In this document: positions 1-64,000 of the stretch, piece by piece
Layout: each line of letters opens with the position of its first letter
Numbering within the stretch: the stretch's first letter is position 1
Assembly: GCA_030432235.1 (NCBI GenBank)
Contig: JAUIHT010000005.1
Location: forward strand, 186,001 to 250,000
Direction of reading: 5' to 3'
Origin: Verrucomicrobiia bacterium
Lineage (GTDB): Bacteria; Verrucomicrobiota; Verrucomicrobiia; Opitutales; Cerasicoccaceae
Length of the DNA stretch: 64,000 bases
Position numbers and translations under genes: made by a program
The notes under the pieces: generated by a model
Databases searched by the model: none
What the model was told of the DNA's origin: nothing
What the model saw: the letters and a program-made list of their open reading frames with translations, nothing else

Positions 1-2
1 AG

Positions 3-1502
3 ACGGTGCAGGAAGTCCCCCCTCCCTCCACCGAAGAGGCTACTCAAGAGCAACGTACTGCCTACATGACGGCCCAGGCCAAGCTGCGCTCGCTGAAGGA
101 GCAAAAGCAGCTGCTCTTGTCCATCCAAACCCAGAGTACCCATCGTTCCTCCGAGGAATTGGTGCAGTACACCTCGAGGATGATGGCGAACACGAGTATA
201 TCCACCGCCTGCAGCGAGCTTTGGGTTGAGTACACAACCGCTCTCAAAGGCGAGGAAGAGGCCCGCATGGCCGAGTTAACCGCCAGCTATGAAAAGTTCA
301 CCGAGGAGCTCGGTCAGGCCTTGCCCGAAGCCAAACAAGCCAGCGACCTGGACCCCTATTTTGTACGGATTCAAGAATTCACCGCGAACAGCTCCGATTA
401 CGGGCGCAATGCCAACAGCCTGCGCACCAAGCTGAATAGCCTCAACCAGATCGTGGCCAACTGGCAGGACTACCTGGCCTACCTGAATGCCGGGGACACC
501 CGGCAAGCCACGAACGAGCTCAATGCCATCATCGGCTCCCTCAGCACCACGCCTGTCGTCCCCCGTTCCTTGGTGCTGGAGCGGCAACTGACGCTCAAGG
601 GCCTTGACACGAACAACTCAGCCGCCGAACCGCCCTACACCTGCGAATCGGTCGTGGAATCAGTTAAAACGATAGCGGACCTGCCCGCCGCCCGCGAGAA
701 GCTATCGGTGCTGACACAGTACCGGAATAGCCAGAATGATGCCCGGCGTGACCTCAAAATCATCGATAGCTTTCTTACAACAATCGACATGATCGAGAGC
801 GACAGCCCGTTGATCGGGCTCAGGATACTCAATGACATGCGCAACTTTAATAATCAAAGCGATTGGTACGATCCGATTAAGACACAGATCAGCACGCTCG
901 CCATCTATGCCGCCATCCCGGACGCCTACCGGCCCGATCCCATGCCCGAGGGGTTGGACACGCTTGTTCGCGAAACCGCATCGGAGATGGTGCACGCCCA
1001 GGCTTGGCTAAGGCTATGGGAGTTTCTGGAAATCGCCAACGACAGCTACACCGTCAATTATCGCCAGCAATCCGTCTTTCCGGGTATGAACAATGACATT
1101 AAAGCCATTGAGAAATTCATCTACGCCCAGCGCCTGGAGCGGGCCGGAGAGCTAGCCGATTCTCTGGATAATTACCAGGAAGTGCTGCAACAGACCGGCG
1201 AATTTGGCCCCTACGAACAAGCCCGTGCTGCGATTGAAAACCTGCGCGGTCCCTTGGCGGAGGAGCTTTTGGCCGATCAAAAGCGCAAGGCGGAGGTTCC
1301 CAAGGCGCCCGTGACCTACGATCCAAGAATGCGCAATATGATGTATCGCGGCGATTCCCGTGAATTGAATGATCCGCGCATGATTGAGAAAATAGTGGAG
1401 GAAAAGGTGTCGATGTACCTGGCTAACGAAAAAGAGAAGAAAAGCAAAGCCACCACCGAAAAACCGGCACCGGATAAGCCAGCACCAGCGACCAAGCCCT
1501 GA
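3..1502 (+). CDS. Coiled-coil-rich protein of unknown function, N-terminus outside the window
   Basis: The frame is open to the left edge, so the true start probably lies upstream; a GTG at 6 is possible but the residues after it show no signal peptide or usual N-terminus. About 499 residues are visible. The chain is rich in Glu, Ala, Gln and Lys with long stretches that should form helices and coiled coils (roughly residues 1-120 and 370-420), and it ends in a Lys/Pro/Ala tail (TEKPAPDKPAPATKP) of the kind seen in flexible linkers. No catalytic motif or named domain was recognised. It is followed by 291 bases without a gene and then leuA, so it is likely the last gene of its own transcript. 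A structural or scaffold role would be a guess; I give no function. Confidence 0.6.
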   Translation, partial: TVQEVPPPSTEEATQEQRTAYMTAQAKLRSLKEQKQLLLSIQTQSTHRSSEELVQYTSRMMANTSISTACSELWVEYTTALKGEEEARMAELTASYEKFTEELGQALPEAKQASDLDPYFVRIQEFTANSSDYGRNANSLRTKLNSLNQIVANWQDYLAYLNAGDTRQATNELNAIIGSLSTTPVVPRSLVLERQLTLKGLDTNNSAAEPPYTCESVVESVKTIADLPAAREKLSVLTQYRNSQNDARRDLKIIDSFLTTIDMIESDSPLIGLRILNDMRNFNNQSDWYDPIKTQISTLAIYAAIPDAYRPDPMPEGLDTLVRETASEMVHAQAWLRLWEFLEIANDSYTVNYRQQSVFPGMNNDIKAIEKFIYAQRLERAGELADSLDNYQEVLQQTGEFGPYEQARAAIENLRGPLAEELLADQKRKAEVPKAPVTYDPRMRNMMYRGDSRELNDPRMIEKIVEEKVSMYLANEKEKKSKATTEKPAPDKPAPATKP

Positions 1503-1555
1503 ATAACAAACACACGCTTGACTTCCCCAGTAAAAAAACGATTTTAGAGCCAATG

Positions 1556-1619
1556 ATAGCGCGAGCCCAGCTCCTTCTGCTTCTCGCCAAGCTTCTCCCC
1601 TAGGGGAGTGGCACGCTAT
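1556..1619 (+). promoter_or_regulatory. Possible folded RNA upstream of leuA
   Basis: An outer near-inverted repeat (ATAGCGCG at 1556-1563, CACGCTAT at 1612-1619, one mismatch) encloses a perfect inner hairpin CTCCCC-TA-GGGGAG at 1595-1608. It could be part of the leuA leader or the end of the upstream transcript. No T-box, leader peptide with Leu codons or known riboswitch core was recognised. Confidence 0.25.
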
Positions 1620-1674
1620 TCCCTGGCCCGGGATCAAGGGCCGTTCGGGCGTGTTGCCCGGCACCGTACCCGCT

Positions 1675-1696
1675 GATGCATCGCATCGCATTTTTT
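1675..1696 (+). terminator. Weak terminator- or attenuator-like hairpin before leuA
   Basis: GATGC (1675-1679) pairs with GCATC (1683-1687) over a 3-base loop and is followed, three bases on, by six T (1691-1696). The stem is short. It may end the upstream transcript, or attenuate leuA about 100 bases before its start. Confidence 0.3.
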
Positions 1697-1723
1697 CTGC
1701 GCGTGGCTTGGCGCTGCGCTTTT

Positions 1724-1793
1724 CGCTTTAAGCTTTTGGCTTTCGACACTTCACTTTTCAGCTTTCTGATTTTCAACTTTTCCATCTTTCCAA
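1724..1793 (+). repeat. Pyrimidine-rich pre-start tract of leuA
   Basis: Seventy bases of mainly C and T, with repeated CTTTT, TTTCAGC and TTTTCAAC units, run right up to the leuA ATG and leave no purine-rich Shine-Dalgarno. Similar tracts precede leuB, the DUF971 gene and the PP2C gene in this window. Confidence 0.5.
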
Positions 1794-3536
1794 ATGAAAC
1801 CGACCCAAATCCGTAAATACCGGCACTTCCATGAGAGGTTCCCGATCGTATTGCCCGATCGGCAATGGCCGGACCGACAAATCACCACCGCACCCGTTTG
1901 GTGCAGCGTGGACCTGCGCGACGGTAACCAGGCCCTCGCCATCCCCATGAACGTGGATGAGAAGCTGGAGTTCTTTAAGCTGCTCTGCGCCGTCGGCTTC
2001 AAGCAAATCGAGGTTGGGTTCCCCTCCGCCTCCGAGACCGAATTCCGGTTCCTGCGCCGTCTGGTGGAGGAAAACGCCATCCCGGATGACGTCCGCGTGC
2101 AAGTGCTGGTACAAGCCCGCGAACACTTGATTCGGCGCACCTTCGAGGCCCTGGAGGGCGTCAAGCAGGCCGTCGTGCACGTCTATAACAGCACTTCGCC
2201 CTTGCAGCGCAAAGTCACCTTTTCAGAGGCCTCCCGCGAGAAAATCAAGCAAATCGCCGTGGACGGCGTAGCGCTAGTCAAGGAGTTGGCGCCCACCGCC
2301 AAGGACACGGACATCGTGTTGGAGTACTCCCCCGAGAGTTTCTCCGATACCGAGCTGGACTACGCGTTGGAGGTCTGCGAGGCCGTCATGGACGTGTGGC
2401 AACCGACTGCGGAGAGGCCCATGATCCTGAATCTGCCCGCAACCGTCGAGTGGACCACGCCTAATGTCCATGCCGATCAGATCGAGTGGTTCTGCCGCCA
2501 GTTGGAGGAACATGGTCGCCGCGAGAAGGTGTTGATCAGCCTGCACACGCACAATGACCGCGGGACCGGCGTGGCTGCCACCGAGCTGGGTTTGCTGGCC
2601 GGGGCCGATCGCGTCGAGGGCACCTTGTTCGGCAACGGCGAGCGCACGGGCAACCTGGACATCGTCACCGTGGCCTTGAACATGAACAGCCACGGCATCG
2701 AAACCGGGTTGGACTTCGCCGACCTGCCCTCCATCCGGCGCATTTATGAGCGCGTGACCCGCATGGGGGTGCATGAGCGCCACCCCTACGCCGGCGAGCT
2801 GGTCTTCACCGCCTTCAGTGGCAGCCACCAGGACGCCATCAAGAAGGGCATGGACCGCATCAAGAAGATGACCCAGGCCGACATCACTTCCCCGGAGGAT
2901 TTGCCCTCCTGGGAGGTGCCGTACCTGACCATCGACCCGGAGGACATCGGGCGCACCTACGAGGCCATCATCCGCATCAACAGCCAGTCCGGCAAGGGCG
3001 GCGTGGCCTATGTGCTGGATCGCGAACACGGCCTGGACTTGCCCAAGTCGATGCATCCCGAGGTCGGCAAGTTGGTCAACGACGAGGCCGACAAGCTGAG
3101 CCGTGAGCTGACCATTGAGGAAATCTGGACGGTCTTCGAAAAGCACTTCGTCAATGTCGGCCAGCCGCTGGCTTTCGTCACGCACCTGGGCTACGTCATG
3201 CCGGAAGACACTGAAAGCGGCGATGACGATGCCGAGGACACGCACGAGTTTGTCGTCGAAATCAACGGTGAGGAAAAGGACATCCGCGGCCAGGGCAACG
3301 GCCCCATCAACGCCTTCGCCCACGCCTTGGAAGCTGAAGATTTAAAAGACTTCAAGGTGACCGATTACCGCAGCCAGGCTATCGGCAAGGGCTCGGCGGC
3401 GGATGCCGCGGCCTTTGTTCAGGTGCAACGGGAAAGCGACGGCGCGCTCTTCTGGGGGTGCGGCATCGACCCGTCCATCGAGATAGCCGGTCTGCGTGCC
3501 CTGGTCTCGGCCATCAACCGTTCCAGCAAAGCATAA
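1794..3536 (+). CDS. leuA: 2-isopropylmalate synthase (long, LeuA2 type)
   Basis: Catalyses condensation of acetyl-CoA with 2-oxoisovalerate, the committed step of leucine synthesis, in the cytoplasm. The 580-residue length and N-terminal motif (MKPTQIRKYRHFHERF) match the long actinobacterial/plant-distinct LeuA2 subgroup. The DLRDGNQAL motif at residues 40-48 and HTHND at 251-255 supply the metal-binding Asp and His residues of the TIM-barrel lyase family; the C-terminal region from about residue 440 is the LeuA dimer/regulatory domain that usually senses leucine. An acidic insertion (ESGDDDAEDT) sits at the junction. The ATG directly follows a pyrimidine tract and no Shine-Dalgarno is visible. 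leuB lies 20 kb away and leuCD are not in the window, so the leucine genes are scattered. Confidence 0.97.
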   Translation: MKPTQIRKYRHFHERFPIVLPDRQWPDRQITTAPVWCSVDLRDGNQALAIPMNVDEKLEFFKLLCAVGFKQIEVGFPSASETEFRFLRRLVEENAIPDDVRVQVLVQAREHLIRRTFEALEGVKQAVVHVYNSTSPLQRKVTFSEASREKIKQIAVDGVALVKELAPTAKDTDIVLEYSPESFSDTELDYALEVCEAVMDVWQPTAERPMILNLPATVEWTTPNVHADQIEWFCRQLEEHGRREKVLISLHTHNDRGTGVAATELGLLAGADRVEGTLFGNGERTGNLDIVTVALNMNSHGIETGLDFADLPSIRRIYERVTRMGVHERHPYAGELVFTAFSGSHQDAIKKGMDRIKKMTQADITSPEDLPSWEVPYLTIDPEDIGRTYEAIIRINSQSGKGGVAYVLDREHGLDLPKSMHPEVGKLVNDEADKLSRELTIEEIWTVFEKHFVNVGQPLAFVTHLGYVMPEDTESGDDDAEDTHEFVVEINGEEKDIRGQGNGPINAFAHALEAEDLKDFKVTDYRSQAIGKGSAADAAAFVQVQRESDGALFWGCGIDPSIEIAGLRALVSAINRSSKA

Positions 3537-3538
3537 GC

Positions 3539-5140
3539 TTACTCGGTCGGCGGCTCTTCGGTCTGGCGTTGCTCGGCTTCCTTGAAGCTGGCAACGACCC
3601 AGGCCGATAGCTGCTTATCGGGCTCCTTGGCAACGTCCGCATCGATTTCGAACGTGTCCTTGTCGATATTGCGTTGGATGATCTTGAGGCCGTGCTGAAA
3701 GTCCTTGAAACGATCTTCGCAGATGGTGCGCAAGGTTTTGTCGGATTCGGTCGCCACCTCGATGAGCACATCGGCGGCATCGTCGGTGAATTTTAAACGG
3801 ATGCCGTGCTCGCTCTCGAAGCTCTTGGCGAAGGACTCCAGATCCTCCTTCCAGACACTGTCCATGAGGTGCTTGTTCTCGACCACCAGATGCGTCAACG
3901 TCTCCTCGGGATTGGCCACCGTCTCGGTCGTGACCTCGAAGGACTTGATCGCGGTCGAGGGCAGCTCGAATTTGAAATCGCGGAAGATGCGTTCCAGAAC
4001 TGTCATGAGGCCGCGCGCGCCGGTCTTTTCGCCGTGGGCACGATGGGAGATTTCCGTGATGGCCTCGGGGGTGATGTCGAACTCGATACCGTAGCCCTGG
4101 AAGTCCGAGCGGTACTGCCGCAGCAGCGAGCCCTCCGAGGAGGTCAAAATCTTGGCCAAGTCGCCCTCGCTGAGTGATTCGCAGGCCACGCGCACGGGCA
4201 CGCGCCCGATGAACTCAGGCTCGAAACCGTACTTGATAAAGTCCGCCGTGGAGGCCTGGGCCAGGTAGCGGTTGTTGTCCTCGTCTTCATCGCCGGACGG
4301 GGCGTTTGCGAAGCCGATGGCGGCATTGCCCACGCGCTTTTTGACCGACTCGGCCAGCTTGTCGAAGGCCCCGCTCACGATAAAGAGGACGTGGCGGGTA
4401 TTGATCGTTTCCTTCTTGTTCTTGCCGCCGCGCATCATGGCCTGCATCTGCCCCATGATGTCGTTGGGGGCGAAAAGGCTGACCTCGGTGTCCTCCATCA
4501 GTTTGAGCAGATTGATCTGTACACCGCGACCGGAGACGTCCTTGCCGACGCCTTCCCCGCCGGCAATTTTGTCAATTTCGTCGATATAGACGATGCCGTA
4601 CTGGGCCAGCTCGATGTTGCCATTGGCGGCCTTGACCAAGTCGCGGACGAGGTCTTCGACGTCGTTGCCGACGTAGCCGGTCTCGGAAAACTTGGTGGCA
4701 TCAGCCTTGACGAAGGGCACACCGATCATCTTGGCGATATTGCGCATAAGGTAGGTCTTCCCTACCCCGGTGGGCCCCAGCAGTAGGATGTTCTGCTTGC
4801 TGTATTCACGCTCCAGCAGCTTGGGCTTCTCCAGGCAACGCCGCACGTGGTTGTAGTGATCGCAAATAGCCACGGAGAGCACCTTCTTGGCCTCGTCCTG
4901 GCGAATGACGTAGCGGTTCAGGTGATCGCGGATGTCCTTCGGCTTGAGGTTAAAATCGCGGATGCGCCGCAGGACCTCTTCGTCCTTGGCCTTTTGCTCG
5001 TCAGAAGGTTCTTCCTGCTCGGGCATGCCCTGGCCGGGCATGGCAAAGGTCACACGCGGGTTTCCGGGGCCCTGCTTAAAAAGGTTTTGGAGCTGCTTTT
5101 GCAGGTCATCCATCTGTGGGTTGTCGTCTTTTTCACTCAC
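3539..5140 (-). CDS. ClpX-like AAA+ ATPase without the N-terminal zinc domain
   Basis: A hexameric unfoldase-type ATPase of the ClpX/HslU group. Walker A GPTGVGKT is at residues 122-129, Walker B IVYIDEID at 183-190, the pore-loop motif GYVG at 155-158, an AIGF sequence in the place of the ClpP-docking IGF loop, the arginine-finger region (PEFIGRVP), and the sensor-2 motif GARGL. Canonical ClpX starts with a four-cysteine zinc-binding domain; here the first 55 residues are Gln/Pro/Glu-rich with no Cys motif. At 533 residues it is about 100 longer than typical ClpX, the extra part being an acidic C-terminal extension from about residue 400. No clpP is in the window. It is convergent with leuA, with stops two bases apart. 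It may be a second ClpX paralogue with its own substrates; whether it partners with ClpP is not known. Confidence 0.85.
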
Positions 5141-5373
5141 GGGAATGTAATGTATGCGTTAATGTCGGCCTGTAAACTTGCCTGGCATAATTAAGAAACC
5201 GTCAACTCGTACCTGTTCCTAAGCAATTAAAAAGACTTTAACTGCGATATTAATCTTCGATTAATATAAGTCCCCTAAAATGAGGGAATTATTTATGTTT
5301 GACTTGCATAAATTGCTGTAGACTCTTGTCCTCACGACGCACACCTTGTCACCCGCCACACAGGGCTCGCATC

Positions 5374-5685
5374 ATGGCCGCTAATCTTACCAAGCGAGAT
5401 ATTGTCCTCGAAATCTACGAGAAGACCAACTTCCCACAAAAGGAGGTTCGTGAAACTGTGCAAATGACTCTGGATGTCATAGCCAAAGCGTTGGCTGAGG
5501 GTCGAAATGTAGAGTTGCGCAACTTTGGGGTCTTCGAAGTTCAAGTACGCAAAAGCCGCATCGGCCGGAATCCGAACAAGCCGGAAACCGACGTGGTCAT
5601 TCCTACCCGGGCTGTTATCAAGTTCAAGGCCGGCAAGGAGCTCAAGGCGCACTTGCAGGAGATTGATCTGGACCAGATCTCTTAA
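5374..5685 (+). CDS. IHF/HU family DNA-bending protein
   Basis: Small dimeric nucleoid protein that bends DNA. The preferred start is the ATG at 5374, giving 103 residues beginning MAANLTKRDIVLEIYEK, the normal family N-terminus; an upstream in-frame ATG at 5299 would add 25 unlikely residues. The beta-arm region carries GRNPNKPETDVVIP, a variant of the GRNPxTG signature with Pro at the intercalating position, more IHF-like than HU-like. The C-terminal KFKAGKELK motif is typical. It is followed after six bases by dtd, suggesting co-transcription. Whether it forms homodimers or pairs with another subunit elsewhere cannot be judged here. Confidence 0.92.
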   Translation: MAANLTKRDIVLEIYEKTNFPQKEVRETVQMTLDVIAKALAEGRNVELRNFGVFEVQVRKSRIGRNPNKPETDVVIPTRAVIKFKAGKELKAHLQEIDLDQIS

Positions 5686-5691
5686 CGGCCC

Positions 5692-6144
5692 ATGCGGGCT
5701 GTTATCCAGCGAGTAAGCCGCGCTGCGGTTACCGTGGAAAATGTAGTGCGCGGAGAGATCGGCCCCGGTCTCCTCGTTTTTTTGGGCGTTGGTCAGGATG
5801 ACGGTCCTGAGGATGTCGAATGGCTGGCGCAAAAGGTAGCTGTCCTACGTGTTTTCGAGGATGAAGCCGGCAAGATGAACCGCTCCGTGCTGGATACCGG
5901 CGGCGGCGTGCTGGTCATCAGTCAGTTCACCCTCTTTGGCAGCCTGAGGAAAGGCTCGCGGCCTTCTTTTAACAAAGCTGCTCCACCTGAGCTGGCCGTC
6001 CCCCTCTACGAAAGCTTCGTCGCAAAAGTTTCCGAACACCTCGGTAAACCGGTACCCACGGGCGTCTTCGGGGCCATGATGGATATCGAGGCCCACAACG
6101 ACGGTCCCGTTACCATCGTTCTCGATACGAAAGTGAAGGATTGA
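5692..6144 (+). CDS. dtd: D-aminoacyl-tRNA deacylase
   Basis: Hydrolyses D-amino acids (and glycine mischarged on tRNA-Ala) from tRNA, a chirality checkpoint of translation. The 150-residue length is standard. The two family signatures are present: [17 protein letters not shown] in the middle (usual form SQFTLxADxxKGxRPSF) and GVFGAMM...NDGPVTI at the C-terminus carrying the Gly-cisPro-type active-site loop region. The first residues [15 protein letters not shown] are the usual start. It follows the IHF/HU gene by six bases. Downstream a palindromic element separates it from the convergent recD2. Confidence 0.96.
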
Positions 6145-6167
6145 ACCCCGTCCTACTCTACAGGTCG

Positions 6168-6246
6168 AACCACGAAATTTACAAAAATACACGAAATTTC
6201 AGATCTGCTGGTTTCGCTTTTCGTGAATTTAGTCTTTTTCGTGGTT
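6168..6246. repeat. Palindromic AACCACGAAA-type intergenic element between dtd and recD2
   Basis: Left arm begins AACCACGAAA at 6168 and has a second CACGAAA; the right arm, read on the other strand, begins AACCACGAAA from 6246 and also has a second CACGAAA. The arms are imperfect and enclose about 11 bases. It sits between two convergent genes, so it could act as a two-way terminator. Related elements occur at 51290-51368 and 51808-51837. Confidence 0.6.
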
Positions 6247-6253
6247 AAACAAA

Positions 6254-8446
6254 TCAACACATGGCTTTTAGCCGCAAGCCCAGGCCGGTAATGCGCTCGG
6301 CGGATTCGGAATTGCGCACAGCCATGGCATAGGCAGCGGGGTCTCCCACGATGAATACTTTTTTCCGCCCCCGCGTGATGCCGGTGTAGAGCAGGTTGCG
6401 TTGCAGCATGATGAAGTGCTGCTTGAGCAGAGGGATGACCACGATGGGAAACTCGCTGCCCTGGCTCTTATGGATGCTGATAGCGTAGGCCGGAGAGAGG
6501 TCCAGCATGTCGCCACGGGTGAAGTCCACCACCCCGCTGTCGAACTGTGCGGCGAGCGTACCGGACTCCGCGTCGATGGCGGTGACGCGCCCGAGGTCGC
6601 CGTTGAAGATGCCCAAGTCGTAGTTGTTGCGGGTCTGGATGACCTTGTCCCCGACGGCGAAGCGTTGCGGGCCGATGGAGACGCCGCGCCCGTGTGGGTT
6701 GAGCGCCTGCTGGAGCTCGGCGTTGAGGTTGCCGATGCCGGCCACGCCCTTGTGCAACGGAGCCAGCACCTGGATGTCCATGACCGGGTCGGCCCAACCG
6801 TACCACTTGGGCAGCAACTTGGAACAGAGCCGCGTCACGGCCGCTAGGCAGCGGTCGGGCTCGGGTGCATGGACGAAGTGCAGGTCCGTCGAAATGTCGA
6901 TCTGGTCCGGCGCGGTGGCGGGCGCTGGCGGGTCCGCGCGGTTGTGCAGGATGGCGTGGGAGACCTCCACGATGCCACTACGCGCGCCCTGGCGGAAGAT
7001 TTTGTCCAGCCGGGTGACGGCGCAACCGCCGGGTTTGTTTTGCAAAATGAAGCGAATGACGTCCTTGAGGACGTTGCCCGCGCCCACGGACGGGAGCTGG
7101 TCGACGTCGCCGACGAAGAGCAGATGCGCCTGCTCGGGCACGGCCTGCAACAAAGCGGCGGCCAGGCGGGTATCGAGCATGGAGGTCTCGTCGACCACCA
7201 CGAGGTCGGCCCGTAGCGGCTTGTCCTCGTTGCGAACAAAGCCCCCCTGCGACGGATCCCACTCCAACAGGCGGTGAATGGTCTTGGCTGTGGCGCCAGT
7301 AGACTCGCTCATGCGCTGGGCGGCGCGGCCGGTCGGTGCGGCCAGCAGGACGCGGGCCTTCTTGACCTTCACGATTTCCACCAGAGCGCGCAGGATGGTC
7401 GTCTTGCCCGTGCCCGGCCCTCCGGTCAGGACGGACACCTTGTGGCGCAGCGCGGCGACCACTCCGGCGGCCTGCTCGGGCGCGAATTCGAAGCCCGCCT
7501 GCTCTTGGGCCCAGGCCACGGCTTTGTCCACCTGGATGGAGGGTAAACCTGAAGGCGCCTCGGCGATGGCGTGGACGCGCTCGGCAATGCGTTTTTCGGC
7601 CCGCTCCAGGAGCGGTAGCTGCAACAGCTTGCCGCCGCCGGCGTCCAACTCGATAAAGGCCTCGCTCGCGACCAACTCCGGCACGCGTGTCTCGACCAAC
7701 GGACGTTCCACCTCGAGAAGCTTGGCGGCATAGTCGATCAGGTCACTCGTTGGGAAGGCGGTGTGGCCTTCGGACTCGAGCTCGCTCAGCGCGAAGAGCA
7801 GCCCGGCGTCAATCCGCTGAGCGCTTTCGTTGGCGTAACCGAGATTGAGCGCGATACGGTCGGCGGTCTTGAAACCGATGCCCGGCACCTCGCGCGCCAC
7901 ACGATACGGGTCATTTTGGAGGATGGTTTTCGCCGGGGTGCCATACTTGCGAATCAGCCGCAGGCACAGCGCGGTGGTCACGCCATAAGTCTGAAGAAAA
8001 ACCATGACCTCCCGCAGGGCCGTTTGCTCGTCCCAGGCCTCCTTGATGAGCTTGGCCCGCTTGGCTCCGATGCCCTCGACCTGGCGCAGTTTGCCGGACT
8101 CGTCCGAGATAATCCGCAGGGTATCCTCGCCGAATTTGTTGACGATGCGCTCGGCGTACTTCGGGCCGATATGCGGAATGAGCCCGCTGCCGAGGTACTT
8201 GCGGATACCATGCACGCTGGCCGGCAGCTCTGCGGTGAACTTCGCCACCTTGAACTGCGCGCCGTGCACCGGGTGCTGCGTCCATTCGCCGTCCAGCGCG
8301 AGGGTTTCACCGACCTGTGCTCCGGGCATGGCCCCGACGATGGTGATCGCCTTGGCGCCCTCGGGCCGGAACTCACCGATGGTGTAGTGGTTCTCCTCGT
8401 TCTGGTAGACGATGCGTTCCAGCACCCCTTTCAGCGTATCCGGCAT
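6254..8446 (-). CDS. recD2: RecD2-type ATP-dependent DNA helicase
   Basis: A 5'-to-3' superfamily 1B helicase of the RecD2 group (stand-alone, not part of RecBCD). About 730 residues. The N-terminal part contains the family OB-like start (TLKGVLERIVYQNEENHYT) and tandem helix-hairpin-helix motifs (LGSGLIPHIGPKYA, VEGIGAKRAKLI, VPGIGFKTADRIA). The motor has Walker A TGGPGTGKTT near residue 340, Walker B VVDETSML, a GDVDQLPSVGAG motif III and a C-terminal SIHKSQGSEF motif. The ATG at 8446 is preferred; a GTG at 8461 would add five residues. It is third in the ndk-yhcH-recD2 run. Known roles of this group are in replication-fork and mismatch repair. Confidence 0.95.
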   Translation of the reverse strand: MPDTLKGVLERIVYQNEENHYTIGEFRPEGAKAITIVGAMPGAQVGETLALDGEWTQHPVHGAQFKVAKFTAELPASVHGIRKYLGSGLIPHIGPKYAERIVNKFGEDTLRIISDESGKLRQVEGIGAKRAKLIKEAWDEQTALREVMVFLQTYGVTTALCLRLIRKYGTPAKTILQNDPYRVAREVPGIGFKTADRIALNLGYANESAQRIDAGLLFALSELESEGHTAFPTSDLIDYAAKLLEVERPLVETRVPELVASEAFIELDAGGGKLLQLPLLERAEKRIAERVHAIAEAPSGLPSIQVDKAVAWAQEQAGFEFAPEQAAGVVAALRHKVSVLTGGPGTGKTTILRALVEIVKVKKARVLLAAPTGRAAQRMSESTGATAKTIHRLLEWDPSQGGFVRNEDKPLRADLVVVDETSMLDTRLAAALLQAVPEQAHLLFVGDVDQLPSVGAGNVLKDVIRFILQNKPGGCAVTRLDKIFRQGARSGIVEVSHAILHNRADPPAPATAPDQIDISTDLHFVHAPEPDRCLAAVTRLCSKLLPKWYGWADPVMDIQVLAPLHKGVAGIGNLNAELQQALNPHGRGVSIGPQRFAVGDKVIQTRNNYDLGIFNGDLGRVTAIDAESGTLAAQFDSGVVDFTRGDMLDLSPAYAISIHKSQGSEFPIVVIPLLKQHFIMLQRNLLYTGITRGRKKVFIVGDPAAYAMAVRNSESAERITGLGLRLKAMC

Positions 8447-8504
8447 GGGGAACTTTATCACAAAGGGCTTCGGCTTCGTCCAACCAAAACCCGTCGAAGC
8501 ATGC

Positions 8505-8963
8505 TCAATCCAGGGCGACCTTGGCCACGGCTTTCTTGATCGTGCGCGGTGCGTCCACTAACATTTGCGGACGGTGGGCGTCACGCGGCAGCAGGTAGGC
8601 GAAGTAGCCAGGATAGAGATTCACCCGGCTAAGCAACTGCGCAGTTTCCAACTGGTAAAAGGTGACATCGTTCTCCGCCGCGTAAGGCGTGCGGATATCG
8701 AGGCGCTCGGTGTCAAAAAGGTCGATGCCCTCGACCCCTTCCAGGCAAATCTGGATATCCGCGTATTTGCGATGACTCTCGATCACCCCGGCCTCGGGAG
8801 CCTTGGTTTCATACCCCATGACCTTGACGATCAAGTTGTCACCGTCCAGCGGGTAGTCCCCATCGGCGGAATCGGCGTTGAGCGTACGCAAAAAGGCCAG
8901 GGCCTGTTCCCAGCGCGGACCGAGCGGGTACAGACCGGCATTGTCGAGGTGATCGAAGATCAT
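8505..8963 (-). CDS. YhcH/YjgK/YiaL family protein
   Basis: A 152-residue cupin-like protein of the YhcH/YjgK/YiaL (DUF386) family, members of which bind metal and are linked to sugar metabolism such as sialic acid or beta-galactoside processing. Family hallmarks visible are ETKAPEAGVIESHRKYADIQ in the first half, carrying the His and Glu expected in the metal site, then the FDTE...FYQLE strands and LFPRDAHRP-like LLPRDAHRPQM near the C-terminus. It lies 29 bases after ndk and before recD2, on the same strand, but no sugar-catabolic gene is adjacent, so the substrate is not indicated by context. Confidence 0.88.
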   Translation of the reverse strand: MIFDHLDNAGLYPLGPRWEQALAFLRTLNADSADGDYPLDGDNLIVKVMGYETKAPEAGVIESHRKYADIQICLEGVEGIDLFDTERLDIRTPYAAENDVTFYQLETAQLLSRVNLYPGYFAYLLPRDAHRPQMLVDAPRTIKKAVAKVALD

Positions 8964-8992
8964 CAGTCAGGGCCGCTAAAGCGGTGTTTGCC

Positions 8993-9409
8993 TCAGGCAA
9001 AGACTTCGTCGTCCTTGAAGAAGCGCTTGATCTCGGCGGCGGCGGTATCGGGACCGTCGGAGGCATGGCAGACGTTGACCATCATGTCCGTGCCCATATC
9101 GCCGCGGATGGTGCCCTTGGGAGCCTCCTTGGAGTTGGTCGGCCCAAGCAGCGCGCGTACCTTATCGATCACGCCCTCGCCCTGCAGGGCAATGACGATG
9201 ACCGGGCGTGAACTCATGAAGCCCTCAATCTCAGGAAAGAATGGCTTGTCCGCCACGTGGGCGTAGTGCTCGCGCAGGAGCGCTGAATCGAGCTGCATCA
9301 TCTTGCAGCCAACGATTTCAAAACCTTCGGCGGAGAAGCGCTTGAGCACTTCGCCATAGTGGCCCTTCTCCATGCAGTCGGGCTTGAGGATAATCAGGGT
9401 TTTTTCCAT
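8993..9409 (-). CDS. ndk: Nucleoside diphosphate kinase
   Basis: Transfers the terminal phosphate between nucleoside triphosphates and diphosphates through a phospho-histidine. The ATG at 9409 gives 138 residues beginning MEKTLIILKPDCMEK, the standard start; the longer open frame to 9463 adds 18 unlikely residues. The active-site motif NVCHASD places the catalytic His at residue 115, and RPVIVIALQGEGVI and GTIRGDMG are the usual nucleotide-binding segments. It appears to lead the ndk-yhcH-recD2 run. Confidence 0.97.
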   Translation of the reverse strand: MEKTLIILKPDCMEKGHYGEVLKRFSAEGFEIVGCKMMQLDSALLREHYAHVADKPFFPEIEGFMSSRPVIVIALQGEGVIDKVRALLGPTNSKEAPKGTIRGDMGTDMMVNVCHASDGPDTAAAEIKRFFKDDEVFA

Positions 9410-9481
9410 GCTTTTTCGGGATGCTAAACCCGCAAACCGTAGAGCCGAAGGACCGGAGGGCAAGCGTTAAAACAGACACCC

Positions 9482-9510
9482 TTGCTGCTCAGAAAATCTA
9501 TAAATATTTT
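9482..9510 (+). promoter_or_regulatory. Candidate sigma70-like promoter for the secreted protease
   Basis: TTGCTG (9482-9487) and TATTTT (9505-9510) are separated by 17 bases, in an AT-rich patch 75 bases upstream of the protease ATG. Predicted only from spacing and base content. Confidence 0.35.
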
Positions 9511-9584
9511 GTAAACCTTTCGTATTTGATAGGTTAGGCGGAACAAAAGTAGCGGCTCAGGGTTCATGTCTGCTGAAGCCCACG

Positions 9585-10775
9585 ATGACAAGACTCCGAT
9601 TGCGCCTCTTGGTTGCACTTCTACTATTCCCACCGTCCGCGCTGTGGGGCCTTATCCTTTACTCAGGCGACAACACCGCCAATCAGACCGATCCGGCCAC
9701 AGGAGTACCCTTCGGCGCCGTGGCCTCCGTCTGCAACGCTGGCGGCGCCAGCCCCTCCGGCAGTGCGGTCCATCTGACGGGCAAATACATGCTCACCGCC
9801 AATCACGTGGCAAATCGCGCCACCGTGACCTTTGACGGTGTGACCTACTGGGCGCGTGATACCGGCTTTACCCCGGTTAAAATAGGAACGGCCGACTTGA
9901 AGGTCTTCAAACTGATCGAGGATCCCGGTGTGGATGACGTCACCCTGGCGGACTCCTCAACGAAAGATACGCCGTCCAATCCGATTCAAAACGTGACCGC
10001 AACTCTGGTGGCCTACGGACGTGGTCGCAGCGCCTCCGATACCGACGGTGACAACACCTGGGTCTGGGGAGACAACACCACCCTCACCAAGCGCTGGGGC
10101 AGTAACAACATCACGGGCACCCAGAGCTTCGAGGCGAATACCGACTACAATTACACCTATACCGCGCTGGTTACTCGCCTCGATTCCAACGCGGGTGACA
10201 ACGAGGCCGGTCTGGTAACCTACGACTCGGGCAGCGGTATGTTCATCAACGACGGCGGCACCTGGAAACTGGCCGGCATCGCCACGCTGGTTTCCACCGC
10301 CGGCAGCTCCACCTTCGGCGGTCTGTCTCCGGACAGCAACTACTTCGTGCGCATCAAGGAGGTGGCCGACGCCATCGAGGCGGCGATTCCCGACACCTCG
10401 ACACTCGACGGCTGGCTGACCGACTATGGCCTCTACAACAACGATGCCCTGCATGATGCCGATCCGGATCTGGACGGTTTGACCAATCTCGAGGAGTTCG
10501 CCTTCGGCAGCGATCCTACTGCCCCCAGCCCGGAGGCGACTCCAATTGTTGAAAACGACGGGGGCACACCTGTTCTGCGCTACCAGATCAATGCCGCCGC
10601 TACCGGCGTCAGTATCACCCCGGAATGGTCCGCGGACCTGGTCAGTGCGTCATGGTCCAACAGTGACTTCAGCCAAACTCTCGATAGCACCGAAGGCGAC
10701 ATCCAACACTGGAGCGCCAGCTACACCGGCGCTTTCGACACTGTGTTCCTACACCTGAACGTGCAGGAGCTGTAG
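9585..10775 (+). CDS. Secreted trypsin-like serine protease with calcium-binding-like tail
   Basis: A 396-residue exported protein. A signal peptide (RLRLRLLVALLLFPPSALWG) is followed by a chymotrypsin-fold domain: the catalytic His is H74 in LTANHV, the probable Asp is D104 in GTADLKVFKL, and the Ser is S215 in YDSGSGMF (a variant of GDSGGP). From about residue 285 the linker ADPDLDGLTNLEEF is a D-x-D-x-D-G calcium-binding loop typical of thrombospondin type 3/EF-hand-like repeats. The last 90 residues form a beta-rich domain common at the end of secreted verrucomicrobial proteins. It would act in the periplasm or outside the cell. It is convergent with carB, stops three bases apart. Confidence 0.8.
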   Translation: MTRLRLRLLVALLLFPPSALWGLILYSGDNTANQTDPATGVPFGAVASVCNAGGASPSGSAVHLTGKYMLTANHVANRATVTFDGVTYWARDTGFTPVKIGTADLKVFKLIEDPGVDDVTLADSSTKDTPSNPIQNVTATLVAYGRGRSASDTDGDNTWVWGDNTTLTKRWGSNNITGTQSFEANTDYNYTYTALVTRLDSNAGDNEAGLVTYDSGSGMFINDGGTWKLAGIATLVSTAGSSTFGGLSPDSNYFVRIKEVADAIEAAIPDTSTLDGWLTDYGLYNNDALHDADPDLDGLTNLEEFAFGSDPTAPSPEATPIVENDGGTPVLRYQINAAATGVSITPEWSADLVSASWSNSDFSQTLDSTEGDIQHWSASYTGAFDTVFLHLNVQEL

Positions 10776-10778
10776 CGG

Positions 10779-13700
10779 CTACAGTTGCAGCTCCTTGCCG
10801 TACTCCTGCAGGGAACGTACCTCAAGCGGCTTGCGCTTCATGGCCTTGATGCCGGCCAGGGCGGCCTCCGCGCCGGTCAGGGTGGTCATGATGCAGACGC
10901 GGCGCATGACCGCCTCGGAACGGATGACGTTCTCGTCGCGGCGCGGGATTTGCCCGCTGGGCGTGTTGATGATCAACGAAATTTCGTTGTTCTTGAGCAT
11001 GTCCAGAACGTTCGGGCGCGCGCCCTCGGAGAGCTTGAAGAGGCTCTTCACCTCGACGTTGTTCTCGCGCAGGGTTTCGGCGGTGCCTTCGGTGGAGAAA
11101 AGCTCGAAGCCGAGAGAGACGAGCTGCCGCGCGATGTTAACGGCGCGTTGCTTGTCCGCCCGTTTGACGGAGAGGAAGACCTTGCCGCCTTGCGGGAGCG
11201 GTGGCTGCGCGGCCATTTGAGCTTTGGCCAGGGCCAGGCCGAGGTCGTGGTCGAGACCCATGACTTCGCCCGTGCTGCGCATTTCCGGCGAGAGCGTGAC
11301 GGCGGCGCCGGGGAACTTAACGAAGGGGAAAACGCTTTCCTTTACCGCCCAGTAGTGCGGCGTGATTTCCTCGGTGAAACCGAGCTGCTCCAGTGTCTCG
11401 CCCGCCATGATGCGTGCGGCGTATTTGGCCAGCGGCACCCCGATGGCTTTGGAGACGAACGGAATGGTGCGCGAAGCGCGTGGGTTGACCTCCAGCACGT
11501 AGAGGTCGTCGTCCTTGATGGCGTACTGCACGTTCATCAGGCCGACGACGTTGAGCTCGCGAGCGAGGTCATGCGTGGCCTGGCGCACGCGGTCGAGCAT
11601 GGCGCTGTTGATCTGGTGCGGCGGCAGGACCATGGCGGCGTCACCGCTGTGCACCCCGGCGTGCTCGATGTGCTCCAGCATGCCACCGATGACGCAGGTC
11701 TTGCCGTCACTGATGGCATCGACGTCCAGCTCGTAGGCTTCCTCAAGGAACTTGTCGAGCAGCACGGGCTTGCCCGGGGCGACGTCGAAGGCCTCGCGGA
11801 CGACGCGCTTGAGTTCATCCATGTCGTAAACGATGAACATCCCGCGACCACCCAGGACGAAGCTCGGGCGCAGCAGAATCGGAAAGCCGAGCTCCCCTGC
11901 CCGCTCGTAAGCCTGCTCGGGGCTCAACGCGGTGGCGTTGTTGGGTTGCTTGAGGCCCACACGGTCGAGAATTTCCTTGAAGAGCTGGCGGTCTTCCGCG
12001 GTGTCGATCATCTCCGGGCTGGTCCCGATGATGTTGACGCCGTTGTTCTTGAGCTCGGTGGCGAGGTTGAGCGGGGTCTGCCCGCCAAACTGCACGATGG
12101 CCCCGGAACAGTCCTGCTGGTTGTAGATTTCCAGCACGTCCTCCAGAGTCAGTGGCTCGAAGAAAAGGCGGTCGGAGGTATCGTAGTCGGTCGAGACGGT
12201 CTCGGGGTTGCTGTTGACCATAACGGTCTCGTAGCCTTGCTCACGCAGGGCGAAGGAAGCGTGGACGCAGCAGTAATCGAACTCGATGCCCTGCCCGATG
12301 CGATTGGGGCCACCGCCGAGAATCATGATCTTCTCCTTGTCGGAAACGGTTATCTCGTTCTCATCGCCAAAGCTGGAGTAGTAATACGGCGTGTAGGCCT
12401 CGAACTCCGCCGCGCAGGTGTCAACCAGCCGGTAGGTGGTGTGGATGTTATTGTCCTCGCGCAGCTTCTTGATGTTGCGGATTTTCGTACCGGTGATATC
12501 GGAAATCTGCAGGTCGGAGAAGCCCGCGCTCTTGGCTTCGCGGAGCAGCTCGGGGGTAAGGCCCGGCAGCTTGCCTGCGTGCATGGCCTGCTCCAAGTCG
12601 ACAATCTCCTTGATTTGATGCAGGAACCATGGGTCGATATGGGTGTAGTGCTGCACGTCCTCGATGCTCAGGCCGACGAGGAAGGCGTAACGGATGTAAA
12701 AGACGCGCTCGAAAGTCGGCTTGGCCAGCCCGGCACGGATGGCGTCGACATCGGTCATTTCGCAATCGCCATACTTGCCACCGCCGCCCAGTCCGCGCGC
12801 GCCGATTTCCAGTGAGCGCAGGGCCTTTTGGAACGACTCTTTAAACGTGCGCCCAATGGCCATGGCTTCCCCGACGGACTTCATCGAGGAGGTCAGCGTG
12901 ACGTCCGCCCCGACAAACTTTTCGAAAGTGAAGCGCGGCACCTTGGTCACCACGTAGTCGATGGTGGGCTCGAAGGAGGCCGGGGTCTCGCGGGTGATGT
13001 CGTTCTTGAGCTCGTCCAGGGAGTAGCCCACGGCGAGCTTGGCCGCGATTTTGGCGATGGGGAACCCGGTCGCTTTGGAGGCCAGCGCGGATGAGCGCGA
13101 AACGCGGGGGTTCATCTCGATCACGATCATGCGGCCGTTCTCCGGATTGACTGCGAACTGGATGTTCGAGCCGCCCGTCTCGACGCCGATGGCGCGGATG
13201 ACGGCGAAGGAGGCGTCGCGCATGAGCTGGTACTCCTTGTCCGTCAGCGTCATGGCCGGCGCGATGGTGATGGAGTCCCCGGTGTGGACGCCCATAGGGT
13301 CGAAATTCTCGATGGAGCAAATGACCACGCACTGGTCCTTGTGGTCGCGCATGACCTCCATCTCGTACTCCTTCCAGCCGTTGAGGTACTCCTCGACGAG
13401 GATTTCGTTGACCGGGGACATGTCCAGGCCGTGCTTGGCCAGCTTCTCAAACTCCTCGCGATTGTAGGCGATACCGCCGCCGCTGCCTCCGAGGGTGTAG
13501 CTGGGGCGGATGATGAGCGGGTAGCTGCCGATGCGCTCGGCCGCGCCCATGGCGGCTTCGATGCTGCGTGCGGTTTCGGACATGGGAATGTCCAGGCCGA
13601 TATCGATCATGATCTGGCGGAACTTCTCGCGGTCCTCGCCCTTCTCGATGGCCTCCTGCTTGGCTCCGATCAGCTCGACGCCGTACTTTTCCAGGATGCC

Positions 13701-14015
13701 CAGTTCGGCCAGCTTGAGGGAAAGATTCAGGCCGGTTTGCCCGCCCAAGGTCGGCAGGAGCGCCTGGGGGCGTTCCCGCTCGATGATCTTCTCCAGCACA
13801 TCGGGCATGAGGGGCTCGATGTAGGTCACGTCGGCGAACTCCGGGTCGGTCATGATGGTGGCCGGGTTGGAGTTGACCAGGACGACCTGGTAGCCCTCCT
13901 CGCGGAGCGCTTTACAGGCCTGGGTGCCGGAATAGTCAAATTCGCAGGCCTGGCCGATGACAATCGGGCCGGAGCCAATGATCAGGATTTTGTCAATGTC
14001 GGTGCGCTTGGGCAT
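10779..14015 (-). CDS. carB: Carbamoyl-phosphate synthase large subunit
   Basis: Synthesises carbamoyl phosphate from glutamine-derived ammonia, bicarbonate and two ATP for pyrimidines and arginine. The ATG at 14015 gives 1078 residues ([20 protein letters not shown]), the normal length; an ATG seven codons upstream is less likely. Two homologous ATP-grasp halves are visible, each opening with a G-G-G-P/GSGP-I-G-Q-x-x-E-F-D-Y motif ([15 protein letters not shown] and [15 protein letters not shown]), followed by the oligomerisation domain and a C-terminal MGS-like allosteric domain ([18 protein letters not shown]). The small subunit carA is not in the window. argH lies 15 kb away. Confidence 0.97.
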
Positions 14016-14060
14016 AGGATTTTGGGCGAAGAGCAAAAAGCGGATCGCCCCTCACGGAAA

Positions 14061-14091
14061 GAAAAAACCGCGTCCCTGACGGAAACGCGGT
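14061..14091 (-). terminator. Rho-independent terminator after the PEP-CTERM gene
   Basis: On the minus strand, ACCGCGT and ACGCGGT (14067-14073 and 14085-14091) form a perfect 7-bp stem with an 11-base loop, followed by a run of five to six T. It lies 24 bases past the PEP-CTERM stop and before the carB start, so it isolates the two genes. Confidence 0.75.
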
Positions 14092-14114
14092 CGAAAAACG
14101 GCCTCGGGGGCAAA

Positions 14115-14708
14115 TTAGGCGGCCTTGTGGCGACGCCACAGAGCCAAGCCCAACATGCCCGCGCCACAGAGCGCCGCCCAAGTGGAGGGCTCGGGCACGA
14201 CCACACCCCCTGAAAGAGCCTCGCCGTTGCCAGTCATTAAAAACACCTCTCCGGTGTAAGTCTGGATGGCCTCAGGGTTGAAACCGGCTTTCCCGGAAGT
14301 TGCCCAGGAGCCGGACTTGACCGTTAAGATATCGCCCGCCGTGACGGCAATGTCGTTGAAATAGATATACCCATCATTGGGACCGATATCGTTGGTAGCC
14401 GGAAAGGCAAAATTATCAGCCACTAAATCTAAAGTAGTCGACTGCACGGAACCTCCGTTGATTTGGTAGTTCAAGGAAGCCTCCGTGAAATCAACAGCAT
14501 GCGCCGAGTCATCGCTGGTGACCCAGTCCTTAAAGACAAGCGTCTTGCCATTTCCAGTGGTGGTAACGGTGATAGTGATGTCCTGCGTGATCTCGAAGGT
14601 GCCACCGGTGGTGAGGACATCGCCGGAGAGGACGATGGCGGCGCGGGCCGCGCTGAGGCTGAGGAAGGCGGCTATGCCAGCCACGAAGAGTGTGTTAGTT
14701 GCTATCAT
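14115..14708 (-). CDS. PEP-CTERM sorting-domain protein
   Basis: A 197-residue exported protein of unknown function. It has an N-terminal signal peptide (TLFVAGIAAFLSLSAARA), a beta-rich Thr/Gly/Asp middle region without recognised catalytic residues, and a C-terminal PEP-CTERM signal: VPEPSTWAALCGAGMLGLAL followed by WRRHKAA, that is, Pro-Glu-Pro, a hydrophobic helix and a basic end. In known systems such proteins are processed by exosortase, often in species making extracellular polysaccharide. No exosortase gene is in the window. It has its own terminator downstream. Confidence 0.85.
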   Translation of the reverse strand: MIATNTLFVAGIAAFLSLSAARAAIVLSGDVLTTGGTFEITQDITITVTTTGNGKTLVFKDWVTSDDSAHAVDFTEASLNYQINGGSVQSTTLDLVADNFAFPATNDIGPNDGYIYFNDIAVTAGDILTVKSGSWATSGKAGFNPEAIQTYTGEVFLMTGNGEALSGGVVVPEPSTWAALCGAGMLGLALWRRHKAA

Positions 14709-14946
14709 AATACAGTATGGAATGGTTCAGTGAGCCTGTGGGCTCATATAACAAGAGTATGAGCATAAATAGAGCCATAAGTCCCTATTCCGGCAAGGAA
14801 GATTTACCCTGATGGTTAATTTTAATACGGAATCCCTCACACTTCCGAAAGTGTACAAGCGTAAGATTATTTAGAGGTCTCACTACAACGCAGGTGGATT
14901 AATGGACGGGATCTGTAGTCTCCCGTGACTCGTCCAAATCGCCTCG
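14709..14946. other. Intergenic region with small hairpins
   Basis: The gap holds the upstream region of the PEP-CTERM gene and the end of the DUF971 transcript. Small perfect hairpins are seen at 14839-14854 (ACACTT/AAGTGT, loop of four) and near 14731 (GAGCC/GGCTC), and ACGGGA/TCCCGT lies just past the DUF971 stop. No T-run follows any of them and no gene or known RNA was recognised. Confidence 0.4.
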
Positions 14947-15252
14947 TCAGTCCATCTGCTCGCCCAGCCTGCGCAGGTAATCCCATGCGTAGAGGCCGGT
15001 GGCGTGGCCGTCGCTGAACTGGAAGCGAATCGCGTAATTGCCCTGATAATCCCAGCCGTCGATGGTCACCCCGGGAAACTCCCGCGGGCCGTCACCACCG
15101 TACTGGTTGCCGAAAATGTCCCGCTCGCCGACGTTTTCCGCGCTGGGCGAGTGCGCCCGGAGGTATTCGGGGTCGAAATAGTGCTCCACGCCATCATTCC
15201 AGATGACCGCGAGTTCCTTGCCGATGAGTTGGATGTCCCGGGGGGCTTGCAT
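14947..15252 (-). CDS. DUF971 domain protein
   Basis: A 101-residue single-domain protein of the DUF971 family (the small domain also found at the N-terminus of gamma-butyrobetaine hydroxylase). Visible hallmarks are the opening PRDIQLIGKELAVIWNDGVE, the SPSAENVGERD segment and the C-terminal YAIRFQFSDGHATGLYAWDYL, which is the most conserved part of the family. The ATG at 15252 is chosen because it starts the domain; the open frame extends 24 codons further into the pyrimidine tract. Free-standing members are often found with iron-sulfur cluster or MRP/ApbC genes, but none is adjacent here. Confidence 0.88.
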   Translation of the reverse strand: MQAPRDIQLIGKELAVIWNDGVEHYFDPEYLRAHSPSAENVGERDIFGNQYGGDGPREFPGVTIDGWDYQGNYAIRFQFSDGHATGLYAWDYLRRLGEQMD

Positions 15253-15300
15253 GTCTGACCAAATTGAAGGAAAGGCTGAAAATCTGAAAGACTGAAAGCA
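15253..15300 (-). repeat. Pyrimidine-rich pre-start tract of the DUF971 gene
   Basis: On the minus strand the DUF971 start is preceded by CTTTCAGTCTTTCAG and TTTTCAGCCTTTC units. It resembles the tract at 15365-15420 in front of the divergent PP2C gene and the one in front of leuA. Confidence 0.5.
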
Positions 15301-15364
15301 TGCATATTCTATGGAAAAACTCAAAAACGCGGTATGAACTGTTGAGATTCAAGGGGATACTCAT

Positions 15365-15420
15365 TTCAATTTTGTTTTCAGCCTTTCAACTTTTCAGTCT
15401 TTTCCACTACTTTCCACTTC
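15365..15420 (+). repeat. Pyrimidine-rich pre-start tract of the PP2C gene
   Basis: The sequence contains TTTTCAGCCTTTCAAC, TTTTCAGTCTTTTCC and CTTTCCACTTC and ends directly at the ATG. There is no purine-rich ribosome-binding site. Confidence 0.5.
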
Positions 15421-16278
15421 ATGGAAGCCCAAGCCCCCTACGATCCCCATCAACACAGCGATAAAACCGTTCTTCGCTGGTCGGCCCTCACCCACCCCGG
15501 GCGCTTCCGTCAGAACAACGAGGACGCCTTCCTGGCTCTTACTTTCGATGCCAACTACGTCCAGCGGCTGGGCAAGACGGGCGAATCCAACTTCGAGCGC
15601 GGGGACTTCGTTTTCGCCGTCAGTGACGGTATGGGCGGCCACAACGCGGGCGAGTTTGCCAGCCGCATTGCGGTGGAAAAGATCACTGAGCTGTTCCCAC
15701 GCGCGTTCCAGATGGATGCCAACCGCATGCGGCGCGGCGCGGCGGATCTCCTGACGGAGCTCTTCGAACGGATCCACAAGGAAGTCGGACGCATGGGACA
15801 AGCCTACGAGGAGTGCGCTAAAATGGGTGCGACGCTCAGCCTGTGCTGGTTCCGGCCCGGCTGGATGCACTTCTGCCACATCGGCGACAGCCGTGTTTAC
15901 TACTTTCCCAAGGCCGGCGGAATCAAGCAACTGACGACCGACCACACGCATGTCGGCTGGCTGGTGCGCACCGGCCAACTGTCCACCGCTCAGGCACGTT
16001 TTCACCCCGCCCGCAACCAGCTCAGCCAGGCCATCGGCGCCGGCAACAACACTATCGACCCAGAGCCCGGGGCCGTCGGCTACGAGCCTGGTGACAGCTT
16101 TCTCATCTGCTCCGATGGCATCACGGACGGTCTTTCCGACAACGGGCTGCTGCACGTCTACCGGGATCGCCCCGAGCGCTTTGCCGGTAAAAACCCCGCC
16201 GAAGCACTCCTCCATGAAGCCATGGAGGAATCCGGCCGGGACAACCTCACGGCGGTCGTCGTCGAGGTGCTTGAATAG
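15421..16278 (+). CDS. PP2C-family Ser/Thr protein phosphatase
   Basis: A 285-residue soluble metal-dependent (PPM) phosphatase that removes phosphate from Ser/Thr residues, typically opposing Hanks-type kinases. The motifs occur in order: THPGRFRQNNEDAF near residue 25-36, the metal-binding VSDGMGGHNAGEF with D69, HIGDSRVYYF, SDGITDGLSDNGL and the C-terminal GRDNLTAVVVEV carrying the last metal-binding Asp. No transmembrane segment or sensor domain is attached. No Ser/Thr kinase gene is nearby. It is divergent from the DUF971 gene with 168 bases between starts. Confidence 0.93.
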   Translation: MEAQAPYDPHQHSDKTVLRWSALTHPGRFRQNNEDAFLALTFDANYVQRLGKTGESNFERGDFVFAVSDGMGGHNAGEFASRIAVEKITELFPRAFQMDANRMRRGAADLLTELFERIHKEVGRMGQAYEECAKMGATLSLCWFRPGWMHFCHIGDSRVYYFPKAGGIKQLTTDHTHVGWLVRTGQLSTAQARFHPARNQLSQAIGAGNNTIDPEPGAVGYEPGDSFLICSDGITDGLSDNGLLHVYRDRPERFAGKNPAEALLHEAMEESGRDNLTAVVVEVLE

Positions 16279-16476
16279 GGTAAAAAGGGCATGCGTAAAT
16301 GCCTTGTAAAGAAATTGTAAAAACCCGGTGATGGTCGCAACATATGGCGCGTTTTTCCGATATTACTTATAGTAAATATTAGAGCCCATTGACACAGGGG
16401 ACCTCCCCAAGGAAACCTGGTCACACTCTCCCGCTAACCCTAGGCGCTCGTAACATGAAAGCACATATAAAATACG

Positions 16477-18183
16477 ATGAAAGCCCATATCTTAGCGGTA
16501 GCTATTATCGCGGTGATGGCCAGTACCATCGTCGCCGGGAGAGAATCTTCTGCCTCTTCCCCAGACAAAAACGACCGTCACAATCGACTGCGGGAAAGTC
16601 GCGAAAACGACCGGAGACGCACTGACCGGCGAGAGCCGGAGACCTTCGAGGCGGTTGATAACTTCCCCAACGCCTTCCGAACCGTAAACGGTACGGAGAA
16701 TAACCCGAGAAATGCGGATTGGGGCGCGGTCGACAGCGCCTTCCTTCGCTTGGCCGATGCGGATTATGCCGACGGCCTCGACGAACCCACCGGTGCGGAC
16801 CGAGCCAGCGCACGTGTCATCAGCAATGCGCTCTGTGCGCAGGATGCCGATGAGCCGAACTACCTTGGCGCCAGTGCCTTCATCTGGCAATGGGGACAGT
16901 TCCTCGACCATGACATCACACTGACCCCGACCATCGACCCGGCGGAGGATTTCCCCATTGCCGTGCCCTTGGGCGACGTGTGGTTCGACCCGTACAATAC
17001 CGGCACACAGATCATACCCATGGAGCGTAGCTTCTATGTGCATGACAGCGCCGGAGTGCGTCAGCAGATCAACGAAATCACTGCCTGGATCGACGCATCC
17101 AATGTTTACGGATCGGACGACGAACGTGCCGCCGATCTGCGTGCCAACGATGGCACCGGACGCCTGCGCATGAGCGACGATGCTTACCTGCCGTACAACG
17201 AGAACGGTCTGGACAACGCCCCGACCAACGAAGCGCACTATTACATAGCGGGAGACTTCCGCGCCAACGAGCAAATAGGTCTCACCGCCATGCATACGCT
17301 CTTCGCCCGTGAGCACAACCACTGGGCCGACCACTTCCGCGAGAAGCATCCGGACTACACCGGTGACCAGATATACGAGTTGGCGCGCGGCGTCGTCGCG
17401 GCGGAGATGCAGGCTATCACCTACCGGGAGTTCCTACCCAAGCTCCTCGGCCCACGGGGGCTCAAGCGTTACCGCGGCTACCGGCCCGAGGTTGAAGCCG
17501 GCATCAGCAACGAATTCGCCACCGCCGCCTACCGCTTCGGCCACAGCACGCTCAACGATGTCGTTCTGCGCCTGGACGCCGACGGCAACGAGATCCCCGA
17601 GGGCAACCTCAGCCTGGCGCAGGCCTTCTTCAACCCCGCCCTGCTGGCCGAGACCGGCATCGAGCCCATCCTGCGTGGTCTCGCTGCCCAAACCGCTCAG
17701 GAGGTCGATACTCACGTGGTCGACAGCCTGCGTAACTTCCTCTTCGGGCCTCCCGGATCCGGCGGGCTCGACCTGGCCTCGCTCAACATTCAGCGGGGGC
17801 GCGACCACGGACTGGCTTCCTACAACGACACCCGCCGCGCCCTCGGCATGCGCCCGGCCAACAGCTTCGTCGACATCAACAGTGACCCGGTCGTGGCCAG
17901 CTCCCTGGCCAGCGTGTACGACTCGGTGGAAGATGTGGACCTGTGGGTCGGCGGCCTCTCGGAACCCCACGTGCCTGAGGGCCTCCTCGGGCCGACCTTC
18001 GCCCGCATCGTGGCGGACCAGTTCGAGCGCCTGCGCGACGGCGACCGTTTTTGGTACAAGCGTTACCTGCCGCCCCGCTGGGTGCGCATGGTCGAACGTC
18101 AGACCCTCGCGCAAATCATCATGCGCAACACCGATATCGCCTGGGAGCTCCAGAACGACGTCTTCCTCGTAGCCGAGGAATAA
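16477..18183 (+). CDS. Animal-type haem peroxidase, secreted
   Basis: A 568-residue member of the animal haem peroxidase (myeloperoxidase/peroxinectin) superfamily. Signal peptide at 1-20, then a highly charged Arg/Asp/Glu linker (residues 22-55), then the catalytic domain. Conserved haem-pocket residues are present: distal His H145 and linking Asp D144 in QFLDHD, catalytic Arg R262 and linking Glu E265 in GDFRANEQ, and proximal His H356 in YRFGHSTL; DASNVYG and REHNHWA are further family motifs. Covalent haem attachment and halide or phenol oxidation can be expected from the family, but the substrate is unknown. A near-copy of the start region lies 22 bases upstream, out of frame. A strong palindromic terminator follows. 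The gene stands alone on this strand. Confidence 0.92.
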   Translation: MKAHILAVAIIAVMASTIVAGRESSASSPDKNDRHNRLRESRENDRRRTDRREPETFEAVDNFPNAFRTVNGTENNPRNADWGAVDSAFLRLADADYADGLDEPTGADRASARVISNALCAQDADEPNYLGASAFIWQWGQFLDHDITLTPTIDPAEDFPIAVPLGDVWFDPYNTGTQIIPMERSFYVHDSAGVRQQINEITAWIDASNVYGSDDERAADLRANDGTGRLRMSDDAYLPYNENGLDNAPTNEAHYYIAGDFRANEQIGLTAMHTLFAREHNHWADHFREKHPDYTGDQIYELARGVVAAEMQAITYREFLPKLLGPRGLKRYRGYRPEVEAGISNEFATAAYRFGHSTLNDVVLRLDADGNEIPEGNLSLAQAFFNPALLAETGIEPILRGLAAQTAQEVDTHVVDSLRNFLFGPPGSGGLDLASLNIQRGRDHGLASYNDTRRALGMRPANSFVDINSDPVVASSLASVYDSVEDVDLWVGGLSEPHVPEGLLGPTFARIVADQFERLRDGDRFWYKRYLPPRWVRMVERQTLAQIIMRNTDIAWELQNDVFLVAEE

Positions 18184-18267
18184 TGCTTCCCTGGTTGCGT
18201 TTCCGTAAAAATTAACCAAGTATTAATATCAGCTTCGAGGCTCTCCCTTTCAGTCAACAAGCATAAG

Positions 18268-18293
18268 GCGCGTCCGGGAATTCCCGGACGCGC
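18268..18293. terminator. Bidirectional palindromic terminator
   Basis: A perfect 26-base GC-rich palindrome (GCGCGTCCGGGAA and its complement) lies between the convergent peroxidase and the Trp-module repeat protein. A short T-rich stretch follows on the plus strand. Confidence 0.75.
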
Positions 18294-18347
18294 TCTTATA
18301 TGTGATTCCGAACACCGTGTGTAGCTTGCGGTGCTTGAAGTACCAAC

Positions 18348-19400
18348 CTACTGGCTCAAGCCGATGGTAAAGTTTTCCACGCCGGTATTGCTGTAAAACC
18401 AGCGCGTACCGGCAAATGATCCCAACCAGTAAATCCAGTCCCCGGCATCCACTTCGTAGAGCCACGGGTAGATATCCGGGCTCGCCCACACCCAGGAAGC
18501 GAAGGCAATATCGTAGATATACACAGCCTCCCCGCTCTGCGGTGGCTCTCCGTCAATCCAGCGTGGTCCCGGGCCGGTAAAATACCACCAACCCTGGCCA
18601 TTGACCCAAACCCAGCCAATCGGTGGCGGCAAGATACTGAAAGTCGACAACTGCGCACCGGCGGTGCCACGTATCCCGACGATTTGGGTGTTGTTCTCCA
18701 GTTTGCTGAAACTCTGTCCGGCATAGTCCCCCAGAACCATCGTAGGGTTGTACGGACCCTGGTCGGAGATGCCAATGTCGACGTCGTAGAAATTCACTCC
18801 CGACGGCCCTAGGACCGCGAGCTCGGAGGCCAGCGTGTCGCGCACACCGATGATTTGCTCCACCGGCAACTGGCTGATTCTGACTCCATCGTAATCTCCA
18901 CCCTGAAGCGCCACATCGCGGGTGAAATTGGAGTCCTCGCCGGTTTCGATGTTGTAAAGCGAGATACCGCCGGCACTGAACAGGGCCAGTTCGCGGGCCT
19001 CACGCTTGCGCAGGCTGAGCAGGTTGACGTTATTGGTCAGGTCGGTGATCGCCATGCCGTCGAAGGGCCCTCCGCTGAGGGTCGGGTTGTAGACGGCGGC
19101 GAGCGTACCGTCCCCAATATTATAGACGTTCAGGCCGGTTTGGGAGCCCCACAGGACCAACTCGGAGCCACCATCCGTTTCGCTGGCTTCACGCACACTG
19201 ACGATGACATCGACGGGAACGGCATCGAGCCGCACGCCGTCAAATTCACCGCCTGAGAGGACCGGATCGAAAGTGACGGCAATGTTGCCGGTCTGCACAT
19301 TGAGGGTCTGAATACCCTTGCCCATGGCCGGGCTCAAACTCGCCCAGATGCCAACGAACACGATGAGAAGTCGAACCAAGGTAGAATGTTGAGGTTTCAT
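18348..19400 (-). CDS. Secreted repeat protein with Trp/Tyr-rich C-terminal module
   Basis: Starting at the ATG at 19400 the protein has 350 residues and a signal peptide (LVRLLIVFVGIWASLSPAMG). Residues 41-257 form four tandem repeats of about 55 residues with the pattern x-P-x-L-x-G-G-x-[FY]-D-G, then [SG]-[VIL]-R, SEL-[AV], and [GS]-x-N/S-x-Y-[ND]-[IV] (for example FDPVLSGGEFDG, YNPTLSGGPFDG, VALQGGDYDG); beta-propeller blades are plausible. Residues 260-345 are a Trp/Tyr-rich module (IGWVWVNGQGWWYF, SPDIYPWLYEV) shared with the sulfatase upstream and with the protein at 40722-42299. The sulfatase stop lies 19 bases upstream of this start, so the two are probably co-transcribed. Function unknown; likely surface-located or secreted. 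Confidence 0.72.
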   Translation of the reverse strand: MKPQHSTLVRLLIVFVGIWASLSPAMGKGIQTLNVQTGNIAVTFDPVLSGGEFDGVRLDAVPVDVIVSVREASETDGGSELVLWGSQTGLNVYNIGDGTLAAVYNPTLSGGPFDGMAITDLTNNVNLLSLRKREARELALFSAGGISLYNIETGEDSNFTRDVALQGGDYDGVRISQLPVEQIIGVRDTLASELAVLGPSGVNFYDVDIGISDQGPYNPTMVLGDYAGQSFSKLENNTQIVGIRGTAGAQLSTFSILPPPIGWVWVNGQGWWYFTGPGPRWIDGEPPQSGEAVYIYDIAFASWVWASPDIYPWLYEVDAGDWIYWLGSFAGTRWFYSNTGVENFTIGLSQ

Positions 19401-19419
19401 GACTTTACGAGGTTGTGCC

Positions 19420-21486
19420 CTAAGCGGGCTGGTGGGCTCGGTTTTGCTTCCAGGGGGAACCGGCAGCAAGCATCTGGCGGGTTTCCCGATTAAGCTGCAA
19501 GGGCTGCGGTCGCCCCACTGGCCGGTCGGGCATGGCCTTTTCGCCATGGAACCAGTCCGGCGGTGAGCCGGGATGGCCCAGCAGGCTGACGGTCGGCGAC
19601 GGCCCGGGCAGCGTTATCCACTGTGCGGTTGTGAAATCGTAGAAAGCACGCGGATCGCTGGTGCCGACCTCGTAGTACAGCCAACTGTTGGTGTAGTAGC
19701 TGTAAATCGTGGGATACAAGGTCGAGTTGGTGTAGAACCAGCCGATTGCCAGATCGTAGAACCAGAACTCGTTTTGCACCGCACCGGTCCCGCCGCAGAA
19801 GAGCCAGCCGAGGTCGTCCTGATAAATCCAGGGGAAGTTGACGCCGTAGAAGGCCCCGAACCAGGGCGAGGTGTACCAGCCATTGTCCAGTGTGGAGAGC
19901 GTGCCGAAGTAGCGCACCGGCCCGCTGGGTAGGGGCTGCAACCGCCGGTTGACCTCCGCCGCCAGCGTTGCTTCGAGACGCGCGCGCTGGGTGGTGTAAT
20001 CGTCGTAATAGGGATTGCCCGTGTTGGCTACGTTCTGCATCTCCGGCGGGTCGTTGACGAGGTCGTACATCTCGTACTGGCTGGCCGCTTGGCCGTTGCC
20101 GTCGTAGTAGACGCTGTACTTGTAGTTGGTCTCGATCAGCGTGTGCATGCGGTTTGGCGGCGGCACCACCTGGTCGAGACATTGGCCGCAACGGATGTCG
20201 TCGTAGGTGAACAGAATGTTCTCCTGCACCGTCGGGGCGTTTCTGGGATTCAGCAGAACACTCGACATGTCGCGCCCTATGAAGGTGTAGTTCTCCAGGT
20301 TCGGCACATCGGCCAGCGTGGCGAGGGTCGGCAACAAATCCACCAGCGAAATAAGCTGATCCGTGTCGAAGGCCTGACTATAGAGCTTGGGATTGGAGAA
20401 AACCAGCGGCACGCGCAGGGCCTCATCGTACATATTGAACGACTTCTGACGCAGGCCACCGTGGGCCATACCCATTTCTCCGTGATCGGAGGTGCGGACT
20501 ATGAGCGTGTCGTCGATGAAGCCGCGATTGCGCAAGGCATCGATGACCGAGCCGATCTGATTATCGATGCGCTGGAGGAGATTAGCGTAGAAGTTGAGGT
20601 ACTTCGTCTTATCGGTATCCGTGGGAAGCGTACCCAGGCCCGCAGCAAGAGTGATCAGGTACTGCCATTGGGCATCGGGCTTGTAATTGGCTCGCAGGTC
20701 TTCACCCACGGTGCTCGGCAGTCCCACCGGCCCTTCCAGCCAGCCGTCGGTATAGCCGCCGTCCAAGTAAGTGTTTGGATAACTCAGTGTGTCGTGCGGG
20801 TTGACCAATGACACGACCAGACAGAAGGGTTTGTCGTCATCGTAAGTGTTGATGAAGTTCAACGCGTCGTCGATGAAGCGCGCATCGTTGTCCGCGATGC
20901 CGCCGCCGAAGTTGTACAGGGCGGTATCGCCGCCAGCGTCGGGCGGATCCCAGTTTTCAAAACCGTACTGCCCCACATCCGAGGGCTGCGAGACCACGCC
21001 CGCGGCTTTACTCATGTGCCACTTGCCCTTGTAGAAACAACGGTAGCCCGCCGCCTGGAGGACCGTCGCCAGGTTGGGTAGTGTCGGGTCCAGCACGACT
21101 TCGGAAGCCGACTGGGAGCAGCCTTCGGACAAGGTTTGCGTCACCCCGTGCTGCGCCGGATACAACCCGGTAAAAAGGCTGCTGCGACTGGGCGAGCACA
21201 TGGCCGAAGGACAGTAAGCCTTGTTGAAGGTCAGACCGTTAAGCTGAAGCTGCAACATGGCCGGGGTGTACTCCTGGGACCAGTTTTCCGGGAAGTGCTG
21301 CTCAGCCCGCTGCTGGTCGGTGATCAACAGGACGATGTTCGGCTTGCTGGGCAGTTGACCGACAGGGGTACTGGTTGAATCAAGGGTAGTGGCCTGTGCG
21401 GAAGCCGAACGGGGCATGACACCGCCGGCCAGAGTAGCGGCACCGATAGAGGCCGCGGTGGACTTTACGAAGTCACGACGTTTCAT
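19420..21486 (-). CDS. Tat-exported sulfatase with Trp/Tyr-rich C-terminal module
   Basis: A 688-residue arylsulfatase-type enzyme. The start at 21486 gives a twin-arginine signal (MKRRDFVKSTAASIGAATLA); an ATG at 21540 would place it internally. The sulfatase core has the metal-binding LLITDQQR near residue 54 and the formylglycine motif C97-S-P-S-R101 in the YCPSAMCSPSRSSLFTGLYP segment, so Cys97 should be matured by a formylglycine-generating enzyme, not found in this window. KGKWHMSK and HGEMGMAHG are further active-site segments. Residues 535-626 are a Trp/Tyr-rich module (LGWLFCG, IGWFYTN, LYPTIYSYY), an unusual addition for a sulfatase, followed by a basic tail. The substrate is probably a sulfated polysaccharide, by analogy with marine Verrucomicrobiota; this is inference. 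Confidence 0.9.
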   Translation of the reverse strand: MKRRDFVKSTAASIGAATLAGGVMPRSASAQATTLDSTSTPVGQLPSKPNIVLLITDQQRAEQHFPENWSQEYTPAMLQLQLNGLTFNKAYCPSAMCSPSRSSLFTGLYPAQHGVTQTLSEGCSQSASEVVLDPTLPNLATVLQAAGYRCFYKGKWHMSKAAGVVSQPSDVGQYGFENWDPPDAGGDTALYNFGGGIADNDARFIDDALNFINTYDDDKPFCLVVSLVNPHDTLSYPNTYLDGGYTDGWLEGPVGLPSTVGEDLRANYKPDAQWQYLITLAAGLGTLPTDTDKTKYLNFYANLLQRIDNQIGSVIDALRNRGFIDDTLIVRTSDHGEMGMAHGGLRQKSFNMYDEALRVPLVFSNPKLYSQAFDTDQLISLVDLLPTLATLADVPNLENYTFIGRDMSSVLLNPRNAPTVQENILFTYDDIRCGQCLDQVVPPPNRMHTLIETNYKYSVYYDGNGQAASQYEMYDLVNDPPEMQNVANTGNPYYDDYTTQRARLEATLAAEVNRRLQPLPSGPVRYFGTLSTLDNGWYTSPWFGAFYGVNFPWIYQDDLGWLFCGGTGAVQNEFWFYDLAIGWFYTNSTLYPTIYSYYTNSWLYYEVGTSDPRAFYDFTTAQWITLPGPSPTVSLLGHPGSPPDWFHGEKAMPDRPVGRPQPLQLNRETRQMLAAGSPWKQNRAHQPA

Positions 21487-21606
21487 AAGCGATTTCGTAG
21501 ATTGTTTGAGGGATTCCTTGGCGCTATGGCTGCAACGCAACCGTAGATATTCTACTAATGTTTAATATTAAAACTTTTGGCAACTGCACGCCCTACTTTA
21601 TGAATC

Positions 21607-21640
21607 GGGCAAAGTATCGTACGGATCCGGTCTTTTGCCC
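21607..21640. promoter_or_regulatory. Inverted repeat upstream of the LytS-like kinase
   Basis: GGGCAAA (21607-21613) and TTTGCCC (21634-21640) form a perfect 7-base inverted repeat with 20 bases between. It lies in the gap between the divergent sulfatase and kinase genes and could be an operator; no protein is implied. Confidence 0.25.
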
Positions 21641-21660
21641 CAAAATGCCGCTTTGCCACC

Positions 21661-22767
21661 GTGTGCAAAAGTGCCATCGTGTCACTTGTGCCAAACAATA
21701 TCCTCAGTGCCGCCGCCTATGACCCGGCCAGCCGCAAGCGGCTCTTTTGGTACCTGCAGGCACTGGGTTGGACCGGCATGGGGCTGATCACGGTATTTTT
21801 TATGTCCTCGGGCTTTACCCCCTGGCAAACGGGGGCGTTTCTGGCTGTTTACCGGACGGTATTCGCCTTGGTCGTGACCAGCCTGGTCCACCCCCTGTTT
21901 CATCGCCTGCGCAGCTACCCCAAGCTGGCAGTCAAAATAGGGCTGGTGCTTGTGTTTTGCGCGGTGGCGGGATTTGCGGATGCCAAAAGTACGCAATTCC
22001 TGGCGAAGCTCATCGGGTCGGACTTGGAGGCGCCGACAGCCCAGCTGTTTCTTTTTGCCAGTCCCATCCTGCGCTTTGTCGTCTTCAGTCTATGGTGTGT
22101 ACTCTATTTTGGCATCAGCTACTGGCTGGATACCCAGAAAGCTCTTCTCCAAGCTACCCAAGCCGAGGCGTATGCCCGCGAAAGCGAATTGCGACTGCTC
22201 CGCGAGCAGGTGAACCCCCATTTCCTTTTTAACGCGCTCAACTCCATCTTGGCCGACGCCGACAATCCAGTCAGGGTCCGGGCGGTGGTCCTGGCCCTGG
22301 CGAAGTATCTGCGTTTCTCTTTTCAGCAGAACGCCGACATCGAGCCGTTGGGGGTCGAACTGGAGGCGCTCGACAACTACCTGCAGGTTGAGAAGGCCCG
22401 CTTCGAGGAAAAACTCGAATACTGCATCGAGGCCGACAAGGACGCGCGAAGCACCCCGGCACCTGTCGCTCTGGTGCAGCCGCTGCTGGAGAATGCCATC
22501 AAGTACGGGCAACGTTCGGAAACCCGGCCCTTGCGCCTGTCCATCGAAGCAAAGGTGTCGGCTGGCCAACTGCAAATCCGCGTGTGTAACACCGGCGCGT
22601 GGATCGAGCCGGGAACCCATGACAGTACCGGTACAGGCCTGGCTAATTTGAGGCGACGCCTCGCCCTGCTTTATCAGGGCGCAGCGACTTTGAAAACCCA
22701 TCCGGGCGAAAACGAGGTGGCCGTTTGCGTGAGCCTTCCCATCCAAGACAAGGAGGCCAAGCCATGA
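21661..22767 (+). CDS. LytS/YehU-type sensor histidine kinase
   Basis: A 368-residue membrane histidine kinase. About four hydrophobic segments occupy residues 28-155, followed by a short coiled linker and the His_kinase (LytS/AlgZ-type) motif LLREQVNPHFLFNALNSI carrying the phospho-accepting His, then an HATPase domain with PLLENAIKYG (N box) and TGTGLANLRRRL (G box). There is no extracellular sensor domain beyond the membrane segments. The GTG at 21661 is used; a second GTG at 21679 is equally possible, and no clear ribosome-binding site is seen. The stop overlaps the ATG of the response regulator (ATGA), so the pair is translationally coupled. Confidence 0.9.
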   Translation: MCKSAIVSLVPNNILSAAAYDPASRKRLFWYLQALGWTGMGLITVFFMSSGFTPWQTGAFLAVYRTVFALVVTSLVHPLFHRLRSYPKLAVKIGLVLVFCAVAGFADAKSTQFLAKLIGSDLEAPTAQLFLFASPILRFVVFSLWCVLYFGISYWLDTQKALLQATQAEAYARESELRLLREQVNPHFLFNALNSILADADNPVRVRAVVLALAKYLRFSFQQNADIEPLGVELEALDNYLQVEKARFEEKLEYCIEADKDARSTPAPVALVQPLLENAIKYGQRSETRPLRLSIEAKVSAGQLQIRVCNTGAWIEPGTHDSTGTGLANLRRRLALLYQGAATLKTHPGENEVAVCVSLPIQDKEAKP

Positions 22768-23498
22768 CCCGTACCCTCCGCGCCCTGATAGTGGATGACG
22801 AACGACCGGCCCGGCGCTGGCTGCGGCAATTACTTCACAAACACCCCGAAATCGTCATTGCCGGTGAGGCCGACGGGGTCAATAGCGCACGGAAACTGGC
22901 GGCCACCGAACGGCCGGATATCGTCTTTCTGGATGTGCAAATGCCTCCGGGCAGCGGCTTCGATGTCCTGCCTGCCTTACCAGTGGACTGTCGCGTGGTC
23001 TTCGTTACGGCCCACGATAACTTCGCCGTCAAGGCCTTCGAGGCCAACGCGCTCGATTACCTGCTCAAGCCCGTTCATCCGGAACGTCTGGCGGAGACTG
23101 TCCGGCGGCTGTTCGTGCCCGCAAAGCCCTTGGCGGCGGCCACCGAGGTTATCCTGGGTCTGCAGGACATTGTGCCTTTGCGGGACCGGTCGATCTTCCA
23201 GATGACGCGCGTGGAGGCCATCGCGGCGATTCAAGCGGATGGCGCCTACGTCCGCATCCTGGCTCACGGGCAACCGTCCATTTTGGTTCTGGGTGGCATC
23301 GGAGAGTGGCAAAAGCGTCTCCCGGAGCCGCCCTTTGTCCGCCTGGACCGCTCTCTCCTGATCAACGTAACGCACCTCAAGGAAACGAGGTCGCATTCCC
23401 GCGACGAGACCGATCTCTTTTTAAACGGCTGTACGCAACCCCTGAAGCTCGGACGCACCGCCTCCCAACGCCTGCGGAGGCTACTAAAGCAGGCCTGA
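22764..23498 (+). CDS. LytTR-family response regulator
   Basis: A 244-residue two-domain regulator. The receiver domain begins TLRALIVDDERPARRWL (acidic pair DDE), with the phospho-acceptor Asp in DIVFLDVQMPPGSGFD and the conserved Lys in LDYLLKPVHPERL. The C-terminal LytTR DNA-binding domain covers roughly residues 135-244 and ends in FVRLDRSLLINVTHL...LKLGRTASQRLRRLL. The ATG at 22764 overlaps the kinase stop by one base pair of codons (ATGA); a longer frame from 22725 is rejected because it would run into the kinase. Targets are not evident; the divergent sulfatase is one candidate by position only. Confidence 0.95.
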   Translation: MTRTLRALIVDDERPARRWLRQLLHKHPEIVIAGEADGVNSARKLAATERPDIVFLDVQMPPGSGFDVLPALPVDCRVVFVTAHDNFAVKAFEANALDYLLKPVHPERLAETVRRLFVPAKPLAAATEVILGLQDIVPLRDRSIFQMTRVEAIAAIQADGAYVRILAHGQPSILVLGGIGEWQKRLPEPPFVRLDRSLLINVTHLKETRSHSRDETDLFLNGCTQPLKLGRTASQRLRRLLKQA

Positions 23499-23511
23499 TA
23501 AGCACCCGCAC

Positions 23512-23554
23512 TTTATGCTTTGAGCTTTCCCCTTTTTGCTCTTTGCTCCTCCGA
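23512..23554 (+). repeat. Pyrimidine-rich pre-start tract of leuB
   Basis: CTTTATGCTTTGAGC and CTTTTTGCTCTTTGCTCC units lead straight to the leuB ATG. The composition and unit length resemble the tract before leuA. Confidence 0.45.
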
Positions 23555-24658
23555 ATGTCCAAAACCCTGAAGTTTGCAGTATTGCCGGGCGACTACATCG
23601 GCCCGGAAGTCATGGAGGTCGCCCTCGAGGTGCTGAAGGCGGCTACGGAGCCCCACGGCATCACGCTGGAATACACCACCGCCGACGTCGGCGGCGCCGG
23701 TATCGACAACCATGGCAAAGCCCTGCCCGACTCCACCCTGGAGGTTTGCAAGAGCGCCGACGCCATTCTCTTCGGCTCCGTGGGTGGCCCCAAGTGGGAA
23801 AGCCTGCCGCCCAAGGAACAGCCCGAGCGCGCCGCCCTCCTGCCGCTGCGCAAGGCGTTCAGCCTCTACGCCAACGTCCGCCCCGGCCTGCTTTTCAAAG
23901 AACTCGTCGACGCCTCCCCGCTCAAGACCGAGCGCATCCCCGAGGGCATCGACATCGTCTGCATCCGCGAGCTGACCGGCGGCATCTATTTCGGCCAACC
24001 CAAGGAAACCAAGGAAGTCGACGGTGAACTCCAGGCCTGCGACACCATGGTCTATAAGGTCAGCGAAATCGAGCGCATCGCCGAGGTCGCCGCGCAAACC
24101 GCCCTCGCCCGCCCCAACGGCAAGGTCTGCTCCGTCGACAAGGCTAACGTGCTCGAGACCTCTGTCCTCTGGCGCAAGACCGTCATCGAGTACTTTAAGA
24201 AGAACCATCCGGACATCCCGCTGTCCCACATGTACGTGGACAACGCCGCCATGCAGCTCGCCCGTGACCCGAACCAGTTCGACGTGCTCTTCACCGAAAA
24301 TATGTTCGGGGACATCCTCAGCGACGAGATGGCCGTCATCTGCGGCTCACTCGGTATGATGAGCAGCGCCTCGCTCGGCACGGGCAAGAACGGTCACGGC
24401 CAGCCCTTCGGCCTCTACGAACCCGCCGGCGGCACCGCCCCGGACATCGCAGGTCAAGGCATCGCCAACCCCTGCGCGCAAATTCTCTCCGCCGCCATGA
24501 TGCTGCGCTACTCCTTCGGCCTTGGCGACATCGCCACGGGCATCGAGCAGGCTGTCCGCAAGGCCGTCGAGGACGGCATCCGCACCGGCGACATCGCCTT
24601 CGGCAAAGAGTCGGTCGGGACCAAGGAAATGGCGGCTGCTATCGTAGAACGGCTTTAA
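23555..24658 (+). CDS. leuB: 3-isopropylmalate dehydrogenase
   Basis: Oxidatively decarboxylates 3-isopropylmalate with NAD in leucine synthesis. The ATG at 23555 gives 367 residues starting MSKTLKFAVLPGDYIGPEVM; the open frame extends upstream into the response-regulator gene and the pyrimidine tract, which is not credible coding. Visible motifs are VLPGDYIGPEV, GSVGGPKWESLPPKEQPER, RELTGGIYFGQP with the substrate-binding Arg, DKANVLETSVLWR, and the C-terminal metal and NAD segment LFTENMFGDILSDEMA...GSLGMMSSASLG...EPAGGTAPDIAGQGIANP. Length and order are standard. leuA is 20 kb upstream. Confidence 0.97.
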   Translation: MSKTLKFAVLPGDYIGPEVMEVALEVLKAATEPHGITLEYTTADVGGAGIDNHGKALPDSTLEVCKSADAILFGSVGGPKWESLPPKEQPERAALLPLRKAFSLYANVRPGLLFKELVDASPLKTERIPEGIDIVCIRELTGGIYFGQPKETKEVDGELQACDTMVYKVSEIERIAEVAAQTALARPNGKVCSVDKANVLETSVLWRKTVIEYFKKNHPDIPLSHMYVDNAAMQLARDPNQFDVLFTENMFGDILSDEMAVICGSLGMMSSASLGTGKNGHGQPFGLYEPAGGTAPDIAGQGIANPCAQILSAAMMLRYSFGLGDIATGIEQAVRKAVEDGIRTGDIAFGKESVGTKEMAAAIVERL

Positions 24659-24668
24659 TAGACGATTA

Positions 24669-24739
24669 CTCTCACGGAGGCACAAAGAGCTTCGATACAA
24701 TTTGAATAATACCTTTGTGCCTTAGTGCCTTTGTGAGAG
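24669..24739. repeat. Palindromic element between leuB and the LolC-like gene
   Basis: The outer stem CTCTCAC (24669-24675) / GTGAGAG (24733-24739) and the inner stem GCACAAAG (24680-24687) / CTTTGTGC (24713-24720) are both perfect. The CACAAAG/CACGGAG repeats recall the CACGAAA elements elsewhere in the window. It may end the leuB transcript. Confidence 0.6.
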
Positions 24740-24752
24740 AAAGTATTAACCC

Positions 24753-25982
24753 ATGCCCTGGTACCTCTACCTAGCACTTAAGCAGCTCTTCCCGACGGGG
24801 CGGTGGTTTTCGTTCTTCGCGTTCGTGTCCATCGTGGGGGTGATGCTGGGTGTGGCGGTGCTGGTCATTGTGCAGAGCGTGATGAACGGCTTCGGGGCGG
24901 AGATACGGGACAAGCTCGTCAAAACCTTTGGCCATGTGCGCATCGAGACCGGACAGATCATCTACGACCCGGAGGCATTGATCGAGGAGCTGGAGGCCGA
25001 TCCCGCTGTGGATGTGGCCAACCAGTTTGCCGAGGGCATGGTGCTGCTGCAGTTCGAGAACCGCCCGTCGTTTCCGGTAGTGCGCGGCATCGACGTCAAC
25101 ACCGAGGACCAGGTCATCCCCATCGACGACTTCGTTTGGGGCGGCACCCTCGACGACCTCGACGACGAGCGCATCTTCGTCGGCTCCGGCTTAGCCAAGT
25201 CGCTTGGGCTGGGCGTCGGGGATCACGTCGAAGTCTATTCACCGCTCATGCTGGAGAAGCTGAAGGCCGACGAGGTGCTCCTACCGCGCGAGCTGGAGGT
25301 GGCAGGCATCTTCGAGACCGGTTACGGGCAAATCGACGGCAACACCGTGGTCGTCACGCTCCGCCTCATGCAAGAATTGTACGCGCTCGGCGATGGCGTG
25401 CATGGCGTCATGGTTAACCTTAAAGACGAAACCGCCGCTGAGGAGTTCGCCCATGCTTACAGCCAGACCCACGAACGTCCCCTGCGTGCAACGACCTGGC
25501 TGGATGCCAACCAGGATTTGTTGTTCGTTCTGCGCCTGGAGAAGAACGTCATGTTCTTCATTATTATTTTCATCATCCTGGTGGCATCTTTCTCCATCGC
25601 TAACAGCCTGCTGACTTCTGTCGTGCGTAAGACACGCGAAGTCGGCCTGCTCGGTGCCATGGGGGCGCTACCGCGTGACATCGGCTGGATCTTTGCCCTG
25701 CAGGGATTCATCATCGGTGTGGTGGGCACCACTGCGGGCATGGCTTTTGCCTTCACTGCCCTGGCCTACCGCAACGAGTTCGTCCACACGCTGGCTAAAT
25801 GGACCGAGACTGAGGCCGCCCTCGTGCGCTTCTACCAGTTTGTCAACCTGCCGGTGCGCTACATGCCAAAGGACCTCATCATCATCGGCCTGAGTGCTAT
25901 CGTCATTTCGACTCTGGCAGGATTGCTGCCCGCCTGGCGCGCCGCCAGATTAAAACCTTCCGATGCCCTGCGCAATGAGTGA
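24753..25982 (+). CDS. LolC/LolE-family lipoprotein exporter permease
   Basis: A 409-residue inner-membrane subunit of a LolCDE-type ABC machine that extracts lipoproteins destined for the outer membrane. Topology fits the family: one membrane segment near residues 20-45 (FFAFVSIVGVMLGVAVLVIV), a large periplasmic MacB-like domain, then three segments after about residue 265 (FFIIIFIILVASFSIANSLL, IFALQGFIIGVVG, IIIGLSAIVISTLAGLLPAW). The conserved cytoplasmic KTREVGLLGAMGA motif contacts the ATPase. Its end overlaps the start of the ATPase gene. One permease only is seen here; it may be a LolF-like single permease or pair with a paralogue elsewhere. Confidence 0.92.
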   Translation: MPWYLYLALKQLFPTGRWFSFFAFVSIVGVMLGVAVLVIVQSVMNGFGAEIRDKLVKTFGHVRIETGQIIYDPEALIEELEADPAVDVANQFAEGMVLLQFENRPSFPVVRGIDVNTEDQVIPIDDFVWGGTLDDLDDERIFVGSGLAKSLGLGVGDHVEVYSPLMLEKLKADEVLLPRELEVAGIFETGYGQIDGNTVVVTLRLMQELYALGDGVHGVMVNLKDETAAEEFAHAYSQTHERPLRATTWLDANQDLLFVLRLEKNVMFFIIIFIILVASFSIANSLLTSVVRKTREVGLLGAMGALPRDIGWIFALQGFIIGVVGTTAGMAFAFTALAYRNEFVHTLAKWTETEAALVRFYQFVNLPVRYMPKDLIIIGLSAIVISTLAGLLPAWRAARLKPSDALRNE

Positions 25983-26658
25983 GGCAACTCCCATACTTTC
26001 CTCGCTGGGCCTGGCCAAGGCGTTCAAAGGCCCGGACGGCGTCGTGCGCGTGCTCGAAAGCGTGGACCTGACCGTGGCGCCGGGCGAGAGCGTAAGCATC
26101 CGCGGCGAATCCGGCGCAGGCAAGACCACCCTGCTCTACCTGATTTCCGCCCTGGAGACACCCGACCGCGGCGAGCTGCACTGGGATGGCGTCAATGTCA
26201 TGAAAAAGTCCGCCTCCTGGCGGGCCCGGCGTCGTGGCGACTTCATGGGCTTTGTTTTTCAGGCCTACTACCTGATTCCCGAGCTCAACGCCCTGGAGAA
26301 CGTCCTTATCGCCCGCAGGCTTGTCGGCAAAGTGACTCCGGCAGACCGCCAGCGCGCCACGGAATTGCTCGAGCGCGTCGGCCTCAAAGAGCGCCTCAGG
26401 CACACCGGGCAACAACTCTCCGGTGGCGAGCGCCAGCGCGTCGCCCTGGCCCGTGCGCTTATCAACCGCCCGCGCCTCATCCTCGCCGACGAGCCCACTG
26501 GCAACCTCGACGAGCATACCGGCGACGAGGTCATGGACTTGTTGCTCAACCTCACCAACGAGGAGCAGACCGCGCTTGTCCTCGTCACCCATAATCCAAC
26601 CTTCGCCGAGCGCACCCACCGTCACTTGTTCCTCAAAGCCGGTGAAATGCAGGTGTGA
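25975..26658 (+). CDS. lolD: LolD-type ABC transporter ATP-binding protein
   Basis: ATPase powering the neighbouring LolC/E-like permease. Walker A RGESGAGKTTLL, the Q-loop VFQAYYLIPEL, the signature LSGGERQRVALARAL, Walker B LILADEPTGNLD and the H-loop VTHNP are all intact. The ATG at 25975 gives 227 residues and overlaps the permease stop by eight bases; an ATG at 25963 would add four residues. The length and the MacB/LolD-type sequence are standard, and the pairing with a LolC/E permease supports lipoprotein release rather than macrolide export. Confidence 0.93.
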   Translation: MSEATPILSSLGLAKAFKGPDGVVRVLESVDLTVAPGESVSIRGESGAGKTTLLYLISALETPDRGELHWDGVNVMKKSASWRARRRGDFMGFVFQAYYLIPELNALENVLIARRLVGKVTPADRQRATELLERVGLKERLRHTGQQLSGGERQRVALARALINRPRLILADEPTGNLDEHTGDEVMDLLLNLTNEEQTALVLVTHNPTFAERTHRHLFLKAGEMQV

Positions 26659-26677
26659 ATGGTAGTTGCACCCCCGC

Positions 26678-28354
26678 TCAGCCGTCCTGCTTCAACTCAG
26701 CTAAAATCTCTCTAGCGCGGGCAAGGGCCGCATCGGTATCCGGGCAGACATTGTTACGCCCGATCTGGTCGAGAAAGCCGGACCGCTCCATCACTTCGTG
26801 TGGCTGCGGTTGAATGGTGCTTAGGATAAGGTGGCGCTGGTGGCCACGTAGTTTTTCGAAAAGGTCCTCGAGGGCGTTCAGCCCGGTCGCATCCATCACA
26901 TTGACCTTTCGCATGCGCAGGATGACGATCTTCGGCTCGCGTTGGGCACGCTTGAGAGCGGTCTCCAGGCGATCAGCCACCCCGAAAAAGAAAGGCCCAA
27001 AGATGCGGAAAACCTGCACTTCTTCGGGGATTTCCTTTCCAGTGAGTGTGTGCATGGCGCCTTCGGTGTCGTTTGAGGGATCGACAGCGGAAACCTGCGT
27101 GGTATCAGCCAGGCGCTTGATGAAGAGTATGGCGGCCAGCACCATGCCGACTTCCACCGCCACCGTGAGGTCGATAAGCACGGTGAGCGCAAAGGCCGTC
27201 AGGAAAACGGCCGCGTCGCTGCGCGGCCACTTCAACAAGCGCGTGAAGTGGTGCCACTCGCCCATATTGTAGGCCACCTTGACCAGCACGGCGCTGAGCA
27301 CAGCCAGCGGAATGGACTTCGCCAGAGGTGCGGCAACGAGCAGGATGGCCAACAACGTCACCGCGTGGACGATACCGGCCACAGGGGTGCGGCCCCCGCT
27401 TTTAACGTTGGTGGCGGTACGGGCGATGGCGCCGGTGGCAGCAATCCCACCGAAGAGCGGACTGACCATGTTCGCGATGCCTTGCGCCATGAGCTCTTGA
27501 TTGGAGTCGTGGCGATCGTCAATCATGCCGTCGGCCACCACAGCGGAGAGCAGTGACTCAATCGCCGCCAGCAGTGCGATGGTCGTCGCCGGCTGAATGA
27601 GTGAGCCGAGCATGCTCAGGCTAATCTCCGGTATCTGTATTGGCGGCAGGCCTTCGGGGATACCGCCAAAACGCGTACCGATGGTATCCACAGGCAGGTC
27701 GAACAAGGCCACCGCAAGCGTCCCGCCCAACAGGGCCACGATGGACCCCGGTACCGCACGGGCCCATTTATGCGGCCAGAAGACCATGATGAGCAGTGAA
27801 ACCAACGCGAGCGCCAAGGTTGGCCAGTGCAAAGTGCCAAGGGCGCTGCCGAGGGTGATGAGCTTTTCGACGAACTCAGCCGGGACCTTGTCCACATGCA
27901 GGCCAAGGAAGTCTTTTATCTGCGTGCTGAAGATGAGCACCGCGATGCCCGAGGTGAACCCCATCGTGACCGGATACGGGATGAACTTGATAGCCGACCC
28001 CAGCCGCGCAAAGCCCATGATGAATAGAATAACGCCCGCCATGATAGTGCAGATGGCTAGGTTGACCGGGCCGTACTCGGCCAGAATACCGAAGACGATG
28101 ACGATGAATGCGCCTGTCGGCCCACCGATTTGCACACGGGAACCACCCAGTGCCGAAATGATGAAGCCCGCCACTACGGCGGTGAAAATACCCGCTTCCG
28201 GGGTTACACCGGAGGCAATACCAAAGGCCATGGCCAGCGGCAGCGCTACGATGCCCACGGTCAGCCCGGCAATCAAATCGGCCCGAAATTGGCCCCTGTC
28301 GTAATCCTTCAGGCACTCGATCAATCGAGGCCTAAACGTAAAATCGATTTTCAT
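26678..28354 (-). CDS. SulP-family inorganic anion transporter
   Basis: A 558-residue inner-membrane transporter of the SulP (SLC26) family for sulfate, bicarbonate or related anions. The N-terminal half has about 10-14 hydrophobic segments and the family repeats GLTVGIVALPLAMAFGIASG and PTGAFIVIVFGI. Residues from about 440 form a cytoplasmic STAS domain (VFRIFGPFFFGVADRLE, LRMRKVNVMDATGLNAL). The substrate cannot be read from the sequence. It is convergent with lolD and divergent from nothing close; the next minus-strand gene upstream (28483-29343) is 128 bases away. Confidence 0.95.
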   Translation of the reverse strand: MKIDFTFRPRLIECLKDYDRGQFRADLIAGLTVGIVALPLAMAFGIASGVTPEAGIFTAVVAGFIISALGGSRVQIGGPTGAFIVIVFGILAEYGPVNLAICTIMAGVILFIMGFARLGSAIKFIPYPVTMGFTSGIAVLIFSTQIKDFLGLHVDKVPAEFVEKLITLGSALGTLHWPTLALALVSLLIMVFWPHKWARAVPGSIVALLGGTLAVALFDLPVDTIGTRFGGIPEGLPPIQIPEISLSMLGSLIQPATTIALLAAIESLLSAVVADGMIDDRHDSNQELMAQGIANMVSPLFGGIAATGAIARTATNVKSGGRTPVAGIVHAVTLLAILLVAAPLAKSIPLAVLSAVLVKVAYNMGEWHHFTRLLKWPRSDAAVFLTAFALTVLIDLTVAVEVGMVLAAILFIKRLADTTQVSAVDPSNDTEGAMHTLTGKEIPEEVQVFRIFGPFFFGVADRLETALKRAQREPKIVILRMRKVNVMDATGLNALEDLFEKLRGHQRHLILSTIQPQPHEVMERSGFLDQIGRNNVCPDTDAALARAREILAELKQDG

Positions 28355-28482
28355 ACCCCTACCCCTTGCCTAACTGGCAAAGCGGGGATTATGCGACTGC
28401 CATTAGCTTCCCGTCAAGTGGGGCTTAAAGGAATTTATGCGTGCCCCGCAGGACCAATATGGCCGCACCCCAGGTAGTGGCG

Positions 28483-29343
28483 TCACTGCACGACGACGTC
28501 GAAGGGCAAAAAGCGCTCCTGCCCGTCGACCTTCACCTGGGCCCAGAGACGATAGCGACCTGGTTTGTCCGTATTGAAGGCAAAGGCCAACTGCGGCTGG
28601 GCATCCTTCTCGCGCCCGGTGTACTTCGGGTGCAAGTGCGCGTAACCGTCGAGACTCTCGTCGAAGGCCACCATGTGACCGAGCGCACCCATGACTGGCT
28701 CCAGCGTCAGCGGCTCGCCGAAAGACAGCGTCAGCCCGTTTTCCACCTGGCTGGACATCGCGGCGGGCTCGGTGGTCAGCGTAGCCACGGGGTTTGGAGC
28801 GGCCTGTTTGTCGACATCGCCCCTGCCCGGCTCCACCTCGAATGCCGCTGTAGCCGTCACCTTTTGCTGCGTGCGCGAGGGCACGAACTCCGCGAAGACC
28901 TGGTAGCGACCGGCTTTGTGCGGTGTAAATTCAAAGCCCCACTCACCCGTGGCCCCGAGAGGCTCCGGGTGGACGTGATGGTAATCCTCCAGGCTCTGGT
29001 CCACGATCATAACGTGAAGCAGCTCCGTGTGTGTGATGGCCAGCTCGTGCGGCTCGATGGTGTTGCCGGAGACGTTGGTCAGGGTCAGCCCGGCAAAGAC
29101 CGGCTCGCCTGCTCGAAGCGTTTCCGGCAAGGCCAGCTCCATGGTGACGGGAAAGCTCAGCTGCTTCAGGTTGAGAAACGTCGGGGTGTCGTCCCCGCAG
29201 AACTCCACCCCGTCGACCACGCGTTCGGCCGGCTGATAATGCAGGAAGGCACACTGATCCTGCGGCAGGCTTCGCAGGCCCACGAAGAGCCCCGCCGCTG
29301 CCAGCGTAATGAGGCCGATCTGCAACTTCCTGTTCATTTTCAT
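28483..29343 (-). CDS. Secreted protein with duplicated His-rich domain
   Basis: About 286 residues from the ATG at 29343 (a second ATG at 29337 fits equally). A single N-terminal membrane or signal segment (LQIGLITLAAAGLFVGL) precedes a Cys-containing stretch and two related beta domains. Each domain has an HxxHP-type motif followed by PGRY: DQSLEDYHHVHPE...PHKAGRYQVFAEF in the first and DESLDGYAHLHPK...DKPGRYRLWAQV in the second. This pattern is seen in exported proteins near copper and heavy-metal genes, so metal binding is plausible, but no metal transporter is adjacent. The longer open frame to 29442 is rejected because it would overlap the divergent argH start. Confidence 0.7.
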   Translation of the reverse strand: MKMNRKLQIGLITLAAAGLFVGLRSLPQDQCAFLHYQPAERVVDGVEFCGDDTPTFLNLKQLSFPVTMELALPETLRAGEPVFAGLTLTNVSGNTIEPHELAITHTELLHVMIVDQSLEDYHHVHPEPLGATGEWGFEFTPHKAGRYQVFAEFVPSRTQQKVTATAAFEVEPGRGDVDKQAAPNPVATLTTEPAAMSSQVENGLTLSFGEPLTLEPVMGALGHMVAFDESLDGYAHLHPKYTGREKDAQPQLAFAFNTDKPGRYRLWAQVKVDGQERFLPFDVVVQ

Positions 29344-29440
29344 GATTATTAAGCCACAAGCCGCTAAAGAAAGACAAAATCTTTCCGAGGCTTTTTTCGG
29401 CTCGGATCGCGAGCCGCGATTCTTATAGAGTTTTCGGTTC

Positions 29441-30850
29441 ATGGCAAAAAAGCAGAGTCAGGCAACCTGGGGCGGGCGGTTTTCCGAAAAACCGGCTGCG
29501 CTCATGCAGCGGCTGGGTGAGTCGGTTTCTTTCGACGCCCGGCTGGCCCCCTACGACGTGCAGGGCAGCAAGGCCCACGCGGCAATGCTTTGCCATGTAA
29601 AGCTCATCACCGCCAAGGAGCGCGACGCCATCCACAAGGGGCTCGACCAGGTGCTGGCCACCATTGAGTCCGGCAAGTTCAAGTGGAAGGGAGAGCTCGA
29701 GGACGTCCACATGAACATCGAGCAGGCCTTGACCAAAATCACGCCTGCCGGAGCCAAGCTCCACACCGCGCGTAGCCGCAACGACCAGGTAGCCACCGAC
29801 ATGCGGCTGTTTTTCAAGGACGCCGCCGGGCAAATCATCCATGGGCTGGAAACGCTCCTGGGCGCCCTGCTGGACTTTGCCGAAGCCAACAGCGAAACGG
29901 TCATTCCCGGTTTCACCCACCTGCAGCGGGCACAGCCAGTTCTGATGGCGCATCACTTCCTGGCCTGGGTGGAAATGTTTGGGCGCGACCGCGAGCGTTT
30001 CATCGCTTTTCTGGACCGGGCCAACTGGTGCCCGCTGGGCTCCGGGGCCATCGCCGGCTCCACCCTGCCCATCGATCGCGAGTTCACCGCCACCGCCCTC
30101 GGCTTCGTCGACCAGAAGGGCAAGCCGCGCGTCACGGCCAACAGCATGGACGCCGTGGCCGACCGCGACCTCTTTATCGAGTTCGCCTGCGCCTGCTCGC
30201 TCATTGGCACACACCTGTCCCGCGTGGCCGAAGACGTCATCCTGTGGTCCAGCGCGGAGTTTAACTTCGTGCGGCTTCCGGACACTTTCACCACCGGCTC
30301 CAGCCTCATGCCGCAGAAGAAAAACCCGGACTCGCTCGAGCTTATCCGCGGCAAGTCCGGCCGGCTTACCGGCAACCTCATGTCGCTCCTCGTCATGGTC
30401 AAGGGCCTGCCGTTGACCTACAATCGCGACCTGCAGGAAGACAAACCGCCCGTCTTCGACTCTCTCGACCAGACACTCCTCTGTCTGGACGTGCTCGGCG
30501 GCACGCTGTCCGGCGCGGCGGTCAATGCTGAAGCCTGCGCCAAGGCAGTCAGCGACCCGCTGCTGCTGGCCACCGATTTGGCCGACTATCTGGTGGAAAA
30601 GGGTGTTCCCTTCCGCGACGCACATCACTGCGTAGGAGCACTGGTGGCGCTGGCAGAGAAAAATCACGTCCCCATCCACCTGCTGCCGGACGAGGATGTG
30701 GACGAGGTCTGCTGCTGTCTGGCTCCCGATGATAACTGGCAGGAGGTTTTTGACATCAAGCGCGCTCTCGCCCGCCGCGAAAACACCGGCATGCCCGGCC
30801 CCAAGCAGGTCAAAAAGCAAATCGCCGCCTGGCGCAAGGTGCTAAGCTAG
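29441..30850 (+). CDS. argH: Argininosuccinate lyase
   Basis: Cleaves argininosuccinate to arginine and fumarate, last step of arginine synthesis. The 469-residue length and start ([19 protein letters not shown]) are standard. The fumarase/aspartase superfamily signature [12 protein letters not shown] is at about residues 287-298, carrying the mobile-loop catalytic Ser; [12 protein letters not shown] and [10 protein letters not shown] carry the other active-site residues. It stands alone on this strand. Carbamoyl phosphate for the pathway would come from carB 15 kb away; argG is not in the window. Confidence 0.97.
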
Positions 30851-30859
30851 GCAAACAAC

Positions 30860-30925
30860 CTGGGGCTGCTCGCCCCAGACCTTCGCTCAAGGCAAGGCCT
30901 TGAGAATCCTCGATGCTGCGCATCG
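30860..30925. terminator. Three tandem hairpins between convergent argH and the CMD-like gene
   Basis: Three perfect hairpins follow each other: CTGGGGC/GCCCCAG (30860-30878, loop 5), CTCAAGG/CCTTGAG (30886-30904, loop 5) and CGATGC/GCATCG (30911-30925, loop 3). No long T-run follows. The position between convergent stops suggests transcription end or RNA 3'-end protection for both genes. Confidence 0.5.
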
Positions 30926-30931
30926 TGCTAT

Positions 30932-31315
30932 CTAAATGAGGCCCTTTTCCTTAAATACTTTTTTGGCTTCCATGATGGCGTTGGTGGCCGAGGGGAAGCC
31001 GCAGTAGGCAATCATCTGCGTTATGGTCTCGACGATTTCCTCCTTGGTCGCGCCTTCGTTGAGCGCACAGGCCACGTGCAGCTTGAGCTGAGGCAGCGCA
31101 TTGCCCATCACAGTCAGGGCCGAGAGCGTGACGAGCTCCTGCGTCTTGGGGTCGAGGACGTGACTCTTGTTACCGTAGATGTCCCCGAAGGCGAACTCCA
31201 CGTTTACCTTGGCGAAGAGCGGAGCCACTTCGCGTATGCTTTCGATGTACTGGTCGGCCTCCGGGCCCAGATGCTCACGCATCACTTCGATGCCTTTTTC
31301 GTAACGGTCACTCAT
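30932..31315 (-). CDS. Carboxymuconolactone decarboxylase family protein
   Basis: A 127-residue alpha-helical protein of the CMD/AhpD family. The signature helix is LKLHVACALNEGATKEEIVE, with His and Glu at the positions used by PcaC-type decarboxylases, followed by YCGFPSATNAIMEA. The CxxC redox pair of AhpD is absent; two separated Cys remain. Family members act as 4-carboxymuconolactone decarboxylases, peroxidases or enzymes of unknown role. It is last of four genes transcribed with malic enzyme, acetolactate synthase and a DoxX-like protein, 12 bases after the latter. No protocatechuate-pathway gene is nearby, so the true substrate is open. Confidence 0.88.
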   Translation of the reverse strand: MSDRYEKGIEVMREHLGPEADQYIESIREVAPLFAKVNVEFAFGDIYGNKSHVLDPKTQELVTLSALTVMGNALPQLKLHVACALNEGATKEEIVETITQMIAYCGFPSATNAIMEAKKVFKEKGLI

Positions 31316-31327
31316 GATTGGTAAGGA

Positions 31328-31783
31328 TTAGAGTTGGAACAAACTGTACGGGCCGGATCCCATAATGGCGAAAAAGAAACCGACGGCGGCGAGGACAAAG
31401 TTCTTTTCCGCCGAGGTGACATGCCCGACAGTGGCCAGTGTGCTCACGCCGGTCAGGGTCGCGCGATCGGCGTCCGTGGCAGTGTCACCGAGCTTTGCCT
31501 CCGCAGCGGTGGCAGCCAGCTTGTAGTGGACCTTTGCCCCCAGCAGACTGTACACGCAGAGCATGGCGCCGCCCACGCGTGGCAGCACACCCAGTAAAAT
31601 CGAAAGCGCGCCCGCAATCATCACCACGATCATCAGTTTCGCCCCCAAGGGTACGAGCGCCTTCGGGCAGAGAAGCGCGATCAGGCCCTCGGCACCTTTC
31701 CAATCGGCGAAGAGCGCCTTCAACGGCCACAGAAACATCCAGGCATAGACAAGGCGAAGAACGATCCAGGCGAGTGCTTCCAT
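31328..31783 (-). CDS. DoxX-like integral membrane protein
   Basis: A 151-residue membrane protein with four hydrophobic segments and the DoxX-like pattern: LRLVYAWMFLWPLKALF at the N-terminus, GAKLMIVVMIAGALSILLG, the GGAMLCVYSLLGA segment and a final FVLAAVGFFFAIMG. DoxX relatives include a subunit of thiosulfate:quinone oxidoreductase and proteins of oxidative-stress complexes; which applies here is unknown. It starts six bases after the acetolactate synthase stop and precedes the CMD-like gene by 12 bases, so all belong to one transcript. Confidence 0.8.
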   Translation of the reverse strand: MEALAWIVLRLVYAWMFLWPLKALFADWKGAEGLIALLCPKALVPLGAKLMIVVMIAGALSILLGVLPRVGGAMLCVYSLLGAKVHYKLAATAAEAKLGDTATDADRATLTGVSTLATVGHVTSAEKNFVLAAVGFFFAIMGSGPYSLFQL

Positions 31784-31789
31784 ATCCTC

Positions 31790-33442
31790 TTAATTGCCCA
31801 CGTCATCCCGATGGGCGTCGACGAAGAGCTGCATGTTGTCGGAGTAGTCGATTTCCACGTCGATGAGGGTCGGTCCGGCGATGCCCTGCGCTTCCTGGAT
31901 GGTGGAAACGATGTCGCCAGGGGAGTCGATTTGGAAGCCGACCGCACCGAAGGCGGCGGCGAAGGCGGGAATGTCAATCTTGCCCAGCTCGACCGAGGCC
32001 TCGCGATGGTACTTCATGATCTGCTGCTCCTTGACCATGTCGTAGGAGCCGTCACGCCAAACGATATGCGTGAACTGCAAGCCTTCACGCACGGCGGTCT
32101 CCAGCTCCATGGCGGAAAAGAGGAAGCCGCCGTCGCCAGAGATTGAGATGACCTTCTTCTTGGGAAAGGCAAACTTGGTCGCCATGGCCCAGGGCAGGCC
32201 CACGCCGAGTGTCTGCTGGCCGTTGCTGAATAAAATCTGATGCGGAATATGCGAAAACAGATAGCGCGCCAGCCACATGTAAACCGAGCCGATGTCGCAG
32301 CAGACCACGGTGTCCTCGTCGATGACTTTATTGAACTCGTGGACGAAGCGCAGCGGATGGACGGTCTTGCCCTTGCCTTTCTTGGACCCGGCGCCGTCGA
32401 GGATAGCGAACAACTCCTCGCGCAGAGCGGGATAGTCGGCCACGACCACCTGGCTGGTGGCATCGGTCAGCAGCTCGAGGTTTTCGGCGATGTCGCCGAT
32501 TAGCTCACAGGCCGGCGTGTACTGTGTGTGGATGTTGGCCGGTGTGTAGTCGATGTGCAGAATCTCCTTGGAGTGATCAGCGTTCCAGACCTCGGGGTCG
32601 TACTCCACGGGATTGAAACCGATGGCCAGCACCAGATCGGATTGCTCCAGCACGCGGTCGCCGGGCTGATTGCGGAAGAGCCCTACCCGCCCGTGAAAAC
32701 AGTGCATGTGCTCTTTGGAAATAACTCCGGCGGCCTGATAGGTGTTGATGGCCGGCAGTGGATGCTTTTGGAAAAACGCCTGGATGGCCGCGTAGTTGAC
32801 CGGGCGGCTGGCCTCTTCTCCCAGAAGCACCACCGGAGCCTTGGCTTCTTCCAGACGCTTGGCTGCGTCCGCGATGGTGGCGGTCCGGGCACGGCCACGC
32901 ACAATCGACGGGGCCGTGTAAACGGACAAGTGTGAGGCGTCCGCCAGCATGACGTTCTGCGGCAGGCTGATGAAGCACGCCCCCGCCCGCGGGGCCGCGG
33001 CCAGCCGGAAGGCGTTGGCTAGACATTCCGGCACGACCTCCGGCGCGGTCACCTCAACACTGGACTTGGTTACGCTCTCGAGCAAGGTGGCGTTGTCGGT
33101 GTTTTGGTGCGACTCCTTGAACTTCATGTTCTGCGGCACGTTACCGCCGAGGGCCACCACAGGATCGCCTTCCGTCGTCGCGGTCAGCAGGCCGGTGGTC
33201 AAATTACCCACACCCGGCCCGGAGGTGACCAGCACCACGCCGGGCTTGCCGGTTTGACGCCCGTGCGCGGCAGCCATGAAGGCGGCGTTCTGCTCATGAC
33301 GACAGAGAACGACCTTGATGGGCGAATCCACCAGCGCGTCGAAGACCTTGTCGATCTTCGCACCGGGAATACCAAAGATGGTATCGACGCCGTGGGCTTC
33401 GAGGCACTTGACCAGGAGTTGAGCTGTCGTCTGTGTCGCCAT
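31790..33442 (-). CDS. alsS: Acetolactate synthase, catabolic (AlsS/BudB) type
   Basis: Thiamine-diphosphate enzyme joining two pyruvates into acetolactate. The ATG at 33442 gives 550 residues; the open frame upstream runs into the malic enzyme gene. The N-terminus FGIPGAKIDKVFDALVDSP and RHEQNAAFMAAAHGR are characteristic of the FAD-independent catabolic AlsS/BudB form rather than biosynthetic IlvB, and no regulatory subunit ilvN follows. The ThDP-binding region is GDGGFLFSAMELETAV to about WRDGSYDMV, where the usual NxxYxM reads DGSYDMV. It lies 22 bases after malic enzyme, which would supply pyruvate. No acetolactate decarboxylase (alsD/budA) gene is present. Confidence 0.92.
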   Translation of the reverse strand: MATQTTAQLLVKCLEAHGVDTIFGIPGAKIDKVFDALVDSPIKVVLCRHEQNAAFMAAAHGRQTGKPGVVLVTSGPGVGNLTTGLLTATTEGDPVVALGGNVPQNMKFKESHQNTDNATLLESVTKSSVEVTAPEVVPECLANAFRLAAAPRAGACFISLPQNVMLADASHLSVYTAPSIVRGRARTATIADAAKRLEEAKAPVVLLGEEASRPVNYAAIQAFFQKHPLPAINTYQAAGVISKEHMHCFHGRVGLFRNQPGDRVLEQSDLVLAIGFNPVEYDPEVWNADHSKEILHIDYTPANIHTQYTPACELIGDIAENLELLTDATSQVVVADYPALREELFAILDGAGSKKGKGKTVHPLRFVHEFNKVIDEDTVVCCDIGSVYMWLARYLFSHIPHQILFSNGQQTLGVGLPWAMATKFAFPKKKVISISGDGGFLFSAMELETAVREGLQFTHIVWRDGSYDMVKEQQIMKYHREASVELGKIDIPAFAAAFGAVGFQIDSPGDIVSTIQEAQGIAGPTLIDVEIDYSDNMQLFVDAHRDDVGN

Positions 33443-33464
33443 GTTTAATCTTTCGCTTCGTCGA

Positions 33465-35171
33465 TTAGCGTTTAACCGGAATATAGAGCGGCTCCCACTG
33501 GTTGAGCGCGACGAGTTTCTCCACATCCTCCTCCTTCGCCTTGATGGCGGACAAGCCTTCGGCCACGGCCTGCTTGCCCACCGCCACGGCCACCGAGCCG
33601 CTGACTTTGAGCGCGTCGTGGATGGGCGGCAGCACGGGATTGCCGATGCCCTTGTGTAGCGGTGAGAAGCTGCTCAAGGTGCGCGAGGCGGCGCGAATCA
33701 TGCCGTCGCTGACACAGGTGGCTTTGACCGCGATGGCGCCGAGCCCAAGACCGGGAAAAATGAAGGCGTTGTTGCCCTGCGAAATCTGGTAGGTCTTCCC
33801 TTTGTAATCGACCGGTGCAAAGGGGCTGCCCGCCGCGATGATGCCCTTGCCGTCCGTCAGTTCGATGATGTCCTTGGGCTCCGCCTCGGAACGCGATGTG
33901 GGATTGGACAAAGGCATAATGACGGGGTACTCCGCGTTTGCCGCCATCTGCCGGATAATGGCGGGGGTAAAGGCACCCTTCACTGTGGAACAGCCGATTA
34001 GGATGGTCGCCTTGCCGTTTCTCACCACCTCTTCCAGTGTGATATTCGAGGAGTCTTTCACATCCCACGCGGACACCTCGCTGCGCTTGCGGGCGTAGCA
34101 TTGCTGGAAGTCAGGCAGGTTCTCCATATCATCAACGACCAACCCCTGCCGGTCGATGATGTAGAAGCGGCTGAGGGCGTCCTCCTTGCTCAAGCCGCCG
34201 GCGACAAAGGCGTCGAGGATTTGGTCCATGATGCCGCAGCCGGCCGTGCCCGCGCCGAACATGACCACGCGATGATCGCCGTAGGCCGTCTTGGTCGCCT
34301 CGATGGAGGCGATGACGTTGGCGGTGGCGACGATACCGGTGCCCTGCATGTCGTCATTGAAAGTGCAAAGCTGCGGGCGGTACTTTTCCAGGATGGAACG
34401 GGCGTGGTCGCGACCGAAGTCCTCCCAGTGCAGGTAAACATTGGGAAAGTGTTTCTCCACGCTGGCGACGAACTGCGCGATGAAGGCATCGTACTCCTCA
34501 CCGGCGATACGCTTGTGGGGCGAGCCGAGGTACATCGGGTCGTCGAGCAACGCCTGGTTGTTAGTGCCTACGTCGAGCTGGATAGGCAACACCCGGGCAG
34601 GATTGATACCCGCGCAAATGATGTAGACCATGAGCTTGCCGATGGAGATATCCATGCCGCCGATTCCCCAGTCCCCGATGCCGAGCACGGCCTCGCCGTC
34701 TGTAACGATGATGAGGTCGATTTGGCGGTTCGTGAATCCGGCCAGGATGCCATCCATGTGCTCGCGCTCCTGATAGGATAGGTACACTCCAGCAGGGCGG
34801 CGAAACTCCGCGGAGTATTTCTCCACCGCGTCACCCACGGTAGGCGTGTAGACGATGGGCAACACCTCGTCGATGTGCTGGCTGGCAAACTGGAAAAAGA
34901 GCGTCGTGTTGGTATCGTGCAGGAGGTTGAGGAAGACGTTGCGCTCGATGTCGTTGCCCTTCTCCTTGAACTGGCGGTAGACCCGCCGGACTTGCGACTG
35001 CATGGTCTCCACCTGCACCGGCAGGCGGCCGTTGAGTCCGAGCGTGTCGCGCTCCTCCTGGCTGAAAGCGGTGCCCTTATTGACCAGGGGGTTATCCAGA
35101 ATTTGCTGTCCGGGCTCGTCGGTTTGGATAGCAATGACTTTTCCGGCGTCGTTTTTAACTTCGGTATACAT
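33465..35171 (-). CDS. maeA: NAD-dependent malic enzyme
   Basis: Oxidative decarboxylation of malate to pyruvate and CO2. The 568-residue length matches the large NAD-type family (E. coli MaeA/SfcA-like) rather than the short or fused NADP forms. Visible segments: LPIVYTPTVGDAVEKYS with the catalytic Tyr, GIGDWGIGGMDISIGK, the metal-binding HWEDFGRDHA and FNDDMQGTG, the NAD-binding VMFGAGTAGCGI and SNPTSRSEAEP. It is first in a four-gene unit and has a good promoter 66 bases upstream. Coupling with catabolic acetolactate synthase suggests disposal of malate-derived pyruvate. Confidence 0.95.
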   Translation of the reverse strand: MYTEVKNDAGKVIAIQTDEPGQQILDNPLVNKGTAFSQEERDTLGLNGRLPVQVETMQSQVRRVYRQFKEKGNDIERNVFLNLLHDTNTTLFFQFASQHIDEVLPIVYTPTVGDAVEKYSAEFRRPAGVYLSYQEREHMDGILAGFTNRQIDLIIVTDGEAVLGIGDWGIGGMDISIGKLMVYIICAGINPARVLPIQLDVGTNNQALLDDPMYLGSPHKRIAGEEYDAFIAQFVASVEKHFPNVYLHWEDFGRDHARSILEKYRPQLCTFNDDMQGTGIVATANVIASIEATKTAYGDHRVVMFGAGTAGCGIMDQILDAFVAGGLSKEDALSRFYIIDRQGLVVDDMENLPDFQQCYARKRSEVSAWDVKDSSNITLEEVVRNGKATILIGCSTVKGAFTPAIIRQMAANAEYPVIMPLSNPTSRSEAEPKDIIELTDGKGIIAAGSPFAPVDYKGKTYQISQGNNAFIFPGLGLGAIAVKATCVSDGMIRAASRTLSSFSPLHKGIGNPVLPPIHDALKVSGSVAVAVGKQAVAEGLSAIKAKEEDVEKLVALNQWEPLYIPVKR

Positions 35172-35235
35172 GGCGATTTAGTAGCGGAGTTTGACAGTGA
35201 ATAGCGGCAAGACTCAGCCGCTCGCGGTACCAAGA

Positions 35236-35264
35236 ATAACACACAATACCACTTTTTGAGTCAA
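35236..35264 (-). promoter_or_regulatory. Sigma70-like promoter of the malic enzyme operon
   Basis: On the minus strand TTGACT (35264-35259) and TGTTAT (35241-35236) are 17 bases apart, both close to consensus, 65 bases upstream of the maeA start. Confidence 0.65.
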
Positions 35265-35278
35265 CCGTGAAAGGGCCG

Positions 35279-36280
35279 CTACTCTTGTCCGGCAAGCTGT
35301 TCTTGTTTCACCGAAATGGCATCCGGCGGCAAAACCCTGGCCACACCCACGCTACCCTTCTTTATCGCGTCAAGGTTTTCAAGCATCTCGACTTCGCGAG
35401 TGACACGCTCGGGGTTCAGCGAGCCGTAGGTCTCACCTTTGGCGGGATCGCCCTTGCCCAGATTTTCCGAAATGATCATGCCCCGGGAAAAATCGAGAAA
35501 GGCGCCCTCGACCTCGCCGCCGCGTGCGGCCTTGATGGCCTCATGCGCGGGTGTGGGATCGTTTTCCAGATAGTCCTGCCAACCACGCGTGTAGGCACGC
35601 AGAAATTTCGCGGCGACCTCGGGGCGCTCCTGCAGGAATTCGTCGTTGGCGAAGAGCACGGCATAGACCTCGTAGCCGGCCTGCCACAAACGCAGGAACT
35701 TTAACTCCACACCCTGCTTTTTCGCGTAGTACGGCTCAGCGATATAAAACCCCTCCTGGATGAATTCCGGATCGCTGATAAGCTGCCCCAGCCCGAAGCT
35801 CTGCGGAATGACGTTAAAGTCGATGCCGTACTTCTGCCGGATAAAAGGCAGGTAAAGCGCCTCGGGGCGCGCCATGACCGTCTTGCCCTCCAGCTCCTCG
35901 AAGCTGCTCACCGGATTATCCTTGTGGAGCATCAAGGCGGTGGGCAGTTGATGAAAGACGCTAGCCAAAAGACGCACGGGCAAGCCACGCGCCGCCGCCG
36001 TAATCACCTGTGTGCTGGCGGACTGGCCCACGTCGGCCTTGCCAACCGCCACCGACTCAATCACGGCGATGTTCGCGCCACCGGGCCGGATTTCCACCTC
36101 CAGGCCTTCTTCTGTGAAATAGCCTTTGGCCTGCGCCTGATATAGCCCGCCATGTTCGGGCTCCGGCACCCAGTCGAGCTGCACCACGACCCGCTCAAGG
36201 CCGTTAGCGCTCTTCTCCGACTCACGCGAGCAGCCGGCAAATAAAACAAGGCACAGAAATATCGAAATCCACTTGGTCAC
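35279..36280 (-). CDS. NMT1/THI5-type substrate-binding lipoprotein
   Basis: A periplasmic-binding-protein-type lipoprotein of the NMT1/THI5 (SsuA/TauA/ThiY-like) group, which capture thiamine precursors, sulfonates or similar small molecules for ABC import. A GTG start at 36280 gives 333 residues with an ideal lipoprotein signal (TKWISIFLCLVLFAGC, lipobox LFAGC); an ATG at 36316 would add 12 residues. The family opening is VVVQLDWVPEPEHGGLYQAQAKGYF, and ...GGANIAVIESVAVGKADVG follows. No ABC permease or ATPase is adjacent. It starts nine bases or more after the RND pump stop on the same strand, an unusual partner. Confidence 0.85.
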   Translation of the reverse strand: MTKWISIFLCLVLFAGCSRESEKSANGLERVVVQLDWVPEPEHGGLYQAQAKGYFTEEGLEVEIRPGGANIAVIESVAVGKADVGQSASTQVITAAARGLPVRLLASVFHQLPTALMLHKDNPVSSFEELEGKTVMARPEALYLPFIRQKYGIDFNVIPQSFGLGQLISDPEFIQEGFYIAEPYYAKKQGVELKFLRLWQAGYEVYAVLFANDEFLQERPEVAAKFLRAYTRGWQDYLENDPTPAHEAIKAARGGEVEGAFLDFSRGMIISENLGKGDPAKGETYGSLNPERVTREVEMLENLDAIKKGSVGVARVLPPDAISVKQEQLAGQE

Positions 36281-36325
36281 ACCCGCGTAACAAGACACTG
36301 ACGCGTTCGCTGGCAACCCGGAAAA

Positions 36326-39300
36326 CTATTCTGAGGGATTTGCCGGCTGTTCCTCAGGCTTCTTGCTGAACTTCTCTACCACGTTCTGGACGATATAGTA
36401 CAGCATCGGCACCACGACCACGCTGACGATAGTCGCAATCAGCATGCCACCGAAGACCGCCGTCCCGATGGCGCGCTGGCTTTCGCCGCCCGCTCCGCTG
36501 GCCACCAACAGCGGAATCACGCCGAGGATGAAGGACAGGGCCGTCATCAGGACCGGACGGAAGCGCAGCTTGGCCGCGCTCACGGCAGCGTCGAAGATCG
36601 ACATGCCGCATTCACGCTGCACCTTGGCGAATTCCACGATCATGATCGCGCTCTTGGTCGACAGGCCTATCAACAACACGACCCCGATCTGCGTGTAGAC
36701 GTTGTTGTCATAGTCGCGAATCATCAGCGCCGCCACCGCTCCGGCCAGCGCTGTCGGCACGGCCAGGACGACAGAGATCGGCAGCGTCCAGCTTTCGTAC
36801 TGAGCGGCCAGCACCAGGTACACCAGCACCACTGAGAGGACGAAGATAATTGTGGTCGAGCCGGTGGATTTGGCCTGCTGGTAGGAAAGGTCCGTCCAGT
36901 CGAAGCCTACCGCCGTCGGGAGAGTCTGATCGGCCATGTTGGTAAGGACCGACATGGCATCGCCCGAGCTGTAGCCGGGGCTGGCGCTTCCCATTATTTT
37001 CACCGAGGGGTAAAGATTGTAGCGGGTCACGCTCTGCGGTCCCACGATCTCCTTGATTTCCAACAAGCCGCCAAGTGGCACCATTTCACCGTTAGGCGCC
37101 TCGATGTTGAGCTGCCGTATGTCCTCGGGTTGCGCGCGAAATTCCTGCTCGGCCTGTGCGTAGACCTTGAAGACGCGGTTGAAGAGCGTGAAGTCGTTGA
37201 CGTAGCTCGACCCGAGGAAGACCTGCAAGGCATCCCAGATGGAAGCCAGGTTCAGGTTGCGGTTCTTGACCTGCTCGCGGTCGATGTCGAGAAAGAGCTG
37301 AGGCACGCTGGCGCGAAAGGTCGTGTACATGCCCTGCAAAGCGCTTTGCGAGTTGCCGTCGGAGATGAACTGCTGGGCCGTGTCCTGCAGGTTTTGCAAC
37401 CCGACACCCCCGCGGTCCTGCAGCATGAGAGTGAAGCCGCCGCTAAGACCTACGCCGGGCAGCGAAGGCACCGGGAAGGCGAAGGTCTGCGCGCGCTGAA
37501 TCTGCCGGAAACGCATGTTGAGTTGTTGCAGGATGGCACTCTGGTGTTCCTCCGGTCCGCGTTCATCCCAAGGCTCGAACACAGCGATGGCGAAGGCGGT
37601 GTTGGACGCCGCCGCACCGTCGATGAGCGAATAACCCGCGATGGTGATGTACTTGGCCACGCCATCAACCTCGGAGACAATTTGCCCGACCTGGTCGGTG
37701 ACGGATCGCGTGCGGTCCAGCGCCGCGCCGTCGGGAAGCTGAATAGCCACGATGCAGTAGCCCTCGTCCTCTTGTGGCACAAAGCCGGTAGGCAAACTGG
37801 AGAAGCCCATCAGGGCCAGCACGGTCATGCCGATAAAGAGCGCCGTACCAATAACGAAGCGGCGGATGGCCAGTTTGACCACGCCCTCGTAGCGGCCGAT
37901 CAGCTTGTCCATGCCCTTGTTGAACATACGGAAGAACCAGTTCACGCGCTCGGGCGGCGGCTTGAGCAGGAGGCTGCACAGCGCGGGGCTGAGGGTCAGC
38001 GCGTTGATCGAACTAAACACCGTGGCGATGGAAATGGTGACCGCGAACTGCTTGAAGAGCAGCCCGGTGATGCCACTGATGAAAGCCGCCGGCACGAAGA
38101 CCGCCAGCAACACCAGGGTTGTGGCTATGACTGGCCCACTGACCTCCGTCATGGTAAGAAAGGCCGCGTCCTTGGCGGATTTACCCTGCTCGATGTGACG
38201 CGAACAGTTCTCCACCACCATGATCGCATCGTCCACTACGATACCGATGACCAGCACGAAGCCGAAGAGCGTGAGCTGGTTGATGGAGTAGCCGATGACC
38301 GCCATCACCGCAAAAGTGCCCAGCAACGACACCGGAATGGTCAGCGACGGAATGATGGTGGCACGCCAGCTCTGCAGGAAAATGAAGACCGTCAGGATGA
38401 CGAGCACCAGTGCCTCAAAGAGGGTTTCTTTAACATTCGCGATGGAGCTGACGATGATGAGCGAGTTGTCGTAAACGACCTCATAGGCCAGGCCCTCGGG
38501 AAAGCTCTTGGACAACTCTTCCAGCCGCTCCTTGATGCCGTCGGTGACCGCGATCGCGTTGGCGCCGGGCACTTGGTAGGCCGCCATGACGGCGGAAGGC
38601 ACGCCGTTGAAGCGCGAGCTGAGCAGGTAGGACTCCGCCCCGAGCTCGACCCGTCCGATGTCACCGATGGTCAAGGTACCGCCGCTTTGGTCGGTGCGGA
38701 TGATGATGTTGGCAAACTGTTCGGGATCCACCAAACGACCCTCGACATTGACGGTGTACTGGAAGGCCTGATTCTTGGGCGCGGGCGGCTGGCCGATGAT
38801 GCCGGCGGCCACCTGCACGTTTTGCTCCTGGATTGCTCTGGTGACCTCGTCGACGGTGACGGCGCGGGCCTTCATCGCCTGCGGGTCGAGCCAGACACGC
38901 ATGGAGTATTTGCCCGCACCAAACGTCTGCACATTGCCCACACCGGGCACACGGGCGATTTCGTCTTTGATACGCAGGTCCAGATAATTGGAAACAAACA
39001 GGTCGTTGTAGCTGCTGTCCGGCGAGTAAAAGGCGACGTAAACGTTCGCGGTGGTGCTTTTCTTATCCACCGTCACACCGAGGCGTTGCACTTCCGAAGG
39101 CAAAGATGACGTGCTTTTGCTGACACGGTTCTGCGTCAGCACGTTGGCCATATCCACATCCGTACCGGTTTCGAAAGTCACCGTCAGCGTCATGGATCCG
39201 TCGTTGGCGGAGATGCTGGACATATAAATCATGTCCTCGACGCCGTTGACGTTTTGCTCGATGGGCGATGCCACCGTGTCAGCTACCGTAAGCGCATCCG

Positions 39301-39457
39301 CGCCGGGATAGTTGGCCGTGACGGTGATGGTAGGCGGGGCGATGTCCGGATAGCGGTCGACCGGGAGCGCGACCATGGAAAAGACGCCAATGATCACGAT
39401 GACAATGGAAATCACCATGGCCAGGACCGGGCGCCGGATGAAGATGTGGCTGAACAT
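36326..39457 (-). CDS. RND efflux transporter, HAE1 family
   Basis: A 1043-residue inner-membrane proton-driven multidrug pump of the AcrB/MexB type. The N-terminus (FIRRPVLAMVISIVIVIIG) and the twelve-segment, two-large-loop architecture are visible; the proton-relay VVDDAIMVVENCSRHIEQG segment carries the paired Asp of TM4, and PAGFISGITGLLFKQFAVTI and GLSTKSAIMIVEFAK are family motifs. It starts nine bases after the adaptor gene. No outer-membrane channel (TolC/OprM) gene is in the unit, so it would use one encoded elsewhere. Substrate range cannot be deduced. Confidence 0.96.
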   Translation of the reverse strand: MFSHIFIRRPVLAMVISIVIVIIGVFSMVALPVDRYPDIAPPTITVTANYPGADALTVADTVASPIEQNVNGVEDMIYMSSISANDGSMTLTVTFETGTDVDMANVLTQNRVSKSTSSLPSEVQRLGVTVDKKSTTANVYVAFYSPDSSYNDLFVSNYLDLRIKDEIARVPGVGNVQTFGAGKYSMRVWLDPQAMKARAVTVDEVTRAIQEQNVQVAAGIIGQPPAPKNQAFQYTVNVEGRLVDPEQFANIIIRTDQSGGTLTIGDIGRVELGAESYLLSSRFNGVPSAVMAAYQVPGANAIAVTDGIKERLEELSKSFPEGLAYEVVYDNSLIIVSSIANVKETLFEALVLVILTVFIFLQSWRATIIPSLTIPVSLLGTFAVMAVIGYSINQLTLFGFVLVIGIVVDDAIMVVENCSRHIEQGKSAKDAAFLTMTEVSGPVIATTLVLLAVFVPAAFISGITGLLFKQFAVTISIATVFSSINALTLSPALCSLLLKPPPERVNWFFRMFNKGMDKLIGRYEGVVKLAIRRFVIGTALFIGMTVLALMGFSSLPTGFVPQEDEGYCIVAIQLPDGAALDRTRSVTDQVGQIVSEVDGVAKYITIAGYSLIDGAAASNTAFAIAVFEPWDERGPEEHQSAILQQLNMRFRQIQRAQTFAFPVPSLPGVGLSGGFTLMLQDRGGVGLQNLQDTAQQFISDGNSQSALQGMYTTFRASVPQLFLDIDREQVKNRNLNLASIWDALQVFLGSSYVNDFTLFNRVFKVYAQAEQEFRAQPEDIRQLNIEAPNGEMVPLGGLLEIKEIVGPQSVTRYNLYPSVKIMGSASPGYSSGDAMSVLTNMADQTLPTAVGFDWTDLSYQQAKSTGSTTIIFVLSVVLVYLVLAAQYESWTLPISVVLAVPTALAGAVAALMIRDYDNNVYTQIGVVLLIGLSTKSAIMIVEFAKVQRECGMSIFDAAVSAAKLRFRPVLMTALSFILGVIPLLVASGAGGESQRAIGTAVFGGMLIATIVSVVVVPMLYYIVQNVVEKFSKKPEEQPANPSE

Positions 39458-39466
39458 CGCGCGGCG

Positions 39467-40642
39467 CTACTGCTGAGTTTCCCCCTTGGCCGGAGTCGGC
39501 TGAGCCGGCTCGGCGCCGGCGCGCTGCGGCGTCACCTTACCACCCGGTCGGGCTCTTTGCATGCCGGCAACAATAATGACATCATTCGCTTCGAGACCTT
39601 TTTCAATCACACGTCCCTGCTCCACCAGCGGCCCCTTGGTCACGCCTCTGCGGGCCACCACATTATCGGTGCCGACAACCAGGACGTAGGAGCCCGCTAA
39701 ATCGCGCTGCAGAATTTCGTCGGGCACAACGATGGAGTTTTCCTTCACCTGGGCGTAGCGCACCTTGGCGAAGAGGCCGGGCAGCAGAATGAAATCAGGA
39801 TTGGGAAAGACGGCGCGTGATTCCAGGGTGCCGGTCTCGGAATTGATGCGATTGTCGGCGAAGTCCACGTAACCCTCCTGTGCGTAAACCTCGCCGTCCG
39901 CCAGGACCAGAGAAACACGCGGGGCCTCTTTGACCTCCTGGCGTGGGCGTATCCCGCCCTTGGTGAACTGGAGCATCGTGCGCTCGTCGATGGTGAAATA
40001 AACGTACATCGGGTCCATGCTGACAATGCTGGTCAGCTTGGTGTTACCATCCGCACCGACGAGATTGCCGATACCGACCAGCTCACGTGAAATACGCCCG
40101 GCGATGGGCGCTACGATTTCAGTGTAGCCCAGGTTGAGCTTTGCCGTACTGACCGCCGCCTGGGCCTGCTCCACATTGCCGAGGGCCAGGTCAAGGTCCG
40201 CCTTGCTGGCCAGCAAATCGAGCTCGGAAATGGCTTCGTTGGCGTAGAGCTGCTGGTTGCGCTGGTAAGTGGTCTCCTCAAGCTTGGCTTTGGCCTGGGC
40301 GCTGGCCAGCGCGCCCATGGCGGCCTCGAGGTCGGCCTGAAATTCTTCCTTTTGGAGCGTGAAGAGCAGTTGCCCCTCCTCCACCAGGCTGCCTGGCTCG
40401 AAGTCCATGGTTTCGAGGAAGCCTTTGACGCGCGCGCGCACCTCGACCATGTCCACAGCGGCTGTCTGGCCGGTCATGATGGTGTAAACGGTGACGGGCC
40501 CGTGATAGGGCTCGGCCACGGTAACTGCGGGCGGGGGCGGCTCCTGGAACGTGTTACGCTCTCCGCAACCCATCAGCGCCATGAGCCAGACAAGCAAGGT
40601 AACGCCAGTGATTCCCCGGGCAATATATCGGACGGTAGTCAT
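39467..40642 (-). CDS. RND efflux periplasmic adaptor lipoprotein
   Basis: Membrane-fusion subunit that links the RND pump to an outer-membrane channel. The ATG at 40642 gives 391 residues with a lipoprotein signal (LLVWLMALMGC, lipobox LMGC); a longer frame from 40705 adds an unlikely extension. The order is typical: beta-barrel and lipoyl half (VEVRARVKGFLETMDFEPG), helical hairpin (about residues 95-155, Ala/Gln/Glu-rich), second lipoyl half (IVAPIAGRISRELVGIGNLV), then a beta-barrel and membrane-proximal domain. A Pro/Ala/Gln-rich tail ends it. It is immediately upstream of the pump gene. Confidence 0.94.
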   Translation of the reverse strand: MTTVRYIARGITGVTLLVWLMALMGCGERNTFQEPPPPAVTVAEPYHGPVTVYTIMTGQTAAVDMVEVRARVKGFLETMDFEPGSLVEEGQLLFTLQKEEFQADLEAAMGALASAQAKAKLEETTYQRNQQLYANEAISELDLLASKADLDLALGNVEQAQAAVSTAKLNLGYTEIVAPIAGRISRELVGIGNLVGADGNTKLTSIVSMDPMYVYFTIDERTMLQFTKGGIRPRQEVKEAPRVSLVLADGEVYAQEGYVDFADNRINSETGTLESRAVFPNPDFILLPGLFAKVRYAQVKENSIVVPDEILQRDLAGSYVLVVGTDNVVARRGVTKGPLVEQGRVIEKGLEANDVIIVAGMQRARPGGKVTPQRAGAEPAQPTPAKGETQQ

Positions 40643-40721
40643 GAGCAGGAATAGCAGCAGTCTGTAAGCGGAATACCATCTGGCAACGAGAAACATTTCA
40701 GTCAAAGGATTAGGATATACC

Positions 40722-42299
40722 TTAGTAAAAGGAGACGGTCACATCGTTGTCTGCATTAATGGCACTGCCGGTGCCGCGCTGGACCTGAAACCAGGCTCCG
40801 AGCTCATTGCTCCATAGCCAGGGGTAAGTGCTGCGAACGGTCCAAAGCCAGCCTTGCGTACTCGACCAGATCCAAAGCGACACGACATCGTTGCCTTCGG
40901 GGTAAATCCAGCCCAAATCGACGGACCAAAGCCACGGATCGTTACCGTCATAGAAAAACCCCAGCCAGTCCGAAAGCGTAAAGCCGCCAACGGCCTCCTG
41001 GTCCGGTCCGAGCGATTCACTGCCCGTCGAATCCACGTAGTAGGTCACGGTTTGGGGGTCGTCCAAGGCAAGTGTGACAGGCTGTAAATCGGATGGGCCT
41101 GGGACGGTGTAAGTAACGCCTGGCGTGGGCTCTTGTCCAGGCCCGCCGGGATTGTAAAATGGCAAATAGCCGTTCGCCGCCGGAATTTCCACATGGGTGA
41201 CGCGTCGCACGGCGACCTCGTCCCCAGCCAGCATAATGTCGAAATAGTTATCGTGATCCTCATTGTAGCAGTCTCCGTAAAAGACCGTGCCGCCGTTACC
41301 GTCGTCGCTGCCTTCCTTGAGTCCGACATCCGCGATGCCCAGCACGGTCACGATTCCGTCCCCCAGGTCGTAGGACACGTTGGTTTCGGTCAACAGGACC
41401 GGATCGTCGGCTTCATTCGTGGCATGAAGCCTGAAAAAAAGCGCGAACTGATCCGGCCTCACCCCCAGGACGCCATCCGGGGAAAAACCGCCGGAGGTGT
41501 AGACCCGAAGCCGGTAAGCCGCCTCTTCTCCGAAAAGCGCAATGCCGTCGTTGGGTAGGGTGCCGGAGAGAAACAGGGGCGCGCCCTCCCCTGCGGTGCT
41601 GGTACGCGAGAGCTTGGCGGCGACCAGAGACGGGCCGTTGCCTTGCACATAGGGGTTCGCACTCGGGACGCTAAGCCCCACCGCGGATACCGGCCCGTCT
41701 GGCCCGACCAGCATCAGCGGGGTGCCGTCGTCCACGATCTCGACCGTGTCCACGTAAATGGCGCCGTCCTCGCCGGGGAGCAGACGGTTGCCAAACTCCC
41801 CGAAGATAACCGCCACGTGGCGTTCATTGTATTCAAAGTTCGGATTGATGGAAACCACTTCCGGAGTGACGATTTCCCCGGTATTCAATGTCAGTTGAAA
41901 ATCTGTCGCATTGAGGGTGCTGGGCAGGATCGGCCAACTGAACACGACCGGCAACGCATCGGCAAAATACACCGGATATCCGTATGTAATGGCGACACTT
42001 TGTGGCTGCGCGGATGAGGTCAGCACGCGTCGTGGCGGCGTGGTCCCGCCCAGGCAGGTGAGGATGTGGTTCCAGGTGCCCCCGGCTTCCCGGACTTCTT
42101 CTTCGCTCCCCGGCACACCAATGATATTCTCAAAAGCGTAGTTCGCTGACAGTATCTCAGGTTGGTCCGTCCAGAGATCGGCATTAATGAGTATGTCGCG
42201 CATCAGGAGCTGGTAGGTAAGCGTCGGCTCGTCAGCAGCTTTCATTTCAAAGAAACCAAACAAACCAAGTCCCAAGAGTAGCCATGCAGCCTTTTTCAT
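40722..42299 (-). CDS. Secreted protein with Trp/Tyr-rich C-terminal module
   Basis: A 525-residue exported protein without a recognised enzyme domain. A signal peptide (KKAAWLLLGLGLFGFFEMKA) precedes a large beta-rich region with Ig-like or cadherin-like character (residues 60-420) containing repeated V-x-G-x-x-P-x-x-V and D-x-G turns. Residues 438-525 form a Trp/Tyr-rich module (WLGFFYDGNDPWLW, LGWIYPEG, TQGWLWT, STYPWLWS) closely resembling the ends of the sulfatase and the repeat protein at 18348-21486. It lies 79 bases downstream of the adaptor start on the same strand, separated from it and from the hybrid kinase, so it may be a stand-alone gene. Probable surface-attached or secreted role. 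Confidence 0.65.
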   Translation of the reverse strand: MKKAAWLLLGLGLFGFFEMKAADEPTLTYQLLMRDILINADLWTDQPEILSANYAFENIIGVPGSEEEVREAGGTWNHILTCLGGTTPPRRVLTSSAQPQSVAITYGYPVYFADALPVVFSWPILPSTLNATDFQLTLNTGEIVTPEVVSINPNFEYNERHVAVIFGEFGNRLLPGEDGAIYVDTVEIVDDGTPLMLVGPDGPVSAVGLSVPSANPYVQGNGPSLVAAKLSRTSTAGEGAPLFLSGTLPNDGIALFGEEAAYRLRVYTSGGFSPDGVLGVRPDQFALFFRLHATNEADDPVLLTETNVSYDLGDGIVTVLGIADVGLKEGSDDGNGGTVFYGDCYNEDHDNYFDIMLAGDEVAVRRVTHVEIPAANGYLPFYNPGGPGQEPTPGVTYTVPGPSDLQPVTLALDDPQTVTYYVDSTGSESLGPDQEAVGGFTLSDWLGFFYDGNDPWLWSVDLGWIYPEGNDVVSLWIWSSTQGWLWTVRSTYPWLWSNELGAWFQVQRGTGSAINADNDVTVSFY

Positions 42300-42370
42300 C
42301 TAAGCTATCATGGTAGGGCCGGGCACGATACTGACAATATCATCTTTATGACGGGCACACTGCGACAGGT

Positions 42371-45300
42371 TTAGGAAGTCGTCGTGGGGCTCCGGTTCTG
42401 CTGCCAGCGTTTGAGCGTCTCCTGAAGCTTCTCCCAGCGGGCCGGTTTGGATAAATAATCGTCCATGCCAGCACTAATGCACCGCTCACGATCATCCTTA
42501 AAAGTATTGGCCGTCAAGGCGATGATGTAGGGGCGCTCAATGTTTTCTCCATGCTCCGTTCTGGCCTGGTGTCGTTCCCGGATTTGACGGCTGGCAGTAA
42601 GGCCGTCCACGCCCGGCATCTGGCAGTCCATCAGGATGACGGGGTAGTGAATTTTTTCCCAAGCCTCAATGGCCTCCTGCCCGTCTGACACCGTGTCCAC
42701 CTCGATCCCCATTTTATGCAGGAGCATGGAAATGACCTTGCGGTTCACCGCATTGTCCTCGGCTACCAAAAGGCGCAAGTCCTTGAATTGAGCGATGGGG
42801 ATATGGTCGCGCATTTGTGCCGCGGCGCCTCCGACGAGCCGGGACTGATATAGGTTTGAGAGACAATCGAAAATGCGCGAAGCGGTCAGCGGCTTGCGAA
42901 TGAATTCCTTGATGCCGGTCGCACGTGCCTGATCTAAGGTGAGTGACATACCCACCGACTTGAGCAAGACCACCGCAGGTCGTGAATCGGCGGGAAGCGC
43001 TTCCAACTCCAGCATGCGCGGCAAATCCAATGGAAAATCGAAACCCAAGCTCGAATCCAGCAGGATCAGGTCGAAGGGCTTTTCGCCTTGGGCCTGCTCT
43101 TTGATTCTTTCCTTTGCCGATTCGACGGAAAGCGCCACGCGTGTATCCAAACCCCATTTGCGAAGCCTCGCCTCCACCAGTTTGGCGGCATTGGCACTGT
43201 AAAAAACCATCAAGCAGTTCTTCCCCGCCAGGCAATCCAGCGGAGCGGTTGGAGCAGCCAGGCTATTGGCATCTTCCGGCAGTTCGAAAGTCAGTGAAAA
43301 ACTGAAGACAGTGCCTTCCCCGGGCTCGCTTTGCACGTCCAAGGCCCCTCCCATGGCCTCGACCAGGCGCTCGGAGATCGATAAGCCCAAGCCCGTGCCA
43401 CCGTACTTTCTAGCCGTCGAGCCATCGGCCTGGACAAAGGGCTGAAAGATGCGCTGGCATTGCTCTTCGGTCATTCCAATGCCTGTATCTTTGACCTCAA
43501 ACCTCAAGCCGATCTTATGGGCCGTAGTGTTCACTGGAGTCACCAATAGCGTAATATCACCGCCTTCGGTAAACTTGATCGCGTTCCCCAGCAGATTGGT
43601 GATGATCTGACGCAGTCTGCCCGAATCACCCAGTATTTCCACAAGCCCATCCACTTCAACCCATGCCATCAGCTCGTTGTGCTTGGTCGCGGCCATGGGC
43701 GCCAGCAATTCAACGGTCGTGGCCACCAACTCGGTAAGGCTGAACTGCTCCTTCTCCAGCTCGATCTTGCCAGCCTCGATCTTGGAAAAGTCGAGTATGT
43801 CGTCGATCAGAGTCAGGAGCGCATCGGCACTTTCCCGGATGACTTTCACGCACTCGCTTTGCTCATTGTTGAGGTCGGACTCGTGCAACAGTGAAGTCAT
43901 ACCGACAACACCGTTCATAGGCGTGCGGATTTCATGGCTCATGTTGGCCAGGAACTGACTCTTGAGCTCGTTGGCCTCGTCCGCGGCCTTCCTCATCGCG
44001 ATGATTTCGGATTCGCGCTGGACGTCCGCGGTGATGTCTGTGGTAAACATCATGATGCCACCGATGGAGCCGTCGGGCTCCCGCCAGGGACGGACCTCCC
44101 AGCGCAGATATTGGTCATGCTCCCAGCCCGCTGGGCGCCAGCAATCGCGGTCCCGGTGCTCGACATGGCCTTCCAGGCAGCGCTGGTGGATCTGCTTCCA
44201 GTCGTCACTGATATTGGGAAAAACGTCATAATGGCTACGCCCCAGGATCCGGACGCCCTCCAGCTCGTAATCCTTGATCCAGTGCACACTGGCAGCGATA
44301 TAGCATATGTTTCGGTCAAACATGGCCACGGATGCCGGGGCATGGTTGACGAAGGCTTCCAGGCGAGACTTTTGACGCGCCAGAGTCCACTGGGCCGCTT
44401 CCAGCTGCTTTAGTCGTTCCCTGCCCTGTTGTATGCTGTGTACCAGATAGGCAAGGAGCACAGAAATAAACACCCCACCGGCGAGGAAGAAGTTTTGCAG
44501 CTTTGTGTTTAGTGGCAGCAGCTCGGGATTCACCTCTACCGTCCACTGCCAAGTGGAGTCGTAGGGTGCGTGCTGTGCATACAGATGCTGAGGGTGATGA
44601 TCAACGTCGCTACCTACAGGCTCCAGATGGATGTCGAAGTGCGCATCTTGACCGGTTTTTTCAAATTCCACGATGGTACGCCGTATCAGTTGCCGCCAGT
44701 CGACAAAGGCGAACAGGAGCACTTCAGGCTCATCGCTATTGCCGTTGAGGGACTCATGGATATGTAACAGGATATATTGCTCCTTCTTCTTCCCCGGAAA
44801 TATAACGACATCTATATGATCAAGGTCGGAACTATCCTCAACTTCCTTCGACCAGGATGCAAACCGTGAGGTTTCGGACTGAGGATAACTCCAGTCGACA
44901 TTGGACCGCCCTCCCCTGACCTCGACATAGGAGAGGGACTGAAAGTCCTGCATATAGTGCCGTGCATCGGCCTCCCAAAGTTCCCTTTGCGTGAGCCCAA
45001 GGCCGGCGACCCGGGATCCCATCCGAGAAAGCGCCTCCTCAAGCTCGAACAGGCGAGCACTCAGAAGCTCCGCCATAGCCTCGGCCTGCAGGCGGGCCAG
45101 CTCCTTGCGGTTATTCACCGCGTTGGTTGCCAAACCATAATAGATGGAAACAGAAGCAAAGAAAACGGCACAAAATACGGGTATCCACATCCAGCGCAGG
45201 GCCTCCACATAAGTCGCCCGCCCGCAGCGAAAACGCTGTGTGATAATCCCCAAAGACAAGAGGAAGAAGCCCAGGGCCGTATGCACGGCCATTTCGGAAA

Positions 45301-45898
45301 AGCGTTCGCCCAACCAAACAACCGGAGGTATGCTCGCAGCGTAGGAAAACAGCACCGAACCGGAGGCTCCAGCTAGAATCCCGGCTAAAAATATGATCAC
45401 GACCTCGACCATGGCTTTCCTCCAGATAAAGCAGGCCAGCAGGGTCGCCACCCCGCCCATGACGAAACAGACGCTGGTCAGCACGGACATTCTGCCTGGC
45501 GCAGGCGAACGATCCGTGACAAACGGCTCCGCCATAAGCCCATCAATGCCGATGTTGATACCGAAGGCATGCTGACAAAGATTAAGTATCCCCCAGAGCA
45601 ATACCGCCCCCGAAAACACATATTTCAGAGCACCACGCTTTCCTGGAAACGATGCAGCAAGAAAAAAGACCGCCCCGGCAAAAAAGATAAACCCCAAAGC
45701 GGTCGTCGCCTGCATCGGCGCCAAGCCCGGAAGGATTTGTACAATAGCGTGATTCTGCGCCACCCATCCGGCTATCACCACAACACCGACCACCCCCACA
45801 AACGCAGAAAACAACAAGGAAAGCGGACATATCGTTACGCCTTTTACTTTCCTGGGAGTTTCCCCCGAAACAGGTGCGGCAGTCGAAATCGTCTTCAT
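42371..45898 (-). CDS. Hybrid sensor histidine kinase with two receiver domains
   Basis: About 1175 residues from the ATG at 45898 (one at 45937 adds 13). Order: several membrane segments, an extracytoplasmic CHASE-like region (about 250-460), another membrane segment, a PAS domain with PAC, a HisKA with H in FLANMSHEIRTPMNGVVG near residue 650, an HATPase with NLLGNAIKFTEGG, DTGIGM and GTGLGLSI, then two receivers. The first receiver keeps an Asp (LILLDSS) and Lys but lacks the usual acidic pair at its start (VFYSANA instead of DD), so it may not be phosphorylated. The second is complete (VAEDNAVNRKV, LMDCQMPGVDG). No partner regulator or output domain is attached. Confidence 0.9.
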   Translation of the reverse strand: MKTISTAAPVSGETPRKVKGVTICPLSLLFSAFVGVVGVVVIAGWVAQNHAIVQILPGLAPMQATTALGFIFFAGAVFFLAASFPGKRGALKYVFSGAVLLWGILNLCQHAFGINIGIDGLMAEPFVTDRSPAPGRMSVLTSVCFVMGGVATLLACFIWRKAMVEVVIIFLAGILAGASGSVLFSYAASIPPVVWLGERFSEMAVHTALGFFLLSLGIITQRFRCGRATYVEALRWMWIPVFCAVFFASVSIYYGLATNAVNNRKELARLQAEAMAELLSARLFELEEALSRMGSRVAGLGLTQRELWEADARHYMQDFQSLSYVEVRGGRSNVDWSYPQSETSRFASWSKEVEDSSDLDHIDVVIFPGKKKEQYILLHIHESLNGNSDEPEVLLFAFVDWRQLIRRTIVEFEKTGQDAHFDIHLEPVGSDVDHHPQHLYAQHAPYDSTWQWTVEVNPELLPLNTKLQNFFLAGGVFISVLLAYLVHSIQQGRERLKQLEAAQWTLARQKSRLEAFVNHAPASVAMFDRNICYIAASVHWIKDYELEGVRILGRSHYDVFPNISDDWKQIHQRCLEGHVEHRDRDCWRPAGWEHDQYLRWEVRPWREPDGSIGGIMMFTTDITADVQRESEIIAMRKAADEANELKSQFLANMSHEIRTPMNGVVGMTSLLHESDLNNEQSECVKVIRESADALLTLIDDILDFSKIEAGKIELEKEQFSLTELVATTVELLAPMAATKHNELMAWVEVDGLVEILGDSGRLRQIITNLLGNAIKFTEGGDITLLVTPVNTTAHKIGLRFEVKDTGIGMTEEQCQRIFQPFVQADGSTARKYGGTGLGLSISERLVEAMGGALDVQSEPGEGTVFSFSLTFELPEDANSLAAPTAPLDCLAGKNCLMVFYSANAAKLVEARLRKWGLDTRVALSVESAKERIKEQAQGEKPFDLILLDSSLGFDFPLDLPRMLELEALPADSRPAVVLLKSVGMSLTLDQARATGIKEFIRKPLTASRIFDCLSNLYQSRLVGGAAAQMRDHIPIAQFKDLRLLVAEDNAVNRKVISMLLHKMGIEVDTVSDGQEAIEAWEKIHYPVILMDCQMPGVDGLTASRQIRERHQARTEHGENIERPYIIALTANTFKDDRERCISAGMDDYLSKPARWEKLQETLKRWQQNRSPTTTS

Positions 45899-46139
45899 TA
45901 GACGGTTAACTTTAAGAAATAATCGGCCATCAAGCAACTGACGTAAGTATCTTTTCGCAAGGGGATGACGGCAGTAATGTGTTTAAAATAGTCATATATA
46001 TTTAACCATAATGAGGTTGCAAAAGAAAATACACCGGGAAAGACCCCATCTACGCCAACCAGGGAACCTAGTAGCCTGTTCTTAGAATACGTACGCTTAG
46101 GCATTGACGAAGCATGATGCGCCTAAGATTACTCCACCC

Positions 46140-47289
46140 ATGATCATTCCTCCCGAAACCCGTTCCCTCGTCGAAGAAATCACCCGCCGCGCCGGCCACT
46201 TGTGGAGGTATCTTTGACGTCCCGGCCAAGCAAAAACGTATCGCCGAACTGGAGGAGAAAATGTCCGCCCCAGCCTTCTGGGACGACCAGAAGGCCGCCA
46301 AGGCCGTCATCGACGAAAGCAACCTGAACAAGCGCGCGATCGAGCCGATTTGCACCTTCAAGCCCAAGGCCGACGATTTGGCCACCTTGGTGGAACTCGT
46401 CGAAGAAGCCGGCGAAGACGAGGGCGCCGAATACCTGGCCGAGCTTGAGCAAAGCGCCGATAAGCTCTTCGAGGAGCTGGAAAAGCTGGAGATTCAATCT
46501 TTCCTGACCGGACCGATGGACGGCAAAAACGCTATCCTGTCCATCCAGGCCGGGGCCGGCGGCACCGAATCCTGCGACTGGGCCGACATGCTTTTGCGCA
46601 TGTATACCCGTTGGGCCGAGCGCTCGGACTTTAGCGTGGAAATCCTCGACATCCAGCCGGGCGAGGAAGCCGGCATCTCCAGCGCCAGTCTGCTCTTGAA
46701 GGGTGACAACGTCTACGGCTACGCCAAGGCCGAGCGCGGCGTCCATCGCCTTGTGCGCATCAGCCCGTTCGACTCCAATAAGCGCCGCCATACCTCGTTC
46801 AGTTCCGTCGACGTCGTGGCGGAGGTCGACGACGATGTGGACATCGAGGTCAAGGACGAAGACCTGCGCATCGACACCTACCGCGCCAGCGGCAAGGGCG
46901 GCCAACACGTCAACAAGACCGACTCAGCCGTGCGTATGACCCACCTGCCGACCAACATCGTCGTGCAGTGCCAGAACGAACGTTCCCAGATCAAGAACCG
47001 CGCCAGCGCCATGCGTCAGTTGAAATCAAAGCTCTACGAATACGAGCAGGACAAAAAGCGTTCCGAAATGGAAAAGTTCTACGGCGAAAAAGGCGACATC
47101 GGCTGGGGTAACCAGATTCGCTCCTACGTTTTTCAGCCCTACCAGATGGTCAAGGACCTGCGTACCGGCGTTGAAACCGGCAATATCCAGGCGGTTATGG
47201 ACGGCGAGCTCGACGCCTTCGTCAACGGCTGGCTCCGCGCCGGCTGCCCCCGCCATCGCAACAAGGAAATCCACATCGACGACGAGTGA
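46140..47289 (+). CDS. prfB: Peptide chain release factor 2, with programmed +1 frameshift
   Basis: Recognises UGA and UAA stop codons. An ATG at 46140 opens a 25-codon frame ending in UGA at 46215-46217; the sequence TGG AGG TAT CTT TGA C there is the classic prfB frameshift site, with the internal GGAGGT (46204-46209) three bases before CTT. Shifting by +1 joins GAC at 46216 and continues for 357 codons, giving a 382-residue protein. The in-frame start at 46261 would lose the N-terminus. The release motifs are present: SPF in [17 protein letters not shown] (stop-codon recognition) and GGQ in [14 protein letters not shown] (hydrolysis). The UGA lies at codon 26, as in E. coli. Self-regulation by RF2 level follows from known biology. 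Confidence 0.97.
46204..46218 (+). promoter_or_regulatory. prfB programmed frameshift signal
   Basis: GGAGGT acts as an internal Shine-Dalgarno, then ATC and the slip codon CTT, UGA, C. This arrangement matches the established RF2 autoregulation site. Confidence 0.95.
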
Positions 47290-47298
47290 TGGCGTACC

Positions 47299-47610
47299 AT
47301 GAAAACGTCCGAGAACTTGACCATCAAAGTACTGGCCTGGGTCAACACCGGGTTTGCTTTGCTCTTTCTCGCGTTCAACCTTAGTTTCAAGGCCTTCTCC
47401 AGAAACGCCAACGAATCGAGTTGGGTCCTCGACGCCCTGTTTCAGATAGGTTTCGTTATCCTGATGTTAATGTCGGCATGTGGCTTGTTAGCCGCAGTCA
47501 CTCACATGTTCACAGCCAAGAAAAAGAACTGGTTGGCCGTCCTCATGAATCAAGCCTGCCTGTGCCTGCTGCTAGCAATCCTAATGTCCGTAAAGATAGA
47601 CATCCGGTAA
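47299..47610 (+). CDS. Small membrane protein of unknown function
   Basis: A 103-residue protein with two or three hydrophobic segments (VNTGFALLFLAFNLSFKAF, LFQIGFVILMLMSACGLLAAV, ACLCLLLAILMSV). It begins nine bases after the prfB stop, with an ATG start, and probably rides on the prfB transcript. No recognised domain. Short loop regions are charged (AKKKNW), suggesting a normal membrane topology. I can offer no function. Confidence 0.6.
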   Translation: MKTSENLTIKVLAWVNTGFALLFLAFNLSFKAFSRNANESSWVLDALFQIGFVILMLMSACGLLAAVTHMFTAKKKNWLAVLMNQACLCLLLAILMSVKIDIR

Positions 47611-47705
47611 ATGTGACCCGCGTTATATTGTACACGTGGTCTACAGTAAGAAGGTGATAAAAAAAGAGACTGGAAGAATCACGGAAATAGACTACCATTG
47701 ACTTT

Positions 47706-47897
47706 ATGAGTATCGCGGAAATCAAACAGGAGATACAGGGCATGCCATCCAAAGATCAGGATGCGTTGGCCGCCTATTTGACTGTTGTCCGCCTGAGCCG
47801 GGACCCGGATTTCCGGGAAGAGTTGCGCGAATTGAAAAGCGACACGACGTCCGAAAGCTGGCTCACCTTGGATGAATTAAAAGCCAAACTCGGTTAA
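47706..47897 (+). CDS. Antitoxin-like small protein
   Basis: A 63-residue protein, MSIAEIKQEIQGMPSKDQDALAAY in style, with a helical N-terminus followed by a charged linker and the C-terminal WLTLDELKAKLG, typical of small type II antitoxins. It is followed eight bases later by a RelE/ParE-like toxin gene. No helix-turn-helix sequence was recognised with certainty. The call rests mainly on the pairing and the size. Confidence 0.6.
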   Translation: MSIAEIKQEIQGMPSKDQDALAAYLTVVRLSRDPDFREELRELKSDTTSESWLTLDELKAKLG

Positions 47898-47905
47898 AGA
47901 GCGGG

Positions 47906-48163
47906 ATGGACTCGGACTACGCGCTTTCAATCCGCTATGAGGTTTACGAAACGCTAACTCAGATTCGCGGCACGAGTAAGCGAAAGCTGCTGGCATGGAT
48001 GGAAACCTTCCAGACGAATCCGTGTCTTGAACCGGACTATACGGATAAGGAGCCGGATGGCAGCCAGTTCGCCGTCAAAGTCGTTGGACGCTATGCTGTC
48101 TTCCATTACGTAGACCATGCCATCAAGGAAGTGAAAATTGTTCGTATTCGTCCTGCGGACTAG
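47906..48163 (+). CDS. RelE/ParE-family toxin-like protein
   Basis: An 85-residue protein with the beta-strand pattern of the RelE/ParE fold: SIRYEVYETLTQIRG helix segments, DGSQFAVKVVGRYAVFHYVDHAIKEVKIVRIRP with strands and a final basic Arg. Toxins of this group cleave ribosome-bound mRNA or inhibit gyrase. It lies eight bases downstream of a small antitoxin-like gene. Catalytic residues differ among the family and I cannot say whether this copy is active. Placed between prfB and manC, it is one of the few signs of mobile-type DNA in this part. Confidence 0.65.
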   Translation: MDSDYALSIRYEVYETLTQIRGTSKRKLLAWMETFQTNPCLEPDYTDKEPDGSQFAVKVVGRYAVFHYVDHAIKEVKIVRIRPAD

Positions 48164-48224
48164 AAGCTTTGCTTTCTTCGGGTTTCAGGGTTGAGTCCGT
48201 CCCTCCCCTTCACAGGATGTCTGC

Positions 48225-49313
48225 ATGCCCAATCGATACGTAGTCATCATGGCCGGAGGCAAAGGAGAACGCTTCTGGCCCCAAAGCCGCCTCAAACGCC
48301 CCAAGCAGCTCCTGCCCATCGTGGGGGATGCGCCACTGCTGACCCAGACGGTGACGCGCCTGGAGGGTCTGGTGCCGGCGGAAAATATTCTCATTATCAC
48401 CAATCAGGAGCAGCAGGCCGCCGTCGAGGAGGTCTGCCCCATGCTGCCGAAGGAAAACATCATCGGTGAGCCGGTTGGCCGGGACACTGCTGCGGCTGTC
48501 GGCCTGGCCATGGTCCTGGTGGCGCAGCGCGACCCGCAGGCGACCTTTGCCATGCTGCCCGCCGACCACGTCATCCACGATGCCGAGGGCTTCCAGGGTA
48601 TCCTCGGGACCGCCTTTGCCGCCGCGGAGAAGGAGCCCGTGCTGGTCACCATCGGCATCAAGCCGGAGTTCGCCGCCACCGGCTACGGGTATATCCATCG
48701 GGGCGACGAGTGGGCCAACGTCGACGGGCGCTCCGTCTACCAGGTCAAAGCTTTCAAGGAAAAGCCCGATGCCGAAACCGCCGCACGCTACGTGGAGTCG
48801 GGCGAGTATTACTGGAACGCCGGCATGTTCATCTGGAGCGTTGCCGCCATCGACGCCGCCTTCACCGAGTTCGTTCCGGAGCTCTATGCGGCTCTGGAGA
48901 AAATCGCCGTCGCGCTCAAGGCCGGCGAGAACCTCGACGCCGTGCTTGAGGCGCAGTATTCATCTTTGGAGAAAATCTCCATCGACTACGCCGTCATGGA
49001 AAAGGCCCGCAACGTCGTCACGATGGAGTCGGCCTTCGACTGGGACGATGTCGGCGCCTGGCCTGCCGTGGCGCGTCACTTCCCCGCTGACGAGGCCGGC
49101 AACGTCACCCGCGGCGCGGCCATGGTCGAGGGAGGCTCCGGCAACATCGTCATCAGCCCCGACGGCCACCTCACCGCCATCGTGGGCGCAGACGACCTCA
49201 TCGTGGTGCGCACCGCCGACGCTACCTTGGTCTGCCCCAAGTCCAAAGCCCAGGATATCAAGAAACTCGTCAAACGCATCAGCGACGATGAGCAGTGGAA
49301 GACGTTAACCTAG
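48225..49313 (+). CDS. manC: Mannose-1-phosphate guanylyltransferase
   Basis: Makes GDP-mannose from mannose-1-phosphate and GTP, for polysaccharides and glycans. 362 residues, the length of the short single-domain form without a fused mannose-6-phosphate isomerase. The pyrophosphorylase motif VIMAGGKGERFWPQSR and KQLLPIVGD open it; PADHVI and the ATGYGYIHRG and FKEKPDAETA segments are characteristic of sugar-nucleotidyl transferases; SIDYAVMEKARNVVTM is the usual sugar-binding region. The stop overlaps the next gene by 19 bases. GDP-mannose supply fits the exopolysaccharide-related PEP-CTERM theme, but that link is inference. Confidence 0.95.
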   Translation: MPNRYVVIMAGGKGERFWPQSRLKRPKQLLPIVGDAPLLTQTVTRLEGLVPAENILIITNQEQQAAVEEVCPMLPKENIIGEPVGRDTAAAVGLAMVLVAQRDPQATFAMLPADHVIHDAEGFQGILGTAFAAAEKEPVLVTIGIKPEFAATGYGYIHRGDEWANVDGRSVYQVKAFKEKPDAETAARYVESGEYYWNAGMFIWSVAAIDAAFTEFVPELYAALEKIAVALKAGENLDAVLEAQYSSLEKISIDYAVMEKARNVVTMESAFDWDDVGAWPAVARHFPADEAGNVTRGAAMVEGGSGNIVISPDGHLTAIVGADDLIVVRTADATLVCPKSKAQDIKKLVKRISDDEQWKTLT

Positions 49314-49780
49314 ACGGCTCGTATACTCTTTACGATCTATTCGCCATATGGGGTTATGCGCCATACCCACATATAGCTGTCTTAATATTAGCTGCTATAT
49401 GTGTGGAAGCTTATTGTCTGGAAAAAGGTGGCGCCAAGGAATGTAGCGTTGCCATTGTGGGCACAATATTAACCACAGGTATCACCTCATTGATCATGGC
49501 GATGGCCATTTATCCGGCACACTTTTATGTCGGAGATCGCATGGCCATGCCCTGGACATACTACGCGGCATTCTGTGGGCTTATATTGGCCGTGGGATTG
49601 ATTTTCGCCATTGGCTTTAAAAAAGATCTGGCAAAGAAGCGGTATACCATCGCGTTTTTCCAAGGCAGTATTTTCATCCTTTCCCTGATAGTACTCACTG
49701 TCACATTTGCTGCTCCCTATCGAGTGGACAGAAATATGGAAAAGTGGGAGAAGGCGCTTAGTCAGGAAGCTAACCGGTAA
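49295..49780 (+). CDS. Four-segment membrane protein of unknown function
   Basis: A 161-residue protein with about four hydrophobic segments (PHIAVLILAAICVEAYCL, VAIVGTILTTGITSLIMAMA, YAAFCGLILAVGLIFAIG, FFQGSIFILSLIVLTVTF) and a short soluble tail. The GTG at 49295 lies inside manC, giving a 19-base overlap; no later convincing start was found, so the exact N-terminus is uncertain. Base composition is more AT-rich than neighbouring genes, which may hint at later acquisition. No family recognised. Confidence 0.55.
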   Translation: MEDVNLDGSYTLYDLFAIWGYAPYPHIAVLILAAICVEAYCLEKGGAKECSVAIVGTILTTGITSLIMAMAIYPAHFYVGDRMAMPWTYYAAFCGLILAVGLIFAIGFKKDLAKKRYTIAFFQGSIFILSLIVLTVTFAAPYRVDRNMEKWEKALSQEANR

Positions 49781-49804
49781 AAACCATCAACACCAATCAT
49801 TCAC

Positions 49805-49975
49805 ATGCGCACGATTCTTCTAGTTCTGCTGCTCGCATTGCTGAGCGGATGCACCACGGACGAAAGCGATGCGGAGTACTATCATTCCTCCGGTGGCATT
49901 GGCGGTCCGTATGCCGACCCCAAGGATAACTGGAGTGGATCGGAATCCCGTGGGCAACGGGAGATTCCATTCTGA
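49805..49975 (+). CDS. Small lipoprotein, 56 residues
   Basis: A short gene with a clear lipoprotein signal: MRTILLVLLLALLSGCTT, lipobox LSGC, followed by an acidic and Gly/Tyr/Ser-rich tail to the stop at 49973-49975. It starts 24 bases after the membrane-protein gene and ends 12 bases before ruvX, so it could be co-transcribed with both. Function unknown. Its size suggests a structural or envelope-stress type peptide. Confidence 0.65.
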   Translation: MRTILLVLLLALLSGCTTDESDAEYYHSSGGIGGPYADPKDNWSGSESRGQREIPF

Positions 49976-49987
49976 TTTCTCTCTACA

Positions 49988-50455
49988 ATGAATTACCTCG
50001 GCATCGATTACGGCGAGAAGCGCGTCGGGCTGGCCTACGCGGATGATATCGGCGTGGCCGTGCCGCTGCCCGCCGCCGTCGAGCCCACCCAAGAGGCGCG
50101 CTTGATCCACATCGGCGAGGAGGTTACCAAGCGCAGAATCGGCGCGCTGGTCGTCGGCTATCCGTACAATATGGACGGCTCCGTGGGCTTCAAAGCCAAA
50201 GAGGTCGACGCCTTCATTGCCGAGTTGGAAAAGCGATTCGCGCTGCCCATTCATCGCATCGACGAACGCCTCAGCAGCCACCAGGCCGAAAGCGATCTCG
50301 CAGCCATGGGCAAAAAGAAACCGAAGTCCGTCAAAGCCCGCCAGGCCGAGCGACGCACCGGTGAGCTGGACTCCCGCGCCGCCGCACTCATCCTGCGCGA
50401 GTTCGTCGAGCAACAATCCCCCGCCCTCCTGCCTGACGAAGCTGAAGATTTTTGA
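49988..50455 (+). CDS. ruvX: RuvX/YqgF-family Holliday junction resolvase
   Basis: A 155-residue RNase H-like nuclease of the YqgF/RuvX family, which processes pre-16S rRNA 5' ends and possibly Holliday junctions. The N-terminal LGIDYGEKRVGLAYAD carries the first catalytic Asp, VVGYPYNMDGSVG and the IHRIDERLSS segment contain further active-site residues, and ERRTGELDSRAAALIL carries the last Asp. The start is an ATG 12 bases after the small lipoprotein gene. Its stop is inside the left arm of the palindrome that follows. Confidence 0.94.
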   Translation: MNYLGIDYGEKRVGLAYADDIGVAVPLPAAVEPTQEARLIHIGEEVTKRRIGALVVGYPYNMDGSVGFKAKEVDAFIAELEKRFALPIHRIDERLSSHQAESDLAAMGKKKPKSVKARQAERRTGELDSRAAALILREFVEQQSPALLPDEAEDF

Positions 50456-50528
50456 ACAGAAGGTCGCTAAGAGCGCGAAGCAATATTAACGGTTAATTCT
50501 TTGCGCTCTTAGCGACCTTCTGTTCAAA
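50451..50528. repeat. Perfect 26-bp inverted repeat between ruvX and truA
   Basis: Positions 50451-50476 and 50503-50528 are exact complements, separated by 26 bases, and three of the next four inward positions also pair. The left arm contains the ruvX stop codon. It can act as a terminator for ruvX; the AGAAGGTCGCTAAGAGC arms contain no T-run. Confidence 0.8.
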
Positions 50529-50538
50529 TCGTGGTTTC

Positions 50539-51291
50539 ATGAAAGTGGGAACACAGCGCTGGAAGGCCGTTTGCGCCTACGACGGGACGGGCTTCAACGG
50601 CTGGCAGAGTCAGCCCGGCGGCAACACCATCCAGGACTTCATCGAGGCGCGGCTGGCCGTCATATTTGAAACGCCCGTACGCATTCATGGTAGCGGGCGC
50701 ACCGACGCGGGCGTGCACGCGCGCGGGCAGGTTTTCCACTTCGACGGAGCCTGGAAGCATCCCACCGAGCACCTGCATCGCGCGCTCAAGGCCGGTCTGC
50801 CGCAGGGCATTCAGATCGCGCGTATAGCCAAGGCCAAGCCGGACTTCCACGCACGCTATTCAGCCACGGGCAAGCGCTACTTCTACAGTCTTTTCGAAGG
50901 CGACGCCCCACCCTGGGAAACGCGCTACTGCTGGTCGCTGGGCCGCCGTCGGCTGGATATCGATGCCATGAATGCCGCCGCCCAGCCTCTCTTGGGCGAG
51001 CACGATTTCTCCGCCTTCGGGGCCAACCGTGGCGACGGCTCCGAGGACAACCCGGTCAAGGACATGCGCCGCCTGGAGGTACGCAAGCGCGGGCCCAAGA
51101 TCATGATCATCACCGAGGCCAGCGGCTACCTCTACAAGATGGTGCGCAGCCTCACCGGCGCACTGGTCAGCGTCGGCCTGGGTAAAATAGCCGCGGAGGA
51201 TTTAAGCGCCATGCTGGCAGCGAAACAACGCACCCACCGCATCGAAACCGCCCCGGCCCAAGGCCTCTGGCTCGATAAAGTATTTTATTAA
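50539..51291 (+). CDS. truA: tRNA pseudouridine synthase A
   Basis: Makes pseudouridine at positions 38-40 of the tRNA anticodon arm. 250 residues, standard. The catalytic Asp lies in GRTDAGVHA (about residues 53-61); YDGTGFNGWQSQPGGNTIQD near the start, RYFYSLFEG-type YFYSLFEG, FSAFGA and YLYKMVRSLTGALVSVGLG are the usual family segments. The stop codon lies in the left arm of the next palindromic element. Convergent with aroQ. Confidence 0.96.
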   Translation: MKVGTQRWKAVCAYDGTGFNGWQSQPGGNTIQDFIEARLAVIFETPVRIHGSGRTDAGVHARGQVFHFDGAWKHPTEHLHRALKAGLPQGIQIARIAKAKPDFHARYSATGKRYFYSLFEGDAPPWETRYCWSLGRRRLDIDAMNAAAQPLLGEHDFSAFGANRGDGSEDNPVKDMRRLEVRKRGPKIMIITEASGYLYKMVRSLTGALVSVGLGKIAAEDLSAMLAAKQRTHRIETAPAQGLWLDKVFY

Positions 51292-51368
51292 CCACGGAAA
51301 ACACAGAAGTACACGGAAACAAAAAAGCAGATATTCAATTCCGTGCTTTTCCGTGTGTTCTGTGGTTT
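51290..51368. repeat. Palindromic AACCACGGAAA element between truA and aroQ
   Basis: The left arm begins AACCACGGAAAACACAGAAG and continues with CACGGAA; the right arm read in reverse begins AACCACAGAACACACGGAAA and also carries CACGGAA. About 23 of 29 positions pair. Each arm overlaps the stop codon of the adjacent convergent gene. It belongs to the same family as 6168-6246. Confidence 0.65.
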
Positions 51369-51795
51369 ATTGACCCAGAAACTCCAGTGCCGCCTCGTAA
51401 CCGTAAAAACCGAGGCCGGAGATGACGCCTTTGCACATGGGCGCGGTCAGCGAGACATGGCGGAAATCCTCGCGAGCATGGATGTGGGATATGTGCACCT
51501 CGATGACGGGTAGCCCACTGGCCGCAACTGCATCGCGCAGGGCCACACTGGTGTGCGTGAAGCCCGCGCCGTTGAGCACCACTCCGGTCACCCCTTCGTC
51601 GGCCCACTGCGCCAGTTTGTCGATGAGCGCGCCTTCGTGGTTGGACTGGAAAAAGGATACCGAGACGCCGAGTGCCTCCGCCTTTTTAGTGAGGCGTTTT
51701 TCCAGATCCGCCAGGGACTCAGCGCCATAGACCTCCGGCTCACGCTTGCCGAGCCGGTCGAGGTTGGGACCGTTGAGGATGCCGATGGTTTTCAT
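51367..51795 (-). CDS. aroQ: Type II 3-dehydroquinate dehydratase
   Basis: Catalyses the third step of the shikimate pathway. The ATG at 51795 gives 142 residues starting MKTIGILNGPNLDRLGKREP, the standard type II start; the longer open frame to 51972 overlaps the neighbouring NIF3 gene and is rejected. The catalytic Arg/Tyr region (GPNLDRLGKREPEVYG), the SNHEGALID segment, GAGFTHTSVALRDA and the catalytic His in EVHISHIHAREDFR are all present. Length and motif order are canonical. Confidence 0.97.
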   Translation of the reverse strand: MKTIGILNGPNLDRLGKREPEVYGAESLADLEKRLTKKAEALGVSVSFFQSNHEGALIDKLAQWADEGVTGVVLNGAGFTHTSVALRDAVAASGLPVIEVHISHIHAREDFRHVSLTAPMCKGVISGLGFYGYEAALEFLGQ

Positions 51796-51807
51796 AAGGA
51801 GACATTT

Positions 51808-51837
51808 AAACCACGAAAAAGACGAAAGACACGAAAA
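51808..51837. repeat. Half copy of the AACCACGAAA element
   Basis: AAACCACGAAAAAGACGAAAGACACGAAAA lies between the aroQ start and the NIF3 stop. It matches one arm of the palindromes at 6168-6246 and 51290-51368 without a facing arm. Confidence 0.55.
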
Positions 51838-51860
51838 TTTTATGGGCCGCCACCGCCTTG

Positions 51861-52613
51861 CTAGAGAGGGCAATCGGTGGCGATGAACTCCCAGGGCAGA
51901 TCGAACTCGGCGGAAAGCTCCTTGGCCAGTTCTGTCACGCCAAGGGTTTCGGTGGCATAGTGGCCGCAGCAATAGAGGTTCAGCCCCTCCTCTTGGGCTA
52001 CGTTAAAGTGCTCCTGCTTGAGCTCGCCGGTGATGAGCGTATCGATGCCGTTGCGCCGCAAATGGGAGACCGCCGACTGGCCGCTGCCGGTCAAAATGCC
52101 GACCGCAGCGGGCTCATCCGGGCCGTATTCGATGGCCGTGACGGATGGAAAAAGACCCTCCAGCTTCTCCCGCATACTTGTTCTGGAGCTTGGCGGTGAA
52201 GCCTTCGCGGCGATATCAGTGCCTTCGTAGGGCAGGAACCAGCCCGTGACCTTCAGGCCGAGCATTTTGGCCAGCAGGGCGTTGTTTCCCAGCTCCGGAT
52301 GGCAGTCCAGCGGCAGATGCGCACCGTAGACGGCCAGATTGCCGTCGAAGGCCGCGCGAAGCTTGGCGTAGGTCGTGCCGGTCACGGGGATGGGTGGCTT
52401 CCAGAAGAGCCCGTGGTGCACGATAAGAAAGTCCACCCCCTGCTCGATTGCCTGCTGAAACGGCATCAGACCGGCATCCACCGCCGCGCCGATTTTGGTC
52501 ACTTCGCCCGTGTTGGTAACCTGCAGCCCGTTGTGAGCGCCGGGAAAGTCGACAATCTCCCGAATGCGCAAACGTTGATCACAATACTCGACAAGTTCGG
52601 TAAGGGTTGCCAT
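51861..52613 (-). CDS. NIF3-like dinuclear metal-centre protein
   Basis: A 250-residue member of the NIF3/YbgI family, hexameric proteins with a two-metal site; their enzymatic role is unsettled, possibly GTP cyclohydrolase I-related. Visible are the N-terminal PGAHNGLQVTN, the metal-binding LIVHHGLFW and the C-terminal GELKQEHFNVAQEEG with CCGHYATETLGV. The ATG at 52613 starts the domain; an upstream frame to 52649 would add 12 residues. It is divergent from the HAD-phosphatase gene. Confidence 0.93.
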   Translation of the reverse strand: MATLTELVEYCDQRLRIREIVDFPGAHNGLQVTNTGEVTKIGAAVDAGLMPFQQAIEQGVDFLIVHHGLFWKPPIPVTGTTYAKLRAAFDGNLAVYGAHLPLDCHPELGNNALLAKMLGLKVTGWFLPYEGTDIAAKASPPSSRTSMREKLEGLFPSVTAIEYGPDEPAAVGILTGSGQSAVSHLRRNGIDTLITGELKQEHFNVAQEEGLNLYCCGHYATETLGVTELAKELSAEFDLPWEFIATDCPL

Positions 52614-52681
52614 GCTACTAATTAACATTGTCACTGCCTGACTTGCCAAGAAATTATCGACTCAATCCGACTAATCCCGTT

Positions 52682-53362
52682 GTGAAAGCCGTCAACTTCC
52701 CACCGGTCAAAGCTGTCATCTTCGACATGGACGGCTTGCTGCTCGATACCGAGCGCCTCTTCAAGAACGCCTATATGATGGCCGCCAATGAGTTCGGCCT
52801 GGATTTCCCGGAGGAGATTTACCACCGCATGATCGGCCACCGGGCGGACGCCTCCCAGGCCATCCTGCGCGAGAACTTCAGCCAGGACGCGCCCATCGAG
52901 GAAATCATCGATGCCGCCCGGCGCTACTACTACACCTTGATTGAAAAAGGCGGCATTCCCCTGCGCCCGGGCGTAGCCGAGACCCTGGACTACTTCGACG
53001 GCCTGGAGCTGCCCATGGCGCTGGCCACCTCCACCCACCGGGAGCTGGCCCTGGCCAAGCTACGCTCGGTCCATCTGCTCAATCGCTTCACCGCGGTGGT
53101 CAGCGGCGACGAGGTCGAACACGGCAAACCCGCGCCGGATATCTATCTGGAGGCCGGGCAACGTGTCTGCACGCCACCCGAAAACTGCCTGGTGCTGGAA
53201 GACTCTCCTACGGGCCTCAAGGCCGCCCATGCCGCCGGTATGATCGCGGTACATGTGCCCGATTTGCTTCCGCCCACGGAGGAAACCCAAGCCATCGCCT
53301 TCGCGGCCTTTGAGAGCCTGACGGACTTCCTGCAGGCCTATCGTGAATCCACCGGAGCCTGA
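52682..53362 (+). CDS. HAD-superfamily phosphatase/phosphomutase
   Basis: A haloacid-dehalogenase-like hydrolase of subfamily IA (beta-phosphoglucomutase/YcjU-like). A GTG start at 52682 gives 226 residues (VKAVNFPPVKAVIFDMDG); a TTG at 52628 would lengthen it by 18 residues. Motif I is FDMDGLLLDTE with the nucleophile Asp, motif II is ALATSTHREL, motif III K in EHGKPAPDIYL and motif IV LEDSPTGLKAAHAAGM. A helical cap follows motif I. The substrate is unknown. The papain-like protease gene begins three bases later. Confidence 0.9.
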   Translation: MKAVNFPPVKAVIFDMDGLLLDTERLFKNAYMMAANEFGLDFPEEIYHRMIGHRADASQAILRENFSQDAPIEEIIDAARRYYYTLIEKGGIPLRPGVAETLDYFDGLELPMALATSTHRELALAKLRSVHLLNRFTAVVSGDEVEHGKPAPDIYLEAGQRVCTPPENCLVLEDSPTGLKAAHAAGMIAVHVPDLLPPTEETQAIAFAAFESLTDFLQAYRESTGA

Positions 53363-53365
53363 GCC

Positions 53366-54457
53366 ATGACGGCTCGCTGGGCAGTCGCGTTGCTCCTGTT
53401 GCTGGCCTGTGGTCTTTGCCGTGCCGGAGACGGCGCTGTGGGTGATCGCTACGATACGCTCAAGGCCGGCGGACGCACTTTTCAAAAGGTGGAGGTGCGG
53501 CAAATCACACCGCAGGGGCTCATCATTTTTCATTCGCGCGGCATTTCCCAGGTGCCCTTTGAGAAACTGACTGCTGAGCTGCGCGCCAAGTACGGTTACG
53601 ACGCCCAAGCCGAGGCGGCCTATCTGGCCGAACGCGAACGTCGCGAGGCCGAGGTCAAAGCGGCCTCCCCCGCCCCAACCCCACAACAAACCGGTACGGG
53701 CAACCTTATCGATCAATTCGAGACCGCTCCCGAGTGGCGCGAAGAGGTGGACCTGCGCGCGGAGTTTTACGCCCTCGACCTGTACATCAAGGACCAGGGC
53801 CGCCGCCCGAGCTGCGCGGTCTTCGCCGTGGTCAGCGCCCTGGAGTTCGAGAACGCCAAGGCCGCCGGGACTAAGGAAAAGCTTTCCGAGGAGTACCTCA
53901 TCTGGGCCACCCGCAAGACTCTCGGCATTCCCGGGGTTGCCGACCCCGATTACGACCCCAACCGTGACGGCGACCTGGGCTTTTCCCTGCTGGAGGTCGT
54001 GCAGGCCCTGCGACGCTACGGCATCCCGGAAGCCGATGACATGCCCAACACCTTTGGCAAATCCATGGCGAAGATCAACGAGCCCGATGAGGCGTTGATC
54101 AAGAACGCCCGCGAGCGCCGTGAGGTCACCGCCACCTACCTGACCGGACGCAACAACCGCGTGCGCATCGACAAGATCGTGCATGCCCTCAACCAGGGCC
54201 TACCAGTGGTCATCGGCCTTAATTGGCCGCACGAAGCCACGATTAGAAGCGCCCCGCTGTTGAGCAAGCAGACCCCGCAGTCCGCCCACGCCGTCACGCT
54301 GGTCGGTTACAAATGCGAAAGCGGTAAACCCGAAAACGCACGCTTCCTTTTCAAGAATTCCTGGGGACCGGACTGGGGCATCCGCGGCCACGGCTGGATC
54401 ACTTACGAATACCTGAAGAAAAACCTCAGCTCGGCCGTGATACTGGACGTACGCTAA
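53366..54457 (+). CDS. Exported papain-like (C1) cysteine protease
   Basis: A 363-residue protein with a signal peptide (RWAVALLLLLACGLCRAG). Residues 25-85 form a small N-terminal domain seen in verrucomicrobial secreted proteins, with DTLKAGGRTFQKVEVRQITP, GLIIFHSRGISQVPFEKLT and the KYGYDAQAEA end. A Glu/Arg helical linker follows. The peptidase C1 domain has catalytic C150 in QGRRPSCAVFAVVSALE (Gln144 the oxyanion hole), H308 in SAHAVTLVGY and N331 in LFKNSWGPDWG. No inhibitory propeptide of the cathepsin type is seen. It starts three bases after the HAD gene and ends overlapping the convergent methyltransferase stop. Confidence 0.88.
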   Translation: MTARWAVALLLLLACGLCRAGDGAVGDRYDTLKAGGRTFQKVEVRQITPQGLIIFHSRGISQVPFEKLTAELRAKYGYDAQAEAAYLAERERREAEVKAASPAPTPQQTGTGNLIDQFETAPEWREEVDLRAEFYALDLYIKDQGRRPSCAVFAVVSALEFENAKAAGTKEKLSEEYLIWATRKTLGIPGVADPDYDPNRDGDLGFSLLEVVQALRRYGIPEADDMPNTFGKSMAKINEPDEALIKNARERREVTATYLTGRNNRVRIDKIVHALNQGLPVVIGLNWPHEATIRSAPLLSKQTPQSAHAVTLVGYKCESGKPENARFLFKNSWGPDWGIRGHGWITYEYLKKNLSSAVILDVR

Positions 54458-55614
54458 AGCACCTCGAGAATGAGGCCCTTCAGGTAGCGGCTTTCGGGCA
54501 TGCCCAAGAGCACAGGATGATCGGGTGGCTGGCCGGTCTGCTCCCGGATGACGCATTCGCGGCGGGCATCGGAGGCGGCATCCGCCACGACCTCTTGGAA
54601 AGCGGCTTCGTCAACGGCTCCCGAGCACGAATACGTCGCGAGGATACCGCCCGGCTCGAGCATGCGTAGCGCGCGTAGATTTAGCTCCTTGTAGCCGCGC
54701 AGAGCCCCGCCCAGTGCGCGCTTGTTGCGGGCGAAAGATGGTGGGTCAATGACGATGAGCCCGTATCGCTCCGTCTCGTGAGCCCGCAGCCAGTCGAAGA
54801 GATTCGCCTCGACGAACTCGACCTTCAATCCGTTGCGTTGCGCAGTGGCTTTGGCCGCGGCAATCGCATCGGCGGAGATATCCACCGCCGTCACCGTTGC
54901 CGCGCCTGCCTGAGCGCTTTGCAGGGCAAAGCCTCCGAGATGGCAGCAGCCGTCGAGTACCTTGCGCCCCTGAGCCAGTGCGGCCACGCGACGGTGCTGC
55001 GCACGCTGATCGAGGAAGAAGCCCGTCTTCTGGCCGCCGACCAAATCCAGCTCATAGCGGATGCCGTCGATGGTGAACTCGCGCGGTGCGAATGGCTTGC
55101 CCGAAGCGGTGCCGGCGTGACTTTCGAGACCTTCGTGCGCACGGGATGGCGCGTCGTTGCGCAAAACAATCTCCGCCGGCGACAGGTGCTTTTGCAGCAC
55201 AGACAGGATGATAGGCAACGCTCGGTCCATCGCCAGCGTCAGCGCCTGGACCACAAGGACGTCCTCGAAACGGTCCACGACCAGGCCCGGCAAGTGGTCC
55301 GCCTCGGACCAGACCAGGCGCTGACAGGGCTCCGGCTGACGGCGGGCGATGGCGGCAGCAATGGCTTTGTCGATAAAGCCCTGGTCAAATGCGCAGCGGT
55401 CACGCGAGAGCCGCCGCCAGGAAATCTGGGACTGGCCATTGTAGATGCCGGTGCCGAGGAAACGTCTGCGGGAATCCTCCAAGGGCAGCGCCTGACCGAA
55501 AAAGCTTTCGTCCGGGAGGAATTCGAGCTCGCTCTGGTAGACCCAGGGGTGGCCTTGCAGCACACGGGCTTTGACGTTGCGGCGCAGCCGCAGGATGGTT
55601 TCGGATCGGGCCAT
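54454..55614 (-). CDS. RlmI-type class I rRNA methyltransferase with PUA domain
   Basis: A 386-residue SAM-dependent methyltransferase of the RlmI/RlmK group that methylates cytosine C5 of 23S rRNA. The N-terminal PUA domain (LRLRRNVKARVLQGHPWVYQSEL) is followed by an EEHAD-like domain and a Rossmann methyltransferase with VLDGCCHLGGFALQSA, the ...IVIDPPSFARNK catalytic region and YKELNLRALRMLEPGGIL. It overlaps the end of the papain-like gene by four bases and lies nine bases downstream of the LptF gene on the same strand. Target nucleotide not determined. Confidence 0.92.
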   Translation of the reverse strand: MARSETILRLRRNVKARVLQGHPWVYQSELEFLPDESFFGQALPLEDSRRRFLGTGIYNGQSQISWRRLSRDRCAFDQGFIDKAIAAAIARRQPEPCQRLVWSEADHLPGLVVDRFEDVLVVQALTLAMDRALPIILSVLQKHLSPAEIVLRNDAPSRAHEGLESHAGTASGKPFAPREFTIDGIRYELDLVGGQKTGFFLDQRAQHRRVAALAQGRKVLDGCCHLGGFALQSAQAGAATVTAVDISADAIAAAKATAQRNGLKVEFVEANLFDWLRAHETERYGLIVIDPPSFARNKRALGGALRGYKELNLRALRMLEPGGILATYSCSGAVDEAAFQEVVADAASDARRECVIREQTGQPPDHPVLLGMPESRYLKGLILEVL

Positions 55615-55623
55615 AAAAAAGGG

Positions 55624-56736
55624 TTATTGGGCGCGCCGGAAGAGCCACAGGGCTACCAGTAGCATAAGGACGATGGGGGCCCAGGCCGCCACCGTTACCG
55701 AAATGACGAGCTGCTCGCCCAGCATGCGAAAGAGACTCGCCACGATATAGTAGCTGAAGAACAACCCGCCCGCCTTGCTCACGCCGACGAGGGGATTTGT
55801 TCGCACTCCGGAAATGGCAAACGGAATGGCGATGCCGACCACCACCAGACAACTGAAGGGGTTGGCCAGAATGCCATGGTAGCGCACGGCATAACTGTGC
55901 ATGCGCGGGTTGTCCTCCGGTGGTATCTTTGAAAGTACCTCCTGCAGTTCGAAGAGCGACAAGTCGTCGGGCTCCTTGTTCAAGGTCTGCATGATGCCCG
56001 GCGCCTCGGTGAAATCCAGATACGGCTTTTCCTCGAAAGCCACCGAGCGAATCGCTTCGCCGCTATCGACGTCGAAGGTAATCTCGCGTCCGTCCACAAA
56101 AACCCAGTGGCCCTCGACATCGTCGTAGTAGCCTTCGCGCGCCATGATGCGGGCAGTCTCGCGGCCTTCCTCGTCGCGTTGATAGACGTTGATGCCGAAC
56201 CCGTCGTAGGTGTACTCGCTGAAGCTGTTCATGAACCACAGCCGCCCCCCCGCGCGGTTGTCGAAGCCCAGCAGCGGGACAAGGCCGACGTACTTGGCCT
56301 CGATGCGCTCTGCCTCCTCGGACATTTGAAAGTTCTCCCGGATGGTGCGACTGAGTTCGACCGAGACCGGCACCAGATGCGCGTTCAGGTACAGCATGGC
56401 GCAGCTGACCAGCAGCCCCGCCAGCCAGAGCGAGCGCGTGATGGTAAATAAGTGCAGCCCACTGGCCCGCATGGCCACGATTTCGTTATTGCGGTGCAGG
56501 TTGCCCAGCATGAACAGCATCGAGATGAGCACGCTCAGGGGTAGAATAACCGGCAAAAAGCTGGGGAGCAGATAGAGGTAATAACGCAGGATATCGCCAG
56601 AGGTGGCCCCCCAGCCTATAAAATCCTGCAAATCGTCCTGCATGTCCTCGAGGAGTAGCACACTGAGGGTTGCCGTCAGTGCCAGCAGGAATGTTTTGAG
56701 CCATTCCACGAAGAGATATCTGTCCAGCAAGCGCAT
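55624..56736 (-). CDS. LptF/LptG-family lipopolysaccharide transport permease
   Basis: A 370-residue membrane subunit of the Lpt ABC machine that pulls LPS from the inner membrane toward the outer membrane. The ATG at 56736 gives the expected start MRLLDRYLFVEWLKTFLLAL; a longer frame to 56826 is rejected because it starts on the divergent transporter ATG. Six membrane segments flank a periplasmic beta-jellyroll-like domain (about residues 120-270), as in YjgP/YjgQ. It precedes the RlmI-type gene. No lptA or lptB is nearby. Confidence 0.93.
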   Translation of the reverse strand: MRLLDRYLFVEWLKTFLLALTATLSVLLLEDMQDDLQDFIGWGATSGDILRYYLYLLPSFLPVILPLSVLISMLFMLGNLHRNNEIVAMRASGLHLFTITRSLWLAGLLVSCAMLYLNAHLVPVSVELSRTIRENFQMSEEAERIEAKYVGLVPLLGFDNRAGGRLWFMNSFSEYTYDGFGINVYQRDEEGRETARIMAREGYYDDVEGHWVFVDGREITFDVDSGEAIRSVAFEEKPYLDFTEAPGIMQTLNKEPDDLSLFELQEVLSKIPPEDNPRMHSYAVRYHGILANPFSCLVVVGIAIPFAISGVRTNPLVGVSKAGGLFFSYYIVASLFRMLGEQLVISVTVAAWAPIVLMLLVALWLFRRAQ

Positions 56737-56825
56737 GTGCCCAGCAGTCAGAACGGCGCATCGCACGCTGTCAAAAATGATTTTAGGCTGGCTCGCTAGC
56801 TCATAAGCGTTTCTATCACCCCGCA

Positions 56826-58565
56826 ATGGATGCCCAAATAGGCAAAGAGGCGTGGAACAGCCGCCTCGGTGTAATCCTGGCGGTAGCCGGCAGCGCGGTC
56901 GGCCTCGGCAACTTCCTCCGCTTCCCCGGGCTGGCGGCGCAATATGGCGGTGGGGCTTTCATGTTGGCCTATTTTCTGGCCTTCCTGTTGCTTGGGCTAC
57001 CCATCTGCTGGGCCGAGTGGACCATGGGGCGCTACGGCGGTCAGCATGGCAGGAACTCGTCACCCGGCATTTTTAATGTCGTCTGGAAGCATCCGGCCTC
57101 GAAGTACCTGGGTATTATCGGGGTTATCGTTCCAGTGGTTATCTACACTTACTACGTTAATATTGAGGCGTGGTGCCTGGGTTACGCGGTTAATTTCCTC
57201 CGTGGGGAATTGGAATTCGCTTCCATTGCGGACTCCGGACAATTTTTCGGCAGTTTTGTCGGCATGAGCGCGGACGGAGAAGGGCTCAAGTCCCTGGGCT
57301 TCGGCAGTGTCATGCCCTACCTGATAATCGCCTTCATCATCAATTTTTTCCTGATTTATCGCGGGGTATCCAAGGGCATCGAGTTTTTCTGCAAGCTGGC
57401 CCTGCCCACCCTCGTGGTGCTGGCCCTGGTCGTCCTGGTGCGCGTACTGACTCTGGGCGCGCCGGTGCCAAGCGAACCGGATGAAAACGTCTACAACGGC
57501 CTCGGGTTCATGTGGAATCCCAGCAAGCACATCCTGATGCAGGTCGATCCGGCGACCGACCAGGAAACGCCCGTCCGTGAAGTGGTGGACAAAACGCGTA
57601 TCGCCGAGCTCACCACCGCCATCGACAGCGGCGCCATGCCGGGCTTCGCCCTGGAAAAGGTCACCATCTGGCAGCAGTTGAAAAATCCGCAATTATGGCT
57701 GGCCGCCGCAGGGCAAATCTTCTTCTCCCTCTCCGTTGGCTTCGGGGTCATCATCACGTATTCCAGCTATATGAAGCCCCATGACGATGTCGTGCTCAGT
57801 GGCTTGGCCGCCACCAGCGCGAACGAATTCTGCGAGGTGGCCCTGGGCGGGCTCATTACCGTTCCGGCCGGTGTGGCATTCCTGGGCGTGGCAGGCATCG
57901 CGGGCTCGCTTTCCAGCAGCTTTGCTCTCGGGTTTAATGTGTTGCCGATGGTTTTTTCCGAGATGCATTTCGGGAACATCTTCGGCTTCCTCTGGTTCTT
58001 CCTCCTCTTCCTCGCGGCGGTGACCAGCTCCATCTCCATGTTGCAGCCCGGCATCGCCTTTCTGGAGGAATCGCTGGCCATCAAGCGGCGCAAGTCGGTC
58101 GCGCTGCTGGGGCTCATCACGGCGCTGGGTTGCGGATTCGTGGTGTATTTCAGCAAAGACGTCAAAGCGCTGGACAGTCTCGACTTCTGGGTGGGCAACT
58201 TGCTCATTTACGTGCTGGCTACCGTGCAGATTATTCTGTTCGGCTGGGTCTTCGGTGTGGACCGTGGCTTCAAAGAGGCGTCCAAGGGTGCGGCCTTCCC
58301 CATCCCCGGCATCTACAAACCCATCATCAAATACGTCTCGCCGCTTTTCCTTCTGGTGGTCTTCGCCTGCTGGCTGCTCTTCAGCGTGTTTGGTGTCAGC
58401 TTCGATGGGAGCGAACCCAAATATTCGTCCTACATCAAAGACCTTTTCATCGACCCGAACCCGGTGGCCTGGATGAGCGTTGGCTTCATCGCGGTGCTGT
58501 TCGCCTTTTTTGCCATCATCGTATCATCCGTTAAACGCTACAAGGAAGTGGAGGCAGAGAAATGA
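56826..58565 (+). CDS. Sodium-dependent transporter (NSS/SNF family)
   Basis: A 579-residue sodium symporter of the neurotransmitter:sodium symporter family for amino acids. The N-terminal TM1 with the unwound sodium site is [20 protein letters not shown] followed by [16 protein letters not shown]; the GAFSYFSL-like [18 protein letters not shown] of TM6 is clear. There are about 12 hydrophobic segments. The stop overlaps the ATG of a 52-residue small subunit (ATGA). The gene is divergent from the LptF gene. Confidence 0.93.
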
Positions 58566-58720
58566 CCCCAGGCGGCTGGATTATCATGGCGCTATCAGTC
58601 GGCACCGTCGTGTCGCTCTTCATCTGGTGTATGGCCAAGGTGCTCACGACTCCGGAAGAGACCGAGCACATGCACGGCTTCTCCGAGGAAACGCCCGACA
58701 GCCGTGATGACCGCGATTAA
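58562..58720 (+). CDS. Small membrane subunit of the NSS transporter (MetS-like)
   Basis: A 52-residue protein with one hydrophobic segment ([19 protein letters not shown]) and a polar, acidic tail ending in DSRDDRD. Small subunits of this form accompany methionine/alanine-importing NSS transporters such as MetP/MetS. Its ATG overlaps the transporter stop (ATGA) and its end overlaps the next gene, so the three are tightly coupled. Confidence 0.65.
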
Positions 58721-59174
58721 CAGGCTCGTGCTCATCGGCGGACTCGCCTGCCTGGCTGGCTGCGCAACCGCACCGCATCGTGCCCGCCAATACAGTGCCG
58801 AGTACGACGCTCTCCCCGAAGAAACACGCGAACGCGTTGCCAACGGTTTCATTCGAGAAGGCGACACTTCCGAAACCGTCTATATCGCCATGGGGCCGCC
58901 ACAGTCCCGGCAGAAAATACGCGACGACTTCGGCCTCTATTACGAACACTGGATTTACCTGGGCCGCCCGGCTCCCGGCCAGGACGAAATCGAGCCCGGC
59001 AACTACCGCTTCGTCACCGTTAACGACATGAGCTGGAGCAATCCCTTTGATTCCGACGAAAAGAACCAGCGCATCCATGTGGTCTTCCTCGACAACGTCG
59101 TACAGCGCGTGGAAGTCGAGGACGAGGACGGCACTCCCCTAGTCCGCCCCAAGATGTCCATGCCCGGGCGTTAA
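58707..59174 (+). CDS. Lipoprotein of unknown function
   Basis: About 155 residues from the ATG at 58707 (a GTG at 58704 is adjacent). A lipoprotein signal, LVLIGGLACLAGC, is followed by a small domain with REGDTSETVYIAMGPPQSR, reminiscent of BamE/SmpA-type folds in which a G-x-T-x-x-x-V-x-x-x-x-G-x-P motif occurs. No further family recognised. The start overlaps the end of the MetS-like gene, so it is read with the transporter operon, with no obvious functional link. Confidence 0.7.
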   Translation: MTAINRLVLIGGLACLAGCATAPHRARQYSAEYDALPEETRERVANGFIREGDTSETVYIAMGPPQSRQKIRDDFGLYYEHWIYLGRPAPGQDEIEPGNYRFVTVNDMSWSNPFDSDEKNQRIHVVFLDNVVQRVEVEDEDGTPLVRPKMSMPGR

Positions 59175-59184
59175 AGACGCACAA

Positions 59185-60417
59185 CTATGCCTTGCAGAGC
59201 ACGGCCACGCTCTCGATGTGGCGGGTCTGCGGAAAAAGATCGAAAGGCTGGACGCTTTGCAACGCAAAGCCTGATGCGGTGAGAAACTTCAAATCGCGTG
59301 CCTGCGTGCTGGGATCGCAGGAAACATAAACCAAGCGCGCCGGCGCGAAGTCGACCAGTTGCCGCAGGAAGGCCTCATCGCAACCACTGCGGGGCGGATC
59401 GATAATCATCGTAGTCTCGTCACCGGGAAAGCGGATACCGGCAAAGATTTCCTCGGCCTTGCCCGCGAGAAATTCCGCGTTGCGTAAGCCGTTGGCCAAG
59501 GCATTGGCGCGGGCCCATTGGATGGAGCGCTCGTTGATTTCCACCCCGGCCACCGCTTCAAAGTGACGCGCGCAGGACAAGGCGAAGAGGCCGGTGCCGC
59601 AATAGGCGTCGACCAGAAAGCTCTGCCCTCCGGCGGTGGCATGCCCGACGACGGTCTCGACCAGCTCGGGCAAGATGAAGGGGTTGTTCTGGAAAAAATC
59701 ACCGGCGTGAAACTGCAACACGAGGTCCCCTACCTTCTCGCTGACCACCTTACCGTGGTCGCCGGTGACGCCCTCCAGCGTATGACGCAGCAAAAGCGTG
59801 CCTCCCTTCTTCGACTTCTTTTTCGGGTCCCGGGCGGCCTTGCGCGCGGCGGGCATGGCCTCGTTGATCGCCTCGGTGGCAATGGGGCATTGCGGCACGT
59901 CCACCACGGCCTTCCGTGAACTGAAATAGTGAAAGCCGATGGGAAAGTCGCCCGGCGCGCGACGCGTCCAGTGCGGCGTGAGTTTGGAGCGGTAATGGTA
60001 CTGCTTGGGCGAGCCGTGAGTCGGCAATATCTCGATGTCCAGACCACCAATACGCTCCATCACTTCGCTGACTTGCTGGCGCTTCCATTCCTTCTGCGTG
60101 GCGTAATCGACGTGCTGGTATTGGCAGCCACCGCACACGCCGTAGAGCCGGCAACCCGGCTCCACGCGCTCCGGCGCAGGTTCCAGGATTTCCAACAGAT
60201 CGGCGTCGGAGTAATTCTTGTGATTGCGAAAGATCCGTGCGCGCACGCGTTCACCCGGCAGCGTGAACGGTACCATCACCACCCAGCCATCAAGCCGCGC
60301 GATGCCCACGCCGAGATTGGTCAGCGACTCGATGCGCAGCTCCAGCTCCTGGTGATAGGCGTAGGGCTCCGCCACGAAGTTGCGCGGAGCCTGTTTTTTG
60401 AGCGACTCACTCTCCAT
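59185..60417 (-). CDS. RlmD/TrmA-family 23S rRNA (uracil-C5) methyltransferase
   Basis: A 410-residue RumA/RlmD-type methyltransferase. The N-terminal TRAM domain (LELRIESLTNLGVGIARLDG) is followed by an iron-sulfur motif with C89, C95 and C98 (CRLYGVCGGCQYQH) and a later Cys in DVPQCPIA; the C-terminal half has a Rossmann fold (FLVDAYCGTGLFALS), the DPPRSGCD segment and the catalytic Cys in VYVSCDPSTQARDL. It starts 11 bases inside the end of ribBA, so the two are co-transcribed. Which uridine is methylated cannot be told. Confidence 0.9.
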   Translation of the reverse strand: MESESLKKQAPRNFVAEPYAYHQELELRIESLTNLGVGIARLDGWVVMVPFTLPGERVRARIFRNHKNYSDADLLEILEPAPERVEPGCRLYGVCGGCQYQHVDYATQKEWKRQQVSEVMERIGGLDIEILPTHGSPKQYHYRSKLTPHWTRRAPGDFPIGFHYFSSRKAVVDVPQCPIATEAINEAMPAARKAARDPKKKSKKGGTLLLRHTLEGVTGDHGKVVSEKVGDLVLQFHAGDFFQNNPFILPELVETVVGHATAGGQSFLVDAYCGTGLFALSCARHFEAVAGVEINERSIQWARANALANGLRNAEFLAGKAEEIFAGIRFPGDETTMIIDPPRSGCDEAFLRQLVDFAPARLVYVSCDPSTQARDLKFLTASGFALQSVQPFDLFPQTRHIESVAVLCKA

Positions 60418-61525
60418 CGTCTTCCTGCAGCAGTGGGATTTGCTCGACTATTTCGAGGTCATAGCCGTCCAGGGCGATCACCTTCCTCGGCTTGGACATG
60501 AGCAGGCGAATCTTGCGCAAACCAAGCTGAGCCAGGATTTGCGCGCCGATACCGTAGTCACGGAAATCCATGTGCATGGGACCGGCCACAACCTTTTGCC
60601 CTTCTTCGGTCTTCTCCAGCCGGATGCCACCGTTGGGCTGCTCGATATACAGGACAACGCCGTGCCCCTCCTTGGAAATGAGCTTCATGGCCTGCTCCAG
60701 TGAATCATGACCGTGAAAACGCCGGCTGCGGAACACGTCGCCGAGGAGGTTTTCGCTTTGCACCCGCACCAGCGTTGGCCGCTCATCGAGTTGCCCCAGA
60801 GAAAGCGCGTAGTGGCGGCGGTCATCGAGAAAGTTACGGAAAACATGCAGGTCGAAGGTGCCGAAGTCGCTTTCGAAGGGCAACGTGGCCAGCTTCTCGA
60901 CCAGCCTATCACGCTTGTGACGGTAATGGATGAGGTCCGCGATACAGATGAGCTTCAGCCCAAACTTTTCCTTGAACTGAACTAGATCGGGCAGGCGCAT
61001 CATATCGCCGTCTTCCTTGACCAGTTCGCAGATAACCCCCGCGGGGAAGAGTCCCGCCATGCTGGCCAAATCCACGGCAGCCTCAGTATGCCCGGCACGC
61101 TGGAGCACGCCGCCGGCCTTGGCCCGCAGCGGAAAGACATGGCCGGGCTGAACCAGATCCTTGGCCGTGGCCTCGGGGTTGGCCAAGGCACGGATGGTGG
61201 TCGCGCGGTCGTAGGCGCTAATGCCCGTGGTGATGCCTGAGGCGGCATCCACGCTGACGGCGTAGTCAGTGCGCTGCGCCTCCCGATTTTGGGCGACCAT
61301 GGGCGCGATGCCTAGGCGATCGAGGTGGTGCGGCAGCATCGGCACGCAGACCACCCCGCTGCCATAGCGCACCATCATGTTGACCAGCTCCGGGGTCACC
61401 TTACCGGCGGCAAATATCAGGTCCCCCTCGTTCTCGCGGCCTTCGTCATCGGTCACGATGACCGCGCGCCCGGCGGCGATTTCGGCCAGGGCGTCTTCGA
61501 TAGAGTCAAACGGGGATTGCGGCAT
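60407..61525 (-). CDS. ribB: RibBA: DHBP synthase with a degenerate GTP cyclohydrolase II half
   Basis: The ATG at 61525 gives 372 residues (MPQSPFDSIEDALAEIAAGR). The N-terminal RibB half makes 3,4-dihydroxy-2-butanone 4-phosphate for riboflavin and has the DDEGRENEGDL acidic loop and AGHTEAAVDL. The C-terminal half has the RibA fold but the zinc-binding Cys residues of GTP cyclohydrolase II are absent: where RibA has C-x10-C-x-C (GDxxxSxRCDCG), this protein has ENLLGDVFRSRRFHGHDSLE without any Cys, and the GLLNKI region is also lost. It probably lacks GTP cyclohydrolase II activity, so another ribA should exist elsewhere. No FMN riboswitch was seen upstream. Followed by an rRNA methyltransferase gene, overlapping 11 bases. 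Confidence 0.92.
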   Translation of the reverse strand: MPQSPFDSIEDALAEIAAGRAVIVTDDEGRENEGDLIFAAGKVTPELVNMMVRYGSGVVCVPMLPHHLDRLGIAPMVAQNREAQRTDYAVSVDAASGITTGISAYDRATTIRALANPEATAKDLVQPGHVFPLRAKAGGVLQRAGHTEAAVDLASMAGLFPAGVICELVKEDGDMMRLPDLVQFKEKFGLKLICIADLIHYRHKRDRLVEKLATLPFESDFGTFDLHVFRNFLDDRRHYALSLGQLDERPTLVRVQSENLLGDVFRSRRFHGHDSLEQAMKLISKEGHGVVLYIEQPNGGIRLEKTEEGQKVVAGPMHMDFRDYGIGAQILAQLGLRKIRLLMSKPRKVIALDGYDLEIVEQIPLLQEDDGE

Positions 61526-61656
61526 AAGGAAGCATTCTCGCAAAACACCGGGGCATTTGACAAGCGGCTTTACTCGATTCTGTTTGGTACTTGCCGGTAC
61601 TCGTCCGTCCCACATGATGGGCTCCATCCGGCATACTATTCGCTGTCTCTTTTTCG

Positions 61657-62985
61657 ATGAAACGCCTCATCCGCATGCCTGTCTCCGGGCTGTTAATACT
61701 TCTGACCAGCCTGTGCGTCTGGAAGCAGCCGGTGGAGGCGCAACCTGTGGAAGTACCCCGCCAGTTTGACTACCTTCTGGTCGCCACCGCAGCGGGCCCG
61801 GAGCTGGACATGTGGCGCTATACCCTGCGCGGCACGGCACTGGTCATCCCGGCGGTAACGCACGTCTACAAGGGGCAGCCGTTTTCGCTGGCTCTCATTT
61901 TCCAGGGGTTCGGCATAAACGAGGATGGCAAGGCTGACGTAACCTACAGCTTCACCATTACCGACCCCAACAACGACGTGGTGCTTCAGGATGACGGCAT
62001 GGAAGGCGTCACAGGTGTGGTGGCCGAGCCGGATGCCCTGGTGCTGGCCCGCTCAGTGGTGGAGCTTATGTTCGAGCCAGCCGACCTCTTTGGCACCTAC
62101 CGCATCGACGTCACCGCGCGGGATAAGGTAACCGGTGCCATCCGCAAGCGTCAGGTACGGGTACAGCTCGTGCCTTTCGGCACCACCGCAGGATTTGAAT
62201 CCATGGAGGAATACCGTCGCTGGTTACCGACCTACTACCTCCAGCCGGACCCGGTACGGGCCTTTCACGCCTATCTGCAATACGCCGATCTGGAAAATCC
62301 CGTCACGGGCCAACTGGATTTTTCCCAGATAGCTTTTTTCCTGAATCTATTTAACAAGCACCCCTTCCTCCTGAAGGCACTGGCCGACTCCTATCCGGGA
62401 GCGGATCTGCACACGCGACTCAAGGTGCTCTTCATGATGGCGCTGCTCGACTACCGGGACGCGCCCTACCTCGCCACGCTGCCGGAGCCGGAAAAAGCCT
62501 ACTTCGAGAACGTCCGGCTGATGTTTCCCCCCGAGCCCTATGAGGAACTGGTCTCACCCCAACAACTCGACATGCTCTGGGCTGAATTTTACGCCGGTGG
62601 CCGCTTCAAGCCGATCCGCCAAATCATCGAAGGCCTCTCCCTCGCGCAGTATGATGGCGCTTTGTCCGACCTGGGAGCGGCGGAAGAAAGTGAAACTACC
62701 CAGCAGGACCGCCTCAACGCCTACCGGGATGCCTTGCTGCAATCCGTGCGCTGGTCGCTGTTGAACAATTGCCGCCAGCATCCGCTGGTCCGGGCCTATT
62801 GCGGTTATCTCTTCCAGGAAGGCAACCTTCCGGAAAATGTTCGCACCGAGTTAGGCGTTATGCTGGCCACCGCTGATTCGACTCCGTCTCGCGTGGGACT
62901 GCGGCGTGGTATTCCGGCCCAGGCCATCCCCAATCCCTTCCGTGCCCCGGCTCAAGCCAAGCCAAGGCCGACACCGGCACAATAA
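61657..62985 (+). CDS. Secreted protein of unknown function
   Basis: A 442-residue protein with a signal peptide (MPVSGLLILLTSLCVWKQP then VEA) and a beta-rich N-terminal half (residues 40-170, VTYSFTITDPNNDVVLQD), then a long helical region (residues 180-420) with Pro-poor repeats. It ends in a Pro/Arg/Ala tail (PTPAQ). I recognise no domain or active site. It is divergent from ribBA with 131 bases between and convergent with the ion-channel gene, stops one base apart. The helical half may form an alpha-solenoid. Confidence 0.6.
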   Translation: MKRLIRMPVSGLLILLTSLCVWKQPVEAQPVEVPRQFDYLLVATAAGPELDMWRYTLRGTALVIPAVTHVYKGQPFSLALIFQGFGINEDGKADVTYSFTITDPNNDVVLQDDGMEGVTGVVAEPDALVLARSVVELMFEPADLFGTYRIDVTARDKVTGAIRKRQVRVQLVPFGTTAGFESMEEYRRWLPTYYLQPDPVRAFHAYLQYADLENPVTGQLDFSQIAFFLNLFNKHPFLLKALADSYPGADLHTRLKVLFMMALLDYRDAPYLATLPEPEKAYFENVRLMFPPEPYEELVSPQQLDMLWAEFYAGGRFKPIRQIIEGLSLAQYDGALSDLGAAEESETTQQDRLNAYRDALLQSVRWSLLNNCRQHPLVRAYCGYLFQEGNLPENVRTELGVMLATADSTPSRVGLRRGIPAQAIPNPFRAPAQAKPRPTPAQ

Positions 62986-62986
62986 A

Positions 62987-64000
62987 CTATCGGTTCTGGC
63001 CCACGTATTTTTGCAGAATGGCCTCCCAGCCGGGCGACTGAATGAACTCCAAAAGGGCCAGGTCGATATCCCGGCCATGGGAGCTGTTCAACGGATAGGC
63101 CAACGCCAGATAACCGGGGTCGAAACTGTGCGCCAGAACATCGATGTTCCCCGGAAAACTCTTGGCCGCTCGGTAGACCAGAATGGGATGGTCATTGACG
63201 AACGCCTGGATTTTGCCCTGCTTGACCGCATCCAGGCCATCATTAACGGACTTGAAGGTCGTTGGGTGAATGCCCTTGGATTCCAAATAGTCCTCAGCCG
63301 AAGATTCATTCAGCGCGCCCACCGTCACGTTCGGTAAATCCTGAGGACCGCGAACAGTCGGCTCGAGCTGGCCGACGGTCAAAGCCGTGGCAATGGCGCC
63401 GGTGAAGCCTGAAATGATGATAACCGAGGTAAACATCCAAATAAGGCCGATGACGCGCCCACCGACGGAGCGTGGCGCGATGTCACCATAGCCCACCGTG
63501 GTCATGGTGACGGCGGACCACCAGAAGCCGTTGCCGAGGCCGTGGTGCGTTTTGCCGCCAAACTGCTCGGCATTGTGACTGCGCTCAAAGAGCCAGATGA
63601 GTACACCGGTGATAAACAGCACGGCTACGAGGGCCAGTAAAGCCTTCAGAAAGGTCCAGGTAAACAAGCGCCTGGCCAGAGTCGTCCAGATGTCGGGCTT
63701 CTCATAGGTGGTGGCGATGCCTAGGCCCGAGCCGTAGTAGGTCGGGCTGAAACCCATGGTTTCGGCCCGTTCGGCGGTAACAGTCAAAGCGCTGGCGGCC
63801 ACATCCACCTCACCGTTGCCTACGGCGTCCAGAAGACCGGCCAGGTCGTACTCCTTTATTTCAAAATCGACGCCCATTTCGTGGGCCATGCCCCGCCACA
63901 TCTCAATGGTGATACCTGTCCAGTTGCCGGCTTCGTCTTTGAAGGCAAAGGGCGGCGCCTCCTTAGTGCCGACGACTAGTTTTTTTCCAGCCTCTGATGG
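62987..64000 (-). CDS. GluR0-like ionotropic glutamate receptor potassium channel, N-terminus cut
   Basis: The frame runs to the right edge, and the first 33 visible residues (including KLVVGTKEAPPFAF and GNWTGITIEMWRG) are typical of periplasmic solute-binding proteins, so the start lies outside. The order is split binding lobe S1, membrane segment, pore loop TMTTVGYGDIAP, second membrane segment, then lobe S2 (VGALNESSAEDYLESKG, AFVNDHPILVYRA). TVGYGD is the potassium-channel filter. This matches prokaryotic GluR0, in which a ligand-binding domain is inserted around a two-segment potassium pore. The ligand is unknown. Confidence 0.9.
   Translation of the reverse strand, partial: PSEAGKKLVVGTKEAPPFAFKDEAGNWTGITIEMWRGMAHEMGVDFEIKEYDLAGLLDAVGNGEVDVAASALTVTAERAETMGFSPTYYGSGLGIATTYEKPDIWTTLARRLFTWTFLKALLALVAVLFITGVLIWLFERSHNAEQFGGKTHHGLGNGFWWSAVTMTTVGYGDIAPRSVGGRVIGLIWMFTSVIIISGFTGAIATALTVGQLEPTVRGPQDLPNVTVGALNESSAEDYLESKGIHPTTFKSVNDGLDAVKQGKIQAFVNDHPILVYRAAKSFPGNIDVLAHSFDPGYLALAYPLNSSHGRDIDLALLEFIQSPGWEAILQKYVGQNR

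Follow-up and report, generated by a model that had tools for sequence, protein, structure and literature searches.

Acetoin pathways usually pair a catabolic acetolactate synthase (AlsS) with the acetolactate decarboxylase BudA/AlsD. The operon described here raises the question of which protein would take the second step when the synthase gene is accompanied instead by one for a protein of the carboxymuconolactone decarboxylase (CMD) family. It lies in a window of 64,000 nucleotides, the whole stretch of DNA that was analysed, from a Verrucomicrobiia bacterium, and consists of four co-directional open reading frames, listed here in the order of the operon:

33465-35171, - strand: malic enzyme, NAD-type (malate to pyruvate), first gene of the operon; Pfam and NCBIfam
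31790-33442, - strand: AlsS, catabolic acetolactate synthase (2 pyruvate to acetolactate + CO2); NCBIfam equivalogs
31328-31783, - strand: DoxX-like small membrane protein; position, and homologues over the PF07681 cut-off
30932-31315, - strand: CMD-family protein of an AlsS-linked clade, proposed metal-free acetolactate decarboxylase; PF02627, clade, exchange with BudA in relatives, fold match to 2af7

The operon and its CMD-family protein

The intergenic gaps are 22, 6 and 12 bases, the probable start of AlsS being the ATG at 33442, 22 bases past the stop of the malic enzyme gene. Reading frames and family scores agree on the four-gene operon with gaps of 6-22 bases that an earlier note on this DNA had described. 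In profile searches, the malic enzyme scored 788.6 bits for NF010052 (cut-off 326) and showed the PF00390 (malic) and PF03949 (Malic_M, NAD-binding) domains; among solved structures, it comes closest to NAD-dependent malic enzymes. AlsS exceeds the cut-offs of two equivalog models (NF006378, 731.2 bits versus 510; TIGR02418, 684.5 versus 551.1) and has catabolic synthases as its nearest solved relatives. The DoxX-like protein scores 12.1 bits for PF07681, below the cut-off of 23.6, which its same-position homologues exceed (24-26 bits in L049, L050 and L009), and the position of its gene is kept in Verrucomicrobiota and Legionella-type genomes. The earlier note had asked whether the gene order is conserved: malic enzyme-AlsS-DoxX-CMD is also the order in another genus of this family (L003/L004, one genome). 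A parallel operon, malic enzyme-AlsS-BudA, occurs in a gammaproteobacterium (L051) and supports the same malate-to-acetoin pathway. The near-consensus promoter that had been placed ahead of the operon could not be recovered, since the promoter scan gave no match upstream of the malic enzyme gene and one elsewhere in the region, where 1.2 are expected by chance. Upstream of the operon on the same strand (35279-36316 and 36326-40705), the translations resemble by eye an NMT1/THI5-like substrate-binding lipoprotein, followed by RND efflux pump-like and membrane-fusion protein-like genes.

The CMD protein has 127 residues and is placed in the CMD superfamily by its PF02627 score (66.5 bits, cut-off 23). 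Its structure was predicted with a pLDDT of 82.5, lower around residues 36-40; the model has the all-helical CMD fold and matches 2af7 at a TM of 0.75-0.82. This fold differs from that of BudA/AlsD, and the protein (P0001) has no PF03306 match in profile searches. As had been noticed from the sequence, it keeps the Glu/His pair, here E60 and H80, at positions that align with the Glu and His of AhpD, and it lacks the AhpD CxxC pair. The CxxC pair is absent from the AhpD site in 29 aligned members, and the window protein has no CxxC at all, which rules out an AhpD identity. C105, its sole cysteine near the active site, is not conserved, several members having Ala or Gly there. Among named NCBIfam families, PcaC-type ones match the protein best; for the PcaC equivalog TIGR02425 it scores 64.7 bits against a cut-off of 155.7. 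On the tree, a single clade of 42 sequences (support 96/94) takes in all 26 CMD proteins linked to AlsS, whereas other CMD paralogues and two PcaC encoded in pca clusters branch outside it. Within this clade, residues E60, N38, V39, Y47 and M101 hardly vary, if at all, and PcaC has others at these positions; H80 is common to both. A PcaC identity was rejected on the score cut-off, the tree and these signature residues.

What stands beside AlsS in other genomes

Using the CMD protein alone as query, we found 33 loci in Verrucomicrobiota, Planctomycetes, Legionella, Coxiellaceae, Alphaproteobacteria and marine cyanobacteria. AlsS adjoins CMD at many of them, with synthases that match the AlsS equivalog models, and the arrangement may be AlsS-DoxX-CMD, AlsS-CMD, CMD-AlsS with overlapping ends, or divergent. 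Since CMD may thus lie before, after or divergent from AlsS, their linkage cannot be put down to a single inherited arrangement. AlsS is not the sole context of the clade either, since relatives in picocyanobacteria and Planctomycetes have no close AlsS nearby; AlsS surveys at a strict threshold found no close AlsS in the sampled cyanobacteria and Planctomycetes. In L005 (Opitutia UBA4506; 5266-6384), AlsS is broken into two fragments beside an intact DoxX-like gene and an intact CMD gene, and in L007 (Legionella gresilensis; 4142-6372) the CMD-clade gene lies downstream of a pyruvate/indolepyruvate decarboxylase-type gene. These cases suggest that part of the clade obtains its acetolactate elsewhere or acts on a different substrate. 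DoxX-CMD pairs stand without AlsS in L009 and L030, and the plasmid neighbours of CMD relatives in Priestia and Actinomyces revealed no AlsS link. Downstream of the CMD-clade gene, marine picocyanobacteria have a conserved gene for a short protein of cupin-like appearance, again with no AlsS nearby (L012, 5995-6808; L026, 5995-6807; L021, 2759-3572).

To avoid selecting for CMD, we took AlsS as the query in the window's phylum, two proteobacterial classes and two orders, and scanned with profiles about 1.5 kb on each side. This gave 66 AlsS loci, adjoined by a CMD-clade protein (21), BudA (29), a partial BudA (1; L131, with an N-terminal piece only), a protein that we call family X (7) or none of these (8). 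None of the 66 has two of CMD, BudA and family X. Under independence, the chance of zero overlap between CMD and BudA is 6e-8, a value that ignores relatedness. The share of 21 CMD loci in 66 is not a population frequency, because the groups searched were partly chosen via CMD loci; the exclusion is independent of that choice. On the AlsS tree, at least nine changes between CMD and an acetolactate decarboxylase (ALDC) are needed, and eight for CMD against BudA alone.

Family X comprises proteins of about 268 residues with no Pfam match, adjacent to AlsS at the seven loci and, next to a truncated CMD, at L035; their positions include:

L040: 211-1065, family X protein
L046: 679-1485, family X protein
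L099: 665-1474, family X protein
L102: 670-1476, family X protein
L110: 659-1468, family X protein
L128: 669-1475, family X protein
L035: 2832-3632, family X protein

A profile-profile comparison did not connect family X to BudA, and the one link of the family to ALDC is the predicted fold: in a model with mean pLDDT of 92.5, 14 of the 15 top PDB matches are acetolactate decarboxylase or ALDC-like chains, at 10-13% identity. Judging from this model, family X is probably a cryptic, diverged ALDC missed by annotation, which simplifies the pattern: the neighbour of AlsS would usually have the ALDC fold and otherwise be CMD. At L035, from a Coxiellaceae MAG, the neighbours of a CMD gene without its first ~32 residues (3819-4106) are a DoxX-like gene and family X, the latter intact, as expected if CMD and X are redundant. 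DoxX-like proteins occur at 11 of the 21 CMD loci, at three BudA loci and at two loci with neither. They thus seem to be part of the acetoin module as a whole rather than tied to CMD; DoxX as an obligatory partner of CMD is ruled out by its absence from the other 10 CMD loci and its presence at those with BudA. A link to the quinone pool, which the earlier note had suggested for the DoxX-like protein, would likewise not be specific to CMD.

An exchange in place is visible in one alphaproteobacterial group whose AlsS proteins are 90-95% identical. Nearly the full length of the CMD-bearing L082 (Rhodospirillales 24-66-33) aligns with five BudA-bearing relatives (L080, L081, L139, L140 and L141). 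The alignment has a single gap, with flanks that are 85-92% identical in DNA on either side. The gap is filled by 652 bp with CMD in L082 and by 1.0-2.0 kb with BudA in the relatives, both genes being divergent from AlsS. BudA was most likely replaced by CMD in L082, because the synthase of this locus (L041) sits inside the BudA-bearing group on the AlsS tree. The CMD segment has a G+C content of 62.6%, against 67.7% in the flanks, and its CMD DNA is 86.8% identical to that of L142, although the AlsS of the two are only about 80% identical. The simplest reading of these sequences is a horizontal replacement of BudA by CMD.

The acetolactate decarboxylase that the earlier note had declared missing is indeed lacking from the operon, but not from the genome, where a search revealed one BudA/AlsD on contig C37 (PF03306, 264.6 bits), unlinked to AlsS (L001, 1420-2205). 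Such a gene elsewhere had been named as grounds for refuting the CMD proposal. Taken literally it is there; we regard it as weakening the proposal rather than refuting it, because it has an apparent export signal, is unlinked to AlsS, and most of the other CMD-type genomes checked have no BudA. Its N-terminus, MYRIGRAIIVAGCLALLPWGARG, looks by eye like an export signal, and so does that of the BudA of L037, from a second genome with the same operon; no such signal was seen by eye in BudA proteins adjoining AlsS in other genomes. This suggests that the unlinked BudA is an extracytoplasmic acetolactate decarboxylase, and the window CMD and this BudA may act in different compartments. CMD and a genuine BudA coexist in three CMD-type genomes (G000, G004 and G874, the window's included), and BudA is absent from G786, G056 and G082. 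In the remaining CMD genomes checked, PF03306 matched only in G075, and weakly. Conversely, the CMD clade is absent from all five BudA-type genomes checked.

A candidate acetolactate decarboxylase and its alternatives

We consider it quite likely that the CMD protein is a metal-free acetolactate decarboxylase, not homologous to the known one. Of the arguments bearing on the idea of a non-homologous decarboxylase, which the earlier note had raised, the in-place exchange with BudA, the lack of any co-occurrence at the 66 loci and the repeated exchange on the AlsS tree speak for it, and the budA gene elsewhere in the genome speaks against it. The operon would then be an acetoin-forming overflow pathway, in which malic enzyme would convert malate into pyruvate (and NADH), AlsS would condense two pyruvate into acetolactate, and CMD would decarboxylate acetolactate to acetoin without a metal or a thiol. 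Being a beta-keto acid, acetolactate gives off CO2 easily, and little more than binding it and protonating the enediolate is required of an enzyme. Glu60 and His80 are conserved where AhpD has its proton relay, though the cysteines are missing, and could serve as general acid/base on the beta-keto acid, much as PcaC acts on 4-carboxymuconolactone. The genomes show the gene identities, the linkage, the in-place exchange with BudA, the mutual exclusion and the separate clade; we infer the substrate, the product, the catalytic residues and the absence of a metal, as well as the difference in substrate from PcaC and the role of E60 and H80.

Other explanations have to be weighed against the same evidence. 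The CMD protein could have some other activity towards acetolactate or its by-products, as a racemase, a tautomerase or in the handling of diacetyl or acetoin, and be useful only where BudA is absent, the decarboxylation itself being spontaneous or oxidative via diacetyl. Proteins of the CMD fold have diverse activities, and acetolactate does decarboxylate without an enzyme. A spontaneous aerobic route for this decarboxylation has been stated (PMC9666466). An accessory role would nevertheless fit poorly with a reciprocal exchange in the same slot with both BudA and family X and with zero co-occurrence, which point to the same step, and we regard this explanation as unlikely. We give much less credit to a redox or peroxide-defence protein, AhpD-like or other, that is merely co-localised and has the DoxX-like protein as its membrane partner. 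The CMD and DoxX families each include redox-linked members, and the AlsS-free DoxX-CMD pairs of L009 and L030 would suit such a role. However, the protein has no CxxC, its C105 is replaced in several members, DoxX is absent from nearly half of the CMD loci (10 of 21), and the exclusion of BudA would be left unexplained.

The pattern of exchange and exclusion might also owe nothing to function and stem from shared ancestry and from assemblies that are chimeric or mis-binned. Many of the genomes are MAGs and related loci are not independent, but the key CMD locus, that of L082, lies within a 604-kb contig, another lies on a 5.19-Mb contig, and the eight to nine or more changes on the tree make this explanation highly improbable. 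We find it hardest of all to believe that the protein is an ordinary PcaC of protocatechuate breakdown that stands here by chance. The shared superfamily and the PcaC-type NCBIfam families favour it; against it are the low TIGR02425 score, the separation from the two PcaC of pca clusters by tree and signature residues, and the linkage to AlsS, which is repeated in several phyla and in which BudA can take the place of CMD.

Extending the preferred reading, metal-free decarboxylation of acetolactate by CMD, from the window protein to its relatives, we think it likely that the AlsS-linked CMD clade is a second acetolactate decarboxylase, which would have evolved independently of BudA/AlsD and been exchanged with it many times across Verrucomicrobiota, Alphaproteobacteria, Gammaproteobacteria and marine cyanobacteria, so that annotation based on BudA alone would miss acetoin production.

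Relation to known systems

In the open-access literature, subscription papers lying outside this scope, we found no report tying CMD-family proteins to acetolactate decarboxylation. What is probably new here is an unrelated enzyme family for one step of a known pathway. If so, the textbook step from acetolactate to acetoin has a second enzyme, now annotated just as a "carboxymuconolactone decarboxylase family protein", and the capacity to make acetoin or butanediol is under-called in many bacteria with AlsS and without BudA. A small metal-free acetolactate decarboxylase would be of interest to brewing, for the control of diacetyl, and to the production of acetoin and butanediol.

The CMD protein resembles BudA/AlsD (PF03306) in its position beside AlsS, in their mutual exclusion there and in the reaction proposed, but it is all-helical, with 127 residues and no metal-binding His cluster, whereas BudA is a beta-rich zinc protein. 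With PcaC (TIGR02425) it shares the superfamily, the conserved His80 and the expected decarboxylation of a related acid; it differs in scoring below the cut-off, in its separate clade, in the lack of pca genes in the cluster and in E60, N38, V39, Y47 and M101, which are replaced in PcaC. The nearest solved structure is 2af7, an MTH234-type CMD protein titled gamma-carboxymuconolactone decarboxylase, which is 45% identical and has the same E60 and H80; unlike the window protein, it falls outside the AlsS-linked clade and lacks several of the residues conserved there. AhpD has the same fold and an aligned relay Glu and His, but both of its catalytic cysteines are absent from the window protein. 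As a whole, the operon resembles the alsS-alsD, als-aldB and bud acetoin operons in joining a catabolic synthase to a decarboxylase in one module, and differs from them in having CMD in the decarboxylase slot, together with a malic enzyme and a DoxX-like protein.
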